From: Candidatus Didemnitutus sp.
Lineage (GTDB): Bacteria; Verrucomicrobiota; Verrucomicrobiia; Opitutales; Opitutaceae
Direction of reading: 5' to 3'
Assembly: GCA_017991595.1 (NCBI GenBank)
Contig: JAGOQJ010000008.1
Location: 1-64,000 of the forward strand
Length of the DNA: 64,000 nucleotides
In this document: positions 1 to 64,000 of the stretch, piece after piece
Position numbering within the stretch: the first letter of the stretch is position 1
Layout: every line of letters begins with the position of its first letter
The notes under the pieces: model-generated
Told to the model about the DNA's origin: nothing
The model's database searches: none
The model's input: only the letters and a program-made list of their open reading frames with translations
Program-made: the position numbers and the translations under genes

Positions 1-696
1 GTGCACGCTGCCGCCGCGGGCGATCCGGCGGCACATGCCGCCACGCTGGCGGAACTCGTCGGCGCGGCGCAGATCCGTCTGCTCGATGCCGCCACGGCGT
101 TGAACCTCCTGCCGCCGCGCCTGCGCCAACAGGAGACGAGCCGGCGCCGTCAACCCTGGCTCGTCGCGGCGATCGCACTGACGGTGGCCGCGCTGGTGCC
201 GCCTCTCTGGCACTACCGCAGCCTCGCCCTCGAAACTCAGCGCAAGAGCGCCGAGGTCGCGGCGGTGATTGCGCCGCTGCGGGCTCGCGAGGCGCAGAAC
301 CGCACCAACCTTCAGCGCTTGGAGGAGACGCGCCGCCAACTCGCCGCGCTGCAGAGCGTGCACGGCCGGCGTGGCAACTGGGTTGGCCTGCTGGCGGACC
401 TGCAGGAGCGATTGGTCAAGGTCGAGGACGTCTGGCTCGAGCGCATGCAGCTGGCTCCTTCGCCCGGTGACCCCGGCGCGCCGTTGCGCATCGCCATCTC
501 CGGCCGGATGCTCGACAAGACCAACCCGCTGGCGAACGTCAGCCCGGACATCTACCAGCGCGTCACCGCGCTGCTCGGCAGCATCGTGGACTCGCCCTAC
601 GTCTCGGCGGTGGAGAACGAGCGCTTCGACAACCGCCAGCCGGGCATCCTGCATTTCGATTTCGTGCTCGTGGCGGACCCCGCGCGACCTCTCTGA
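1..696 (+). CDS. PilM/PilN-like pilus complex protein, C-terminal part (Amuc_1101-like), truncated by window start
   Basis: The reading frame is open from the first base, so the true start lies upstream. The 231 visible residues look like the PilN half of a PilM-PilN protein. There is an LNLLPP motif at about residues 35-40, the kind of N-terminal motif with which PilN binds PilM. It is followed by one membrane segment (about 52-70), a coiled coil (about 72-118) and a periplasmic alpha/beta domain. In the Akkermansia pilus-like cluster a PilM-like protein (Amuc_1101) precedes the Amuc_1100 homologue, and the order here matches. It stops 3 bp before the next gene. Inferred role: inner-membrane assembly platform of a type IV pilus-like or type II secretion-like machine. 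The identity of the missing N-terminal actin-like PilM domain is inference. Confidence 0.65.
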   Translation: MHAAAAGDPAAHAATLAELVGAAQIRLLDAATALNLLPPRLRQQETSRRRQPWLVAAIALTVAALVPPLWHYRSLALETQRKSAEVAAVIAPLRAREAQNRTNLQRLEETRRQLAALQSVHGRRGNWVGLLADLQERLVKVEDVWLERMQLAPSPGDPGAPLRIAISGRMLDKTNPLANVSPDIYQRVTALLGSIVDSPYVSAVENERFDNRQPGILHFDFVLVADPARPL

Positions 697-699
697 TCC

Positions 700-1644
700 A
701 TGGACTGGCTGAAACGCAATCCGCTGCTGTTCGTCGCGCTCTTGCTGGGCGCGGCGGCGCTTGCGGTCGAGGTGCACACGCTCCTCCACTGGCAGGAGCA
801 GGCGCGCCGCGCGGCGGTCGGCTTGCAGCAGCGCAAGCAGGAGCGCGACTGGCTGGCCGGTCAGTCGCCGGCTTTGAGCGAGGAGAATGGCGCCGCGATC
901 GCCGCCGAGCTGGCGACCGCCGAGCGGGAACTCGCCGAACTGCGCCGCCAACTGGCCGGGCGGCCGGGCTGGTTGCCGGCTCCGCCGTCGCGCCCGATCG
1001 ACGCCTACTTTGCGCTGGCCTCGTTCGTGGAGCAGATGCGGGCCTTCGCCGTGCGCCAACAGGTCGCCTTGCGACCCGAGGAGCGTTTCGGCTTCGCCAC
1101 TTACGCCAACGAGGGGCCAGAGCCCGACCTGATCGCTGCCGTGCACCAGCAACGCGTGGTCATCCAACACCTGCTCGAGCTCCTTTTCGAAGCCCAGCCA
1201 CGCGCTCTGGTCGCGGTGCAACGCGAACGCCCGCTCACGAACGCCCAACGCGAGGCGCGCCGCAATCCATCCGCGACCGAGGGCAACACCGCCAGTGCGG
1301 TCGCTGCGCCAGCTCCGCGCGGCGGCGGGCAGGCGGGGGATTTCTTCACGCTCGACGCGCGCCTGATTCTGCCGGCGGAGAGTTGGCTGGAGAACACCGG
1401 TTTCCGCGTGGAGTTCACCGGCCAGACGCAGACGCTGCGCTCCTTCCTCAACTCGCTCGCCGCCTACCAGCTGCCGCTCATCGTGCGCAGCGTCGAGGTC
1501 GAGCCGCTGCCGCCCGCCGCCGGAGGCGAGGAACCGCCCTCGCCGGGCGCTCCGGTGCCGCTGGTCGCCAGCAATTTTTCCAAGTTTGCCGTCACGCTCG
1601 AATGTGTTGCAGTGCTGCCGGCTCCGGTCCCCGCCTCCCCATGA
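700..1644 (+). CDS. Amuc_1100 family pilus-like protein (PilO-like)
   Basis: A 314-residue protein with one N-terminal membrane anchor (about 8-28), a Glu/Arg/Ala-rich coiled coil (about 30-100) and a periplasmic domain containing a low-complexity Ala/Pro/Gly stretch around 200-220. Length, topology and position between a PilN-like gene and a secretin match the Amuc_1100 family of Verrucomicrobiota, which resembles PilO-type alignment proteins. It starts at an ATG 3 bp after the previous stop, and its own stop overlaps the next start in an ATGA junction at 1641-1644, implying translational coupling. Expected location is the inner membrane, facing the periplasm. The family name rests on context and architecture more than on a diagnostic motif. 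Confidence 0.65.
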   Translation: MDWLKRNPLLFVALLLGAAALAVEVHTLLHWQEQARRAAVGLQQRKQERDWLAGQSPALSEENGAAIAAELATAERELAELRRQLAGRPGWLPAPPSRPIDAYFALASFVEQMRAFAVRQQVALRPEERFGFATYANEGPEPDLIAAVHQQRVVIQHLLELLFEAQPRALVAVQRERPLTNAQREARRNPSATEGNTASAVAAPAPRGGGQAGDFFTLDARLILPAESWLENTGFRVEFTGQTQTLRSFLNSLAAYQLPLIVRSVEVEPLPPAAGGEEPPSPGAPVPLVASNFSKFAVTLECVAVLPAPVPASP

Positions 1645-2564
1645 GCCTCGCGCAGCGTATTCCCCTTGAGCGATTTTTCCTTGGCACAGCCGTCGCCGCC
1701 GTTGCCGCGTCCGCCGGATGGTGGTGGCTGCAGCAACCGCTCCTGCGCCGGATGCAGGCCGAGCCCACGGCTGCGGCGCTGCAAGGCGGCGCCTACGAGC
1801 CCCAGCCCTTGGCGGCCACCGCCCGCGCGCCGCAAGCTTGGGCGAAACCCTCCGTGCAATCGCATGGTGCGGGTTGGGTCTATGAGGTCTTCACGCCGCC
1901 GGTCATCTATTACCACGCCGCCGTTCGCTCCTTCACCGTCACGCCGCCCATGTCCATGGCCGAGGCGAAGTCCGCCTTTGGACTCGAGTTGCTCGACGTG
2001 AAGCTCGAACCCTACCGGCTCCAACTCGTGGGCTACGTCGGCCGGCCCGACGATTACATCGCCGCCTTCGTCAGTCCGCGTCTCCCCGAGACCCTGCTGG
2101 CCCGCACCGGCCGGCATTTCGAGGAACTCGGCCTCACGCTCGAGCAATTCGCGCTCCGCAAACTGCCCGCCGTGGCCGATGACTCGTCCGCGACCCTCGA
2201 ACTCGCGGCCATCGCCACGCTGCGCGACGAACGCACCGGCGAACGCGTCACGCTCGACAGCCGCCAGCGCAAGCTCACCGACACGCCGCTCGCCGTGTTG
2301 CGCCTCGGCTCGTCCACCAAGCCGCGCGAATACCGCGAGGGCGACATCTTCCAGGACCAGACGGCGATCTACCGCATCGATCGCATCCAGCTCGACCCGC
2401 CTGAGGTGCTGGTGGCCCGCGAAGCCATCGGTCTGCCGTATCCCGAGACGCGGGTGCTCAAACCCGTCGATCCCGCCAAGGTCGCGCGCCGGGGCGCTCC
2501 GTCCGCTCCGCGCTTCCCAACCCGCGCGCAACCCGTCGTCGTCAGCGCCGAAACCAAACCGTGA
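1641..2564 (+). CDS. Amuc_1099 family pilus-like system protein
   Basis: A 307-residue protein starting at the ATG that overlaps the upstream stop by four bases. It has one membrane segment near the N terminus (about 13-30) and then a periplasmic region. The C-terminal third (tracts such as REYREGDIFQDQTAIYRIDRI) resembles the short beta domains of pilotin/PilP- or GspC-type proteins that contact a secretin. Position immediately before the secretin supports this: in type IV pili and type II systems the equivalent protein links the inner-membrane platform to the outer-membrane channel. It has no catalytic signature. A long antisense frame also covers this region but is a high-GC shadow. Confidence 0.6.
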   Translation: MSLAQRIPLERFFLGTAVAAVAASAGWWWLQQPLLRRMQAEPTAAALQGGAYEPQPLAATARAPQAWAKPSVQSHGAGWVYEVFTPPVIYYHAAVRSFTVTPPMSMAEAKSAFGLELLDVKLEPYRLQLVGYVGRPDDYIAAFVSPRLPETLLARTGRHFEELGLTLEQFALRKLPAVADDSSATLELAAIATLRDERTGERVTLDSRQRKLTDTPLAVLRLGSSTKPREYREGDIFQDQTAIYRIDRIQLDPPEVLVAREAIGLPYPETRVLKPVDPAKVARRGAPSAPRFPTRAQPVVVSAETKP

Positions 2565-5236
2565 ATTACCCCATGTTCTGCCGTCTCTCCCTTTGGGTTG
2601 GCTGTGTCGCGTTCGCGACCGCCCTGCCGCTGCCGACTCTCCAAGCCGAGGATGCCGCCGAGGCCAAGATCCGCCTCCTCTCCGAAGCGCTGCGCGCCCG
2701 CGACGACGGCGACCTGACCGCGGCCCGCGCCCGGCTCGAGGAACTGCTCCGCATCGCGCCGAACGATCCGACCGTGCTCCGGCTCCTCGCCAGCCTCGAG
2801 CAAAGCACGGCCAAGAAAGTCACCGTCACCGGCGGCACCGTCGCACCCGCCGATCACAGCGCCGACCGCGAGGCGGAGGAGCTCGCCCGCGCCGAGGAGC
2901 AACGCCTCGCGCGCCTGCTTGCCGCCGCCCAGCAGGCGATGCGCGAGGCCCGCGATCTTGCCGCGCGGCAGGATTTCGCCGCGGCCCTCGAGCGTCTCGC
3001 CCGCGCCCGTGCGGCCTTGCCGGAGAATCCGCTGACCGCCGAGACGCACGCCGCCTTGGCGGCGACCGCAGCCGACATCGATCGCGCCGGCGGCGAAGTC
3101 CTCGCCTTGCGCGCGGCCGAGCGCGCCCAGCCGGCCCCGGTGGCGCCGCCCGCCGCTTCCCAGCCGGCCGAAGTCCGCGCTGCGCCGACTCCTTCGCCCG
3201 TCGCCGTGACTGTGGCCCCCGCGGGCGAATCCATCGCGGCGCTTGTGGCGCGCGGCCGCAGCCAGTATCTCGCGGGCGATCCCTCCGCGGCGGCCCAGAC
3301 CTTTGCCCGCACGCTCGAGCTCGACCCCAGCAACGCCGACGCGCGAGACTTCCTGCGCCGCATCGCGAACCAATCCGTCGACGGCAATCTCGCCCGCGCC
3401 CAGACCAGCGCGCAACTCCTCAACGAGGTTGCCCGCGCCTGGCAGCGTCCCGGCGTTTACCGCGAGCCGCCGCCCGGCTCGGTCACCGACTCGGGTCCTT
3501 CGCCGTTGTTGGAGAAATTGAACCAGATCGTGCTGCCGGCGGTGAATTTCAGCGGCATGGAACTCAGCCGCGTGGTCAGCACGCTGAGCACGGTTTCCGA
3601 GGAGTTTGACCCGACCGGCACCGCGCCGAAAGGCGTGAACATCGTGCTCGTCGACCCCACCGGCGCCAACCCCGCGGTCAACCTCACGCTGCGCAACCTC
3701 ACGCTCAAGCGCGTGCTCGATTTCGTCACCGATTCCGTCGGCTACCAATATGAAGTGCAGGCCGACGCGGTCGTCGTGCGCGCCGGCGGCGAACAGACCG
3801 CGCTCGACACGCAATTCTATCCCGTCTCGCGCTCGACCGTGCTGCGCATGACCGGCCGGGGCGGCCAGTCATCCGGCGGCGGTTCGTCGACCTTCGATCC
3901 GATTACCGGCACGGGCGGCAGCGCCGCCGCGGCGGCACCGCAGAACGTGGAGAGCGAGGGCCAGGCCATCCGCAACTTTCTCCAACTCGCCGGCGTGAGC
4001 TTCGAGGGCACGCCGGGCAGCACGCTGGCCTTCGATGGTTCGCAGCTCATCGTCACGCAGACCGGTCGCAACCTCGAGCGCATCCGCAACATCCTCGCGC
4101 GCTACAGCGACGTTCGCCAAGTCGAGATCGAGGCGAAGTTCATGGAAGTGCAGGACGGCGCGCTCGAGGAGCTGGGCGTGAACTGGAACATCGGCAAGAA
4201 GGCTACTCAGCAGTCCGGCGCCAGCGTGACGAACTACGTGACGAGCAACCGCTCGTTGTTGGGCGCTTTCACGAGCAACTCGTCCGGTGTGCAGGGCGCC
4301 ATCGTGCGACCCGAAGTGCAGCCCGTGTTTAACGACCTGAACGGCGACGGTGTTCCGCAGCCGGGCGAGGTGGTGACTCAGGGCGTCGATGGTTTGAACA
4401 TTCCGATCCTCAACAACGCGCCCTTGATTCCGGGCACGAACAACCTCGGGCAAGCGGCCAATCCTCTCGCCACCATCACCGGCATCGTCGGCGAGTTCAA
4501 CGTGAATGCCGTCATCCGCGCGCTCTCGCAGCGCAGCGGCACGGAACTGCTCAGCGCACCCAAGCTCACCGTGCTTTCCGGCAACGCGGCGACCATCACC
4601 GTCGCGCAGGAGCTGCGTTACCCGCAATCCTACGGCCAGGTGCAGAGCCAGGTTGGCACCGGCAGCGCGAGCGGCGGCGGCTCGGCGGGCGTGACGATCA
4701 CCGCGGGCACGCCGCAGGAATTCACGACGCGCAACATCGGCGTCGAGCTCAAGGTGACGCCGACCGTCGAGGAGGACGACTACAGCATCAGTCTCGACCT
4801 GAATCCGAAAGTCACGGAGTTCGAAGGCTTCGTCGAATACGGCGGTCAAAGCGTCGCTGTGTCGGGCAGCACGACGGTCACGGTGCCTTCCGGCTTCTAC
4901 CAGCCGATCTTCGCGGTGCGCGAGGTCTCGACCAAGGTCACAATCTGGGACGGCGCGACGATCGTGATGGGCGGGCTCACGCGCGAGGACACGCGCAAGA
5001 CGAACGACAAGGTGCCTGTCGTCGGCAACCTGCCCGTGCTCGGTCGTCTCTTCCGCAGCAGCGGCGAGAGCGCGCAGAAGCGCAACCTGCTCATCTTCGT
5101 GACGGCCAACCTCGTCAGTCCCGGCGGTTCGCTCAAGAAGCAGAACGTGCAGGGCCTGCCGCCCGGCACGATCTTCCAGAATCCGACCATCGTCACACCC
5201 GCCGGCGCGGCGGGCCGCGCGTCCGGGGCGCGCTGA
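2561..5236 (+). CDS. Type IV pilus/type II-like secretin (Amuc_1098 family)
   Basis: Outer-membrane secretin of 891 residues. Order of parts: a signal peptide with likely cleavage after LQA; an Ala-rich, Pro-interrupted helical region with TPR-like repeats (to about 290); an N0/STN-like domain (about 330-405); an N1-like domain ending near IEAKFMEVQ; and a C-terminal secretin domain with ELLSAPKLTVLSGNAA and the VPVVGNLPVLGRLFRS signature. The channel would let a pilus or secreted substrate cross the outer membrane. GTG 2561 is chosen because it overlaps the upstream stop as GTGA, like the ATGA junction before it. ATG 2573 would give a signal peptide four residues shorter and is equally possible. 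No ATPase (PilB/PilT/GspE) or prepilin peptidase is visible in the window. Confidence 0.85.
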   Translation: MNYPMFCRLSLWVGCVAFATALPLPTLQAEDAAEAKIRLLSEALRARDDGDLTAARARLEELLRIAPNDPTVLRLLASLEQSTAKKVTVTGGTVAPADHSADREAEELARAEEQRLARLLAAAQQAMREARDLAARQDFAAALERLARARAALPENPLTAETHAALAATAADIDRAGGEVLALRAAERAQPAPVAPPAASQPAEVRAAPTPSPVAVTVAPAGESIAALVARGRSQYLAGDPSAAAQTFARTLELDPSNADARDFLRRIANQSVDGNLARAQTSAQLLNEVARAWQRPGVYREPPPGSVTDSGPSPLLEKLNQIVLPAVNFSGMELSRVVSTLSTVSEEFDPTGTAPKGVNIVLVDPTGANPAVNLTLRNLTLKRVLDFVTDSVGYQYEVQADAVVVRAGGEQTALDTQFYPVSRSTVLRMTGRGGQSSGGGSSTFDPITGTGGSAAAAAPQNVESEGQAIRNFLQLAGVSFEGTPGSTLAFDGSQLIVTQTGRNLERIRNILARYSDVRQVEIEAKFMEVQDGALEELGVNWNIGKKATQQSGASVTNYVTSNRSLLGAFTSNSSGVQGAIVRPEVQPVFNDLNGDGVPQPGEVVTQGVDGLNIPILNNAPLIPGTNNLGQAANPLATITGIVGEFNVNAVIRALSQRSGTELLSAPKLTVLSGNAATITVAQELRYPQSYGQVQSQVGTGSASGGGSAGVTITAGTPQEFTTRNIGVELKVTPTVEEDDYSISLDLNPKVTEFEGFVEYGGQSVAVSGSTTVTVPSGFYQPIFAVREVSTKVTIWDGATIVMGGLTREDTRKTNDKVPVVGNLPVLGRLFRSSGESAQKRNLLIFVTANLVSPGGSLKKQNVQGLPPGTIFQNPTIVTPAGAAGRASGAR

Positions 5237-5242
5237 TCGGCC

Positions 5243-6064
5243 ATGTCGCGTCTCTTGGTTGCACTGGTCGTTCTGCTCGGTGCTTGCGGCAGCAACGTCG
5301 CCGCCGCCGAGCCCGAGGCTGCGCCGCAGGTCGGTCCGGCGCGCGGCACGTTGTTCATCGTGGGCGGCGGCACCATGGGCGGATTGTGGCCGGAGTTCCT
5401 CCGTCTCGCCGGGGGAAAGGACGCTTTGATCGTGGTGATTCCCACGGCGAACGCCGAGGTGGTGGAAGACGACAAGGCCTCCGTCGCGCTGCGGCGGCTC
5501 GGGGCGACCCGCGTGGTGCAGCTGCACACGCGTGATCGGGCGGTCGCAGACACGGAGGAATTCACCGCTCCGCTGCGCGAGGCGGCGGCGGTGTGGATCA
5601 CGGGCGGCCGCCAGTGGCGGTTGACGGATGCCTACCTCGGCACGCGCACGGAGCGCGAATTGCACGCCTTGCTGGCGCGCGGCGGCGTGATCGGCGGCAG
5701 CTCGGCTGGCGCGACCATCCAAGGCAGCTATCTCGTGCGCGGCTCGCCGCGCAACAACACCATCATGATGTCGCCCGGGCACGAGCAGGGGTTCGGTTTC
5801 CTGCGCGACAGCGCGATCGATCAGCATGTGAACACGCGCGGCCGGGCGGAGGACCTGCGGCCGGTGTTGCGCCGGCATCCGCACCTGCTCGGCATCGCGC
5901 TCGACGAGGGCACAGCGCTCGTCGTGACGGGCGACACCGGCGTCGTTCGCGGCGCGGGCGTGGCGCGCTTCCTCACTGGAGCCGAGGCGCCGGCACTCGA
6001 CTTGCGCGCCGGCGAGCGGTTTGACCTCGCAGCGCGAGCGCGCGTCGCCGCCGACGCAAAATGA
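5243..6064 (+). CDS. Cyanophycinase-like peptidase S51, predicted lipoprotein
   Basis: A 273-residue member of the cyanophycinase/peptidase S51 group. The signal region ends in L-G-A-C (Cys15), an acceptable lipobox. The rest is one domain with the nucleophile elbow GGSSAGA (Ser154), an ITGG motif near 119-122 and a conserved-looking DQH...RGR segment with His195. Cyanophycinases release dipeptides from beta-Asp-Arg polymers, but the family also holds peptidases of unknown substrate, so the substrate is not assigned. It starts 6 bp after the secretin stop and is probably co-transcribed with the pilus cluster. Exported peptidases of this type in other bacteria are thought to use external cyanophycin; a role in processing a pilus component is speculation. 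Confidence 0.75.
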   Translation: MSRLLVALVVLLGACGSNVAAAEPEAAPQVGPARGTLFIVGGGTMGGLWPEFLRLAGGKDALIVVIPTANAEVVEDDKASVALRRLGATRVVQLHTRDRAVADTEEFTAPLREAAAVWITGGRQWRLTDAYLGTRTERELHALLARGGVIGGSSAGATIQGSYLVRGSPRNNTIMMSPGHEQGFGFLRDSAIDQHVNTRGRAEDLRPVLRRHPHLLGIALDEGTALVVTGDTGVVRGAGVARFLTGAEAPALDLRAGERFDLAARARVAADAK

Positions 6065-6100
6065 TTTGGCGCGGCGGGCGAAAGCCGTTTGCGTCCGCGC

Positions 6101-6985
6101 ATGGCGAAATGGCTCCTGGTCGACGGCTATAATCTGGCGTTCCGCGCGTTTTACGGAATGCCGGAGCTGACGCGTGCGGACGGTTTTCCGACCGGTGCGC
6201 TGCATGGCTGGGTCAAGGGCCTCTGGCGCCTGCAGGATCAGGAGAAACCGGACGCGATGCTGGTGTTCTTCGATCTCGGCGGGGCGCAGGACCGCCTGGC
6301 GCTGTTACCCGAATACAAGGCGAACCGCACCGAGACGCCGGAGCCGCTGGAGAAGCAGATTCCGGTCATCAAGGAGCTGACGCGCGCGATGGGGCTCGTG
6401 GGCATCGAACTCGACGGCGTGGAGTCGGACGACTTGCTGGCCTCGCAGGCGCACCTGCTGGCAAATGCGGGGCACGACGTCTGGATCGTGAGCGCCGACA
6501 AGGATTTCGCGCAGTGTGTGAACGAGCGCATCCGCATCCTGTTGCCGCCGCCGACGGCGAACCCGAAGCTCGGCTGGCGCACGCTCGACGTGGCGGGCGT
6601 GGTGGAGAAGTTCGGCGTGCCGCCGGCGCAGATCGCCGAGTATCTTGCGATCGTGGGCGACACGTCGGACAACATCCCGGGCATCGACGGTTGCGGACCG
6701 AAGACGGCGACGAAGTGGCTCCAGGAGCACGGCTCGCTCGAAGGCTTGATCGCCGCCGCGGCGACGTTGAAGCCGGAGCGCTTCCGCGAGCAGGTGGCCG
6801 CACGCGCGGAGGATCTGCGCCGCAACCTCAAGCTCACGACGCTGCGCACGACTTCGCCGTTGCCGTGGGTCGAGCCCGGCCAGCCGCAGCCGGACAAGCT
6901 GCTGCCGCTGCTGGAGGCGATGGAGATGAAGTCGACGCTCGCCGAGGCCCAGCGCCGCTACACAGGGCAGCAGGAGCTGTTCTGA
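6101..6985 (+). CDS. Stand-alone 5'-3' exonuclease (Pol I N-terminal/flap nuclease type)
   Basis: A 294-residue single-domain structure-specific nuclease. It carries the metal-binding acidic residues of the family: Asp8 (LLVDGYN), Asp58, Glu108/Asp110/Asp111 (GVESDDLLA), Asp133/Asp135 (SADKDF) and Asp187/Asp190 (GDTSDNIPG). The helix-hairpin-helix region GIDGCGPKTATKWL follows at about 194-207. It corresponds to the 5' nuclease domain normally fused to DNA polymerase I, but here it is separate, as in several phyla; no polymerase is adjacent. Likely role: Okazaki primer and flap removal. The ATG at 6101 is preferred over an upstream TTG at 6089. Its TGA lies inside the left inverted repeat of the following cassette. 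Confidence 0.85.
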   Translation: MAKWLLVDGYNLAFRAFYGMPELTRADGFPTGALHGWVKGLWRLQDQEKPDAMLVFFDLGGAQDRLALLPEYKANRTETPEPLEKQIPVIKELTRAMGLVGIELDGVESDDLLASQAHLLANAGHDVWIVSADKDFAQCVNERIRILLPPPTANPKLGWRTLDVAGVVEKFGVPPAQIAEYLAIVGDTSDNIPGIDGCGPKTATKWLQEHGSLEGLIAAAATLKPERFREQVAARAEDLRRNLKLTTLRTTSPLPWVEPGQPQPDKLLPLLEAMEMKSTLAEAQRRYTGQQELF

Positions 6986-7040
6986 GGACGGAGGCCAGAG
7001 ACGGAGGACGGAGAACAGAAGACGTAAGACGGAGGACGGA
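6982..7040. repeat. Left purine-rich GGACGGA repeat array
   Basis: A run of related units built on GACGGAGGAC. The 14-mer AGACGGAGGACGGA occurs exactly at 6999-7012 and again at 7027-7040. The first 17 bases form the left inverted repeat of the cassette. Confidence 0.75.
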
Positions 7041-7052
7041 TGGCTGCGTGGA

Positions 7053-7427
7053 TTAGCGAAGGAGAAAGGGACCGGGGTTCTGGATCATTTTTCCAAGCTT
7101 GGCGCCGACTTCGCGTTTGATGGCCAGCAATTGCTCGAATTCAGTTGTCGAGAGATACCCGTCGCGGTGAGCGACCAAGAGCCAGTGCTCAACCTCGTGG
7201 TTCTCGCCGTCAGCGTCCGTCAATTTGCTGACGAAGTGCGCTGCGTAGCGTCGCTTCGCCCATGATTCGGAGATGTTGGCGCCGACAGAACGAGCGGCGC
7301 GACGGATCTGGTCGGTCAACGCAAAGCGCTCAATCGGCGGCCAGCGCTTGCTTAGAAGGAAGATTCGCTCAGCGAGTTCGCGGGAGCGCTGATAAACGAC
7401 CAACTCGGTGAAGTGCTGAATTAGCAT
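7053..7427 (-). CDS. Four-helix bundle protein (S23 / 23S rRNA intervening-sequence type)
   Basis: A 124-residue, almost entirely helical protein of the S23/IVP family. It shows the typical opening (F-x-x-L-V-V-Y-Q-x-S-R-E-L-A), a middle segment with TDQIRRAARSVGANISESWAKR, and a late EVEHWLLVAH segment. Homologues were first found inside intervening sequences of 23S rRNA in Leptospira and relatives, and a related bundle (Avd) serves diversity-generating retroelements. No rRNA, reverse transcriptase or template repeat is nearby, so those roles do not apply here. The molecular function is unknown; a basic bundle that binds nucleic acid is plausible. It is transcribed against the exonuclease and sits alone in a repeat-bounded cassette. 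Confidence 0.85.
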   Translation of the reverse strand: MLIQHFTELVVYQRSRELAERIFLLSKRWPPIERFALTDQIRRAARSVGANISESWAKRRYAAHFVSKLTDADGENHEVEHWLLVAHRDGYLSTTEFEQLLAIKREVGAKLGKMIQNPGPFLLR

Positions 7428-7460
7428 GGTTCATGGTTGGCCTGTATGGTTAAAATTTCT

Positions 7461-7503
7461 GTCCTCCGTCGTCCGTCCTCTGTCGTCTGTCCTCCGTCCT
7501 CAG
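7461..7503. repeat. Right pyrimidine-rich GTCCTCC repeat array
   Basis: Tandem degenerate units of GTCCTCCGTC/GTCCGTCCTC/GTCGTCTGTC. Read on the minus strand it has the same GGACGGAGGACAG character as the left array, in inverted orientation. The outermost 17 bases form the right inverted repeat. Confidence 0.75.
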
Positions 7504-8238
7504 TTAAGAAGCCGGCGGCTCGAAGATGTAGCCGATGCCGTGGACGGTCTTGAAGCTGTCGAGCGTGAGGCCGTTTTTCGTGAAGGCGGCGCGCACCTTC
7601 ACGATGTATTGGTCGAGCGAGCGGCTGCGGACGTCGGCGTGGATGCCCCAGACGGAGTGGATGAGCTCCTTGCGCGTGATGACGACGTGGCGGTGCGTGT
7701 TCAGGTAGGCGAGGATGCCGAGCTCCTTGCGGCCGATCTTGTGCGCGGCGCCGTTGGGGAACTCGATCTCGAGCCGGTCGGGATGAACCTTGGCACCGAG
7801 GAACTCGAAGGGCTGGTCGACGGTGCGGACGTTCTTGGTGAGGTTGAAGTCGCGGTTCGATTCGGCGCGGCGCAGCACGGCGTGGATGCGGGCGACGAGT
7901 TCGGCGTAGCTGAAGGGCTTGGTGATGTAGTCGTCGCCGCCCATCTCAAGGCCCTTCACCTTGTCGGTCTCCATGGCGTTACCGGTGAGGAAAATCGTCG
8001 GCACGTGGAGGTCGCGTTGCCGGAGGTCGGCGAGGAGCTGGAAGCCGGAGGAGTCGGGGAGATTGAGGTCGAGCAGGAGCAGGTTGGCGAAGTTGCGCTC
8101 GAGGAAACGCAGCGCCGGCGCGCAGCGGTCGTAGGCTTGCGTCTGCATGCCCGCGCCTTCGAGGTGCTGGCAGATGAGGCTGGAGAGTTCCTTCTCGTCC
8201 TCGACGACGACGATCAGCGGGCGGGGGTTGGCGCACAT
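7504..8238 (-). CDS. OmpR/PhoB-family response regulator (orphan)
   Basis: A 244-residue two-domain regulator. The receiver domain has acidic residues at 13-14 (VEDE), phospho-acceptor Asp57 (LLLLDLNLPD), Thr85 and Lys107 (ITKPF). A winged-helix DNA-binding domain follows at about 140-240, with ELGILAYL and the SLDQYIVKVRAAF recognition region ending in GIGYIF. No histidine kinase gene is adjacent, so its partner must be elsewhere. The ATG at 8238 is chosen because the receiver fold starts a few residues later; the frame continues upstream antisense to other genes. It lies 5 bp downstream of bcp on the same strand, so the two are probably one transcript, which hints at a redox or stress input. 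Confidence 0.9.
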   Translation of the reverse strand: MCANPRPLIVVVEDEKELSSLICQHLEGAGMQTQAYDRCAPALRFLERNFANLLLLDLNLPDSSGFQLLADLRQRDLHVPTIFLTGNAMETDKVKGLEMGGDDYITKPFSYAELVARIHAVLRRAESNRDFNLTKNVRTVDQPFEFLGAKVHPDRLEIEFPNGAAHKIGRKELGILAYLNTHRHVVITRKELIHSVWGIHADVRSRSLDQYIVKVRAAFTKNGLTLDSFKTVHGIGYIFEPPAS

Positions 8239-8243
8239 GGTGG

Positions 8244-8729
8244 TTAAAGGGAGGGCAGGGTGGCAGCGTCGGCGAGGACTTCGGCGGCGTGGGTCTCGGG
8301 CTTCACGCGCGCATAGACCTTGGCGATGCGACCGGTGGGATCGACGAGGAAGGACGTGCGGTGGATGCCATCGAACGTCCGTCCCATGAATTTTTTCGGC
8401 CCCCAGACGCCGTAGGCTTTGGCGGTGGCGAGGTCGATGTCGGCCGCGAGCGGGAAGGGCAGGGCGTGTTTGCGGCGAAACTTGGCGTGGGAGGCCTCGT
8501 CGTCGCCGCTCACGCCGATGACCGTCAGACCGGCGGCGGTGAACTCGGCGAAGGCGTCGCGGAAACCGCAGGCCTCCGCGGTGCAGCCCGGCGTGTCGTC
8601 GCGCGGGTAAAAGTAAACGAGGTAGGGCCGGCCGCTGAGCTCGCGGGTATGTCGGGCGGTGCCGTCGGCGTCGCGATAAGCGAACGTCGGGGCCACAGCG
8701 CCGAGAGGAAGCGGGGAGACACCGGCCAT
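8244..8729 (-). CDS. bcp: Thioredoxin-dependent thiol peroxidase (Bcp/PrxQ peroxiredoxin)
   Basis: A 161-residue peroxiredoxin of the Bcp/PrxQ class that reduces hydrogen peroxide and alkyl hydroperoxides using thioredoxin. The peroxidatic Cys49 lies in DDTPGCTAEACGF, with the resolving Cys54 five residues later, the pattern of atypical two-Cys Bcp enzymes. The GVSGDDEASHAKF and RTSFLVDPTGRI segments are typical. Expected location is the cytoplasm. It is the first gene of a two-gene unit with the response regulator downstream, and diverges from aguB. A promoter-like motif lies so close to the ATG that the mRNA may be leaderless. Confidence 0.92.
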   Translation of the reverse strand: MAGVSPLPLGAVAPTFAYRDADGTARHTRELSGRPYLVYFYPRDDTPGCTAEACGFRDAFAEFTAAGLTVIGVSGDDEASHAKFRRKHALPFPLAADIDLATAKAYGVWGPKKFMGRTFDGIHRTSFLVDPTGRIAKVYARVKPETHAAEVLADAATLPSL

Positions 8730-8735
8730 GACGCG

Positions 8736-8763
8736 TTTTTACAATTGTGCGGATGATTGTCAA
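8736..8763 (-). promoter_or_regulatory. Putative sigma-70 promoter of bcp
   Basis: On the minus strand a perfect TTGACA (8763-8758) is followed after 16 bp by TAAAAA (8741-8736, four of six consensus bases). The predicted transcription start is at about 8728-8730, right at the bcp ATG (8729), so there would be no room for a ribosome binding site. Confidence 0.45.
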
Positions 8764-8881
8764 AGCCTTGTTCGTCACCGACAAGTTGCGGGTCCGGGGT
8801 GAGAGATTTCTTGTCTTTCCCGGGCCAGACCCTTCGCTCCGCGGGAGGTGCGCACCGTGCGCGCCGGTCGTCCATTTCCAC

Positions 8882-9757
<876 letters not shown>

Positions 9758-9759
9758 GC

Positions 9760-10812
9760 ATGGCCGCGACGAAGACTCCCTCCGCCCTCGGCTTCCGCAT
9801 GCCCGCCGAGTGGGAACCGCAGGAAGCCATCTGGCTTTCGTGGGCGCACAAGCGCGCCTCCTGGCCCGGCCAGTTCCGCCCGATCCCGTATGTCTATGCG
9901 GAGATCGTGAAGCAGATCAGCCGCTTCCAGCACGTCCGCATCAACGCCGCCGCCCGACTCCACGCGCGCGCCAAGCGTCTCTGCGAAAAAGCCGGCGCCG
10001 ACATGGCGCGCGTCACCTTCTACGACCACCCGACGAACGACGCATGGTGTCGCGATCACGGTCCGATCTTCGTGAAGAACGACCGCACCGGCGAAGTCGC
10101 GCTCACGGACTGGGCCTACAACGCCTGGGGCGACAAGTATCCGCCCTACGACCTCGACAACCAGATCCCGCCGAGCATCGCGCGGAAGCTGAAGCTGCGC
10201 CGTTTCGAAAACGACATGATCCTCGAGGGCGGCTCGATCGACGTGAACGGGCAGGGCCTGCTCCTCACAAGCGAGCAATGTCTGCTGAACAAGAACCGCA
10301 ACCCGCACCTCACGCGCGAGCAGATCGAGCGGAACCTGAAGGATTATCTCGGCATCAAGCAGGTGCTGTGGGTAGGCGACGGCATCATCGGTGACGACAC
10401 TGACGGGCACATCGACGACATCACGCGCTTCTACAAAGCCGACGGCTTCATCACCTGCGTCGAGCCGAACAAGCGCGATCCGAACCACAAGATCCTCGAG
10501 GAAAACCTGGAACGCCTGAAGTCGTTCCGCACGCCGGAGGGCAAGAAGTTCTCGATCGTCGAGCTGCCGATGCCGAAGCCCTTTGCGTTCCAAGGTCAGG
10601 CGGTGCCGGCGAGCTACGCGAATTTCCTCATCATCAACGGAGCCGTGCTCGTGCCGCAGTTCCGCCAGAAGCGGCGCGATGCGGAGGCGCTCGAGATCGT
10701 CGGCAGCTGTTTCCCGGGACGCGAGGCGATCGGCATCGATTGCTTCCACCTGATCTGGGGCCTCGGCACGCTGCACTGCATCTCGCAGCAACAGCCTGCG
10801 GCCGGGGCGTGA
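9760..10812 (+). CDS. aguA: Agmatine deiminase
   Basis: A 350-residue member of the peptidyl-arginine-deiminase-like fold that converts agmatine to N-carbamoylputrescine plus ammonia. Visible active-site elements are Asp94 with WCRDHGP (Arg98/Asp99), the EGGSIDVNGQG loop, GDDTDGHIDD, and the nucleophile Cys340 in GTLHCISQQQPA near the C terminus. Length is typical of the family. It starts 2 bp after the aguB stop. Together with SpeA and AguB it completes the agmatine route from arginine to putrescine. Confidence 0.95.
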   Translation: MAATKTPSALGFRMPAEWEPQEAIWLSWAHKRASWPGQFRPIPYVYAEIVKQISRFQHVRINAAARLHARAKRLCEKAGADMARVTFYDHPTNDAWCRDHGPIFVKNDRTGEVALTDWAYNAWGDKYPPYDLDNQIPPSIARKLKLRRFENDMILEGGSIDVNGQGLLLTSEQCLLNKNRNPHLTREQIERNLKDYLGIKQVLWVGDGIIGDDTDGHIDDITRFYKADGFITCVEPNKRDPNHKILEENLERLKSFRTPEGKKFSIVELPMPKPFAFQGQAVPASYANFLIINGAVLVPQFRQKRRDAEALEIVGSCFPGREAIGIDCFHLIWGLGTLHCISQQQPAAGA

Positions 10813-10930
10813 GCCAACTCTCGTCTGGCTGACGCGTTCACGCCGTGCGCTGTGGCGCGAATTGCGGCCTGCGCCCGGTGAATTTTGGTTCGCGCGCAGA
10901 GCTGCCTGCGCCGAGAATCCAATCACTCCC

Positions 10931-11404
10931 GTGAAAAACGCCGCCCGCTTCCTCTTCGCGCTACTGGCGCTCTTCGCTTTTGCCGGTTGCGAGTCTGACT
11001 CGTTCTCGAATCGCGTGCGTGATCGCTTCGCGGCCGCGCAGCCCAAGGTGATGGAGTTAGATGCCGACGCGCGCACGGTTTACTTCGCCGCGCAAGTGGC
11101 GTTCAAGCGCCTCGACTACACGCTCACGCGTTCGAGTCTGGCCGGGTTTCGCATCGAGGCGGCCAGCCGCATTCGCACCAGCGTGGCGTTCCGCGATTCG
11201 CGTCAGCTCATCGCGCAGGTGGAGGTCGCGGAAGTCGGTCCGCACAAGGCCGAGCTCTCGATGCGCTTGGCCGAACAACTCGAAGGACAGGGGCTCGGCG
11301 GCGCGAGTGAGCTGGCGTTGAAGGAACACGGGTTCTACGAGACGTATTTCACTGTATTGCAGCAGGTCTTGCAGGAGCAGGCCGCGCAAGGCGCGGCCAA
11401 GTAA
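10931..11404 (+). CDS. Predicted lipoprotein of unknown function
   Basis: A 157-residue protein with a lipoprotein-type leader (KNAARFLFALLALFAFAGC; Cys20, with Phe rather than the usual Leu/Val/Ile at -3). The mature part looks like a single small alpha/beta domain: VYFAAQVAFKRLDYTLTRSS, two beta-strand stretches, then a helical ending. This is reminiscent of small DUF3568-like envelope lipoproteins, though I do not recognise a specific family. GTG 10931 is chosen because it places the leader at the N terminus; there is no ATG in that position. It lies alone, 118 bp after aguA, with unclear operon membership. Confidence 0.65.
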   Translation: MKNAARFLFALLALFAFAGCESDSFSNRVRDRFAAAQPKVMELDADARTVYFAAQVAFKRLDYTLTRSSLAGFRIEAASRIRTSVAFRDSRQLIAQVEVAEVGPHKAELSMRLAEQLEGQGLGGASELALKEHGFYETYFTVLQQVLQEQAAQGAAK

Positions 11405-11522
11405 GCGACCGGCCGGCTCCGGCCGGGCGCGGCTGGTCACGAGCTACGGGTAAGTTTTTTCGGAAAACGGCGATTTGTTGTCACCGGATTCCGTTTTCGG
11501 GCACTTAATGGGCACCAACCCC

Positions 11523-13169
11523 ATGAATTTCCGCGCCACCGTGCCCTCTGCCGCCGTCTCCGATGCGGAACTCGTCGCCGCCTGTCTGGCGGGCGAGCGG
11601 GCGGCCTTCGCGCAGATCGTGGAGCGTTACCAGCGTTTGCTGTGCTCGCTCGCCTATGCCGCCACGGGAAGCGTGAGCGAGAGCGAGGACATCGCGCAGG
11701 AGACCTTCATCGTCGCGTGGGGCAAGCTCGGCGAATTGCGCGAGCCCGACAAGCTGCGCCCGTGGTTGTGCAGCATCCTGCGCTTCAAGATCGGCCATGT
11801 GCACCGGCGGCGCGGGCGCGATGCGATCTTCGGGGCTGAGCCGGTAGATTCCGCCGGAGAGCTGGCCGGCACCGAAACATCCGCAGCCGATCGCACGATG
11901 CAGGAGGAGGAGCAGACGATCCTGCGGCACGCGTTGGCGCAGCTGCCGGAAACCTATCGCGAGCCGCTGGTGCTCTATTACCGCGAGAACCGCTCGGTGG
12001 AGCATGTGGCCGCGGCGCTCGACCTGAGCGAGGACGCCGTGAAGCAGCGGTTGGCGCGCGGCCGGAAACTGCTGCAGGAACAGGTGCTGGCGTTGGTGGA
12101 AAACGCACTGGCGCGCACGACGCCGGGCAAGGCGTTCACGCTCGGCGTGCTGGCGGCGCTGCCGGCCTTCCTGCCGGTCCCGGCGAAAGCCGCGGGGATC
12201 GGTGGCGCGCTGGTGGCGCAGGGCGGCGCGATGGCGAAGACGACCGCGTGGGCCGCGTGGCTCGCGTCGGCATCGGGCGTGGCGAGCGCGGTGATGCAGC
12301 TGCGTCTCGGGCTCGACCAGGCGCGCACGTCGCGCGAGCGGCGCGCGGTGGTGAAGAGCACGATCGTGGTCTTCTTCGGCACGCTGGCTTATCTCGGAGT
12401 GCTGTGGGGTCTGCGCGAAGTGGCAGTGCGTCAGCCGGAGTGGCGCGTGCCGCTGGCGGTCGTGGCGCAGGTCCTGATCGTGGCGCTGATCGCGGTGTGG
12501 CCGTGGATGCTGTTGCGGCTGATGCGGTATTTTCGCCGGTTGCGTTCCGAGGAGCGCAGGCTCAATCCCGATGCGTTCAGCGAGGCGCGCGATCAAGTCG
12601 GCTCTTCCGCCGGCGTGCTGCGGAGCCGGGCGAGCCTGTTCGGTGTGCCGTTGCTGCATGTGCGGTTTTCCTCGCCCGATGAAGGCGAGGGGCCGGTGGT
12701 GGGTTGGATCGCGGCGGGCGACCGCGCCTACGGCCTGCTTTTCGCGTGGGGTGGAGTGGCGGTCGCGCCGATTTGCGTGGGCGGTTTTGCCGCCGGCTTT
12801 GTGTCGATCGGCGCTGTGAGCGTGGGTGTGATCGGCCTTGGCACGTTCGCGGTGGGCTTGCTCGCGATCGGCGGCATTGCCGTCGGGTTGATGGCGTTTG
12901 CCGGCCTGAGTGCGCTCGGCTGGTTCACGGCGCAAAGCAATGGCTTCGGCATCGCGCGGGTGGCGGCGGAAGCGCCAGTGGCGCTGGCCCAGTATACCAA
13001 CGACGCGACGGCACGGGCGTTGTTGCACGATCCGCGCGCCCAGCAGAACCAGATGATTTTCCTGATCGTGATCACGCTCGCGGTGCTCATCCCGATGACC
13101 GTTTATGCGGGTGAGGTGCGGCGACGCTTGGGCGGGCGACGACAGCGACCCGACTCAAGCGCAGACTGA
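11523..13169 (+). CDS. ECF-type sigma factor fused to a C-terminal multi-pass membrane domain
   Basis: A 548-residue fusion. Residues about 26-95 are sigma region 2 (FAQIVERYQRLLCSLAYAAT, then EDIAQETFIVAW) and about 133-185 are region 4 (LPETYREPLVLYYREN, then a helix-turn-helix with DAVKQRLARGRKLL). The rest is membrane protein: segments near 287-305 and 318-340, a long Gly/Ala-rich tract (about 410-475) with repeated xAxGxxAIGG units, and a final segment near 512-530. ECF factors with C-terminal extensions are known in Verrucomicrobiota, Planctomycetes and Acidobacteria; the extension is thought to act as a built-in regulator. No anti-sigma gene is adjacent. ATG 11508 would add five residues; neither start has a clear ribosome binding site. 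Confidence 0.85.
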   Translation: MNFRATVPSAAVSDAELVAACLAGERAAFAQIVERYQRLLCSLAYAATGSVSESEDIAQETFIVAWGKLGELREPDKLRPWLCSILRFKIGHVHRRRGRDAIFGAEPVDSAGELAGTETSAADRTMQEEEQTILRHALAQLPETYREPLVLYYRENRSVEHVAAALDLSEDAVKQRLARGRKLLQEQVLALVENALARTTPGKAFTLGVLAALPAFLPVPAKAAGIGGALVAQGGAMAKTTAWAAWLASASGVASAVMQLRLGLDQARTSRERRAVVKSTIVVFFGTLAYLGVLWGLREVAVRQPEWRVPLAVVAQVLIVALIAVWPWMLLRLMRYFRRLRSEERRLNPDAFSEARDQVGSSAGVLRSRASLFGVPLLHVRFSSPDEGEGPVVGWIAAGDRAYGLLFAWGGVAVAPICVGGFAAGFVSIGAVSVGVIGLGTFAVGLLAIGGIAVGLMAFAGLSALGWFTAQSNGFGIARVAAEAPVALAQYTNDATARALLHDPRAQQNQMIFLIVITLAVLIPMTVYAGEVRRRLGGRRQRPDSSAD

Positions 13170-13228
13170 AATCTCCCGCGTTTTCTCTTTCCGTAACTCC
13201 CGGTCAACACCGTGGACCTGGCTTCCCA

Positions 13229-14479
13229 ATGACTAAATTCGATCCTGTTCTTGAAAATCCTCCCACCGATGCCCGCTGGCGCGGGGCGGACGTTTCTGCA
13301 CCGCGCGATGGTGCGGTGGATCTCGCGCGCGTGGTGCTGACGTTGCTCGTGATCGCGCATCATGCAGTGCTGGCCTATCATCTCTACGCGCCGCCGGCGG
13401 GAACGTTCACGCGGGAGAATATGATTTGGGGCGCGTTCCCGGTGGTGGACGCGGCGCGCTCGCCCGGCGTCGATGCGCTGACGTTGTGGAACGACTCGTT
13501 CTTCATGGCGCTGTTCTTCCTGCTCGCGGGCGCGTTTGTGCCCTCCAGCCTGGCGCGCAAGGGCGCGGGGAAGTTTTTTCGGGATCGGCTCGTGCGGCTG
13601 GGCATTCCGTTTTTGGGCGCGGCGGCGCTGCTGGCTCCGCTGGCGTATTATCCGGCGTATCTGCAGCGCGCGGACGCGACGGGCCATCCGGGTTTCTGGA
13701 ACGCATGGGTGGGACTCGGCGTGTGGCCGGCGGGGCCGGCGTGGTTCCTGTGGGTGCTGCTCGCGTTCAGCGGTCTCGCGGTGGCGTTGTGGGCCGCTGC
13801 GCCGCGCGCGTTCGGGTGGCTCGGTCGGTGGGGCGGGTGGTGTCGGGAACGTCCGGCGCAGGCCTGCGCCGTATTTTCCGGGCTGGCTATCCTGAGCTAC
13901 CTGCCGACGTGCGGCTGGGTGAGCCCGTTCGACTGGGCCACGTGGGGGCCGTTTGCCGTGCAGACGGGGCGCATCGTGCTTTACGCGGCGTATTTCGTTT
14001 TCGGTTGCGCGCTCGGGGCGGGCAATCGCGAGACGCTCGGCGCGTGGCTGCGGCCGGACGGTCCACTGGCGCGGCGTTGGATCGCGTGGCAGGTCGTGGC
14101 GGGCGTCGTGTTCATGAGCTTCGTCGCGGCGCTGATCGTGTGGGTGACGCTGAATGGCAAGGGGCAACCATCGACGTTGGTCGCGGTGATCGCGACGGTG
14201 CTGTTCGCGCTGACGGGCGTGACGACGGCGTTCGCGCTGCTGGCGTATGTGGCGCGCAAGCCGCGGTGTCCCGGCCCGGTGCTGACGAGTTTGGCGCGGA
14301 ATGCGTTCGGGATGTATCTGGTGCATTACGCCATCGTGACGTGGCTGCAGTTGGCGTTGCTGGGCGTGGATTGGCCAGGCTTCGCCAAAGCGGTCGTGGT
14401 GACCGCGACGGCGATCGCGGCGAGTTGGGCCGTGGCCGCCGGGCTGCGCCGAGTGCCGGGGTTGAGCCGGGTTTTGTGA
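13229..14479 (+). CDS. Acyltransferase 3 family membrane protein
   Basis: A 416-residue integral membrane protein with about ten hydrophobic segments. It opens with DLARVVLTLLVIAHHAVLAYH, the R/H-containing first helix of the acyltransferase 3 (OafA/OpgC-like) superfamily, followed by FFMALFFLLAGAFVPSSL and a late LARNAFGMYLVHYAIV helix. Members acylate sugars of the cell surface or periplasmic glucans with acetyl or succinyl groups; the substrate cannot be told from sequence. It is 59 bp after the sigma-factor fusion and in the same orientation. A terminator-like hairpin lies about 195 bp beyond its stop. Confidence 0.85.
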   Translation: MTKFDPVLENPPTDARWRGADVSAPRDGAVDLARVVLTLLVIAHHAVLAYHLYAPPAGTFTRENMIWGAFPVVDAARSPGVDALTLWNDSFFMALFFLLAGAFVPSSLARKGAGKFFRDRLVRLGIPFLGAAALLAPLAYYPAYLQRADATGHPGFWNAWVGLGVWPAGPAWFLWVLLAFSGLAVALWAAAPRAFGWLGRWGGWCRERPAQACAVFSGLAILSYLPTCGWVSPFDWATWGPFAVQTGRIVLYAAYFVFGCALGAGNRETLGAWLRPDGPLARRWIAWQVVAGVVFMSFVAALIVWVTLNGKGQPSTLVAVIATVLFALTGVTTAFALLAYVARKPRCPGPVLTSLARNAFGMYLVHYAIVTWLQLALLGVDWPGFAKAVVVTATAIAASWAVAAGLRRVPGLSRVL

Positions 14480-14801
14480 ACTCTCGATGGTAATTGAAGT
14501 AACTTAAACTAAAGTAGGTTAATTCATTACGACTTTATTAGGGAGTTGCGGTTCCGATGGTCGCAGCGCGCACTGGAAGCTCGGGCGCAGGCGTTGGCGG
14601 AGTTGCAAATTATTCTTGCGGGAGCGGAGGCCTTTCGGGACTTTCGTCCCCTTTCGCGGCGTTCTTTCGTCACAGCCGGTGCTGCCGCGGCACTCCCACC
14701 GGCTTTTTAGTTAGCAACCATCAACCCACGGATCCCGCAAGGGTCCATCGCCGGAAGGCGCGCGCTGCGGAGTGCGACGTTCGTCTTCGGTTTACAGTCC
14801 A
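14480..14801 (+). promoter_or_regulatory. Gene-free rpsA upstream region with AT-rich promoter-like island
   Basis: These 322 bp hold no convincing gene. Bases about 14488-14541 are strikingly AT-rich for this genome (TAATTGAAGTAACTTAAAC and following), which fits a strong promoter and UP-element region for the ribosomal protein gene, although no perfect -35/-10 pair stands out. Downstream the sequence is GC-rich, with a terminator-like hairpin at 14674-14708 inside the likely rpsA leader. Confidence 0.4.
14674..14708 (+). terminator. Rho-independent terminator or attenuator upstream of rpsA
   Basis: The 8-bp stem AGCCGGTG (14674-14681) / CACCGGCT (14697-14704) encloses a loop that itself contains the palindrome TGCCGCGGCA. 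A run of five T follows (14704-14708). It lies 94 bp before the rpsA ATG. If the rpsA promoter is the AT-rich island upstream, this hairpin would act as an attenuator; otherwise it ends the acyltransferase transcript. Confidence 0.6.
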
Positions 14802-16475
14802 ATGAGTTCATTAATGGAACAGCTGCTCGAGCAGTCCTCCTTCGATAAGTTGAAGGAAGGGACGATGATCCCGGGCACCATCACGGAAATCCGCGCCAAC
14901 GAAGTGATCGTCGACATCGGCGGCAAAGCTGAAGGCGCGATCCCGGCCAATGAATTCTTCGACCTGGGCGAGCTGCAGATCGGCTCCTCCATCGAAGTCC
15001 TCCTCGAGAAGCTCGAGGACAAGGAAGGCAATCCTGTCCTTTCCTACGAAAAGGCTCAGCAGAAGAAGAATTGGGAGAACATCCTCCTCAAGTGCCAGGA
15101 AGGCACCGTCGTCGCGGGTCGCGTGAAGACAAAGGTCAAGGGCGGTCTCGTCGTCTCCATCGGCGTCGACTCGTTCCTCCCGGCTTCGCACATCGACATC
15201 CAGCCGCCGAAGAACCTCGATCAGTATCTCGGCCAGACCTACGATTTCAAGGTCCTCAAGATCAACCACGAGCGGAAGAACATCGTTCTCTCCCGCCGCG
15301 AGCTCATCGAAGAGCAGCGCCAGCAGAAGCGCCGCGACCTCCTCGAGAAGCTCCAGCCCGGCCAGGTCCGCAAGGGCGTCGTCAAGAACATCACCGACTT
15401 CGGTGCGTTCATCGACCTCGACGGCATGGACGGCCTGCTCCACATCACCGACATGTCCTGGGGCCGCATCGGTCACCCGTCCGAAATGCTCAAGCAGGGC
15501 GAGGAGATCGAGGTCATGGTCATCGACATCAACCGCGAGAAGGAGCGTGTCTCCCTCGGCCTCAAGCAGACCAAGAACAACCCGTGGGACAACATCGACC
15601 ACAAGTTCCCGGTCGGTGCCAAGGTCCGCGGCAAGGTCGTCAATCTCGTCCCCTACGGCGCGTTCATCGAACTCGAGCCAGGCGTCGAAGGTCTCGTTCA
15701 CATCACCGAGATGTCCTGGACCAAGCGCATCACGAAGCCTTCCGAACTGCTCAAGGTCGGTCAGGAACTCGATGCGGTCGTCCTCGGCATCCAGAAGGAC
15801 GAGCAGAAGATCTCGCTCGGCCTCCGCCAGCTCGAGCCGAACCCGTGGGACATGGTCCGCCACAACTACCCGGTGGGCGCTCGCGTCCGCGGCAAGGTGC
15901 GCAACATGACCACCTACGGCGCCTTCATCGAACTCGAAGAAGGCATCGACGGCATGGTGCACGTCTCCGACATGAGCTGGACCCGCAAGGTCAACCACCC
16001 GTCGGAAGTCCTCAAGAAGGGCGACGAAGTCGACGCCATCGTGCTCGACGTCGATCCGAACCAGCAGCGCATCAGCCTCGGCATGAAGCAGCTGATGACC
16101 GATCCGTGGACGGACATCGATTCGTTCTTCCGCATCGGCGACGTCGTCACCGGCACCGTCTCGAAGATCGCCAACTTCGGCGCCTTCGTGGAGCTGAAGG
16201 ACGGCATCGACGGCATGGTGCACATCTCGCAGATCACCGAAGAGCGCGTCGAGAAGGTGAAGGACGTCTTGAAGCCCGGCCAGCAAGTGACCGCCCGCGT
16301 CGTGAAAATCGATCGCGACGGCCGCCGCATCGGCCTCTCGATCAAGGCCGCCAACTACTCGGCTGAGCAGCTCGCGCAGGAGACCGCTTCCTACGAGCAG
16401 TTCACTAAGCAGACCAACGGCACCGACCTCACGAACCTCGGCGACATCTTCGACGAGGCCGCGAAGAAGGAATAA
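14802..16475 (+). CDS. rpsA: 30S ribosomal protein S1
   Basis: A 557-residue protein with six consecutive S1 RNA-binding repeats, the bacterial S1 architecture. Repeat starts are near KEGTMIPGTITEI, EGTVVAGRVKTKV, PGQVRKGVVKNITDFGAF, VGAKVRGKVVNLVPYGAF, VGARVRGKVRNMTTYGAF and IGDVVTGTVSKIANFGAF. Repeats 3-6 are closely similar; repeats 1-2 are divergent ribosome-binding domains, as in E. coli. S1 delivers structured or leader-containing mRNAs to the 30S subunit. The ATG at 14802 is chosen (another ATG lies at 14814). No strong Shine-Dalgarno sequence precedes it. A textbook terminator follows at 16503. Confidence 0.97.
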   Translation: MSSLMEQLLEQSSFDKLKEGTMIPGTITEIRANEVIVDIGGKAEGAIPANEFFDLGELQIGSSIEVLLEKLEDKEGNPVLSYEKAQQKKNWENILLKCQEGTVVAGRVKTKVKGGLVVSIGVDSFLPASHIDIQPPKNLDQYLGQTYDFKVLKINHERKNIVLSRRELIEEQRQQKRRDLLEKLQPGQVRKGVVKNITDFGAFIDLDGMDGLLHITDMSWGRIGHPSEMLKQGEEIEVMVIDINREKERVSLGLKQTKNNPWDNIDHKFPVGAKVRGKVVNLVPYGAFIELEPGVEGLVHITEMSWTKRITKPSELLKVGQELDAVVLGIQKDEQKISLGLRQLEPNPWDMVRHNYPVGARVRGKVRNMTTYGAFIELEEGIDGMVHVSDMSWTRKVNHPSEVLKKGDEVDAIVLDVDPNQQRISLGMKQLMTDPWTDIDSFFRIGDVVTGTVSKIANFGAFVELKDGIDGMVHISQITEERVEKVKDVLKPGQQVTARVVKIDRDGRRIGLSIKAANYSAEQLAQETASYEQFTKQTNGTDLTNLGDIFDEAAKKE

Positions 16476-16502
16476 GGTCCTCGCTCACGCGAAACACTCT
16501 CG

Positions 16503-16533
16503 AGACGCCCGCAGCGATGCGGGCGTCTTTTTT
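16503..16533 (+). terminator. Rho-independent terminator of rpsA
   Basis: An 11-bp perfect stem (16503-16513 with 16518-16528) is closed by a GCGA tetraloop and followed by a T tract (16528-16533), 27 bp after the rpsA stop. Confidence 0.93.
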
Positions 16534-16599
16534 GTCCTGTCAGCGCGCGTCGTCCTGTCAGCTTGCCGTCGCGCCAACACCGCCGCACGCTGTCCGGCA

Positions 16600-17070
16600 A
16601 TGCACCTGCGCCCTTACCGCGCCGAAGACCTGTCCACGCTCACCCAGCTCTTCCACGCGACGGTGCACACGGTCACCGCGGCGCATTACTCACCGGAACA
16701 GCGCGCCGCGTGGGCGCCGGCCGAGCCCGATCTGGAGCGTTGGCGGATGAAGCTGGCGGCGGAGATCACCGTCGTAGCCGAGCGCGCCGGGGAGATGCTC
16801 GGATTCTGCTCGTGGACGCCGGAGGGTTACCTCGACTTCCTCTTCGTGCATCACGCGCACCAAGGCAAAGGGATCGCGCGGGCGCTTTGCGCGGAAGCCG
16901 AGCGCGATCTGGTGGTGCGAGGCGTGGCTCGCATCCACACACAGGCCAGCGTCACGGCACAGCCGTTTTTTCTGCGCCAAGGATTCGTGCTGGTGCGTCA
17001 CCAGACCGTGAAGGCGCGCGGAGTCGAGCTGCCGAATGCGGTGATGGGGAAGCGACTGCCGCCCGCGTGA
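16600..17070 (+). CDS. GNAT family N-acetyltransferase
   Basis: A 156-residue GNAT-fold protein. It opens with the LRPYRAEDLSTLTQLF strand-helix and has a central EMLGFCSWTPEGYLDFLFVHHAHQGKGIARAL segment in which HQGKGIARAL is the acetyl-CoA-binding motif A. It ends in the FFLRQGFVLVRHQ strand. Sequence style resembles the YafP-like group of small-molecule or protein acetyltransferases; the substrate is unknown. It is a single gene between the rpsA terminator and the convergent sigma-factor gene. Confidence 0.85.
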   Translation: MHLRPYRAEDLSTLTQLFHATVHTVTAAHYSPEQRAAWAPAEPDLERWRMKLAAEITVVAERAGEMLGFCSWTPEGYLDFLFVHHAHQGKGIARALCAEAERDLVVRGVARIHTQASVTAQPFFLRQGFVLVRHQTVKARGVELPNAVMGKRLPPA

Positions 17071-17156
17071 TCGAGTAGGCGGCTCCGGTTAAATCCGTGA
17101 TCGCCGCGGTGGAGTGTGTGAGCGGAGTCGAGCGTGCAGAGCTGGTTTCAGGGCGC

Positions 17157-17185
17157 AAAAAAGCGCCTCCGCAGGGCGGAGGCGC
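17157..17185 (-). terminator. Rho-independent terminator of the sigma-factor gene
   Basis: On the minus strand a 10-bp stem (17176-17185 with 17163-17172, 3-nt loop) is followed by six T (complement of the A run 17157-17162), 35 bp downstream of the sigma-factor stop. With only a short loop it could also stop read-through from the convergent acetyltransferase gene. Confidence 0.9.
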
Positions 17186-17220
17186 GAAGGTGATCAGGCT
17201 GCAGCAGGCGGTGCGGACGG

Positions 17221-18339
17221 TCAGGCCGCGCTGCTGTTGCGGGCGATGTAATCGCGGATGATTTGCGCGCGTTCCTCGCCGCGGGTCTCCTGCTCGATCT
17301 CGTCGGCCGTGCGCTGCTTGTCGTGCTTGGCCATCTGGCGGCGGATCTTGGAGAGGGCGAGATACTCGAGCTGGCGGATGCGTTCGCGGGTGACCTTGAA
17401 CTTCTTGCCGACCTCCTCAAGCGTGAGCTCCTTCTCGCCGTCGAGGCCGAAGCGCATCTTGATGATGGCGGCCTCGCGCGGGTCGAGCGAGTCGACCATG
17501 GCGCGGAGATTCTCGCGGAGGTTGCGCTCGCCGAGATCGGCGTCGGGGGCGACGGTGTTCTCGTCGCCAACGAGGTCGCCAAGGGTGGCGGAGTCATGGT
17601 CCTCGCCGACGGGAGCGTCGAGCGAGGCGGGGCGCACGCTGACGGTCTTGAGCAGGGCAATCTTGTTGACCGGCATCTGCAGGTCGTAGGCGAGCTCTTC
17701 ATTCGTCGGCTCGCGACCGAACTCCTCGGTGAGTTTGGCGATCATCTTCCGCATGCGCGAAATCTTGTCCACGAGGTGGACGGGCAGGCGGATGGTCTTG
17801 GACTGGTTGGCGAGGGCGCGCTTCATCGACTGCTTGATCCACCACGCGGCGTAGGTGGAGAGCTTGCCGCCCTTGGCGGGGTCGAAGCGTTCGACGGCCT
17901 TGATGAGGCCGAGGTTGCCCTCGCTGATGAGGTCCATGAGCGGAAGGCCCATGTCCTTGTAATCGTAGGCGATCTTCACGACGAGGCGGAGGTTCGCCTT
18001 GATCATGTGGTCGCGGGCCGCCTTGTCGCCGCGCTTGATGCGGGCGGCGAGCTTGATCTCCTCCTCGACAGTAAGAAGCGGAGTCTGGCGGATCTCGTTG
18101 AGGTAAAGCTGGAGGTTGGAACGTTCGTCGCGGCGGTCGACCGGAGAGGCTTGATCGAATTGCGACACCGCCGGCGCGGGGGCCGGCTTGATGTCAGGGC
18201 GGACGCTGAGGCCCTCGTCGGTGCTGGGAATCACGAGGGGAGCGCTGGAACGAACCACCGGCAGGGCATTCGTGGCGGAAGAGGCACGGAGCTTTTTGCG
18301 ATTGGGCATGGCGTGGATGGTTTGGGACACGGTGGGCAT
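17221..18339 (-). CDS. RpoD/SigA-family RNA polymerase sigma factor
   Basis: A sigma-70 protein of about 372 residues. Regions 1.2 (NLQLYLNEIRQTPLL), 2 (ANLRLVVKIAYDYKDMGLPLMDLISEGNLGL and STYAAWWIKQSM), 3 (TEEFGREPTNEELA) and 4 (DPREAAIIKMRFGLDGEKELTLEEVGKKF, then VTRERIRQLE) are all present. The long acidic region 1.1 of a typical primary sigma is missing: the first about 70 residues are Pro/Ala-rich instead. It is therefore either the housekeeping factor of this lineage or a close group-2 paralogue; I cannot decide without the rest of the genome. ATG 18339 is chosen because an AAGGG stretch precedes it; ATG 18357 would add six residues. Confidence 0.9.
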   Translation of the reverse strand: MPTVSQTIHAMPNRKKLRASSATNALPVVRSSAPLVIPSTDEGLSVRPDIKPAPAPAVSQFDQASPVDRRDERSNLQLYLNEIRQTPLLTVEEEIKLAARIKRGDKAARDHMIKANLRLVVKIAYDYKDMGLPLMDLISEGNLGLIKAVERFDPAKGGKLSTYAAWWIKQSMKRALANQSKTIRLPVHLVDKISRMRKMIAKLTEEFGREPTNEELAYDLQMPVNKIALLKTVSVRPASLDAPVGEDHDSATLGDLVGDENTVAPDADLGERNLRENLRAMVDSLDPREAAIIKMRFGLDGEKELTLEEVGKKFKVTRERIRQLEYLALSKIRRQMAKHDKQRTADEIEQETRGEERAQIIRDYIARNSSAA

Positions 18340-18443
18340 TTCCGTCGTCCCTTGCATACCAGATGCCGGAACGCGGGGGAAAATTCCCGAACGTTGTGTT
18401 CGACCTGAATTACGGCCTTCTGTGCCGTTTGGACGCCAAACCG

Positions 18444-19880
18444 TTACAACTTTTCCGCCAATTCGATGGCCTTCAGCACGGCCGAAGCCTTGTTCACGGT
18501 CTCCTGGAATTCCGCTGCTGGCACCGAGTCGGCGACGATGCCCGCGCCGGCCTGGACGTGCACTTGACCGTCTTTAACCAATGCCGTGCGCAGAGTTATG
18601 CAGGAGTCGAGATTGCCGTTGTAGCTGAAATAACCGAGCGCGCCGGCGTAGGTGCCGCGCTGCGTGCCTTCCATCTGCGCGATAAGCTGCATCGCGCGGA
18701 CTTTCGGCGCTCCGCCGACCGTGCCGGCCGGGAAAGTCGCGCGCATGAGGTCGAAAGCGGAACGTTCTGGCGCAAGTTGTCCCTCCACCTGTGACACAAT
18801 GTGCATCACGTGCGAGTAGCGCTCGATGGTCATGAACTCCGGCACTTTCACGCTGCCGTAGCTGCAGACGCGGCCCACGTCGTTGCGCGCGAGATCGACG
18901 AGCATGAGGTGCTCGGCCTTTTCCTTTTCGTCGGCGAGCAGATCCTGGGCGAGGGCGTTGTCCTCCTCGACGGTCTTGCCGCGCGGGCGCGTGCCGGCGA
19001 TGGGGCGGATCTCCGCGAGCCGGCCGGTCAGGCGGACATGCACCTCGGGTGAGGCACCCACGAGAGCGAAATCGCCAGTCTCGAGGATGAACATGTAGGG
19101 CGACGGATTGACCGAGCGCAGCGCGCGGTAGAGATCGAGCGGCGTCTTGGCGAACGGGCGGCTGAAGCGCTGTGAGAGCACGATCTGGAAGATGTCGCCG
19201 GCGCGGATGAATTCCTTGGAGTCGTCGACCAGCCGCTCGAAGCCGGCGCGGGTGAAGTTGCCCGGCGGCACCGCGACCTGTTCGACGTGGCCGAGCGAAG
19301 CGGGCGCGAGCGGGCAGGGGGCCTGCAAGGCGGCGCGCAGGCGCTCGATCTCGCGGAGCGCGGCGTCGTAGGCGGCGGAGGCGTCGCCGTCGATGTGGGC
19401 GTTGACGATGAGGCGGAGCGTTTGGCGGGCGCGGTCGAACACGACCAGCGAATCGCAGAGCATGAACCACATCGCGGGAACCCCGCCGAGTTCGTCGCGG
19501 GCGGCCAGCGGGACGGTCGGCTCGACGCTGTGGATGTATTCGTAGCCGAGGTAACCGACCGCGCCGCCCGTGAATGGCGGCAGGCCGGGCACGTCGACGG
19601 GACGGTAACGGCTCATCTCGGCCTCGAGCGCCTGCAGCGGGTCGCCATCGCCGGCGCGCGCCTGGAGGATTTTCCGCGGGTTGCAGCCGACGAAGCTGTA
19701 GCGCGACACGTGTTCGCCGCCCTCGACGGATTCGAGCAGGAAGGACGGGCCTTGCGTGCGCAGCTTGGCATAGGCCGAGACCGGGGTCTCGAGGTCCGCC
19801 AGCAGTTCGGCCGCGACGGGCACGACGTTGCCGCGGCGGCTGAGTTCAAGAAAGGTTTCCCGATCGGGCTGAATGCGCAT
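18444..19880 (-). CDS. trpE: Anthranilate synthase component I
   Basis: A 478-residue chorismate-utilising enzyme that makes anthranilate with its glutamine amidotransferase partner, the first step of tryptophan synthesis. The N-terminal LLES motif (SFLLESVEGG), which binds tryptophan for feedback inhibition, argues for TrpE rather than PabB. The C-terminal catalytic domain shows GDIFQIVLSQRF, GASPEV, PIAGTRPRG, DLARNDVGRVC and GTVGGAPKVRAM. It ends in QETVNKASAVLKAIELAE. ATG 19880 is preferred to GTG 19892. It lies 88 bp downstream of glmS on the same strand. No trpG/trpD is in the window, so the pathway genes are dispersed. Confidence 0.95.
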   Translation of the reverse strand: MRIQPDRETFLELSRRGNVVPVAAELLADLETPVSAYAKLRTQGPSFLLESVEGGEHVSRYSFVGCNPRKILQARAGDGDPLQALEAEMSRYRPVDVPGLPPFTGGAVGYLGYEYIHSVEPTVPLAARDELGGVPAMWFMLCDSLVVFDRARQTLRLIVNAHIDGDASAAYDAALREIERLRAALQAPCPLAPASLGHVEQVAVPPGNFTRAGFERLVDDSKEFIRAGDIFQIVLSQRFSRPFAKTPLDLYRALRSVNPSPYMFILETGDFALVGASPEVHVRLTGRLAEIRPIAGTRPRGKTVEEDNALAQDLLADEKEKAEHLMLVDLARNDVGRVCSYGSVKVPEFMTIERYSHVMHIVSQVEGQLAPERSAFDLMRATFPAGTVGGAPKVRAMQLIAQMEGTQRGTYAGALGYFSYNGNLDSCITLRTALVKDGQVHVQAGAGIVADSVPAAEFQETVNKASAVLKAIELAEKL

Positions 19881-19968
19881 GCGTTGGTCCACCGTGGTGT
19901 TGCTGGGGCTCCTCTAACAGCTGGCAGCCCGCGCGGGGGAGCGGGACGCTGCAATCTGTCATAGGCAC

Positions 19969-21825
19969 TTATTCGACCGTGACCGACTTCGCGAGGTTGC
20001 GCGGCTTGTCGACGTCGCGGTGCAGCTCCACGGCCATATAATAGCTCAGCAGCTGGACAGGGATTGTGGCGACGATGGGCAGCACGGCCTCGTGGCACTC
20101 CGGGATGACGATAAGCTCGTCGGCGAGGCCTTCCGGGAGTTTGCACGATTCGGTGCAGACGGCGATGACCTTGCCCTTGCGCGCCTTGATCTCCTGCATG
20201 GAGGAGACGACCTTGTTGAACATCTCGCCGGAGGAGACGAGGAACACGGAGGGACAATGCTCGCTGATGAGGGCAATGGGGCCGTGCTTCATCTCCGCCG
20301 CGGGGTAGCCCTCGGCGTGGATGTAGGAGATTTCCTTGAGCTTGAGCGCGCCTTCGAGAGCGATGGGGAAGAGGGACAGGCGGCCGAGGAAAAGCATGTC
20401 GCGATGGTGCGCGTAGCGCTTCGCGATGCCACGGATGTGGTCGGCCTGCTGCAGGGCGATGCGGGCGAGATCAGGGGCACGTTTGAGCGCCTGCACCATC
20501 TCCACGCCTTCGCTGAAACTCATGTCGCGCATGCGGCCGATGTAGAGGGCGAGCATGGCACCGATGAGGAGTTGCGAGGTGAAGGCCTTGGTCGAGGCGA
20601 CGCCAACCTCGGGGCCGACGTGCTGGTAGATGCCGCCGTCCGCCTCGCGGGCGATGGTGGAGCCGACGACATTATTGATCGCGAGCACTTTGTAGCCCTT
20701 GCGCTTCGCCTCGCGCATGGCGCCGAGCGTATCGATGGTCTCGCCCGACTGGCTCATCACGAAGAAGAGCGTGTTGGGGTCGAGCGGGGTGTTGCGGTAA
20801 CGAAACTCCGAGGCGTAGTCGCACTCGGCCGGCACGCGGGCGAATCGCTCGATGAGATGCTCGGTCACCATGCAGGCATGCAGGGCAGTGCCGCAGGCGA
20901 GGAATTGGAAACGTTCGTAGCCGCGGAATTCGTTGGCGCTGATGTTGAGGCCGCCGAAGAGGGCGGTGGAGCCGTCCTCGGAGAAGCGACCGCGCATGGC
21001 GTTTTCGAGCGCCAGCGGCTGCTCGAAAATTTCCTTCTCCATGAAGTGCGCGTAGCCGTTCAGCTCGGCGTCGGCGATCGACCAAGTGACCTTGTCGATG
21101 ACGGGCGAGACGTCGCCGGCGGTGAGCGTGGTGATGGAGAAAGTATTGGCCTTGAGATGTGCGATCTCTCCGTCCTTCAGATAGACGACGCTCTGGGTGC
21201 GGCTGACAATCGCGGCGACATCGCTTGCGACGAGGCTCTCACCGTCGCCGATGCCGAGGATGAGGGGGGAACCCTTGCGGGCGGTGACGAGCTCGCCGGG
21301 ATGGTCGGCGGCCATGACGACGATGCCGTAGGTGCCTTCGGCATGACGCAGGGTTTTGCGCACGCTGGTGACGAAGCGGCTCTCGTCCGGGTCGGTTGAC
21401 TCGGGCTCCTTTGCGTAGTGGTAGGCGATCAGGTTGCAGAGGACCTCGGTGTCCGTCTCGGATTTGAAGGTGTAGCCCTTATCGAGAAGGAATTTTTTCA
21501 TCGAGGAGTAGTTCTCGATGACGCCGTTGTGGATGAGGGCGATCTGGCCGTCGCTGCTGACGTGCGGATGCGCGTTGGCGTCCGTGACTCCGCCGTGGGT
21601 CGCCCACCGGGTGTGGCCCATGCCGCAGGTGCCGACGAAGCGCTGTTTGGCCGCCTCTGGTTCGAGGTTGGCTACCCGGCCGACCTTCTTGGCCACGGCA
21701 AAGCGGCCGTCCTGCCAGATGGCGATGCCGGTCGAGTCATAGCCGCGGTATTCGAGACGCTTCAGGCCCTCGAGGATGATGCCTGCCGCCTTCTGTTTAC
21801 CGATGTAGCCGACGATGCCGCACAT
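19969..21825 (-). CDS. glmS: Glutamine-fructose-6-phosphate aminotransferase (isomerising)
   Basis: A 618-residue enzyme that makes glucosamine-6-phosphate, the entry to peptidoglycan and LPS amino sugars. Cys2 after the initiator Met (MCGIVGYIG) is the glutaminase nucleophile, and CGMGHTRWATHGG and HNGVIEN belong to the same domain. Two SIS sugar-isomerase domains follow (FVMSQSGETIDTLGAM and LGRLSLFPIALEGALKLKE), and the protein ends in PRNLAKSVTVE as expected. The start is fixed by the required MCG; the frame extends 20 codons upstream without homology. It diverges from glgC across 74 bp. I see no glmS ribozyme signature upstream. Confidence 0.97.
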   Translation of the reverse strand: MCGIVGYIGKQKAAGIILEGLKRLEYRGYDSTGIAIWQDGRFAVAKKVGRVANLEPEAAKQRFVGTCGMGHTRWATHGGVTDANAHPHVSSDGQIALIHNGVIENYSSMKKFLLDKGYTFKSETDTEVLCNLIAYHYAKEPESTDPDESRFVTSVRKTLRHAEGTYGIVVMAADHPGELVTARKGSPLILGIGDGESLVASDVAAIVSRTQSVVYLKDGEIAHLKANTFSITTLTAGDVSPVIDKVTWSIADAELNGYAHFMEKEIFEQPLALENAMRGRFSEDGSTALFGGLNISANEFRGYERFQFLACGTALHACMVTEHLIERFARVPAECDYASEFRYRNTPLDPNTLFFVMSQSGETIDTLGAMREAKRKGYKVLAINNVVGSTIAREADGGIYQHVGPEVGVASTKAFTSQLLIGAMLALYIGRMRDMSFSEGVEMVQALKRAPDLARIALQQADHIRGIAKRYAHHRDMLFLGRLSLFPIALEGALKLKEISYIHAEGYPAAEMKHGPIALISEHCPSVFLVSSGEMFNKVVSSMQEIKARKGKVIAVCTESCKLPEGLADELIVIPECHEAVLPIVATIPVQLLSYYMAVELHRDVDKPRNLAKSVTVE

Positions 21826-21899
21826 AGCTTGGGTGATGGGTTGGTTTAGGCTGGAGATTTGAGGCCGCGTCCAGATGATAGGCAAGGAATTAGCTCCAC

Positions 21900-23186
21900 A
21901 TGGCTGACGCGCAAAAAATCCTCTCCGTAATCATGGGTGGCGGTCGTGGCACACGTCTGTTCCCCCTCACGAAAGAACGCTGCAAGCCAGCCGTGCCACT
22001 CGCGGGGAAATACCGCTTGGTCGATATCCCGATCAGCAATTGCCTCAATTCCGGTTACAACCGGATTTTTCTGCTCACGCAATTTCTCACGGCCTCCCTG
22101 CACCGCCACATCCGGCAGAGCTATCACTTCGATCCGTTCAGCGGCGGCTTCGTCGACATCCTCTCCGCGGAGCAGACGGAGAAGAGCAGCGCGTGGTATG
22201 AGGGCACGGCCGATGCGGTGCGCCGCAATCTCGTGCATTTCAACAGCCACGAGCATGACTTGGTGCTCATACTTTCTGGTGACCAACTCTACCGGATGGA
22301 TTTCGCGAAGATCGTCGCGCAGCACATCGCGTCAAAGGCGGACGTGACGATCGCGGCGGTGGCGTTGCCGGTGTCGAAAGTCGAGGGCCTTGGGCTCATG
22401 CGCGTCAACGACGAGCTGACGATCTCCGAGTTCGTCGAGAAGCCGAAGGATCCCGCGATCATCCGCGGACTGGCCATGAGCCCAGCGCTCGAGTCGCGCC
22501 TCCAGACCACGTGCGACGAGCCGCGCTGCCTGGCCTCGATGGGCATCTACGTGTTCAGTCGCGACGTCCTCGCCCGCGCGCTCGACAATACGATGAAGGA
22601 TTTCGGCAAGGAGGTCATCCCGAGCCTGCTCGGCAAGGCGAAGCTCTGCAGCCACGTCTTCGAGGGTTACTGGGAGGACATCGGCACGGTGAAGGCTTTC
22701 TTTGATGCCAACCTCGCGCTCGCGCATCCGCTGCCGCCCTTCAACTTCTTCGACCGCGAGGCGCCGATCTACACGCACGCACGCTACCTGCCGGCCTCCA
22801 AGGTCAACCGCTGCTCGATCGACCACGTCGTCATCGGCGACGGCTGCATCGTCACCGACTCGACCCTGAAGCGCTGCGTCATCGGCATCCGCTCCATTCT
22901 CGGTGAAAATTCCCATCTCGAGGACGTGGTGATGATGGGTGCGGATTACTACGAGAAGGAATCCGAGATCAAGGCCGCGCGCGAAGCCGGCGTGCCCGGT
23001 TTCGGCTTGGGCAAGAACTGCCTCATCAAGCACGCGATCATCGACAAGAACGCGCGCATCGGCGACAACGTCGTGCTCACGCCCGAAGGCAAACCCGACG
23101 GCGATTACCCGCACGACATCGTCATCCGCGATGGCGTGCTCTGCGTCTGCAAGGGCGCCGTGATCCCTTCAGATTTCCGACTCTGA
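21900..23186 (+). CDS. glgC: Glucose-1-phosphate adenylyltransferase (ADP-glucose pyrophosphorylase)
   Basis: A 428-residue nucleotidyltransferase that makes ADP-glucose for glycogen synthesis. The N-terminal MGGGRGTRLFPLTKERCKPAV loop binds the nucleotide. YRLVDIPISNCLNSGYN, YEGTADAVRRNL and VFEGYWEDIGTVKAFF are active-site and family signatures. The C-terminal part is a left-handed beta-helix with hexapeptide-like repeats (IGDGCIV, IGIRSILG, IGDNVVL), the allosteric and oligomerisation domain. AAGGA about 12 bp before the ATG can serve as ribosome binding site. It is monocistronic, with a strong terminator that overlaps the 3' end of the convergent lgt gene. Confidence 0.95.
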   Translation: MADAQKILSVIMGGGRGTRLFPLTKERCKPAVPLAGKYRLVDIPISNCLNSGYNRIFLLTQFLTASLHRHIRQSYHFDPFSGGFVDILSAEQTEKSSAWYEGTADAVRRNLVHFNSHEHDLVLILSGDQLYRMDFAKIVAQHIASKADVTIAAVALPVSKVEGLGLMRVNDELTISEFVEKPKDPAIIRGLAMSPALESRLQTTCDEPRCLASMGIYVFSRDVLARALDNTMKDFGKEVIPSLLGKAKLCSHVFEGYWEDIGTVKAFFDANLALAHPLPPFNFFDREAPIYTHARYLPASKVNRCSIDHVVIGDGCIVTDSTLKRCVIGIRSILGENSHLEDVVMMGADYYEKESEIKAAREAGVPGFGLGKNCLIKHAIIDKNARIGDNVVLTPEGKPDGDYPHDIVIRDGVLCVCKGAVIPSDFRL

Positions 23187-23248
23187 GCCAAAGCGCGTCC
23201 GCTCGGGCGGACGCGCGAACGGTTCGGGTTCGACGACAGCTGCGACCG

Positions 23249-23286
23249 CTTCCGCCTGCGCTCCGTGCGCGGCGGAAGTTTTATTT
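23249..23286 (+). terminator. Rho-independent terminator of glgC, overlapping the lgt stop
   Basis: The stem CTTCCGCC (23249-23256) / GGCGGAAG (23271-23278) has an inner GCGC/GCGC extension and is followed by TTTTATTT. It overlaps the TAA of the convergent lgt gene. A further 10-bp perfect hairpin without a T tract, closed by TCGG, lies just upstream at about 23194-23217. Confidence 0.85.
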
Positions 23287-24132
23287 CTTCGCCGCTGATC
23301 CAGTCGGGACGGTGCGGCGCGTGTGCCAGATCAAGACCAAGCCGGCGACGACCATGAAGAGCGAATAGAACGTGCCGCGACTCAGACCGAAAAGCAGCGA
23401 GGCGTCGGGCTCGCGGAACAGTTCGCCGATCGCCCGCACCGCGGCGTAGGCGATCAGGAACTCGCCTGCGAGCCGGCCCGGGCTGCGCGCCACGCAGTCG
23501 GTTTTCCAAAAACGCCACTGGAACAGCGCGAAAAGCAGCAAGCCCTCCAGTGCCGCCTCGTAAAGTTGCGAGGGATGGCGCGGCTCGATCAGGATCGGCG
23601 GCGTGCCGGGGCGGGCGCTGTGCGGGAAGATCACGGCCCAGGGGACTTCGCTGATCCGTCCCCAGAGCTCGCCGTTGATGAAGTTGGCCACGCGCCCGAA
23701 GAAAAGCCCGGCCGGGGCCGTCGTCACCACGACGTCGGCGAGATGAAGGAAAGGCACGCGTTGGCTCCGCGCGAACCAGAACAACGCCGCTGCGACTCCG
23801 ACGAAACCGCCATGGCTCGCCATGCCTCCCTCCCAGAGCCGGAAGAGCGCGAGCGGATCGCGCCACAACGTGCTGGTCTGGTAGAGGAGAAAATAGCCGA
23901 GCCGACCGCCCACGATCACGCCGACGACGATGGCGAACACGAGGTCGATGCTCGCGTTGAAGCTCAATGGCGTGCGCCCGGCGCGACCGTAGGCGCGCAG
24001 CAGCAGGGCGCACGCGACGAAGCCGAGCAGGTAGGCGAGGCCGTAGTAGCGGATGCCGAACGAGTCGGAGAATTGGATCACGAAAGGATCCAATTCGTGG
24101 ACCCAGTGGGAGGGCGGGGTGGAGGTGGGCAC
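23281..24132 (-). CDS. lgt: Prolipoprotein diacylglyceryl transferase
   Basis: A 283-residue inner-membrane enzyme that transfers diacylglycerol from phosphatidylglycerol to the lipobox cysteine of prolipoproteins. About seven membrane segments are visible. The Lgt signature GRVANFINGELWGR, the HPSQLYEA motif and the SHGGFVG loop are present. It would act on the lipoproteins predicted in this window. It lies 5 bp downstream of the CNNM/CBS gene and is probably co-transcribed with it. Confidence 0.96.
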   Translation of the reverse strand: MPTSTPPSHWVHELDPFVIQFSDSFGIRYYGLAYLLGFVACALLLRAYGRAGRTPLSFNASIDLVFAIVVGVIVGGRLGYFLLYQTSTLWRDPLALFRLWEGGMASHGGFVGVAAALFWFARSQRVPFLHLADVVVTTAPAGLFFGRVANFINGELWGRISEVPWAVIFPHSARPGTPPILIEPRHPSQLYEAALEGLLLFALFQWRFWKTDCVARSPGRLAGEFLIAYAAVRAIGELFREPDASLLFGLSRGTFYSLFMVVAGLVLIWHTRRTVPTGSAAKK

Positions 24133-24137
24133 GGTGG

Positions 24138-25211
24138 TCAGTTGCCCGTGGGCAGCGGCGGTTTCGTGTCGCCGGCGGATTTGCGGCTGCGGGCGAGCTT
24201 CTGCGATTTGCTGCGGGCGAATTCTCGCATGTCGACGGCGACGTCGTCCTTCTCGAAGATCTCGCGGCCGAGGATGTGTTCCATGATGTCCTCCATCGAT
24301 ACCACGCCGCAGGTGGAGCCGAACTCATCGACGACGACCGCGATCTGCTGGTGTGTCTTCAGAAACTGGAGCAACGCCTGCTCGACGGTGACTGTCTCGG
24401 GCACGAACTGCACCTCCTGCATGAGCTTCTCCACCAGTTCGGAGTCCTGGTCGTTTGCCTTGGCTTTGAGCAGGTCGCGGCGGCGCACGAGGCCGACGAT
24501 GTCATCCAAGTTCTTGCCGTAGACAGGCAGGCGGGCGAAAGGGATGTTCGGGTGGTCGCGGAAAATCTCCCCGACCGTCGCGTTCCGGGGCAGGGTGGTG
24601 ACGACGACGCGCGGGGTCATGATCTCGGAGACGCGCACGTCGTCGAGCGAGAGCGCGTTGGTGATGATGCTCGATTCGTTGCGTGAGAGGGTGCCTTCCT
24701 GAGCGCCTTTCTCGGCGAGCAGAATGATCTCGCGGTCGGCGGCCTGCTGGTCGGCTTTCCGGCGGATCACGAAGCGCACGACTTGCTGGCAGACCCAGAT
24801 GATGGGCGTCAGGACGCGTTGGGCCGTGAGCAGCGGGAACACGACATGCGGTTGCAGGGCCGCGCGGTAGACGACGCCGAGGTTCTTGGGGATAACCTCG
24901 GAGAAGATGAGGATCGCCAGCGTGAGCGCGGCGGAAATGAGGCCGAGCGCGGCGTCGCCGAAGAGTCGCGTGCCGAGTGCGCCGATGACGGTCGCGCCGA
25001 GCGTGTTGGCGATCGTGTTCAGCGTGAGGATCGTCGAGATGGTGCTGTCGAGGTTGTGCCGGAAGCGGTCGAGCAGGGCACCGCGCTTCGGATGGCTGCG
25101 CTTGAGCGCCTCGATCTCCGCGGTGGTCGAGCTGAGGATGAGCGCTTCCGTCATCGAGCAAAGGAACGAGACGAGAAGGGTGAGCGCCACCGCAAGGAGG
25201 AACACGAGCAT
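24138..25211 (-). CDS. CNNM/HlyC-CorC family membrane protein with CBS pair
   Basis: A 357-residue protein. The N-terminal half is a DUF21/CNNM transmembrane domain: MLVFLLAVALTLLVSFLCSMTEALILSS, then LTLNTIANTLGATVIGALG and LAILIFSEVIPKNLG. It is followed by two CBS domains (IMTPRVVVTTLPRNATVGEIF and IAVVVDEFGSTCGVVSMEDIMEHILG). Such proteins are linked to magnesium or cobalt transport. The C-terminal CorC_HlyC FAD-like domain of the usual family member is missing; only a basic tail remains. ATG 25211 is preferred to TTG 25229. It is the first gene of a unit with lgt. Confidence 0.87.
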   Translation of the reverse strand: MLVFLLAVALTLLVSFLCSMTEALILSSTTAEIEALKRSHPKRGALLDRFRHNLDSTISTILTLNTIANTLGATVIGALGTRLFGDAALGLISAALTLAILIFSEVIPKNLGVVYRAALQPHVVFPLLTAQRVLTPIIWVCQQVVRFVIRRKADQQAADREIILLAEKGAQEGTLSRNESSIITNALSLDDVRVSEIMTPRVVVTTLPRNATVGEIFRDHPNIPFARLPVYGKNLDDIVGLVRRRDLLKAKANDQDSELVEKLMQEVQFVPETVTVEQALLQFLKTHQQIAVVVDEFGSTCGVVSMEDIMEHILGREIFEKDDVAVDMREFARSKSQKLARSRKSAGDTKPPLPTGN

Positions 25212-25339
25212 GCGCGCACTGTAGGCCAAGCGGACGGTGCGAACACAATCTCTTTTGCGCCGGCGGACGGGATGTAATTACCCCGCGCGCACCCAAAGAT
25301 TCCTTGCGGCGGTGTATGACGCGGAGCTTAGTAGGTCGC

Positions 25340-26437
25340 ATGAGTGCCTTGAAAATCACCCCGCTCAACGCGTTTCATCGCCGCCACGGCGGACGCATGG
25401 TGGATTTCGCCGGTTGGGACATGCCCGTGCAATACCGGAGCATCCTCGAGGAGCACAAAGCCGTGCGCCAGCGCGCCGGGCTCTTCGACGTGAGCCATAT
25501 GGGCGAGGCCGAGGTCAAGGGACCGGAGGCGCTGAAGTTTCTCCAGCACCTCGTGAGCAACGACTGCGCCAAGCTTTTCCCCGGCCGCATCCTCTACACC
25601 GTGATGTGCTATCCGCATGGCGGCGTGGTCGACGACCTGCTCGTCTACATGCGCGGCCCGGACGACTATTTCCTCTGCATCAACGCCGGCAACATCGACA
25701 AGGACATCGCGTGGATCCAGGAGCAGGCCAAAGGCTTCGCCTGCACCGTGGTCGACCGCTCCGCCGATTACGGTCAGCTCGCCATTCAGGGACCGCGCGC
25801 CGTGCAGATCGTGCAGGCGCTCACGGCGACGCCGCTCGCCGACGTGAAGTATTACCACTTCACCGACGGCGAAGTGGCGGGCGTGAAGTGCATCATCAGC
25901 CGCACGGGCTACACGGGTGAGGACGGCGTGGAACTTTACTGCGCGGTCGGCGACACCGAGAAACTCGCCGAGTCCGTGCTCGCCGCCGGCGCCCCGCACG
26001 GACTGGAGCTGGCGGGGCTCGGCGCGCGCGATTCGCTCCGCCTCGAAGCGGGCTTCCCGCTCTACGGCCACGAGATCACGGACCGCATCAATCCCATCGC
26101 CGCCGGCCTCGGCTGGGTCGTGAAGTTCGACAAGGGCACCTTCATCGGCTCCGACGTGCTGCGGGCCGAGAAGGAAAAGGGCCCGGCGCAAAAGATCGTC
26201 TTTTTCAAGACCGGCGACCGCCGCATCGTGCGCGCCGACTCTCCGGTGCTGAACGAGGCCGGCGTCGAAGTCGGCCGCGTTGCCTCTGGCACGCTGTCGC
26301 CGATCCTCAACGAAGCCATCGGCTCCGCGCTGGTGCAGTCCGCCGCCGCGGCGCAGCTGCTGCAGGTCGACATCCGTGGCGCGAAACTGAATTTGCAACT
26401 GGTCAAGCCGCCGTTCGTGGCGCTAAAGAAATCCTGA
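25340..26437 (+). CDS. gcvT: Glycine cleavage system aminomethyltransferase (T protein)
   Basis: A 365-residue folate-dependent T protein that takes the aminomethyl group from lipoylated GcvH and releases ammonia while forming 5,10-methylene-THF. Typical segments are GGRMVDFAGWDMPVQY, LFDVSHMGE, ISRTGYTGEDGVELY and AGLGARDSLRLEAGFPLYGHE. ATG 25340 begins the conserved region; the frame extends 12 codons upstream. It is followed after 11 bp by gcvH. No glycine riboswitch motif is visible in the 128 bp upstream. The P protein gene is outside the window. Confidence 0.96.
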   Translation: MSALKITPLNAFHRRHGGRMVDFAGWDMPVQYRSILEEHKAVRQRAGLFDVSHMGEAEVKGPEALKFLQHLVSNDCAKLFPGRILYTVMCYPHGGVVDDLLVYMRGPDDYFLCINAGNIDKDIAWIQEQAKGFACTVVDRSADYGQLAIQGPRAVQIVQALTATPLADVKYYHFTDGEVAGVKCIISRTGYTGEDGVELYCAVGDTEKLAESVLAAGAPHGLELAGLGARDSLRLEAGFPLYGHEITDRINPIAAGLGWVVKFDKGTFIGSDVLRAEKEKGPAQKIVFFKTGDRRIVRADSPVLNEAGVEVGRVASGTLSPILNEAIGSALVQSAAAAQLLQVDIRGAKLNLQLVKPPFVALKKS

Positions 26438-26448
26438 CTCCTCTTCTC

Positions 26449-26832
26449 ATGAGCAACATCCCCTCCGATCTCCGTTACGCGAAATCCCACGAATGGCTGA
26501 AGGTCGCCGCCGACGGCACCGCGCTGGTGGGCATCACCGACTACGCGCAGAGCAGCCTCGGTGATATCACGTTCGTGCAGCTGCCGAAGGTCGGCATGGA
26601 ACTGCGGGCCGGCACCTCCTTCGGCGTCGTGGAGTCCGTGAAAGCGGCGTCCGACGTTTATGCTCCGGTGGGGGGCACGGTGCTCGAGGTCAACAAGGCA
26701 CTCGATGCCAATCCCGAGACGGTGAACAACGCGCCTTACACCGACGGCTGGATGCTGAAGCTCAAGCTCACCAATCCCGCCGACGTCAACTCGCTGATGA
26801 CGTCCGAGGACTACGCCAAGGTTACCGGCTGA
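26449..26832 (+). CDS. gcvH: Glycine cleavage system H protein
   Basis: A 127-residue lipoyl carrier of the glycine cleavage system. The lipoylated lysine is in GVVESVKAASDVYAPV, and the SHEWLKVAADGTALVGITDYAQ opening and PYTDGWMLKLKL ending are standard. It shuttles the aminomethyl intermediate between P, T and L proteins. It is the second gene of gcvTH, with a terminator 26 bp downstream. Confidence 0.97.
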   Translation: MSNIPSDLRYAKSHEWLKVAADGTALVGITDYAQSSLGDITFVQLPKVGMELRAGTSFGVVESVKAASDVYAPVGGTVLEVNKALDANPETVNNAPYTDGWMLKLKLTNPADVNSLMTSEDYAKVTG

Positions 26833-26857
26833 ACGAGTTTTCCGTGAATCGGCGATT

Positions 26858-26881
26858 ACCCCTTGCGCCAGCGGGGTTTTT
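26858..26881 (+). terminator. Rho-independent terminator of gcvTH
   Basis: The stem ACCCC (26858-26862) / GGGGT (26873-26877) with a partly paired 10-nt loop is followed by TTTTT. It lies 26 bp after gcvH and just before the efflux operon. Confidence 0.75.
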
Positions 26882-26898
26882 GACGAGATTCGGGCGCA

Positions 26899-28008
26899 AT
26901 GTCGCCCTTGATTCGCTCTGTGGCCGTCGGCGCCTTCGGTGCCGTGTTACTCCTTGCTGGTTGCGGTAAACCCGGTGCCTCCAACACCGGTGCCGCGCCG
27001 GCCGCGCGCCCTGCGCAGCCGGTTGAGGTGGTGGCGGTCGCACGCCGCGATCTCGTCGAGTCGCTCTCGCTGGTCGGCTCTTTGGCGCCGAACGAGACCG
27101 CGCAGATCCGCGCCGAGCTGTCGGGACAGGTGCGCAGCGTGGATTTCAACGAAGGCGAATTCGTCCGCCGCGGCCACGTGCTGCTCCGCATCGACGATTC
27201 CGAACTGCGCGCCCAGCTGGCCCAGGCCGAATCGCGCCACCGGCTCGCGGAGCTCAATCTCAAGCGCAGCGAGGACCTGACGCAGGCGCGCTCGATGTCC
27301 CAAGCCGAGCTCGATCGCGTGCGCTCGGAATTCAGCTCGGCCGAGGCAGAGTTGCGTCTGCTGCGCGTCCGCGTCGCCAAGATGGAGATCAAGGCGCCCT
27401 TCGACGGCATCGTCGGTGCGCGCACCATCTCGCCCGGCGATTACGTGACTGCGGCGACCGTTATCACGACGCTCGACGATTTGAGCCGGTTGAAACTCGA
27501 TTTCCAGGTGCCGGAGCGTTTCGCCGAGCGCGTGCGTCCGGGTTCGGTCTTCACCGTGCGGGCGCAAACTCCGGCCGGCGAAGTGCGGGAGGACGGCGAG
27601 GTTTATTTCGTTTCTTCGGTCATCGATCGCGCCACGCGCTCGAGCCAGGTCAAGGGCTTCCTCAAAACCGAGACGCCGGGGCTCAAGCCCGGTATGTTCG
27701 CCAACATCGACATCGTGCTGCAGGTGCGGCGCGGGGCGTTGACCGTGCCCGAAGGCTCCGTGCTCACCACGCCCGGCGGCACGCAGGTGATTGCCGTGCG
27801 CGAGCAAGGTGCGGACAAAGTTGCGCAGTTCATCCCCGTCACGTTGGGGCTGCGCGAGAAGGGCTTGGTGGAGGTGATTCCAGTCAAGGAGGGCGATCTG
27901 GCCGAGAACCAGAGTGTTGTCGCGTCCGGTGTCGGGGCGTTGATTCTTTTCCCCGGGGCCAAGCTGGAGCCGCGTCCGCTGCGCCCGGAGTTCCGGATCG
28001 GAGCGTAA
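26899..28008 (+). CDS. RND efflux periplasmic adaptor (membrane fusion lipoprotein)
   Basis: A 369-residue MFP/HlyD-type adaptor. The leader ends in a perfect lipobox (LLLAGC, Cys about 22). A lipoyl-like barrel (SLVGSLAPNETAQIRAELSGQV, completed after the hairpin by MEIKAPFDGIVGAR), an alpha-helical hairpin (about 95-150), a beta-barrel domain and a membrane-proximal domain follow. It would bridge the inner-membrane pump to an outer-membrane channel. The pump gene starts 3 bp downstream. No TolC-type gene is present, so the channel must be supplied from elsewhere. Confidence 0.92.
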   Translation: MSPLIRSVAVGAFGAVLLLAGCGKPGASNTGAAPAARPAQPVEVVAVARRDLVESLSLVGSLAPNETAQIRAELSGQVRSVDFNEGEFVRRGHVLLRIDDSELRAQLAQAESRHRLAELNLKRSEDLTQARSMSQAELDRVRSEFSSAEAELRLLRVRVAKMEIKAPFDGIVGARTISPGDYVTAATVITTLDDLSRLKLDFQVPERFAERVRPGSVFTVRAQTPAGEVREDGEVYFVSSVIDRATRSSQVKGFLKTETPGLKPGMFANIDIVLQVRRGALTVPEGSVLTTPGGTQVIAVREQGADKVAQFIPVTLGLREKGLVEVIPVKEGDLAENQSVVASGVGALILFPGAKLEPRPLRPEFRIGA

Positions 28009-28011
28009 GCC

Positions 28012-31000
28012 ATGATCCTCTCCGATATCTCCATCCGTCGTCCGGTGGTCGCCTTGGTGGCGTCCATCCTCATTATGCTCATTGGCATCCTGAGCTTCGT
28101 CCGGTTGCCGGTGCGGGAGTATCCGTTGATCGACTCGCCGATCGTCACGGTCGAGACCTCCTACCGCGGCGCTTCGGCCGAGGTCGTCGAGGCGAAGGTC
28201 ACCGAACCGCTGGAACGCGAAATTGCTTCGATCGACGGCATCCGCGTGATCCGCTCCGACTCGCAGGAGGAGAATTCACGCATCACCGTCGAATTCAATC
28301 TCGACCGGGATGTCGATGAGGCGGCGAACGATGTGCGCGATCGGGTCAGCCGCGCTCGCGGCCGTTTGCCGGATGAGATCGAGGAGCCGCAGGTCACGAA
28401 GGCCGACGCCGATTCATCGCCGGTGATCACCTTGGCATTCAACTCCGACCGCTACAGCCGCCTTGAGCTGCGCGAGATGGTCGAGCGCGTCGCGATCCAG
28501 CGGCTCCAGACGATCCCGGGCGTCGGCTCGGTGAACGTCCGCGGCCCGCGCTACGCGATGCGCCTGTGGGTCGACAGTGACCGCCTCGCTGCGCACCAGC
28601 TCACGATCGCTGACGTCGAAGCCGCGCTGCGGCAGCAAAACGTCGAAATTCCGGGTGGCCGCATCGAGTCGACCGCGCGCGAGTTCCCTGTTCGCACCGA
28701 GGGCCGCATGACCGAGGTCTCGGAGTTCGAGAATCTCGTGTTGGCGACGCGCAACGGTCACCAGGTGAAATTCTCCGATGTGGGCCGCGTCGAGCTCGGC
28801 TCGGAGGAATACCGCTCCGAGAGCTATTTCAAGGGCCGACCCACCGTCGGCGTGCAGGTGCTGCGCCAGTCGCAGGCGAACCTGCTCGACGTCGCGAACG
28901 GCGTGAAGGCGATGATTCCGCATATCCGCTCCGACGTGCCCGAGGGCGTGAACGTGGAGGTCGGGTTCGACAGCTCCGTGTTCGTGGACCGCTCCGTCAA
29001 GGAGGTCTACAAGACGCTGTGGGAGGCGTCGGTGCTCGTCGTGCTGATGATCTTCCTCTTCCTACGCGATTGGCGCGCGACGATGGTGCCGCTCGTGGCG
29101 ATCCCGGTGTCGATTGTCGGCTCCTTCGCCGTAATGAGTTCGCTGGGTTTCTCGGTCAACATCCTGACGTTGCTGGCGCTGGTGCTCGCGGTCGGCCTCG
29201 TAGTCGACGACGCGATCGTGATGTTGGAAAACATCTACCGGCGCATGGAGGAAGGCGAGGCGCCGATCCACGCGGCCATCTTCGGGGCGCGCCAAGTAGC
29301 CTTCGCCGTCATCGCCACGACCCTGACCCTGGCCGCGGTGTTTCTGCCGGTAGCGTTTCAATCCGGGCAGACGGGACGGCTCTTCTTCGAGTTCGGCATC
29401 ACGCTCGCAGTGTCCGTGCTCGTGTCGGCATTCGTGGCGCTGACGCTGACACCGATGCTTTGCTCGCGTATCCTGCGGGCCAAGATCGTCAACGGCCACG
29501 CGCAGCACGGCTGGTTTTACGAGAAAACGGAACCGTTCTTCGTGAAACTGAACGCCCTCTTTGAGCGCACGCTCAAGGCGGCGTTGCGGGCAAAGACGGT
29601 GGTGCTCGTCGCCGTGGCGCTCTTCACTGTCGGTGGCATCGCGCTCTACACGCAGCTGCAGCGCGAGCTCACGCCGCTCGAGGATCGAGGCATCTTCACC
29701 GCCAATCTCATCGCCCCGATCGGGGCCACGCCCGAATACCTCCGGCTCTACTCCTACGACATGGAGCAGATGATCCTGAAGATCCCTGAAATCGAGCGCA
29801 CCTTCCATCGCACGGGCGACGGCGGCCGTGCCTTCGTCTTTGCGACGCTCAAGCCGTGGGAGGAGCGCGAGCGCAAGACGCAGGAAATCGTCGCCGATCT
29901 CCGCCGGCAGTTCCAGCGCGAGATCACGGGCGGGCAGGCTGTCGCGAATCCGGTTCGCCCCTTCGGTCGCGGTCCGCGCGGCGGCAGCAGCGGGGTGAGT
30001 TTTGTGCTCTTGGGCAGCGATTTTGACGAGTTGCAGCGGCTCGGCGCGGAGTTCCTCACGGCGATGCGCGACAGTGGCCAGTTCATCCAGCCGCGCGTCG
30101 ATCCCTCGCCGACGAAACCGCAGCTCGATGTGCGCATCGACCGCGCCAAGGCGGCTGACCTCGGCGTCTCGGTGAACGTCGTGGCTTCCACGCTTGAATC
30201 CCTGCTCGGCAGCCGCCGAGTCACGGAGTTCCAGCGCGGCAACCAGCAGTATTACGTCATGGTGCAGGTGACCGACGAAAACCGCGCCACGCCGGCCGAT
30301 CTCGCCCGCCTCTATGTGCGTTCGCGCGACGGTGTGCTGGTGCAGCTCAGCAATCTCGTCAGCTGGTCCGAGGCGACCGTGCCGGAGAGCTACCCCCACT
30401 TCAACCGGTTGCGCTCGGTCACGGTCTCCGCGCAGATGGGGGAAGGCCGCACGATCGGTGACGGCGTGGTTTTCATGGAGCAGCTGGCCGAGCAGAAATT
30501 GCCCGCCGGCTACACCTACGCGTGGGACGGCGAGACGCGCGAGTTCGTCGAGAGCGGCAACGACACGCTCATCCTCTTCGCCCTCGCGCTGGTGTTCACC
30601 TTCCTGATCCTGGCGGCGCAGTTCGAGTCGTGGATCCATCCGGCCACGATCTTCACCGGTGTTTTCATCGCCATCGCGGGCGGCCTGCTTGTGCTCTATT
30701 GCACGCGCTTCTGGGGCGCACCCATGACCGACAATCTCTTCTCGCGCTTCGGCCTGATCATGTTGATCGGCCTGGTGGCGAAGAACGGCATCCTCATCGT
30801 GGAGTTCGCGAACCAGCTGCAGGTGGAGAAGGGGCTCAATGCCGCCGAAGCGGCCTTCGAGGCTGCCACCATCCGCTTCCGCCCGATTCTGATGACGTCG
30901 ATCTCGACGATCCTCGGCGCGGTGCCGATCGCGTTCGCCTCCGGCGCCGGTGCGGAGACGCGCAACCCGATGGGCATCGTGGTTGTCGGCGGATTGCTCA

Positions 31001-31161
31001 TCTCGACCATCATCACGCTCTACGTCATCCCGATCGTCTATCTCTTGATGGACAAGATCTGCCTGCGCCTGACCGGCCGCAACAGCGCCCACGGCCTGAT
31101 CAAGGCCGAGGAAATCGCCCGCGAGACCGAGTCCATCGCCGCGGCGAACAACGCGCGTTGA
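28012..31161 (+). CDS. RND family efflux pump permease (HAE1/AcrB-like)
   Basis: A 1049-residue inner-membrane transporter with the 12-segment RND layout: the first membrane helix begins at ISIRRPVVALVASILI, a large periplasmic loop follows, and there is a helix block near 335-500, a second periplasmic loop and a final helix block from about 860. The VGLVVDDAIVMLENIYRRMEEGE segment carries the paired aspartates of the proton relay. RND pumps of this type expel hydrophobic drugs, bile-like compounds or dyes; the substrate cannot be predicted. It forms an operon with the adaptor. Sequence style is closer to the MexF/AcrB-like multidrug group than to CusA metal pumps. Confidence 0.94.
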   Translation: MILSDISIRRPVVALVASILIMLIGILSFVRLPVREYPLIDSPIVTVETSYRGASAEVVEAKVTEPLEREIASIDGIRVIRSDSQEENSRITVEFNLDRDVDEAANDVRDRVSRARGRLPDEIEEPQVTKADADSSPVITLAFNSDRYSRLELREMVERVAIQRLQTIPGVGSVNVRGPRYAMRLWVDSDRLAAHQLTIADVEAALRQQNVEIPGGRIESTAREFPVRTEGRMTEVSEFENLVLATRNGHQVKFSDVGRVELGSEEYRSESYFKGRPTVGVQVLRQSQANLLDVANGVKAMIPHIRSDVPEGVNVEVGFDSSVFVDRSVKEVYKTLWEASVLVVLMIFLFLRDWRATMVPLVAIPVSIVGSFAVMSSLGFSVNILTLLALVLAVGLVVDDAIVMLENIYRRMEEGEAPIHAAIFGARQVAFAVIATTLTLAAVFLPVAFQSGQTGRLFFEFGITLAVSVLVSAFVALTLTPMLCSRILRAKIVNGHAQHGWFYEKTEPFFVKLNALFERTLKAALRAKTVVLVAVALFTVGGIALYTQLQRELTPLEDRGIFTANLIAPIGATPEYLRLYSYDMEQMILKIPEIERTFHRTGDGGRAFVFATLKPWEERERKTQEIVADLRRQFQREITGGQAVANPVRPFGRGPRGGSSGVSFVLLGSDFDELQRLGAEFLTAMRDSGQFIQPRVDPSPTKPQLDVRIDRAKAADLGVSVNVVASTLESLLGSRRVTEFQRGNQQYYVMVQVTDENRATPADLARLYVRSRDGVLVQLSNLVSWSEATVPESYPHFNRLRSVTVSAQMGEGRTIGDGVVFMEQLAEQKLPAGYTYAWDGETREFVESGNDTLILFALALVFTFLILAAQFESWIHPATIFTGVFIAIAGGLLVLYCTRFWGAPMTDNLFSRFGLIMLIGLVAKNGILIVEFANQLQVEKGLNAAEAAFEAATIRFRPILMTSISTILGAVPIAFASGAGAETRNPMGIVVVGGLLISTIITLYVIPIVYLLMDKICLRLTGRNSAHGLIKAEEIARETESIAAANNAR

Positions 31162-31221
31162 GCGATGGCACCCGCCGCCTCGCGGTTTGACCCGCGCGGC
31201 GGTGTTGGATAGTGTAAAAGC

Positions 31222-31707
31222 ATGACTTGGCTCGAGATCCTTGAAGGGCTCAGCTACGCGGTGACCATCATCGGTCTGCCGATGGCCATCTATGTCTACA
31301 TCCGCGACCGGCGCCGTGAACGGACGAACGACGACGAGGAGGTCTATCTCCAGCTGGCGGATGACTATGAGAAATTCCTCAAGCTGGTGCTCGATAATGC
31401 CGACCTGCGGTTGATGACGGCCTCAGTGAACAGCCTGCAATTGACGGCCGAGCAGATCGAGCGCCGCAACGTGTTGTTCGAGATCCTCGTGGCGCTCTTC
31501 GAGCGGGCCTACATCCTCGTCTATGAGGAGAAGATGAGCCGACAGGCAACTCGCCTCTGGCGCACATGGGAGGACTACATGCGCGAGTGGTGCCGCCGAA
31601 GCGATTTTCGCGCCGTGCTGCCAAAATTGCTCGAAGGCGAGGACCCGGATTTTGCCCGCCACATCACGCGCATCGCCGAAGAGGAGAGTCGCACGGCAGG
31701 CTCCTGA
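31222..31707 (+). CDS. Membrane-anchored protein of unknown function
   Basis: A 161-residue protein with one N-terminal membrane segment (about 11-28, YAVTIIGLPMAIYVYI). A charged helical cytoplasmic domain follows (EEVYLQLADDYEKFLKLVLDNADLRL, then a helix with LFERAYILVYEEK and LWRTWEDYMREWCRRSDF). I do not recognise the family. The pattern of aromatic and charged residues resembles small anchored proteins found near transporters. It lies 60 bp after the RND pump in the same direction. The gap contains a GC-rich hairpin without a T tract, so co-transcription is uncertain. Confidence 0.7.
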   Translation: MTWLEILEGLSYAVTIIGLPMAIYVYIRDRRRERTNDDEEVYLQLADDYEKFLKLVLDNADLRLMTASVNSLQLTAEQIERRNVLFEILVALFERAYILVYEEKMSRQATRLWRTWEDYMREWCRRSDFRAVLPKLLEGEDPDFARHITRIAEEESRTAGS

Positions 31708-31759
31708 GGCGTGCGGGCCGATCTGGTGCCGTGCAGTCGTCTTGCTCGTTGGGCAGGCG

Positions 31760-31785
31760 AAAAAAGGGCGGCCGTGAGGCCGCCC
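31760..31785 (-). terminator. Rho-independent terminator of typA
   Basis: On the minus strand the perfect 8-bp stem GGGCGGCC/GGCCGCCC (31778-31785 with 31766-31773, 4-nt loop) is followed by six T (complement of 31760-31765), 24 bp after the typA stop. Confidence 0.92.
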
Positions 31786-31809
31786 GAGGAAGTAGAGAAG
31801 GAACGCGAT

Positions 31810-33639
<1,830 letters not shown>

Positions 33640-33854
33640 ACCTGGCGGCTCCTGGTGAAGCGGAAAAAGGTTCACGGTGCGGCCGGGCTTCCGACTTGGC
33701 AAGGACGAAGCTTGGGGCGATTTCGTCCAAGGTGGTGGGGCGTCCGGGGAGTCCGGCAAGCCCTGTAAAACCGCTCGGACAGCGCGCCGGGCCGGCTTTC
33801 GGCTCGTGGTTCCGGGCTGAAGGACTGCCCGGCGCACTGTCAAAGGGTTCTACT

Positions 33855-33891
33855 AAAGAATGAGGCCCGGACTCCTTGCGGAATCCGGGCC
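33855..33891 (-). terminator. Terminator-like hairpin ending the structured region
   Basis: Read on the minus strand, bases 33891-33864 form 12 consecutive pairs (one a T-G wobble) closed by a GCAA tetraloop and followed by TCATTCTTT. On the plus strand the hairpin is followed by AAATTCGGG, so its polarity as a terminator is minus. The T tract is interrupted, so efficiency is uncertain. Confidence 0.6.
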
Positions 33892-34761
33892 AAATTCGGG
33901 AGTGGGCGTTCGCCACGCGCTCTTTCCCATGCGCACTTGTTTGGCGCTCTCGCCGGTTGGCGGGCCAAGTGCTTCCCGACGCTACTCACCGCGGCAAGCG
34001 ATGCTCTCGGTCTCATAGCGGGACCGTTCCGGCCCTTTCAGGCGCGGAATCTATCGAGTGAGGCCTCTACGCCCGGTTCGGTGACCACCTGCCGGTGGTT
34101 CGCTCGCCGGACGGGTGCTGGGACGCCTGCAAGAATACAGTTCGCACCGGCACCTTGACCACGGGGACGGCCACCGCTTCTGGCAGTGCGTTGGCCCCGT
34201 GCGACGGGTCTGACCTCTTACCTCTCAGGCTGCGTTCGACTTGCAGTTGGGTGATCCCGGTTTGCGGGACCGCCCCATCTTGGAAGGCTGGCGGGTTGTT
34301 GCCATCCCGCGCCGCTCCACGCCGCGTTCGTCTCTTTGCGCGCCCCGCCGATAGCGTCAGCCGGGCCTTTTGGAGGGCTTTTAACTCTCCCGAAACGATC
34401 GCTGCGTTCTGGTCGTGCAGTAGCAGCCGTAACCCTCTGGGTAACTGCATCAGCAACAGGCCCGAAACTGGCCTGCCGCCTGACTCGACTTGGCGCGGTT
34501 TCTTAATTCGCGCTTCGCCGCTCAGTTCCATTATTCGCAGTATCCCTCGCAGCTTGCACCGCGCGGGACTGGATCGGTTGCGACACCGTCCAGAGGAACT
34601 GGTGACATATGCCTGGCGCAGCTTGCGCTGCGGAGGGGAGGACCGCACCAGTTGCGGCCCGCCTTTCCCCGGTTGCCCGGGATTATCCCAGTCGCGCTCT
34701 CGACGGTTTTTTCATGCCGCCGCGCTTCTCGACTGTTCTATCAAGGAACAGTGATAATGTG

Positions 34762-34874
34762 CGGCTGACCGTTGTGGAAGTCCACCGGTTCTTACCCCCA
34801 AGTTGCTCACCTGCGCGCACGGTGAATAACTTGGGAGCGACGACTTGCTCACGAGTTGCTCACAAGGTCAGCCG
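34762..34874. repeat. Nested inverted repeat with three GTTGCTCAC-type direct repeats
   Basis: The outer stem 34762-34776/34861-34874 has 14 pairs and one bulged G. Inside is a hairpin with CCCAAGTT (34797-34804) / AACTTGGG (34828-34835) plus CACC/GGTG across a symmetric internal loop. The motif AGTTGCTCAC occurs at 34801-34810 and 34854-34863, with the variant ACTTGCTCAC at 34843-34852. Confidence 0.7.
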
Positions 34875-34918
34875 GCAGCCAATCCGCGCGCGTCCGGCAC
34901 GCACGGGCCGCGAATCCG

Positions 34919-37672
34919 CTAATTCTTGGGCTCCTCGGGCACGGGAGCGGTGGGCGCAGCCTTGCCGCGTCGAGCTTCGAGTTTCGGCCGGAGTTCGGCC
35001 GCTTTTGCGTGACCGTTGCGTTCGGCTTGGCGTGCCAGTTCGAGCGCCTCGTCCATGGTGGGCGCGCCGGCCGCACCGTTGTAGGTCAGGGCAGCGAGGA
35101 AATACTGAGCGTCGCTTTGGTTTTCCTTGGCGGCCGCGCGGAACAGTTCCAGCGCCTGCGCTTCGTCCTTTTCGACGTTGGTGCCGAAGTAAAACATCTG
35201 CGCGAGGTAGAACTTGGCGTTGCTGGCGCGGTCGGCGGCTTGGCGCATGAGCGCGACGCCCTCGGCGAGCTTCTTCTGTTCCAGCAGTCCCATGGCGAGT
35301 CGCACCAACTCCTCGCTGCTGATGCCGCGGGCGGCGAGTTCGGCATGTTTCTTCGCGCGGCGGGCGCTGGGTTTCACCCCCAGCCCGTCGCGATAGAGCA
35401 CGGCCAGCTTGGCGTGGGCGTAGCTGACCAGGGCGACGTCGCTCGTCTTCGTGAGATCGCGCAGCAGCGGGAAGAGCGTGGAGTATTCGCCTTTGCGGAT
35501 GAGGATGTCGCAGAAGACGCGGTAGAGGTCCGGCTCGTAGAAGCGCCGCATCGAGTAGCGGATCCAGAAGGAGCCGCGGTCGAGATCGACGCCGGTGGCC
35601 TGGCCGGTGAGGTAGTAATCGATGAGCCGGCGGAGGGCGAGCGCATGGCCTTCGAGGGCGGCCAGCCGATAGTGGTAGGCGGCTTCGGTGGGCGTGACGG
35701 GCAGGCCTTCACCGGCAGCGTGCATCTCTCCGAGATGGAAATGCGCAGTTTTCACGCCGAGTTCGCTCGCCCGATCGAAGTAGCTGTAAGCTTTCTCGAA
35801 GTCCTGCGGGACCAGGCGGCCCGCGTGATAAATCCGACCGAGGTTCAGGGCGGCAGGTCCGAAGCCGAGCTCGGCCGCCTTGGCGAAATGGGTGAGCATC
35901 TTCTCGCGGAGCACACGGGCGCTGGCTTCGTCCTGCGCCAGCACCGCCTGCTCGAGCTTGGCCTCGTGGTGCGAGCCGAGGTTGTTGTGGGCGCGTGCGT
36001 GTTCGGGCTCTTGCTTGAGCGCGGTGCGGTAGTAGGCCTCGGCCAGGTCTGGGTTGAGGGACATGCCGCGACCGTTGGCGGCTAAATAGGCGTAGCAGGC
36101 GCTCGCCTCGGCCAGCCCGGCCTCGCTGGCACGCTTGTAGAGGTCGAGCGCCCGGATATCGCTCTGCGGTGGGCTGACATCCATGAGCCCCGGAAATTGA
36201 TCGTAGATGTTGCCCATGAAGAGGAGCGCTTCGGGCACGTTTGCCTTTGCGGCGCGCTTGAGGAGATGCAGCGCATCCATCACATCCTGCTCAACACCGA
36301 GGCCGTAAAAATAGCGCTGACCGAGGAAAAATTCCGCGTAGTGATCCTTCTTTTTGACCGCAGCCCGGAGGAGGGCGACGACATCCTCGTCGGAGCAAAC
36401 CTTGTCCGGCGCGCGTCCGTTGGCGCCGAGGTAGCCGAGGTATTGCTCCGTGCGGTAGCGGGCAAACAGGGCTGCGGCCTTTGCCGGATCAGGCGCGGTG
36501 CCGATCCCGTGCTGAAGGCAAATGGCGAGATTCATGGTGGCGAAGGTGTTCTTCGGTTTCTCGCCTCCGCCGGCGCGTTCGAACCAATGGAAGGCGCGGG
36601 CCGGGTCGTGCACGGGGGAATCGGTCCGGCTGAGCAAAAGTCCCAACGCGTTCATGGCCCACACTTGGTCGCTCTCGGCGGCGATTTCATACCAACGGAC
36701 CGCCTCGGCAGGATTGTATTCCTTGGATTTTTTGTCCGCGAGTTGCGCGGCGATGCCCAGCTGCATCAGCTGCTGCTGGTTTTCCGCCTGTTCCTCGGCG
36801 TAGATCTCGAGGTCCGCGACGGCGAAGTCGTCGACGGACTTCAGCGTGCTGTAATTGTGCACCACGGTGACGCTGGCGCGGGCGGATAACCGGCGAGCGG
36901 TGGCGAGGAGCTCGCTCGCCTTCGTGGCATCACGGGGAACGCCGGAGCCGAAGGCGTAGTTCACGGCGGCGAGGAGCGCGGCGGGGTAGAGGCCGTCGCG
37001 TCCGCCCGGTCCGGCGTTGGCGGCAGCGAGGTAATGGGTCTGGGCCGCGGCGAAATTTTTCGCGTCGGTCGCAAGGGTGCCGAGAAAGAACTCGGCGGTG
37101 GCGCGGGCGACGTTCGCCGGGTCGCGCATTTGGTCGCCGACCACGCTGCTGACGGGCGCGGTGGCCGCGAGCTCCGCTGGCGGCACCGGCACCGTGAAGT
37201 CGGCATCAGGGGCGAGTGCGGCCTGGAGCCAGTCGGTGGCGAGTTTTTTGCTGCGGCGCACGCCGATGCCGCTCAGGTGGCAGACGCCCAGGCTGACCCG
37301 AGCGAAGCCGTTGCCGCGCGCGGCGGCGAGCTGCATGAGGTTGGCGGCCTTGCGGCGGTCCTCCTTGAAACCGTAGGCGCCCGTGAAGTGGAAGCTGGCG
37401 AGCAGCACTTGCGCATGCGTCAGTTCGCTGTCGGCGACGGATTGCAACGCGGTGCGTCCGGCGGCTTGTTCCTCGGGCTTGGTGCTGTCGAGCAACTTCA
37501 CGGCGCGCCAATAGGGGGCGAGGCGCGGATCCTCGCTCGGTGACGGGGTGACCACCATCTCTTCGGGCTCGTCGTTTTCGGCCGCGGAAGAGGCAGGGGG
37601 CGCGTCGTTCGCGAGGCAGAGGCCGGTGGCGAGCAGGGAGCCGCAAAGCAGGAGGCGAAAAACCTTGGTCAT
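34919..37672 (-). CDS. Exported Sel1/TPR-repeat protein
   Basis: A 917-residue protein with a signal peptide (MTKVFRLLLCGSLLATGLCLA) followed by a low-complexity acidic/Pro linker and then many helical Sel1-like repeats (pattern A-x2-LG-x2-Y-x-G-x-G-V-x2-D-x3-A). Examples are FARVSLGVCHLSGIGVRRS, AEFFLGQRYFYGLGVEQD and AALNLGRIYHAGRLVPQD. A basic Ala/Pro-rich tail ends it. Sel1 repeats form solenoids that hold protein complexes together. It probably acts in the periplasm. Its ATG overlaps the TGA of the upstream S41 protease gene (ATGA at 37669-37672), so the two are translationally coupled and may form a protease-adaptor pair. The latter is inference. Confidence 0.85.
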   Translation of the reverse strand: MTKVFRLLLCGSLLATGLCLANDAPPASSAAENDEPEEMVVTPSPSEDPRLAPYWRAVKLLDSTKPEEQAAGRTALQSVADSELTHAQVLLASFHFTGAYGFKEDRRKAANLMQLAAARGNGFARVSLGVCHLSGIGVRRSKKLATDWLQAALAPDADFTVPVPPAELAATAPVSSVVGDQMRDPANVARATAEFFLGTLATDAKNFAAAQTHYLAAANAGPGGRDGLYPAALLAAVNYAFGSGVPRDATKASELLATARRLSARASVTVVHNYSTLKSVDDFAVADLEIYAEEQAENQQQLMQLGIAAQLADKKSKEYNPAEAVRWYEIAAESDQVWAMNALGLLLSRTDSPVHDPARAFHWFERAGGGEKPKNTFATMNLAICLQHGIGTAPDPAKAAALFARYRTEQYLGYLGANGRAPDKVCSDEDVVALLRAAVKKKDHYAEFFLGQRYFYGLGVEQDVMDALHLLKRAAKANVPEALLFMGNIYDQFPGLMDVSPPQSDIRALDLYKRASEAGLAEASACYAYLAANGRGMSLNPDLAEAYYRTALKQEPEHARAHNNLGSHHEAKLEQAVLAQDEASARVLREKMLTHFAKAAELGFGPAALNLGRIYHAGRLVPQDFEKAYSYFDRASELGVKTAHFHLGEMHAAGEGLPVTPTEAAYHYRLAALEGHALALRRLIDYYLTGQATGVDLDRGSFWIRYSMRRFYEPDLYRVFCDILIRKGEYSTLFPLLRDLTKTSDVALVSYAHAKLAVLYRDGLGVKPSARRAKKHAELAARGISSEELVRLAMGLLEQKKLAEGVALMRQAADRASNAKFYLAQMFYFGTNVEKDEAQALELFRAAAKENQSDAQYFLAALTYNGAAGAPTMDEALELARQAERNGHAKAAELRPKLEARRGKAAPTAPVPEEPKN

Positions 37673-40206
37673 GGCGAGGCGGGGGCAGGGGAGTCTGGCG
37701 TGCGGGCGTTGGCGGGCGGTGTCGTCCGGTGCTGCGCCCACGCAGCCGCGAGGCGCATGGCTTCGCGCAGCGGCACATCGGTGAGTCGCGGGCGGGCCGA
37801 GAGCTGGGCGTCGAGCGTGGGTAGGACGCCAAGCAGCGTGGCAAACCCGGCGGCAAGTTCGCCTTCGGTCCAATCCTCGCCGACGGCCACATGCCGACGC
37901 AGGGCGGCGAAGACCTCGTGATGCGTCCGGCGCTCGAGGCAGCCGATCTCGCGCAGGGCGGCGCCGAGGGCTTCCGCCGTGACCGGCCGGTTGCTGCCGC
38001 TGGTGAAGGCGGAGGCGAGCTGCGCCGCATCGGCGACGAAGGGGAGAAATTCGATGCGGCCGAGCGGGATCTCGCGGATCTTGCCGCCGTGTTCGGAGTG
38101 CAGCGCGTGCCGCTGTTGCAATAACTCCACGGGGGACAACTGCGCGGCGCGCGTTGTGACTGCTTCTTCGTGTGCGGCGACGATTTTTTGCACGTCCGGC
38201 ACGTCCTGCTGCACGAGGTCCCACGCGTCGGTTTGCGTCCAAGCGTGCCAGGCCCGGCGCAATTCGGCGGCTTCGCTGAGTCGCGCGGAGAAGTCTTCCT
38301 CCCGGACGGTGAGCGAGAGGCTGCGGTTCAGCTCGGCGCGGGCGGCTTCGAGCTGGCTTGATCGTCGCCACAGATCCCATTCCGGCAGCGAGGTGGTGTG
38401 GGCTTGCGCGATGGCCTGCAACTGTTCGAGCAAGGCCGGTGTGACGATGCTGGTTTGATCGCCCGGTGCGGCCGCAAGGGGCGGTTGCGCAAGCGCGAGT
38501 GTGCCGCCGGGCAACACATGCTCGAGATCGGCTTCGCGGCGGGCTGGGTTCCCGGGCTTGGCCGGCAGCACGATATCGGAGCGGATGCCGGCGCCTTGGA
38601 CGGCGTGGCCGTCGGGGAGATAGTAACGCTCGGAGGTCACGCGCACCGTGCCCCAATCCGTGGTGTCGGTCTCGCTTTGGGCGTAGGGTTTGGCCAGATC
38701 GAGGTAGATCTGCATGCTGCCTTTGCCGAAGGTGGTCTCGTCACCCACGACGACCGCGCGGTGGTGGAACTGCATCGCGCCGGCGAAGGCTTCTCCGGCC
38801 GACGCGGTGCGGCTTGAGGTGAGAATGACGACCGGACCGGCGTAGGCGGGCGGCGCGTCGTCGGACATCATGGCGAGGGGCTCCTTGCCGAGCTGGCCGG
38901 CGTGGATGATCGTGGCGTTGCGGATGAACAAACCCGCGAGAGATGTCGCTTCAAGCAGGAGGCCGCCGGGATTGTCGCGCAGATCCATCACCAAGCCGTC
39001 GAGCGGCTCGTTCTGCATCTGTTCGATCAGGCTGCGCACATCCTTGGTGGCGCTGACGGCGTCGGGACCGTTGTCGGGTTGACCGTAAAAACTGGGCAAC
39101 ACGATCCAGCCCACGCGGCGCGCCGGCTCGCCGGGCGCGGTGGTGACGGCGCAGACCGCTCCGCGCGCCCGTTCGTCGGTTTGGATCAATAGGGCACGGC
39201 GGATGGAGGTGATGCGCTCGGCGTCCTCGCCGGGGCGCTTGAACTTCACTCGCACGACGGTGTCGGCATCGCCGCGCAGGAGCGCGGAGATTGCGCTGCG
39301 GCGGAGTTTGTCGGTCGCGGTCCACTTTTCGTCCGCCGGTGCGAGTGCGAGAAGGATGTCGCCCGGGCGGAGATCGGATTGAAGGTCGGCCGGGCCGCCG
39401 GGGCTGATCTCCGTCACGAGGGTCTGCTCGCCCTCATGCTCGATGGCGATGCCCACGCCGGCGGTCTCCGCGCCCATCGCGAGGGAAAATTGCCGTGCGC
39501 TCTCGGCGGAGAAGTAGCCGCTGTGCGGATCGTAGCAGCGCAGCGTGGCGTCGATGAAGGACTCGCGGATGGTGAGCGGGTCCATGGCGCGGAGCGCGGC
39601 GCGATAGCGGGTGAACTTCTCCGCGGTGCGGCGCCGGGCCTCATCGTCGTCGTAGCCGGCGAGGCGCTCGCGCAGGATCATTTCCTGAAGGTCCCGCCGC
39701 CAGCGGCGATCAGCTTCCGCCTCGTCCTTGGGCGGCTCGGAATTGTCGGTTTCCGGTGACGCTTCCTCCGCGGTGAGCGTGAGCGGTTGGGCGAGTTGTT
39801 GGTCGATCCAAGCGAGCCGGGCGGTGGCGCGGGCGGAAAAGCGGTCGAAAATCTCGAACGCCGGCTGCAAATCGCCGCGGAAGATATAGACGCTCTTGAG
39901 CGTGCGGTTGAAGCGACGCCGCAGGGCGGCTCTTTCGGTGGTGGTGAAAAAATCCGCCTTGGGGTCGAGCGCGTCGAGGTAGCGGTCGACGATCTCGTCG
40001 TTGGGCACGTCGCGGAAGGGGCGGCCGGAAAAATGGTAATTCTGCAGCAAATCGACGATCAGACGGGCCTCGCGTTGCAGGCTCTGTGATCGGCCATGCC
40101 CGAGCTGTGCTGTCAGGTCGCCCGGCTTGGTCGTGTCCGGCCAGGCTGGCGAGCCGCATAGCAATAAAACCGCGCAAACTGAGATCCCGCGCAAAATCGC
40201 CCTCAT
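37669..40206 (-). CDS. Carboxy-terminal processing (S41) protease, Prc/Tsp-like
   Basis: An 845-residue exported protease. It has a signal peptide (about 1-23), a long N-terminal helical domain with DPHSGYFS (about 226-233), a PDZ domain (about 240-330: GVGIAIEHEGE, ISPGGPAD, LRPGDILL) and a peptidase S41 domain with MDLRDNPGGLL, catalytic Ser469 (SSRTASAGEAFAGAM) and Lys495 (TTFGKGSM). The roughly 300-residue Ala-rich helical C-terminal domain is longer than in many CtpA proteins and resembles the Prc type. Prc degrades or trims periplasmic proteins from their C termini, often with a TPR adaptor (NlpI in E. coli). ATG 40206 is chosen because it begins the signal peptide. Confidence 0.9.
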   Translation of the reverse strand: MRAILRGISVCAVLLLCGSPAWPDTTKPGDLTAQLGHGRSQSLQREARLIVDLLQNYHFSGRPFRDVPNDEIVDRYLDALDPKADFFTTTERAALRRRFNRTLKSVYIFRGDLQPAFEIFDRFSARATARLAWIDQQLAQPLTLTAEEASPETDNSEPPKDEAEADRRWRRDLQEMILRERLAGYDDDEARRRTAEKFTRYRAALRAMDPLTIRESFIDATLRCYDPHSGYFSAESARQFSLAMGAETAGVGIAIEHEGEQTLVTEISPGGPADLQSDLRPGDILLALAPADEKWTATDKLRRSAISALLRGDADTVVRVKFKRPGEDAERITSIRRALLIQTDERARGAVCAVTTAPGEPARRVGWIVLPSFYGQPDNGPDAVSATKDVRSLIEQMQNEPLDGLVMDLRDNPGGLLLEATSLAGLFIRNATIIHAGQLGKEPLAMMSDDAPPAYAGPVVILTSSRTASAGEAFAGAMQFHHRAVVVGDETTFGKGSMQIYLDLAKPYAQSETDTTDWGTVRVTSERYYLPDGHAVQGAGIRSDIVLPAKPGNPARREADLEHVLPGGTLALAQPPLAAAPGDQTSIVTPALLEQLQAIAQAHTTSLPEWDLWRRSSQLEAARAELNRSLSLTVREEDFSARLSEAAELRRAWHAWTQTDAWDLVQQDVPDVQKIVAAHEEAVTTRAAQLSPVELLQQRHALHSEHGGKIREIPLGRIEFLPFVADAAQLASAFTSGSNRPVTAEALGAALREIGCLERRTHHEVFAALRRHVAVGEDWTEGELAAGFATLLGVLPTLDAQLSARPRLTDVPLREAMRLAAAWAQHRTTPPANARTPDSPAPASP

Positions 40207-40311
40207 TGAAATTGGCCCGCCTAGACGATGTGAAAAGGAGGCCCCAAGGGTCAACGTTATCCTCGACGTTCTGCTTGCGGCGGCGGGTCTCCTTCCCGAA
40301 GTTGGCGCGTC

Positions 40312-42858
40312 ATGCCTGCGCCCCGCGATCTGCCCATCTACGAACTCGAGTCACGTCTCGTCGACGCCGTGCGCACGCAAGGACGGCTGATCGTGCAGGC
40401 GCCGACCGGTTCGGGCAAATCCACCCAGGTGCCGCAGATGCTGCTTGCCCACGGGTTGCTCGGTGCGCGGGGCGAAGTTGTCGTGCTGCAACCCCGGCGG
40501 CTGGCGGCGCGCCTGCTGGCCAAGCGTGTCGCGGAGGAAGTCGGCACGCGGCTCGGCGACGTCGTGGGCTACCAGATCCGGCTCGATTCGCGGGTGAGCG
40601 AGGCGACGCGCATCCGCTTCGTCACCGAAGGCATCCTGCTCCGGCAAATGTCGTTCGATCCGCAGCTCCGCGGCATCAGCGCCATCGTGTTCGACGAGTT
40701 TCATGAGCGCCACCTCTACGGCGACATCTCGCTGGCGCGCGCGCTGCAGATCCAGCAAAGCACGCGGCCCGACCTGAAGATCATCGTGATGTCCGCGACC
40801 CTCGACGCGGCGCTGCTCCAGACTTACCTTGCGCCGTGCGAGACGCTGACGTCACAGGGACGCACGTTTCCCGTGCGCATCGAATATCTGCCGAAGTCGG
40901 TTAACTTCGAACACGATCCCGTCTGGGCCGTCGCCGCGCGCGAGTGCGAGCGCATCGCGGCGCAAACCACGGGGGACCTGCTGGTGTTCATGCCGGGAGC
41001 CTTCGAGATCGGTCGCACGGTGCAGGAGATCCAGGGCTCGCACGCGTTGCGCGGCTTCGTGTGCTTCCCGTTGCACGGCGAGCTGCCGCCCGACCAGCAG
41101 GATCGGGCGGTGGCGCGCTACGATGCGCGCAAGATCATCGTCTCCACCAACGTCGCGGAGACCTCGCTCACGATCGACGGCGTCACGGCGGTCGTGGACT
41201 GCGGCCTCGCGCGCGTTGCCCGCTACGATCCGCACCGCGGCATCAACACGCTCCTGATCGAGAAAATTTCCGTCGCCTCCTCCGACCAGCGCGCGGGCCG
41301 CGCCGGCCGCACGGCGCCCGGCGTTTGCCTGCGGCTCTGGACCGAGCGCGAGCACGCGCAGCGCGCCTTGCAGGAGCTGCCCGAGGTCAAGCGGCTCGAC
41401 CTCGCTGAAGTCGTGCTGACCCTGAAAGCCGCCGGCATCGACGACATCTATGGCTTCCCTTGGCTGGAGAAGCCCGAGCCGAAGGCGCTGGAGCGCGCCG
41501 AGACGTTGCTGGAGGACTTGGGCGCGTTACACGGTGCGAAGAAGACGATCACCGAGGTGGGTCGGCGCATGCTGCGCTTCCCGATGCATCCGCGCTATGC
41601 GCGCATGTTCCTCGCGGCGCAGGACTATGGCTGCGTGCGCTCCGTCGCGCTGATGGCCGCGCTCACGCAGGGGCGCAATTTCCTCCTCCGCGGCGTCGAC
41701 AAACGCACGCAGGAGGCGCGCGACGATCTCTTTGGCGCCGAGAGCGAGTCCGATTTCTTCCTGCTCATGCGCGCGTGGCGCTACGCGGACAAGGCCAACT
41801 ACAATCTGGACGCCTGCCGCCGCCTCGGCATCCACGCGCAGGCGGTGCGGCAGGTCGGGCCGCTGTTCGAGCAATTCCTCGAAATCGCGGCGGCCGAAAA
41901 ACTCGACACGACCGAGAAGCGCATCGACGGCGTCGCCGTGCGCAAGTGCGTGCTGCTGGGCTTCAGCGACCACCTCGCGCGCCGGATCGATCAAGGCACG
42001 CTGCGCTGCGAACTCGTGCACGGGCGCAAGGGCGTGCTGGCCCGCGAGAGTTGCATCCAGAATACTCCGCTCTTCGTCGCTGCCGAGATCACCGAGATCG
42101 AGAGTCGCGGCGAGGTAAACACGATCCTCAACCTCAACACTGCCATCGAGGAGGCGTGGTTGAAGGAGCTGTTCCCGGAGGATTTCCAGGATGCAGGCGG
42201 CGTCACCTACGATGTGACGCAGCGCCGCGTGCTCGCGCGCAAGGAGCGTCGTTTTCGCGACCTCGTGCTCGAGTCCAAGCAGACCGCCGACGAGCCGCCG
42301 GAAGGGCAGGCCGCCGCTTTGCTCGCGCGCGAGGTCATGGCCGGCCGCATCGAACTGAACGAGTGGAACGAGTCCGTCGAACACTGGATCGTGCGCGTGA
42401 ACTGCCTCGCCAAATGGTGGCCCGAACTGGAGGTCAATCCGATCACTGAGGCCGACCGCGCGACGCTCATCGAGCAGATCTGCTACGGCAGCTACGGCGC
42501 GCGTGAGCTGAAGGACAAGCCCGTCATGCCCATCCTGCGCGACTGGTTGCTCGCGGAGCAACTGGCTGTGCTCGACGAATACCTGCCCGAGCGCATCGAG
42601 ATGGCCAACGGCCGCAAGGCCCGCGTGACCTACACCAAGGACGGCCCTCCCGTCCTCAGCGCGCGCATCCAGGAGCTTTACGGCGTCAGCTCCAAGTTCA
42701 CCCTCGGCCACGGCCGCGTGCCCGTGAAGATCGAGGTGCTCGCACCCAATCAGCGTCCGATCCAGGTGACCGACGACCTTTCGAACTTCTGGCGCGAGCA
42801 ATACCCGAAAATCAAGACGGAGCTCTCCCGCCGCTACCCGCGCCACGAGTGGCGTTGA
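40312..42858 (+). CDS. hrpB: ATP-dependent RNA helicase HrpB-type
   Basis: An 848-residue DExH helicase. It has Walker A APTGSGKSTQVP, motif Ia LQPRRLAARLLAKRVA, a DEFH box (VFDEFHERH, as in HrpB rather than the DEAH of HrpA), motif III SAT, motif V STNVAETSLTIDGV and motif VI QRAGRAGRT. The helicase-associated domain (about 360-560) and the HrpB C-terminal domain (to DDLSNFWREQYPKIKTELSRRYPRHEW) complete it. The DDLSNFWREQYPKIKTELSRRYPRH ending is a strong HrpB hallmark. Its cellular role is poorly defined in any bacterium. It diverges from the S41 protease across 105 bp. Confidence 0.93.
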   Translation: MPAPRDLPIYELESRLVDAVRTQGRLIVQAPTGSGKSTQVPQMLLAHGLLGARGEVVVLQPRRLAARLLAKRVAEEVGTRLGDVVGYQIRLDSRVSEATRIRFVTEGILLRQMSFDPQLRGISAIVFDEFHERHLYGDISLARALQIQQSTRPDLKIIVMSATLDAALLQTYLAPCETLTSQGRTFPVRIEYLPKSVNFEHDPVWAVAARECERIAAQTTGDLLVFMPGAFEIGRTVQEIQGSHALRGFVCFPLHGELPPDQQDRAVARYDARKIIVSTNVAETSLTIDGVTAVVDCGLARVARYDPHRGINTLLIEKISVASSDQRAGRAGRTAPGVCLRLWTEREHAQRALQELPEVKRLDLAEVVLTLKAAGIDDIYGFPWLEKPEPKALERAETLLEDLGALHGAKKTITEVGRRMLRFPMHPRYARMFLAAQDYGCVRSVALMAALTQGRNFLLRGVDKRTQEARDDLFGAESESDFFLLMRAWRYADKANYNLDACRRLGIHAQAVRQVGPLFEQFLEIAAAEKLDTTEKRIDGVAVRKCVLLGFSDHLARRIDQGTLRCELVHGRKGVLARESCIQNTPLFVAAEITEIESRGEVNTILNLNTAIEEAWLKELFPEDFQDAGGVTYDVTQRRVLARKERRFRDLVLESKQTADEPPEGQAAALLAREVMAGRIELNEWNESVEHWIVRVNCLAKWWPELEVNPITEADRATLIEQICYGSYGARELKDKPVMPILRDWLLAEQLAVLDEYLPERIEMANGRKARVTYTKDGPPVLSARIQELYGVSSKFTLGHGRVPVKIEVLAPNQRPIQVTDDLSNFWREQYPKIKTELSRRYPRHEWR

Positions 42859-42930
42859 GCCGCTGCGCGCGCTATGACGGCGAAGTTCGTTGAGCTGACA
42901 TAACCGCCCACGCATCTTCCAGCCGCCCCG

Positions 42931-45606
42931 ATGCCCGCCCGTCCCACGCCCGAATCCGCCTCGCGTCACGCGATCGACGAATTGCCCCAGCTCCGCGCCG
43001 AGGTGCGCACGCTGGGCTCCCGCCTCGGCGCGCTCATCGAGCGGCTCGAAGGCACGCCCACGTTCCGGCTTGTCGAGGAGCTGCGTGTGCTGGCCAAGGA
43101 AAGCCGCGCGGGCAAGGCCGGCTCCGCCGACCGGCTCGCCCGGCGCGTCCGCCGGTTGGCGCCGCAGGCTGCGTTGAACCAGGCGATGGCCTTCACGCTT
43201 TTCTTCGAACTCGTCAACCTGGCCGAGGAGAACTTTCGCATCCGGCTGCTGCGTTCCCGGCGGGATCACGCTGAGCAACGCAAGGAATCCATCGCCGCCG
43301 CCATCGCGGAGCTGAAGCGCCGCGGCGTCGCCGGGACCGAGGTGCAACGGCTGCTGAACCAACTCGCGATCGAACTCGTCTTCACCGCGCACCCGACGGA
43401 GGCCAAGCGCCGCACGCTGCTCACCAAACTCTCCGCGCTCGCCGAGGTGCTGCGCCGCACGCCGGTCGGCGACATGGCGCACAGCGCCGAGATCGAGCGC
43501 GAGATCGTCTCGCTCTGGCTGACGGACCGCGGTCGACCGACGCCGCCGACCGTCACCGACGAGGCGCGCACGGGGCTGTGGTATTTCGAGCGCACGCTTT
43601 ATCACGTGCTGCCGGAGTTGCAGCGCGACCTCGCGGCGGCGCTGGCGCGGCATTACCCGGGCGTGCGCGCGCCGCAGGGCTGGTTGCGTTTCGGTTCGTG
43701 GATCGGCGGCGACCGCGACGGCAATCCTTTCGTCACGGGCGACGTCACCCGCGCCGTGCTGAAAATGGAGCGCGAACTCGCGCTCACGGCCATGAACCGC
43801 GGCCTCCAACGCCTCTCGTGGGCGCTCACGGTTTCCTCGCTGCGGGAGCCGGCTGCGCCCTCGGTCGTGCGGCTGGCGGAGAAGCTCGGGCGCGGCCTGC
43901 GCGAGTGGGAGACGCTCGCCCGGCGGCATGAGTTCGAGCCGTATCGATTGCTGATTTACGTGCTGCGGGCGCGGTTGCGCGACCCGGAGCGTCCGCTCAC
44001 CGAACAGGAGTTGCGCACAGCCTTGGCGACGATCGAGGCGAGCCTGCGCGGCAGCCGCGCAGCGGTGCTGGCGGACGGACCGTTGCGCGACGTCGAGAGT
44101 CGCGCCGGCACTTTCGGGCTGCACACGGCGCGGTTGGACACCCGGCAGCACTCCGGCGCGCATGAGCGGGCTGTGACCTCGCTGCTTGGCCGGCCGGATT
44201 ATCCCGCGCTCACGGAAGCAGAGAAGTGCAAGGTGCTCGCGGCGGCGATCCGTCGTCCGCCCGCGCTGCCGGACGCTCCCGCGTCCGAGGCGAAGGCCGC
44301 CTTGGATTCGCTGGCGGCGGTAAAGGATGCGCCGGCCGAGGCCCTGGGCCTCTACATCGTCAGCATGACCGCCGACGTGTCGGATTTGCTGGAGGTGGTT
44401 TTCCTGCAGACGCTGGCGGGCACGCGCCTACCGGTCGCGCCGCTCTTCGAGACGCTCGACGATCTGCACCATGCGCCCGCCGTGCTGACGCGACTCTTCG
44501 CCGATCCGGTCTATCGCCGCTGGCTTGCCCGGCAGGGCAATCACCAGCACGTGATGCTCGGTTACTCGGATTCGAACAAGGATGCCGGTTTTCTCGCGGC
44601 GAACTGGGCGCTGCATGAGGCGCAGGAAACGGTCTCTCGCGTCGCGCGGGAGCATGACGTGCGCTTGACGCTCTTTCACGGCCGCGGCGGCAGCATCGCG
44701 CGCGGTGGCGGTCCGGCGGCCAAGGCCGTGCTGGCGCAGCCGGTCGGGTTGCGCGATGGCGGCATCCGCATCACCGAGCAGGGCGAGGTGTTGTCGACGC
44801 GCTATCACGATGTCGACATCGCGCACCGCGTGCTTGAGCAGATGGCTTACGGCGTGATTCTCGGCTCGCATCTGGCCGCGACGGAGCGGTCGCCGCTGGC
44901 CGGCGACTGGCGGGCGACGATGGAGGCGATGAGTGCGCACAGCACCGAGGTGTATCGCGCCCTGGTGCACGACCCGGAGTTCCTGACCTTCTGGCAGCAG
45001 GCCACGCCAATCGACGAAATCGGCGAACTGAAGCTCGGTTCGCGTCCCTCGTATCGCAAGGAAGGCCCGCGCACGCTGGCCGACCTGCGGGCGATTCCGT
45101 GGGTATTTTCGTGGATGCAGAGCCGGTTCAACCTGCCGGGCTGGTTCGGGCTCGGCTCGGCGCTGGAGCGCACGGCGCAGGAACCGGGCGGGCTGGAACT
45201 CCTGCGCGCCATGTATCGCGAGTGGATGTTCTTCCGCCTGCTGATCGACAACACGCAGCTCACGCTCGGCAAGGCCGACCTCGGCATCGCGCACGTCTAT
45301 GCGGGCTTGGTGGAGGATGCTGCGCTGCGTGAACGCATCTTCGGTCGCATCGCCGCTGAGTTTCGCCGCACCGAAAAATGGGTGCTGGCGGTGGCGGAGC
45401 AGAAGGATCTGCTGGGCGGCGAGCCGGTGCTCGCGAACTCGATCAAGCAGCGCAACCCCTACATCGATCCGCTGAATTATCTCCAGGTGGACATGATCCG
45501 ACGCCTGCGCGGCGGCCGGCTCAGCGCGAGCCAGCGGGCCACAGCGAAGCGCGTGATTGAGCTGACCGTCAGCGGCATCGCCGCCGGGTTGAAGAACACG
45601 GGTTGA
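42931..45606 (+). CDS. ppc: Phosphoenolpyruvate carboxylase
   Basis: An 891-residue enzyme that carboxylates PEP to oxaloacetate to refill the TCA cycle. The catalytic His154 lies in VFTAHPTEAKRRT. GGDRDGNPFV, LGYSDSNKDAGFLAANWALHEAQE and FHGRGGSIARGGGP are the other active-site signatures. The C-terminal QRNPYIDPLNYLQVDMIRRLR and SGIAAGLKNTG match the usual ending. Length is typical. It lies 72 bp after hrpB in the same direction and is convergent with the GH2 gene, with only 18 bp between the stops. Confidence 0.97.
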   Translation: MPARPTPESASRHAIDELPQLRAEVRTLGSRLGALIERLEGTPTFRLVEELRVLAKESRAGKAGSADRLARRVRRLAPQAALNQAMAFTLFFELVNLAEENFRIRLLRSRRDHAEQRKESIAAAIAELKRRGVAGTEVQRLLNQLAIELVFTAHPTEAKRRTLLTKLSALAEVLRRTPVGDMAHSAEIEREIVSLWLTDRGRPTPPTVTDEARTGLWYFERTLYHVLPELQRDLAAALARHYPGVRAPQGWLRFGSWIGGDRDGNPFVTGDVTRAVLKMERELALTAMNRGLQRLSWALTVSSLREPAAPSVVRLAEKLGRGLREWETLARRHEFEPYRLLIYVLRARLRDPERPLTEQELRTALATIEASLRGSRAAVLADGPLRDVESRAGTFGLHTARLDTRQHSGAHERAVTSLLGRPDYPALTEAEKCKVLAAAIRRPPALPDAPASEAKAALDSLAAVKDAPAEALGLYIVSMTADVSDLLEVVFLQTLAGTRLPVAPLFETLDDLHHAPAVLTRLFADPVYRRWLARQGNHQHVMLGYSDSNKDAGFLAANWALHEAQETVSRVAREHDVRLTLFHGRGGSIARGGGPAAKAVLAQPVGLRDGGIRITEQGEVLSTRYHDVDIAHRVLEQMAYGVILGSHLAATERSPLAGDWRATMEAMSAHSTEVYRALVHDPEFLTFWQQATPIDEIGELKLGSRPSYRKEGPRTLADLRAIPWVFSWMQSRFNLPGWFGLGSALERTAQEPGGLELLRAMYREWMFFRLLIDNTQLTLGKADLGIAHVYAGLVEDAALRERIFGRIAAEFRRTEKWVLAVAEQKDLLGGEPVLANSIKQRNPYIDPLNYLQVDMIRRLRGGRLSASQRATAKRVIELTVSGIAAGLKNTG

Positions 45607-45624
45607 GCGTGCCGGCCGCCGACT

Positions 45625-48600
45625 TCAACGGGCGGCCGGGCCGGCGAACACCAGATACATCGCGCCGTCGCGTGCGGAGCTGTCTTCCGTGTTCGGACCG
45701 AAGGTAAGTCCAGTAGGCGCGGAGAAATCGCGTTGGAACAGGCTGAAGCGCACGCCGGCGACTTCGAGCGTGGCGCCGCTCGCGGTGAATTGGCGGAGCA
45801 GCCAAGGCGGGCGCGGCAGACGGTCGTCGTGCGCGATGGTGACGCGCGTGTTGGCGGTCACCGCGAGCTCCATCAAGTCGACGGCGTGGTAGAGCGCGTC
45901 GCGATTGGCGACCTGCACCCAATCCGCGCCGCGCAATCCGGCCGGCAGCGCGTGGAAGGGCGAATCGGCGTCGACGTAGGCGTTGCGTCCGTCCTGCGCG
46001 TTGGTCTCGACGTGCACGAGGTAGGCGCTGGGGCCGGAGTAGTCGCAGCGGACGATGAAGCGTCCCACCTGACCGGGCAGTGCGCCGGTTTGATCGGACG
46101 GATCGGGAGCCAGGTGCGCGGGTTGACGCTCCGGCGCGGCCGGCAACGAGGCCGCGGGCCAGGCGGGCGGGGCTGCGTCGTCGGGGCGCACCGCGAGGCG
46201 GAGCGTCGCTGTGGGTAATCCCTCCGCGTGGGCGGTCAGCAGGACGACTCCGGCCGCGCGCGTGCTGCGCAGCGCCACGCGGTTGATGCCGGCTTCGAGG
46301 TCGAGCCACGGGTGGTTGATCGAATCGATGCGGCCGCTGTTGTAGCCGCCGCGCCAGAGGGCGGGGCCTTCGAGCGCGAAGTCGACGCGCTGTTGCCACG
46401 TCGGCACGCGCTGGCCGGCAGCGTCGACCACCTCGATATCGACGAGCGCGACGTCGGAGCCGTCGGCGCGCCAGCCGCCCGGAGCTGTCAGTGGCGTAAG
46501 GCGCAATGCGACGGCTGGGCCGGCGGTGCGCTTGGCGGTGCGCGCGACGATCCGGCCATCGGCGTCGTGCGCGAGGGCTTGGAGTTCGCCGGGCTCGAAC
46601 GTGACGGCGGGGAAGCGGTAGAGAAAACGGTTCTCCGGGAGCGCGCGTCCGAGCGAACGGCCGTTGAGGACGAGTTCCACGGCGCCGCTGGTGTTGGCGA
46701 CGACGAACACGTCCTTCTGCGTGCCGGCCGGATAAGTCCAGTGACCGACGAGGTGCACGCGCGGCGTGTAGGTGAACATCGTCTGGCAGACGTAATACGC
46801 CTCCTTCGGCAGGCGGACGCCGTCGACTTCGCCGCTCGTGCGTGCGACCTCGACGGCGACGCGGCCGCCGCTGGTGGAGTCGGAGAAGATCCAGTTGGCG
46901 CCGCCGGCGTGATGGGCGGGGCCGAGCTTGTTGACGTAGTGTTTGACCTGGTTGACGGCGAACTGCTCGGAGGTGAGCTGGTAGGTCTGACCCTTCGCCT
47001 CGGGGTAGCCGAAATTCGGCGGCGTGAAATCATCCCAGACGCGGCGCGGCGACTCCTCGCGGTTGTATTCGCCCTCGACGACGGGGAGGCGGGCGATCTC
47101 GCGGCCGCCCTCGGTGCCGATGCCGACATCCATGAACTCCGCCGTGATCGCATCGGCGCGCCGGTGGGCGTAGGCGCGACCGCCGTGCGGGTCGTGGCGG
47201 TCCATGAGGGCGCGGAGCTCGGCGGCGTGCTCGCGCGAAATCTTCTGGTTGCCTCCTTCCCAGATGAATATGGAGGGATGGTTGCGGTAATAGATGAGGA
47301 CGTCGCGGAAGGCCTGCGCCCGCAGCGTCCAAGCGCCGCCCTTGGTGTCGTGTTCGCCGTCGACGCCGGGTTGGAGCGTGACGAGTCCGAGCTCGTCCGC
47401 GGCGCGGATCTGCGCCGGTCCGGCGGGAACGTGGCCCCAGCGCACGAAATTGCCGCCGGCCTCGCGCATCAGGTGCAGCGTGTAGTGGTGCAGCCAGTCG
47501 GGCAGGGCGGCGCCGAGGCCGGGCCATTCGTTGGTGGGTTTCTGGCCCCAGCCGTGGAGCTTGGTGTGCGCGCCGTTGATCCAGAGGCCGGCGTGCGCGG
47601 TCCAGCGGATGTGGCGGACGCCGAACGGCACTTCCACGAAGTCTAGCAGAGAGCCACTCGCGCCAATCGAGATCCTCAAACGATAATTGTGTGGATAACC
47701 AGGCTCCCAAAGCCGCGGCTTGTGCGGCAGTAGAAATTCATCACGTATGGATTTGCTTTCGCTCGGACCGATGCTTTCGCGATACTTGCAGAGGAAGACG
47801 GAAAGTCCGTCCGCATCCAGAGCTTCAATGGCGATTTCGGGTTCAACGGCGTAAGGATGTTCATTGCGGATGGGCACGATATAACCGACTTGGGCGGACT
47901 CAGCCGTAACATTGGTGGCATAGACGTAAGGTCCCTCGGTCTGCAGGAAGCTGTAGAGCGGGAGCGTGACGTGCAGCGGGTCGGTGACGATGAGGCGGAC
48001 GTTGCGGTAGATACCTCCGTGCGCGGGATGCCAGTGCGGGTTGTTCCAAGGGATCTGGTCGGCGCGGAGTTCCTCGAGCGAGTCGGGGATCTGCTCCATG
48101 AGCTCGCGGGAAAGCTGCGCGAGGTTGGGGTGGGTCTTCTCGTTCGTCGCGGCCTGCGGGGCGAGGGCGGGATCGAGCGGGTCGCGCATGAAGCGGTTGT
48201 CCGCCATGACGGCGAGGACGTTGGGCGCGTCGAAGCGCAGGTGCGGTGTGAGGTCGAAGCCGAAGGGCGTGAACCCGCTTTTCGCGGCGCCGAGCCGGTG
48301 GCCGTTGAGGTAAACTTCCGCGACTTGCCGGACGGCCTCGAACTCGATGAAGACTTTCCGGCCGCGCCATTCGGCGGGCGCGGTGAAGGTTTTCCGATAC
48401 CAAGCGCGACCGCTCCATTGCTCCTGTTCGCCGCGATGGCCGGGCAGGGACCAGTTGTCGAAGGTGTCGGTATCGTTGAAGGTGTGCGGCGTCGAGACCG
48501 TGGTCCACGCCGAGTCGTCGAACGCGGGAGACTCGGCGCCCGTGGGGTCGTCCCGGAGGAAGCGCCAGTCGCGGTTGAAATCGAGGGTGAGTCGCGCGGC

Positions 48601-48657
48601 GGCGAGGGAAGAGGCGGCGAGCATGAAGCTGAGGGAGGCGAAAAGGAGGCGGCGCAT
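45625..48657 (-). CDS. Glycoside hydrolase family 2 protein, exported, with atypical acid/base position
   Basis: A 1010-residue secreted GH2-type enzyme. It has a signal peptide (about 1-20), an N-terminal sugar-binding domain (RDWRFLRDD, then WYRKTFTAPAEWRGRKVFIEFEAV), an immunoglobulin-like domain, and a TIM barrel from about 350 (FGVRHIRWTAHAGLWINGAHTKLHGW). Further beta-sandwich domains follow, including a module with PTWQQRVDFALEG. GH2 enzymes act as beta-galactosidase, -glucuronidase or -mannosidase. In the usual NHPS...GNE motif the acid/base Glu is replaced: the sequence reads NHPSIFIWEGGNQ (Gln471). A nucleophile candidate is Glu528 or Glu530 (VEGEYN). It is 7 bp downstream of a GH88 gene, so a glycan pathway is likely. 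Confidence 0.88.
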   Translation of the reverse strand: MRRLLFASLSFMLAASSLAAARLTLDFNRDWRFLRDDPTGAESPAFDDSAWTTVSTPHTFNDTDTFDNWSLPGHRGEQEQWSGRAWYRKTFTAPAEWRGRKVFIEFEAVRQVAEVYLNGHRLGAAKSGFTPFGFDLTPHLRFDAPNVLAVMADNRFMRDPLDPALAPQAATNEKTHPNLAQLSRELMEQIPDSLEELRADQIPWNNPHWHPAHGGIYRNVRLIVTDPLHVTLPLYSFLQTEGPYVYATNVTAESAQVGYIVPIRNEHPYAVEPEIAIEALDADGLSVFLCKYRESIGPSESKSIRDEFLLPHKPRLWEPGYPHNYRLRISIGASGSLLDFVEVPFGVRHIRWTAHAGLWINGAHTKLHGWGQKPTNEWPGLGAALPDWLHHYTLHLMREAGGNFVRWGHVPAGPAQIRAADELGLVTLQPGVDGEHDTKGGAWTLRAQAFRDVLIYYRNHPSIFIWEGGNQKISREHAAELRALMDRHDPHGGRAYAHRRADAITAEFMDVGIGTEGGREIARLPVVEGEYNREESPRRVWDDFTPPNFGYPEAKGQTYQLTSEQFAVNQVKHYVNKLGPAHHAGGANWIFSDSTSGGRVAVEVARTSGEVDGVRLPKEAYYVCQTMFTYTPRVHLVGHWTYPAGTQKDVFVVANTSGAVELVLNGRSLGRALPENRFLYRFPAVTFEPGELQALAHDADGRIVARTAKRTAGPAVALRLTPLTAPGGWRADGSDVALVDIEVVDAAGQRVPTWQQRVDFALEGPALWRGGYNSGRIDSINHPWLDLEAGINRVALRSTRAAGVVLLTAHAEGLPTATLRLAVRPDDAAPPAWPAASLPAAPERQPAHLAPDPSDQTGALPGQVGRFIVRCDYSGPSAYLVHVETNAQDGRNAYVDADSPFHALPAGLRGADWVQVANRDALYHAVDLMELAVTANTRVTIAHDDRLPRPPWLLRQFTASGATLEVAGVRFSLFQRDFSAPTGLTFGPNTEDSSARDGAMYLVFAGPAAR

Positions 48658-48664
48658 CGGGTTT

Positions 48665-49873
48665 CTACTCCGCGGCGAGGAGGGCCCGGCAGCGCACGAG
48701 CGCCTCGAGGAAGTAGTAATCGGCGTAGTTGAGCGGCACGTCGACTTCCTTGCCTTCGGGGCGGTTGCCGGTGCTGTGACGCAGAAGGAAACCGCCGTTC
48801 TCGCCCACTGAGGCGAGGTATTCGGGCGAGGCGAGGCTGCGGAGCTGGGCGTGGGCGAACGCGTGGTAGCGTTGCCGATCGGCCCGCGGCACGAAGGTGC
48901 CCAGCTCAAGCAGGGCCGAGGCCATGATGGCGGCGGCGGAGGCGTCGCGGGGCGTGCTGGGAAACTCCGGTGCGTCGAAGTCCCAGCGTGGAATCTTGTC
49001 GGCGGGCAGGCGGGGATGCCGGAGGACGAAATCCGCCGCCGCGCGGGCCTGCTGCAGGAAACGCGCTTCGCGCGTCTCGCGGTAGAGCAGGGTGAAGCCG
49101 TAGATCGCCCACGCCTGTCCGCGCGACCAGGTGGAATGATCGGCCAAGCCCTGATGCGTGACGCGTTGGCGGACCTTGCCGGTGCTGGGATCGTAATCGA
49201 CGACGTGGTAGGTGCTGCCGTTGGGGCGGAAGTGGTGGCGCAGGGTGGTGTCGGCGTGTTGCACCGCGATGGTGCGGAACTGTGTATCGCCCGATTCGCG
49301 GGCGGCCCAGAGCAGCAGTTCGAGATTCATCATGTTGTCGATGATGACGGGAAATTCCCATTGGCGGCCCCAATCCCACGAGCGAATCGCGCCGACGCGG
49401 GCGTCGAAACGCGAGGCGAGGGAAGCAGCACCGTTGAGCAACACCGCCCGGTAAGCCGGATCGCCCGTGAGACGGTGGCCCTGGCCGAAACTGCAGCCGA
49501 GCATGAAGCCGAGGTCGTGCGTGCGGCGGTTGTGCTGGTGTGTGGCAAGCGATGCCGTGTAGCGCGCGGCGGCGGTGCGGAATTTCTCGTCGCCTTTCGA
49601 CTCGACCAGATACCAGAGCGAGCCCGGGAAAAAGCCGACCGTCCAGTCGTTGCGGCTGAGGACCAGTTGTCCGTCCTCCCAGGTGCGCGGCAGGCCCTGG
49701 CGGCCGCGGAGCTGGTAGAGCATGAAATCGTATTGGGCGGCGGAGCGGATGAGGGCCTGTTCGACGACTTCGCGCAGCGGTATTGCGGTGTCCATCGGCG
49801 CACCCGACGTTCGCAGCGCGCACGCGATCAGCCCGAGGAGGCTGAGGGCAAGGAGGCGGAAGGACACGCGCAC
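48665..49873 (-). CDS. Glycoside hydrolase family 88 (unsaturated glucuronyl hydrolase), exported
   Basis: A 402-residue (alpha/alpha)6-barrel enzyme. The two aspartates equivalent to the UGL catalytic pair are Asp120 (RRTHDLGFMLGCSFG) and Asp179 (PVIIDNMMNLELLLWA). STWSRGQAWAIYGF and NYADYYFLEALVR are further family motifs. GH88 removes the 4,5-unsaturated uronic acid that polysaccharide lyases leave on glycosaminoglycan or related oligosaccharides, by hydration rather than ordinary hydrolysis. The start is uncertain: GTG 49873 gives a good signal peptide (SFRLLALSLLGLIACA), GTG 49867 is two codons shorter, and ATG 49798 would remove the signal. It is first in a unit with the GH2 gene. Confidence 0.87.
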   Translation of the reverse strand: MRVSFRLLALSLLGLIACALRTSGAPMDTAIPLREVVEQALIRSAAQYDFMLYQLRGRQGLPRTWEDGQLVLSRNDWTVGFFPGSLWYLVESKGDEKFRTAAARYTASLATHQHNRRTHDLGFMLGCSFGQGHRLTGDPAYRAVLLNGAASLASRFDARVGAIRSWDWGRQWEFPVIIDNMMNLELLLWAARESGDTQFRTIAVQHADTTLRHHFRPNGSTYHVVDYDPSTGKVRQRVTHQGLADHSTWSRGQAWAIYGFTLLYRETREARFLQQARAAADFVLRHPRLPADKIPRWDFDAPEFPSTPRDASAAAIMASALLELGTFVPRADRQRYHAFAHAQLRSLASPEYLASVGENGGFLLRHSTGNRPEGKEVDVPLNYADYYFLEALVRCRALLAAE

Positions 49874-49943
49874 AGTGCTCCCATGCAAACGGTCCGCGGC
49901 GGCGCGGACAAACGAAAAGGTCCGGCCCGCCGGGCCGGGTGCG

Positions 49944-51302
49944 TCACACGCGGTATTCCTGCAGCGGGGTGGGATCGAGGATCTTGGTGTGCGGGAGGCG
50001 TTCGGTGAGCTCGCGGACGAACCAGGCGCGGGCATCGGGGTCGCCGTGGGTGATGACGAGGGAGCGCGGCGAGCATTGCACGGCGAACTCGAGGAGTTCC
50101 TCGCGGTCGGCGTGGCCGGAGAGTTCGAAACGCTCGATCGGGCAGCGGAGCTTGGTCTTCACGCTGGCGGCGGCGAAGAGGAACTCCTCGCCCTGCCGCG
50201 CGGCCTGCAGGTGGCCGCCGGGCGTGTCCGGGTCACAGTAGCCGACGAAGCAGATGCTGTTGCGGGCGTTGCCGGCGAGGCTGGCGGCGATGTTGTAGGA
50301 CGGGGTGTTCTCGACGAGCATGCCGGAGCTGACGACGTAGATGCCCTGCTCGCGCGGCGGCTTGCCAGCCATGAGGTCGCGCGGCGTTTTGCGGACCTTG
50401 AGGTCCTTCAGGATGGTGCGCGTGAAGTGCACGAGCCCGGTCTTGCGCGCGATCTCGTCGAAGTAGTCGCAGAGATCCATGCCGAGGCCGCTGGCGAAGA
50501 TGGGGGCCTCGGCGAGTTTGCCGAACTTCCGCGCGTCGTGCAGGATCGCGAGGATCTCCTGCATGCGGCCGAGGGCGAAGACGGGGATGAGCACGGAGCC
50601 GCCGCGTTGGAGGGTGTCGTTGATCGTGCTGACGAGGCGGACGACCTCGCGAGTGCGCTCGCGGCCGGCGGGGCGCTCGGTGGCGCCGCGGGTGGTCTCC
50701 ATCACGAGCGTGTCGTAGTGGGCCTGCGGGAATTTGGCGGGGCCGAGCGTGCGCTGGGCCTCGAAGAGCACGTCGCCGGTGAAGAAAATGCGCCGATGCT
50801 TGTGCAGGATCTCGACGCCGGCGGCGCCGGCGATGTGGCCGGCGGGATAGAGGGTGAACTCGATCTCGTCGCGCTTGCCGGTGAACTTGCGGGGATGGTT
50901 GAAGGGATGCGGGTGCATCCGCGGCAGGAGGCGGTCGATCTCCTCGTGCGTGAAGAGCGGGTAATCCAGCACGCCCTTCTCCTCGCGCTCGCGCACCATC
51001 ACGTTGGCGGAGTTGTGGAGCATGCGGTCGATCAGCGTGCGGCTGGGGCCGGTCATCACGACGGGCACCTGGGTCTGCTCGCGCAAGAGCAGTGGCAGCG
51101 ATCCGATGTGATCGAGGTGACAGTGGGTGATGAGCACCAGGTCGAGCTCCACGCCCTGCAACGGGCGCAGGTCAGGCGCGGCGAGGCGGCCGGCCTTTTT
51201 CGGGTGCAGGCCGCTATCGATGACGAAGTGAAAGTCGCCGAGTTGGCAGTAAAGGGAGTTGGCGCCGATGCCGCCGTCGCGGTTGAGGTCGATGAGCTTC
51301 AT
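49944..51302 (-). CDS. Beta-CASP metallo-beta-lactamase-fold RNase-like protein
   Basis: A 452-residue MBL-fold/beta-CASP protein. The metal-binding HCHLDH motif (LVLITHCHLDHIG), a further metal-binding His (YPAGHIAGAAG), the Asp of FFTGDVLFE and a late SGHADREELLEF are present, followed by LVITHGDPDARAWFVREL. This is the CPSF73/RNase J-like arrangement of bacterial YSH1-type exonucleases, so RNA is the likely substrate. It lacks the C-terminal extension of RNase J. ATG 51302 is preferred to GTG 51326. It sits alone between the GH88 gene (70 bp) and apaG (107 bp), all on the minus strand. Confidence 0.88.
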   Translation of the reverse strand: MKLIDLNRDGGIGANSLYCQLGDFHFVIDSGLHPKKAGRLAAPDLRPLQGVELDLVLITHCHLDHIGSLPLLLREQTQVPVVMTGPSRTLIDRMLHNSANVMVREREEKGVLDYPLFTHEEIDRLLPRMHPHPFNHPRKFTGKRDEIEFTLYPAGHIAGAAGVEILHKHRRIFFTGDVLFEAQRTLGPAKFPQAHYDTLVMETTRGATERPAGRERTREVVRLVSTINDTLQRGGSVLIPVFALGRMQEILAILHDARKFGKLAEAPIFASGLGMDLCDYFDEIARKTGLVHFTRTILKDLKVRKTPRDLMAGKPPREQGIYVVSSGMLVENTPSYNIAASLAGNARNSICFVGYCDPDTPGGHLQAARQGEEFLFAAASVKTKLRCPIERFELSGHADREELLEFAVQCSPRSLVITHGDPDARAWFVRELTERLPHTKILDPTPLQEYRV

Positions 51303-51409
51303 CTCTGTGCGGTCAGGGAGGAGCACTGGCCGCCGGACCGCAAGTTAAAGCTCCAACCGGGACCAGTCAGCGGCTGCCGGGCGTCGCGGTCGCGGGATGC
51401 GCCTGCGGC

Positions 51410-51790
51410 TCAGCCCGGCGGCACTTCCAGTGCGAAAGGCGGGATGCGCACGAAGATCCGTGCGCCGTATTCGTCGAGGCCGTGAAAGCTGCCGTGGGCG
51501 CGGGCGTTGGCGGCGGTGACGTGGTAGCTGTTGTAGGAAAAATGGTCGCCCGGTGCGAGGCGCGGGGTCTCGCCCACGATCTTGTCGCCCTCGACCACGA
51601 GCTGCGTGCCGTCCTCGTTTTCCACTACCCATTTCCGACCGAGCAGGTGCACAGTGCGGTCGGAGTCGTTGTGGATGGTGAGGTAATAGATGAAGGCATG
51701 CGGCTGCTCGGGCGGCAGCTGGTCGCCGCCGTGGCGATAGACCAGTTTGTCTAATTCGACGCGAAGTCCCGGTAATTCCAAGGCGGGCAT
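51410..51790 (-). CDS. apaG: ApaG-domain protein
   Basis: A 126-residue protein that is almost entirely the ApaG (DUF525) beta-sandwich. Typical segments are HAFIYYLTIHNDSDRTVHLLGRKWVVENEDG, VEGDKIVGETPRLAPGDHFSYNS and GSFHGLDEYGARIFVRIPPFAL. ApaG is named from the E. coli apaGH locus and is related to Fe(III)-dicitrate-binding domains and to eukaryotic F-box-associated domains; its biochemical role is not settled. It diverges from fhs across 60 bp. Confidence 0.92.
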   Translation of the reverse strand: MPALELPGLRVELDKLVYRHGGDQLPPEQPHAFIYYLTIHNDSDRTVHLLGRKWVVENEDGTQLVVEGDKIVGETPRLAPGDHFSYNSYHVTAANARAHGSFHGLDEYGARIFVRIPPFALEVPPG

Positions 51791-51850
51791 GGGCGTTAGC
51801 GGTTGAGGGCGGTGCGGCGGGCGGATTCAATCGGCGCAAGGGAGGACCCC

Positions 51851-53476
51851 ATGAAAGCTATCGCGGAGGTTGCACGGGAAATCGGCATCGCCGAGGAGCA
51901 TCTGTCCCTTTACGGGCGAGACAAGGCGAAGGTTGCCTTGGCTGCCTTGAAAAACAAACCGCCACGCGGCCGGCTCATCCTCGTCTCGGCCATCACGCCG
52001 ACGCCGGCAGGCGAGGGTAAGACCGTGACCTCGATCGGGCTCGCGCAGGGGCTGCGCAAGCTCGGTCAGCGATCCGCGCTCGCGCTGCGCCAGCCGTCGA
52101 TGGGGCCGGTCTTCGGCCGCAAGGGCGGAGCGACCGGCGGCGGGCGCAGCACCGTGCAACCGGCGGTGGACATCAACCTGCATTTCACGGGCGATTTCCA
52201 CGCGGTCACCTCCGCGCACAACCTGCTCGCGTCGATCATCGACAACCGCCTGCACCTGAAACAGACGACGCTGACGCCGGACCAGGTGCTGTGGAAACGC
52301 GTGCTGGATGTGAACGACCGGGCGTTGCGCAATGTGCTGCTCAACGCCGGCGCGAAGACGGGCGAGCGGCGCAGTGGCTTCGACATCACGGCGGCCTCGG
52401 AGATCATGGCGATCCTTTGTCTTTCGGAGTCGTTGGAGGACCTGCGCGCGCGGCTTGACCGCATCGTGGTGGGCTTCACGACGGAGGGCGTGCCGGTGCG
52501 GGCGTCGGAGTTCAAGGCGACGGGCGCCCTGCTCGCGCTGCTGCGCGACGCACTGCAACCCAACCTCGTGCAGAGCGTCGAGGGCGTGCCGGCCTTCGTG
52601 CACGGCGGACCCTTTGCCAACATCGCGCACGGCTGCAACTCCGTGCTCGCGACGCGTCTCGCGCTGGCGCACGCCGACTACGTGGTGACGGAGGCGGGCT
52701 TCGCCTTCGACCTCGGCGGCGAGAAGTTCATCGACATCAAGTGCCGCCAATCCGGGCTGAGTCCCGATGCGATCGTGCTCGTCGCGACCGTGCGCGCGCT
52801 CAAGCTGCACGGCGGCGCGCCGCTGGCGGAGTTGCAGCGGCCGGACTTCGCCGCGCTCGAGCGCGGCCTCGCCAATCTGGAGGCGCACATCACGGCGGCG
52901 CGGAACTTCGGCCGGCCCGTGACGGTGGCGATCAACCATTTTCCAACCGATCTCGACGACGAGATCGCGCGCGTGGCGGGCTTCTGCCGGGCGTTGGGCG
53001 TGAATTGCGCGAAGTCGGAGGTGTTCGCGAAGGGTGGAGAAGGCGGCGTCGAACTGGCCGAGGCGGTGTTGTCCACGCTGCCGCTTGAGGTGCCGCGAGT
53101 GGAGTTCACGTATCGCGACGACCAACCGGTGCGCCGAAAGATGGAGGCGATCGCCAAGCGGTTCTACGGGGCCGACGGTGTCGACATCCTGCCCGAGGCG
53201 GAGCTGAAGCTCGGGCTGTTCGAGATCGCGGGATTCGGGAAGCTGCCGGTGTGCATGGCCAAGACGCAGAACTCGCTCAGCGACGATCCGGAGAAGACGG
53301 GTCGGCCGCGTAACTTCCGCATCACGGTGCGCGACTTCGAACTGGCGGCGGGTGCGGGCTTCATCGTCGCACTCACCGGGCAGATGATGCGCATGCCGGC
53401 GCTGCCGAAGGTGCCGGCGGCCGAACACATCGACCTCAACACTGACGGCGAGATCGTGGGCATTTCCGGCACCTGA
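51851..53476 (+). CDS. fhs: Formate-tetrahydrofolate ligase
   Basis: A 541-residue enzyme that makes 10-formyl-THF from formate, THF and ATP. The nucleotide-binding loop TPTPAGEGKTVTSIGL, LRQPSMGPVFGRKGGATGGG, HGGPFANIAHGCNS and the late FYGADGVDI motif are conserved. ATG 51851 has GGAGG five bases upstream. It is followed after 124 bp by purH, whose transformylase uses its product. In non-acetogens Fhs serves purine and fMet supply and C1 balance. Length is typical of the shorter bacterial form. Confidence 0.96.
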   Translation: MKAIAEVAREIGIAEEHLSLYGRDKAKVALAALKNKPPRGRLILVSAITPTPAGEGKTVTSIGLAQGLRKLGQRSALALRQPSMGPVFGRKGGATGGGRSTVQPAVDINLHFTGDFHAVTSAHNLLASIIDNRLHLKQTTLTPDQVLWKRVLDVNDRALRNVLLNAGAKTGERRSGFDITAASEIMAILCLSESLEDLRARLDRIVVGFTTEGVPVRASEFKATGALLALLRDALQPNLVQSVEGVPAFVHGGPFANIAHGCNSVLATRLALAHADYVVTEAGFAFDLGGEKFIDIKCRQSGLSPDAIVLVATVRALKLHGGAPLAELQRPDFAALERGLANLEAHITAARNFGRPVTVAINHFPTDLDDEIARVAGFCRALGVNCAKSEVFAKGGEGGVELAEAVLSTLPLEVPRVEFTYRDDQPVRRKMEAIAKRFYGADGVDILPEAELKLGLFEIAGFGKLPVCMAKTQNSLSDDPEKTGRPRNFRITVRDFELAAGAGFIVALTGQMMRMPALPKVPAAEHIDLNTDGEIVGISGT

Positions 53477-53512
53477 GTTGCGACAGTGCGGGGCGAGTTT
53501 GGCCGTCGCAAC
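53477..53512 (+). other. Perfect hairpin after the fhs stop
   Basis: GTTGCGAC (53477-53484) pairs with GTCGCAAC (53505-53512) immediately after the fhs TGA. There is no T tract, so it is not a standard terminator. It may be a Rho-dependent/3'-stabilising structure or part of the purH leader. No ZTP-riboswitch core is visible. Confidence 0.4.
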
Positions 53513-53600
53513 GGGCTTCCGTTAAGCACCGCACGGGTGCGCGCGCGTCACGGAGAGTTTTCCCGCTTGCCACGCTACGCGAGCGCACGTCTCTAAGGTC

Positions 53601-55157
53601 ATGGCTAAGCTCGCGCTCCTCTCGGTTAGTGACAAACGCGGTCTGGTGGACTTCGCCACGGCCCTTGTCCGCCAGCACGGTTACACGCTGCTGTCGACCG
53701 GCGGCACGGCGAAACTGCTCGCGGAGGCGGGTCTTCCGGTCACGGAGGTGAGCGCGCACACCGGGTTCCCGGAGATCATGGAAGGCCGTGTGAAGACGCT
53801 GCATCCGAAGATCCACGGCGGTCTGCTCTGCAGGCGCGATAAAGCCGACCATCTCGCGCAGGCGCAGAAGAACAACATCGACCTGATCGATCTCGTGGTG
53901 GTGAACCTTTACCCGTTCGAGCAGACGGTGGCGAAGCCGCACGTGGAGTTCGAGGAGGCGATCGAGAACATCGACATCGGCGGCCCGTCGATGCTGCGCA
54001 GCGCGGCGAAGAACCACGAGAGCGTCACCGTGGTCTGCGATCCGGCGGATTACGCGCCGGTGCTGGCGGCGCTGGCGGGCGGCGAGGCGGGCGCGGAGCT
54101 CAAGGCGCTGCGCCGCAAGCTCGCGTTGAAGGTCTTCCAGCGCACCGGCGCCTACGACACCGCCATCGCGCGCTACCTCGAGACGCAGCAGGAGGAGCCG
54201 GACTTGGAGGCGTTGAGCGGATTCCCTTCGACGTTCGCGCTCTCGCTCAAAAAGGCGCAGAGCCTGCGCTACGGCGAGAATCCGCACCAGAAGGCGGCGC
54301 TCTACGGCACGTTCCATGACCACTTCACGCAGCTGCAGGGCAAGGAACTCAGCTATAACAACATCCTCGATATCACGTCGGCGACCTACCTGATCGGCGA
54401 ATTCGAGAAGCCGACGGTGGCGATCCTCAAGCACACGAACCCCTGTGGTGTGGCGAGCGCGGACACGTTGCTCGGTGCGTGGGAAAAGGCCTACGCGACG
54501 GACCGCCAGGCGCCGTTTGGCGGCATCATTGTCGTCAACCAGACGCTCGGGCAGGACGTGGCGGAGCAGATCAAGGACATCTTCACCGAGGTGATCATCG
54601 CGCCGCGTTTCAGCGACGAGGCGCTGGCGATCTTCGCGAAGAAAAAGAACCTCCGCCTCATGGTGGCGAAGGAAGGCATCGGTGCGGACTCGCTGCTGGA
54701 GGTGCGCTCCGTCGTCGGCGGCGTATTGGTGCAGGACCGCAACCGCACGCTCGGCAATCTCAAGGATTTCAAAGTCGTGACGAAGCGCCAGCCGACCGCC
54801 GACGAGTGGGAGGCGATGCTCTTCGGCTGGAAGGTCGGCAAGCACGTGAAGTCGAACGCGATCGTCTATTGCCGCGGCGAACAGACGCTCGGCGTCGGCG
54901 CCGGCCAGATGGCGCGCGTCGACAGCTCGCGCATCGCGGTGTGGAAGGCCGGCGAGGCCAAGCTCGACTTGCAGGGCTCGGTCGTGTGCAGCGAGGCGCT
55001 GTTCCCGTTCGCCGACGGACTGATCGCGGCGGCGGATGCGGGTGCGACGGCGGCCATCCAGCCGGGCGGCGCGATCCGCGACGAGGAAGTCATCGCGGCC
55101 GCCGATGCGCGCGGCATGGCGATGGTCTTCACGGGCATCCGGCACTTCAAACACTGA
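53601..55157 (+). CDS. purH: Bifunctional AICAR transformylase/IMP cyclohydrolase
   Basis: A 518-residue enzyme for the last two steps of IMP synthesis. The N-terminal MGS-like cyclohydrolase domain has [25 protein letters not shown] and [15 protein letters not shown]. The C-terminal AICAR transformylase has [27 protein letters not shown] and the ending with [17 protein letters not shown] and [11 protein letters not shown]. 10-formyl-THF from Fhs is the formyl donor. It is convergent with speA across a 288-bp region that holds a palindromic repeat and the speA terminator. Confidence 0.97.
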
Positions 55158-55231
55158 GGCGCCGCCCGATCCGCCACGAGCATGATGCGCGTCGGGACGA
55201 CCGACGTCGCCTTGGCGCGGGTTACCTTAAA

Positions 55232-55350
55232 CTGGAGCCGCAAGGCCCAAGGGTAGCGGCGAGCGTCCCGCTCGCCACGAGTGAGGTGGCCGCCAGGGAC
55301 GGCGGCCGCTACCTGACGCTACGGTCGCAGGCTTTCTGAAACGGCTCCAG
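55232..55350. repeat. Nested palindromic element (REP/MITE-like)
   Basis: The outer inverted repeats CTGGAGCCG (55232-55240) and CGGCTCCAG (55342-55350) enclose a second pair, GGTAGCGGC (55252-55260) and GCCGCTACC (55305-55313). Between these lie two further hairpins: GAGCG/CGCTC (55261-55265/55269-55273) and GGCCGCC/GGCGGCC (55288-55294/55301-55307). The result is a cruciform of about 119 bp with no coding capacity. Only one copy is seen in this window. Confidence 0.75.
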
Positions 55351-55390
55351 CACTCCGGCACACGCTGGAAAGGCCGGACGCAACGGCATG

Positions 55391-55418
55391 AAAAAGCCCG
55401 CGTCGGTGGAACGCGGGC
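55391..55418 (-). terminator. Rho-independent terminator of speA
   Basis: On the minus strand the 8-bp stem GCCCGCGT/ACGCGGGC (55411-55418 with 55396-55403) is followed by TTTTT (complement of 55391-55395), 27 bp after the speA stop. Confidence 0.9.
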
Positions 55419-55445
55419 GAAGAGAGTGGGGCCGAGGCGCGCAGC

Positions 55446-57392
<1,947 letters not shown>

Positions 57393-57483
57393 TGGGCGGA
57401 GAGGCGGGCAGGGTTAGGCTTGCTTTTTGTTGGGTCGCTTAGATTAATCGCCGTTTTCATTTTTCAAAACCACTTAAGAATCA

Positions 57484-57810
57484 ATGACCAAATTATCCCT
57501 GCTCCTCGCCCAAGCGCAGCCCGCGGCCCCTTCCGGCAGCTCCATGCTCATGCAGATGCTGCCCTTGGTCCTGATGTTCGCCGCCATGTATTTCCTGCTC
57601 ATCGCTCCGCAGCGCAAGAAGCAGAAGGAACACGAGAAGATGCTCGGCGGCCTGAAGGCCGGCGATGAGATCATCACGACTGGCGGCATCTACGGCACCA
57701 TCACCAGCGTGAAGGACGACCGTTTCATCGTCCGCGTCGGCGACAACACCCAGAAGCTGGAAATCGGCAAGGGCTTCGTCCACGCGCTCGTCAAGAAGAC
57801 GGACGCCTGA
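57484..57810 (+). CDS. yajC: Preprotein translocase subunit YajC
   Basis: A 108-residue single-pass inner-membrane protein. It has a short polar N terminus, one membrane helix (about 24-44, MLPLVLMFAAMYFLLIAPQRKKQKEH) with the typical PQRKKQKEH motif right after it, and a small beta domain (GDEIITTGGIYGTITSV). YajC associates with SecDF and SecYEG. It is followed after 75 bp by the fused secDF, the common order. Confidence 0.96.
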   Translation: MTKLSLLLAQAQPAAPSGSSMLMQMLPLVLMFAAMYFLLIAPQRKKQKEHEKMLGGLKAGDEIITTGGIYGTITSVKDDRFIVRVGDNTQKLEIGKGFVHALVKKTDA

Positions 57811-57885
57811 GCGTCCCCGCTGTCTGCGCGCGGGACGCGGCGAGGAGCCGCGCCTGGATGCGCCCCCGTTTAACAACCTACACCC

Positions 57886-60426
57886 ATGCTCCGTTCCCAA
57901 CTCTGGAAAATGATCCTCTGCCTCGGCATCGCGCTGTGGGCGGTGATCACCCTCGTGCCCGTCAAAGACCGCGAATTCGGCCAGTTCGTGCGTGAAGAGG
58001 CCACGGCCAAACAGACCGAGTTCAACGCCCTCATCGGCAAGGCCAGCGCCCGCGTGCAGAGCGGGCAGGCCCCCAGCGTATTCATGGCGCTGAAGCAGAT
58101 CGGCCGCGAGGAGAAGATCGACCTCTCCCAGTTCTTCCCGCAGATCCGCCTCGAGGAAAACCTCAAGAACGTCGAGAAGCGCAACAACATCCTCCTCGAC
58201 GAACTGCTCCGCCAATCGAAGGGCCGACTGCAGCTCGGCCTCGACCTCAAGGGCGGCGTCGCCTTCACCCTCGAAGTCGACGAGACCGCGCTCGGAGCCG
58301 AGCAGGCCGTGCGCCAGGAGAAGCTTTCCAAGGCCATCGAGATCATCAGCAACCGCGTGAACGGACTCGGCGTCGCCGAGCCGATCATCCGCCCGGTGGG
58401 CACGAGCCGCATCGAAGTGCAGCTGCCCGGCGTCTCGACCAAGGACAATCCCGAGGTGGTCAACAGCCTCCGCAAGCCGGCGCGCCTCGACTTCCGCCTC
58501 GTGCATCCCTTCGCGGTCCCGCCGCAGGAGCCGCCTCCGGGCTACGAGACGCTGGCCCTCGAGATGGAAGCGCGGAACGGCGAAGTCATCGCCGAGGAAC
58601 TCTTCGTCAAGCGCATCCCCGAGATGGGCGGCGAGGGCGTTGCCGATGCTTATCCGATCATGGATGAGTTCGGCCGCTTCAAGATCATCCTCAAGTTCAC
58701 CGACGCCGGCAGCAAGCAGTTCGCCGCCGTCACCCGCACCATCGCCAACGAGAACCAGCGCACCGGCCGCCTCGGCCGCCTCGCCATCGTGCTCGACGGC
58801 AAGCTCTACTCGGCCCCGACCGTCCGCGAGGAGATCTCCGGCGGCAGCGCCGAGATCTCCGGTTCCTTCTCCCAGCGCGAGGCCATCGATCTCGGCAACG
58901 TGTTGAACAATCCGCTCGATGTCCCGCTCTCCATCAAGGAGCAATACGAGGTCGGCCCTTCCATGGCCGAAGACGCCATCGTGAGCGGCCGCAATGCCTT
59001 CATCGCCGGCACGGGCCTCACCATCGCCTTCATCCTCTTCTTCTACACCGTGGGCGGCTTCGTCGCCGCCGTCGGCATGGGCATCAACGTGCTCATCGTC
59101 CTCGCGGTCATGGCCAACGTCGGCGCCACGCTCACCATGCCCGGTATCGCCGGCATCGTGCTGACGCTCGCCATGTCGGTCGACTCGAACATCCTCATCT
59201 TCGAGCGCATGCGCGAGGAGCTGAAGCTCGGCAAATCCCTGCCCACCGCGTTGGAGGCCGGTTTCGACAAGGCCTGGTCCGCCATCTTGGACGGCAATCT
59301 TACGACGCTCATCACTGCGGTGCTCATGATCGTTCTCGGCACCGGCCCGGTGAAGGGCTTCGGCGTGACGCTCACGATCGGTATCTTCACCACGATGTTC
59401 GCTGCGGTGGTGGTCTCGAAGCTCATCCTCGAGATCCTGGTCCACGGCAACCTTATCAAGAAGATGCCGATGTTCTCCGTGCTGCAGAACACGAACTACG
59501 ATTTCCTCAAGTATGCCAAACCGGCCTTCATCGGTTCTTGGCTGGTGATCGCGATCGGCCTCGGCGTCATCGCCTACAAGGGCAAGGAAGTCTACGGCAT
59601 CGACTTCGTGGGTGGCGACACGGTCACGATGACCTTCAGCAAGCGCGTCGAGGTCGGCACGCTGCGCGCCGCCGCCAACGCCGCGGGTTTCCAGGAAGTC
59701 AGCCCGGTTTACCAGAAGCAGCTCGGCGCCGATCTCGAGGTGCTCAAGGTCACGACCAACTTCGGCCAGGGCACCAATCTGATGCAGGCGCTGCAGAAGG
59801 CCTTCCCGGAGGCGAATTTCGTCTACGCTGGCACCAGCGCCATCGGCCCCTCGGTGGGTGAGGAAATTCAGTGGAACGCCCTCTGGTCCGCCTTCTGGGC
59901 GCTCCTGCTTATCCTCGTCTACGTCGCCTTCCGCTTCGAGTTCGGCTACGGCATGGGCGCGGTCATCTCCACCATCCACGACGTGCTGATGACCATCGGC
60001 CTCTTCGTGCTCTTCGACCGCCAATTCAACGCCTCGATGGTCGCGGCCATCCTGCTCGTCATGGGTTACTCGATCAACGACACCATCGTCGTGTTCGACC
60101 GCATCCGTGAGGAGCTGAAGCTCAACCCGACGGGCACGCTGCGCGACATCATTACCCGTTCGCTCAACCTCACCCTTTCGCGCACCGTCATCACCGGCGG
60201 CACCACGCTGCTCACCGCCATCGTGCTGCTGCTCGTCACGGGCGGCGAGGTGAACGACATCGCCTTCACGCTGCTCATCGGCGTCCTCACCGGCACCTTC
60301 TCCTCGCTCTTCATCGCCTGCCCGATCTTCTACTGGTGGCACAAGGGCGACCGGAAGCACGTCGAGGCTCATCACGACATCGCGCCCAAATACGAGTGGG
60401 CCGGTTCGTCCCGCGCTTCCGAGTAA
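57886..60426 (+). CDS. secDF: Fused protein translocase subunits SecD-SecF
   Basis: An 846-residue fusion. The SecD half has the first membrane helix (about 8-25), LQLGLDLKGGV, a long periplasmic domain, and a helix block with LTLAMSVDSNILIFERMREELKLGKS. The SecF half begins near 545 and has YGIDFVGGDTVTM, MGYSINDTIVVFDRIREELKLNP and a second helix block. SecDF uses the proton gradient to pull proteins across the membrane after SecA. The fusion also occurs in Bacteroidetes and Bacillus and in the PVC group. It is preceded by yajC. Confidence 0.96.
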   Translation: MLRSQLWKMILCLGIALWAVITLVPVKDREFGQFVREEATAKQTEFNALIGKASARVQSGQAPSVFMALKQIGREEKIDLSQFFPQIRLEENLKNVEKRNNILLDELLRQSKGRLQLGLDLKGGVAFTLEVDETALGAEQAVRQEKLSKAIEIISNRVNGLGVAEPIIRPVGTSRIEVQLPGVSTKDNPEVVNSLRKPARLDFRLVHPFAVPPQEPPPGYETLALEMEARNGEVIAEELFVKRIPEMGGEGVADAYPIMDEFGRFKIILKFTDAGSKQFAAVTRTIANENQRTGRLGRLAIVLDGKLYSAPTVREEISGGSAEISGSFSQREAIDLGNVLNNPLDVPLSIKEQYEVGPSMAEDAIVSGRNAFIAGTGLTIAFILFFYTVGGFVAAVGMGINVLIVLAVMANVGATLTMPGIAGIVLTLAMSVDSNILIFERMREELKLGKSLPTALEAGFDKAWSAILDGNLTTLITAVLMIVLGTGPVKGFGVTLTIGIFTTMFAAVVVSKLILEILVHGNLIKKMPMFSVLQNTNYDFLKYAKPAFIGSWLVIAIGLGVIAYKGKEVYGIDFVGGDTVTMTFSKRVEVGTLRAAANAAGFQEVSPVYQKQLGADLEVLKVTTNFGQGTNLMQALQKAFPEANFVYAGTSAIGPSVGEEIQWNALWSAFWALLLILVYVAFRFEFGYGMGAVISTIHDVLMTIGLFVLFDRQFNASMVAAILLVMGYSINDTIVVFDRIREELKLNPTGTLRDIITRSLNLTLSRTVITGGTTLLTAIVLLLVTGGEVNDIAFTLLIGVLTGTFSSLFIACPIFYWWHKGDRKHVEAHHDIAPKYEWAGSSRASE

Positions 60427-60513
60427 GCCGTTCCGGGTGGAGCGCGCCGTCCGCGGCGCGCCCGCCATCGTGCGAGCCCGGCTGATTTCAGACCGGGCCA
60501 CCCGGGTCCCGTC

Positions 60514-62244
60514 ATGCGCTGGAACTATACGCCGGTCCACGCCACCCGCGTGGTGGACCTCGCGCGCGAACTGGGCGTCGCGCCCGTCGTGGCCGAGTTA
60601 CTGCTGCGGCTTGGGCAGACCGAGCCCGGCCCGGCCGCCCACTTCCTTCAGCCCACATTGGCGTCGATCGGCGATCCCTTCGCCCTGAGCAATCTGGAGG
60701 CCGCGGTCGCGCGCCTGATCCAGGCGATCGAGCGCCGCGAGCAGGTCTTTGTGCTCGGCGACTACGATGTCGATGGCGTCAGCAGCACCACGCTGCTCGT
60801 GGGCGTGCTGCGGCGCCTCGGCCTGCAACCGCGCTACTTCGTGCCGCGGCGGTTGGAGGAAGGCTACGGGCTCACGCGCAATGCGATCGACCGCGCGCTC
60901 GAGGCGGCCAAGCCCGACCTGTTTGTCGCCCTCGATTGTGGCACGAATTCCCACGAGGAAATCGCCCACCTCCGAGCCCTCGGGGTCGACGTGCTGGTGG
61001 TCGACCATCACCGCTCGAAGGATGCGGCCGTGGCCGACGGCGTGTTGATCAACCCGCACGTGCATCCCTGCGAGGGCGACTCCGCCTGGCGTCATCTCTG
61101 CACGGTCGGCCTCGTGTTCAAGCTGTTGCACGGCCTGCTCAAGCAGCTGCGCGCGGCGAATTTCCCCGGGGTGATGGAGATTCGCCTGCGCGATTACCTC
61201 GACCTCGTGGCGCTCGGCACAGTGGCCGATTTGGTGCCGCTGATCGGGGAGAATCGCATCTTCGCGCGCCATGGGCTCAGCGTGCTGTCGCAGACGCAGC
61301 GACCCGGTCTGCGCGCGCTCATGTCCGTGGCCGGGCTCAAGCCCGAGCAGGGGCTTGCGCCCGTCGACATCTCGTTCCGGCTCGGGCCGCGCATCAACGC
61401 CAGCGGACGCCTCGCCGACGCCTCGCTCTCGGTCGACCTGCTGCTGAGTGACGATGAGGATTTCTGCCGCCAGGCTGCGCGTCAGCTCGACGACCTCAAC
61501 CGCGAGCGGCAGGACATCGAGCGGTTGATCACGGAGCAGGCGGAGAAGCACGTGGATACCCAGTTCGCCGACGCCTGCGGCTTCGTGCTCTTCGACGAAG
61601 GTTGGCATCCGGGCGTGGTGGGCATCGTGGCCGGGCGCATTTCCCGCAAATACAACCGCCCCGCAATCGTGCTCGGCAACGAGGGCGAGCTGGCCAAGGG
61701 CTCGGGCCGCGGCGTCGTCGGCGTCAACCTCGTGGAGATGCTCGGTGCCTGCCAGGGATTCCTCGAGAGCTGGGGCGGGCATCCGATGGCGGTCGGCGTC
61801 TCGCTGCGCAAGCCGCGGTTGGAGGAGTTCCGCGAGAAATTCAACGCCGTGCTCCAAGCCTCGCGTGGGCTGGAGGCCTGCGAACCGATCATCGAGTTGT
61901 CCGGCTGGCTGGAGGGCCGGGAAGTCACGGAGACCTTGATGGATGAACTCGGCCAAATGCATCCGTTCGGGCAGGGCAACCCGGAGCCGACCTTCGGCGT
62001 GAGGGGACTGCGTCTGCGTCAGCGGCCCGAGGTTTTCAAGGAGCAGCACTTCCGTTTCATGGCCGAGGACGCTATGGGCCGCCGGATCAGTGGCGTCGCC
62101 TGGAAGATGGCGGATCGCCTGCCGCCAACCGGCGTGCCGCTCGAGTTGGCGGTGCAGCTGAATTGGAACCATTTCAACGGCCGCAAATCCCTCCAACTGG
62201 AGCTGCAGGACTGGCGTCGCGCATCAGATGCACCTGACGCATAA
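60514..62244 (+). CDS. recJ: Single-stranded-DNA-specific exonuclease RecJ
   Basis: A 576-residue DHH/DHHA1 nuclease that degrades ssDNA 5' to 3' in recombination and mismatch repair. Metal-binding motifs are LGDYDVDGVSS (Asp83/85/87), LDCGT and VVDHHRS, followed by LGTVADLVPLIGENR, RLGPRINASGR and the DHHA1 motif SWGGHPMAVGV. The C-terminal OB-like domain ends in LQLELQDWR. The length matches the core enzyme. It lies 87 bp after secDF; the gap holds a GC-rich hairpin (about 60442-60461) without a T tract. Confidence 0.96.
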   Translation: MRWNYTPVHATRVVDLARELGVAPVVAELLLRLGQTEPGPAAHFLQPTLASIGDPFALSNLEAAVARLIQAIERREQVFVLGDYDVDGVSSTTLLVGVLRRLGLQPRYFVPRRLEEGYGLTRNAIDRALEAAKPDLFVALDCGTNSHEEIAHLRALGVDVLVVDHHRSKDAAVADGVLINPHVHPCEGDSAWRHLCTVGLVFKLLHGLLKQLRAANFPGVMEIRLRDYLDLVALGTVADLVPLIGENRIFARHGLSVLSQTQRPGLRALMSVAGLKPEQGLAPVDISFRLGPRINASGRLADASLSVDLLLSDDEDFCRQAARQLDDLNRERQDIERLITEQAEKHVDTQFADACGFVLFDEGWHPGVVGIVAGRISRKYNRPAIVLGNEGELAKGSGRGVVGVNLVEMLGACQGFLESWGGHPMAVGVSLRKPRLEEFREKFNAVLQASRGLEACEPIIELSGWLEGREVTETLMDELGQMHPFGQGNPEPTFGVRGLRLRQRPEVFKEQHFRFMAEDAMGRRISGVAWKMADRLPPTGVPLELAVQLNWNHFNGRKSLQLELQDWRRASDAPDA

Positions 62245-62294
62245 ATTCTGCTTGCCGTGGCCGTCGGAACTTCGCTTATTCACCGCTCCGTTAC

Positions 62295-62371
62295 GCAGCC
62301 GTAGCTCAATTGGATAGAGCATCTGACTACGGATCAGAAGGTTTGGGGTTCGACTCCCTACGGCTGCGCCA
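62295..62371 (+). tRNA. tRNA-Arg (anticodon ACG)
   Basis: A complete 77-nt cloverleaf. The acceptor stem is GCAGCCG/CGGCTGC with discriminator G and encoded CCA. The D arm is GCTC/GAGC, the anticodon arm TCTGA-CTACGGA-TCAGA, the T arm TGGGG-TTCGACT-CCCTA. The anticodon ACG (inosine-modified) reads CGU/CGC/CGA, the main arginine codons in this genome. Confidence 0.97.
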
Positions 62372-62383
62372 CTTTCCACTTCA

Positions 62384-62420
62384 CCGCCTCTTCCCTCACC
62401 GGAAGGGGCGGCTTTGTTTT
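62384..62420 (+). terminator. Rho-independent terminator after the tRNA
   Basis: An 11-bp stem with one wobble (62384-62394 with 62401-62411) is followed by CTTTGTTTT, 13 bp downstream of the tRNA. Confidence 0.85.
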
Positions 62421-62601
62421 GGGCCTTGGCGACTCCGTGCGGCACAGGGCGAGGCTCGCGGGTGGATCGATTCCTCCGAGGCGCGAATCTGTTAGACACG
62501 CGTTAAAATCCTCTGCGACAGCGAACGGGGGGCAGCGCGCTCAGGGATAGGCTTGCGCCGCGGGAAGGGCTTGGCGTCTAGTGGGGCTCCGCAACTGCCT
62601 T

Positions 62602-63312
62602 ATGACGATTTCCACGCAAGCAGAAGGACGTGCGGGCGCGTCGGCGCGTCCCGATGCTGCCCGGAAACAAGTGCTCTTGGTGGATGACCATCCCATCACG
62701 CGCCACGGCTTGCGGGTCCTGATCGAGCAGCACGGCGGCTTCGCCGTCTGCGGCGAGGCGGACAACGCGGCGCAGGCCATGGAGCTCGCGGCGAAGTTGC
62801 GGCCCGATGTCGCCATCGTCGACATCGCACTCCGCACGGCCAACGGCATCGAGCTCACCAAGAATCTCCGCGCCCATTCCCCCGGGCTGCACGTGCTCGT
62901 CCTGTCGATGCACGAGGAGGATCTTTATGCGGAGCGTGCCCTGCGCGCCGGCGCCAAGGGCTACCTGATGAAACATGAGGCCAGCGAGCGCGTCATCGCG
63001 GCTTTGCAGCGGATCGTGGAAGGACAGATTTTCGTGAGCGAACGCGCGCAGGCGCGCATGCTCGCGCGCTTGATCAGCCCACGCGGAGGGGAAGTCGGTT
63101 CGCCGGTCGATACGCTCAGCGATCGCGAGATGGAGGTGTTCCAGCTCCTCGGTGAAGGCTACGCCACCCGCCAGATCGCGGAACGGCTGAATCTGAGCAT
63201 CAAGACCATCGATTCCTACCGTGAGCATCTGAAGCTCAAGTTGAACCTGTCCTCGGGCGCCGAGTTGGTCCGCTACGCCATCCAATGGGTGAAATCGCAG
63301 CCGGGCGTCTGA
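62602..63312 (+). CDS. NarL/FixJ-family response regulator (LuxR HTH)
   Basis: A 236-residue regulator. The receiver domain has Asp28/29 (VLLVDDHPITRHGL), phospho-acceptor Asp74 (AIVDIALRTANG), a Ser102 switch residue (LVLSMHEED) and Lys124 (GYLMKH). A LuxR-type helix-turn-helix follows at about 172-230, with LSDREMEVFQLLGEGYATRQIAERLNLSIKTIDSYREHLKLKL. ATG 62602 is chosen; GTG 62581 would add seven residues. The next gene, 46 bp downstream, begins with a second receiver-like domain and is probably the sensor or hybrid partner. Confidence 0.93.
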   Translation: MTISTQAEGRAGASARPDAARKQVLLVDDHPITRHGLRVLIEQHGGFAVCGEADNAAQAMELAAKLRPDVAIVDIALRTANGIELTKNLRAHSPGLHVLVLSMHEEDLYAERALRAGAKGYLMKHEASERVIAALQRIVEGQIFVSERAQARMLARLISPRGGEVGSPVDTLSDREMEVFQLLGEGYATRQIAERLNLSIKTIDSYREHLKLKLNLSSGAELVRYAIQWVKSQPGV

Positions 63313-63358
63313 TGGGTTTCGCGATGCGGACAGACTGAACCGCTTGGCTGCAACGCGC

Positions 63359-64000
63359 ATGAACGTCCCGCTCCTCCACGTCCCCAGCGCTGCGCCCGAT
63401 GCGGTGGTGCGGGTGCTCTTGATCGGCGATGAGCAAGTCGATGTCTGCGGGCTTCTGCCTTGGTTCGGGCGCGGGGAGTTGTCGCGCCATCGCGCCGAGC
63501 GTGTCTCCAGCGTCGCGGCCGCGCTGGCGGTCATCGAGCGCGGGGAATGCGATGTCGTCCTCATTGACCATCGCGTCTGGACGACGCCCGGTCTCGAACT
63601 CGGAGGCGAAATCCAGCGGAGGAACGCCGATTTGCCGGTGGTGCTGCTCGTCGAAAAGGAAGACACCGAGCTCGCTGAGCAGGCCATGGCCACGGGTGTG
63701 GCTGACTGCCTTTGTCGCGACGAACTCACGCCCGGTCTGCTCCGGCGGACGATTCGCCATATGGTGCGGCATGCGGCGATGGTGCACGAGTGGCGGCGGA
63801 GCCGGCAGCGCTTGGAGCTTTTCCTGCAGCAGGTGCCGTGCGCGATCGCCATCTGCGATGCGCAGCAACGGATCGTCTTTCGCAACGGCCTGTTCGCTGA
63901 GATCCTCCGGGAGTTCGACGGCCCGGCGCTCGTGGAGTCCGGGGGCACGCCGTGGATTCTGCGGCAAGGCGAGCGCTGCTGGCTCGTCACGTCGTTCCTA
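63359..64000 (+). CDS. Receiver-like plus PAS-like signalling protein, truncated by window end
   Basis: The frame opens at ATG 63359 and runs without a stop to the end of the window (214 residues). Residues about 16-135 resemble a response-regulator receiver: an acidic residue at Asp24, candidate phospho-acceptor Asp70 (DVVLIDHR), and a helix ending near LLRRTIRHMVRH. The conserved C-terminal Lys is replaced (ADCLCRDEL; Arg120). Residues from about 150 (RLELFLQQVPCAIAICDAQQRIVFRNGLFAEIL) look like the start of a PAS domain. The arrangement suggests a sensor histidine kinase or output protein whose remaining domains lie beyond the window. It is co-oriented with the LuxR-type regulator. Confidence 0.7.
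   Translation, partial: MNVPLLHVPSAAPDAVVRVLLIGDEQVDVCGLLPWFGRGELSRHRAERVSSVAAALAVIERGECDVVLIDHRVWTTPGLELGGEIQRRNADLPVVLLVEKEDTELAEQAMATGVADCLCRDELTPGLLRRTIRHMVRHAAMVHEWRRSRQRLELFLQQVPCAIAICDAQQRIVFRNGLFAEILREFDGPALVESGGTPWILRQGERCWLVTSFL

Follow-up and report, generated by a model that had tools for sequence, protein, structure and literature searches.

A MISL RNA gene with a 5' domain, pseudoknots and DnaA-box-like promoter sites between a Sel1-repeat gene and typA in Candidatus Didemnitutus

The minus strand between a Sel1-repeat gene and typA in the window (the whole 64,000-nt stretch of Candidatus Didemnitutus sp. DNA analyzed here) encodes a long non-coding RNA, preceded by a set of short repeats and ending in an intrinsic terminator (Table 1). 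An Rfam covariance scan of positions 33000–37000 matched this strand to the MISL RNA family (RF03079) at 33905–34688 with 464.9 bits (E 5.8e-141; curated cut-off 274.6 bits), and as the match spans model positions 1–751 untruncated, it is full length. No RNA family other than MISL was found in the interval 33855–34918 at E values up to 1, and a scan of the whole window returned, besides MISL, just one tRNA. The RNA between the two genes is, with near certainty, MISL, a family already catalogued in the Verrucomicrobiota. The family reportedly originates from a 2017 paper in NAR, and to our knowledge few bacterial RNA families of unexplained function are as large. No function was stated in the open literature searched, in which a single paper names MISL, as an example of chemical mapping (PMC10925082).

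Table 1. Features of the MISL locus in window coordinates, with the basis of each assignment
Feature	Positions	Strand	Basis and remarks
Whole MISL transcript, ~890 nt	33858–34749	-	Spans the conserved 5' hairpin through the terminator T tail; limits predicted from relatives
Rfam MISL core, model positions 1–751	33905–34688	-	Covariance match
5' domain outside the Rfam model (hairpin and covarying helix)	34689–34749	-	Covariation
GTTCCTTGATAGAAC element	34735–34749	-	Loop UGAU (34743–34740) pairs with 34606–34603; covariation in 109 sequences
GUCA (invariant UCA) of the UCACC motif, MISL 83–86, partner of the 5' loop	34603–34606	-	Covariation
Pseudoknot helix a, 5' strand GGCTGC, MISL 261–266	34423–34428	-	Pairs with 34228–34233
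Pseudoknot helix a, 3' strand GCAGCC, MISL 456–461	34228–34233	-	Pairs with 34423–34428
Pseudoknot helix b, 5' strand CTGCAA, MISL 443–448	34241–34246	-	Pairs with 34127–34132
Pseudoknot helix b, 3' strand TTGCAG in a hairpin loop, MISL 557–562	34127–34132	-	Pairs with 34241–34246
Pseudoknot helix c, 5' strand CTGGT in a hairpin loop, MISL 38–42	34647–34651	-	Pairs with 34409–34413
Pseudoknot helix c, 3' strand ACCAG, MISL 276–280	34409–34413	-	Pairs with 34647–34651
Likely pseudoknot helix d, 5' strand CGCTA in a hairpin loop, MISL 669–673	34016–34020	-	Pairs with 33980–33984
Likely pseudoknot helix d, 3' strand TAGCG, MISL 705–709	33980–33984	-	Pairs with 34016–34020
Intrinsic terminator: 12-pair hairpin, GCAA loop, T-rich tail	33855–33891	-	Terminator scan and relatives
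DnaA-box-like site TTATTCACC	34821–34829	-	~80 bp upstream of the RNA 5' end; position conserved in relatives
Weaker box-like repeat TTGCTCACC	34803–34811	+	Sequence reading; relatives have GGTGAATAA or GGTGAAGAA nearby
Weaker box-like repeat TTGCTCACG	34845–34853	+	Sequence reading
Weaker box-like repeat TTGCTCACA	34856–34864	+	11 bp from the repeat at 34845–34853; relatives hold GGTGAATAA there

The original prediction for this locus, a large structured RNA on the minus strand between the Sel1 gene and typA, is borne out by the Rfam match, the conservation of the RNA in relatives, covariation, the terminator, and an RNA-derived contig that contains MISL sequence, and the strong match to RF03079 makes this a known RNA, as the prediction itself had said such a match would. 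The interval 33855–34918 contains both the RNA proper (~33858–34749) and its promoter with DnaA-box-like sites (~34790–34865), a division that the prediction did not make. All four GNRA hairpins that it named lie on the minus strand where it placed them. Those at 34668–34681 (5 pairs) and 34617–34632 (6 pairs) are perfect GCAA hairpins; the one at 33864–33891 has the 12-pair stem, GCAA loop, and T-rich tail described but includes one G-T pair and is therefore not strictly perfect, and the GAAA hairpin at 34032–34043 is present but with a short stem of 3–4 pairs. The plus strand holds no GNRA hairpin of at least 4 pairs, and in folding against shuffles the minus strand (z = -5.88) surpasses the plus strand (z = -2.57). 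On its own, the GNRA excess (2 seen vs. 0.27 expected, with 31 of 1000 shuffles reaching 2) is weak evidence for a structured RNA, and the fold z-score and the 464.9-bit covariance score are much stronger. A protein-coding reading of the minus-strand open reading frame at 34067–34648, which would have spoken against an RNA, was rejected, as the frame gave no NCBIfam match and is broken by stops in 64 of 65 relatives.

Alignment with relatives revealed conservation past both ends of the Rfam model. A 5' domain of ~60 nt (GTTCCTTGATAGAACAGTC...GACTG) stops where the Rfam model starts, and its 13 pairs are ~97% canonical with compensatory changes among 65 Opitutaceae, two of them being significant against a tree-aware null in which substitutions are reshuffled along the tree. 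At the other, typA-proximal end, the hairpin likened to a terminator in the original prediction is the sole match of the terminator scan, and it is conserved and covaries in relatives. The transcript is predicted to start at the 5' hairpin, near 34749. In distant relatives, a TTGAC...17 nt...-10-like pair, read by eye, would set the start at this hairpin; a promoter scan of this locus found no good sigma-70 promoter on the minus strand. With the start predicted at the 5' hairpin and the end at the terminator, the transcript would be ~890 nt long.

The secondary structure of the core is well supported by comparative data, here evaluated with our own implementation of covariation statistics on a sequence-only alignment. 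Across the 65 Opitutaceae, the Rfam pairs are 87.5% canonical vs. 36%–41% when partners are slid, and 22 of them are significant by covariation; in 109 sequences from across the phylum, 39 of the 172 pairs reach significance. The covarying pairs that the original prediction called for are thus present under a tree-aware null. We also sought helices outside the Rfam model and scored them against 40 such nulls, using MISL coordinates in which the window position equals 34689 minus the MISL position. Helix a (94%–99% canonical in the 109 sequences) and helix b (88%–98%) both show compensatory changes and were matched by none of the 40 nulls, and helix c (99% canonical, also compensatory) was reached by one. 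The five positions of helix d are paired in every sequence, with CG/TA and AT/GC exchanges, although this helix does not stand out against the null (E 0.5) and is a likely one. These helices cross Rfam helices and are therefore pseudoknots, of which the alignment supports at least four, helices a to c and the 5'-loop contact described next. A sixth helix, joining MISL 187–191 to 221–225 from loop to loop, is plausible, without statistical support.

The 5' domain itself is tied to the body of the RNA by a further supported pairing, between the loop of its hairpin (MISL -54 to -51) and the invariant UCACC motif at MISL 83–86. Three of these pairs are invariant in the 109 sequences, the fourth covaries (TA in 52, AT in 25, and CG in 11), and at most one of the 40 nulls matched this helix. 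This bears on a different reading of the 5' element, namely that its GTTCYTTGA is a boxA, the antitermination site that recruits NusB and S10, as in rRNA leaders. The core GTTCYTTGA is common to the MISL element and the rRNA-leader boxA, with one core T changed in Opitutaceae, and in both cases it opens a long transcript that is not translated, which in the case of MISL would need protection from Rho. In the same genomes, GTTCTTTGAAA occurs in the rRNA leaders 135–183 nt before the 16S gene (located by a primer-site pattern), and in two genomes (G119 and G158) the leader shares 12 bases with the genome's own MISL element. Although we first favored a boxA on the strength of these leaders, the internal pairing has weakened it: the invariant UGA is accounted for by pairing with the invariant UCA at 84–86, with covariation alongside, and many MISL copies have C, A, or G as the fifth base, which in boxA is T. 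Unlike the boxA of rRNA leaders, the MISL element also coincides with the predicted transcript start and has a loop engaged in pairing inside the RNA. We therefore regard a role in recruiting NusB and S10 as rather unlikely.

Upstream of the RNA, MISL loci carry TTATTCAC(A/C) repeats in both orientations, often 11 bp apart, at about -50 to -115 from the MISL 5' end, with the main site at -79 to -83 in Opitutaceae and distant families alike. They are ~700-fold denser here than elsewhere, with 64 occurrences in 10.25 kb upstream of 50 loci vs. 10 in 1.18 Mb of background. An exact site precedes 88 of the 111 primary MISL copies and a relaxed site 106 of them, and of 61 genomes only 2 have a tandem site pair, which in each of them precedes MISL. 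The MISL promoter in the window has a single exact site, flanked by the weaker repeats; the assembly as a whole has 10 such sites, this TTATTCACC among them. Another of the ten lies at 62276–62284 on the plus strand, 11 bp upstream of a tRNA gene (62295–62368, plus strand).

These repeats resemble binding sites of the replication initiator protein DnaA, the consensus DnaA box being TTATNCACA. TTATTCACC fits this consensus at 8 of 9 positions, ending in C where the Escherichia coli consensus has A, and relatives in distant families have the exact DnaA box TTATTCACA upstream of MISL. In most of the Opitutaceae examined (loci L084–L104), a single TGTGAATAA is conserved ~15–40 nt ahead of the dnaA start codon, and four genomes have 10–14 exact sites each, of which dnaA invariably has one and MISL one or two. 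With so few sites per genome and at least one of them in the dnaA promoter as well as in the MISL promoter, the MISL promoter sites are probably DnaA boxes, and control of MISL by DnaA appears likely. The sites might instead belong to another DNA-binding regulator that shares the DnaA-box sequence by chance. That Opitutaceae often carry TTATTCACC instead of the exact TTATNCACA would fit such a regulator, but the conservation of the same motif before dnaA and the exact TTATTCACA in distant families make this explanation distinctly unlikely.

Five genomes contain a second MISL copy, and these second copies together with one more locus form a clade of their own, here called MISL-2 (support 0.989; the loci concerned are L291–L299 as well as L025, L179, L185, L215, and L221). 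MISL-2 copies retain the 5' element and adjoin unrelated genes, and no DnaA-box-like site was found upstream of any copy in this clade. This suggests that the sites belong to the regulation of the primary gene and not to the RNA itself. By eye, the MISL-2 neighbors include Hsp20 and universal stress genes (G155), a hibernation-factor-like gene (G361), and a ribonucleotide-reductase-like gene (G409). In addition, a genome of the window's own genus (G452) has two weak, diverged MISL-like copies (L300 and L301; 103 and 40 bits), one of which adjoins hrpB; they may be decaying.

The clustering of DnaA-box-like sites could also mean that they mark a chromosomal origin or an initiator-titrating locus, with the RNA aiding initiation, for example as an origin-opening transcript. 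In one genome (G099), MISL lies within ~170 kb of a GC-skew switch, but the sign change there runs in the terminus direction and does not coincide with MISL, and the skew has the same sign on either side of MISL in three others (G274, G122, and G091; G018 is ambiguous). Moreover, the gene context of the locus varies, and many complete genomes lack it. A location at oriC was rejected, with no origin-type skew switch at MISL in the sampled chromosomes, and gene-strand bias was uninformative on the position of the origin. MISL is thus not generally at the origin, a titrating role being a further possibility, and taken together we consider an origin or titration locus very improbable. The G099 chromosome (5957605 bp) has dnaA at the start of the record and changes of skew sign near 1.0–1.2 Mb and 4.3 Mb, so its dnaA does not mark the skew origin.

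The usual gene order in Opitutaceae is hrpB (divergent), MISL, and typA, with hrpB present in 55 loci and typA in 40; in the window, the Sel1-repeat gene takes the place of hrpB. In Verrucomicrobiales, MISL neighbors a lipoprotein gene, with cysK and rho downstream. Where Opitutaceae genomes lack MISL, hrpB still adjoins typA in five cases (L275, L277, L278, L286, and L287), and between the two genes of these five there is neither MISL nor a TTATTCAC(A/C) site. Two of these gaps (L277 and L278) measure ~1 kb and contain no MISL, sites, or Rfam match above the cut-off. Because this adjacency exists without MISL and its sites, MISL is a cassette separable from its neighbors and no leader of typA, and because its neighbors differ between orders and a terminator separates it from typA, it is a free-standing RNA gene. 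That MISL is a cis-acting leader (a riboswitch or attenuator) of typA is hardly tenable even though 40 loci have a co-oriented typA downstream and the RNA ends ~220 nt before the typA start here, as a conserved intrinsic terminator stands between them, other orders have cysK or other genes downstream while typA follows in Opitutaceae only, MISL-2 copies adjoin unrelated genes, and hrpB stays next to typA without MISL. A functional link between MISL and hrpB was likewise rejected, since their adjacency may be mere synteny, hrpB occurring in the same place without MISL too.

MISL was detected in 24 of the 288 genomes that represented the phylum and, at the family level, in 103 of 200, in line with the conservation expected by the original prediction. 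Scanning 84,980 species genomes with a sequence pattern gave at least 119 matches; the 80 matches listed all fit a profile of the MISL family and come from Verrucomicrobiota as far as they are titled, one being titled only 'bacterium'. The presence of the gene is patchy, since 36 MISL-negative genomes stayed negative with laxer filters, and with about half of the family's genomes devoid of it, MISL is therefore not essential to the lineage.

The only match to MISL in a viral collection is a 2347-bp IMG/VR contig (L270), in which a MISL fragment is fused to an RNA-phage maturation gene (PF03863, 5.7e-28). Such phages have no DNA stage. The contig, found within a viral DNA collection, is thus derived from RNA, and MISL RNA was probably present in that sample. 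The joint itself is presumably an assembly artifact, the contig being a chimeric one from a relative. A virus-borne MISL was rejected accordingly, this match being an assembly of MISL with an RNA phage and not a viral gene.

The MISL locus of the window belongs to RF03079 and is a free-standing unit with a conserved fold containing several pseudoknots and TTATTCAC(A/C) sites in its promoter. Our preferred reading, to which we assign a probability of roughly 0.7, is that of a free-standing gene with its own promoter region and terminator and a conserved pseudoknotted fold, likely under the control of DnaA, the product of which would act in trans as a scaffold or in an RNA-protein particle. DnaA would bind the phased sites that immediately precede the -35 region, and this binding could couple the transcription of MISL to replication initiation or growth. 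The RNA would then fold into a compact, pseudoknotted molecule; its action in trans as a scaffold or RNA-protein particle is suggested by analogy with the large RNAs OLE, GOLLD, and ROOL. A more specific proposal, in which DnaA switches on a ~890-nt, multi-pseudoknotted, ornate RNA that acts in trans in cell-cycle or growth control, and in which MISL-2 has escaped this control, is tentative, and we lean slightly against it. Still, a promoter with DnaA-box-like sites that is shared with dnaA and missing in the paralogous clade offers a concrete hypothesis on the timing of MISL synthesis, and the conserved DnaA-box-like sites give a first testable clue to the role of this RNA.

Comparison with known systems places these features in context. 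Like dnaA and other DnaA-controlled promoters, the MISL promoter has TTATTCAC(A/C) nearby, as is found before dnaA in the same genomes; it differs in that several sites are arrayed with 11-bp phasing upstream of the -35 position and in that its product is a non-coding RNA. With RF03079, the gene shares a full-length match, the same secondary structure, and the status of a free-standing gene in Verrucomicrobiota. The core is identical in kind, but covariance models cannot hold pseudoknots, and compared with the Rfam model, the 5' domain, the pseudoknots, the terminator, and the promoter sites are features absent from it. Together, the 5' domain and the pseudoknots define a molecule suited to structural and biochemical work, and constructs trimmed to the Rfam boundary would miss a domain that, as the covariation suggests, pairs with the body. 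Finally, OLE, GOLLD, and ROOL are large ornate bacterial RNAs that form homo-oligomers by cryo-EM (PMC12286853). MISL goes unmentioned in that study, and it has no Rfam cross-match to their families. What MISL has in common with OLE, GOLLD, and ROOL, beyond a function that is mostly unsettled, is its architecture, that of a long, heavily structured, and pseudoknotted non-coding RNA gene.
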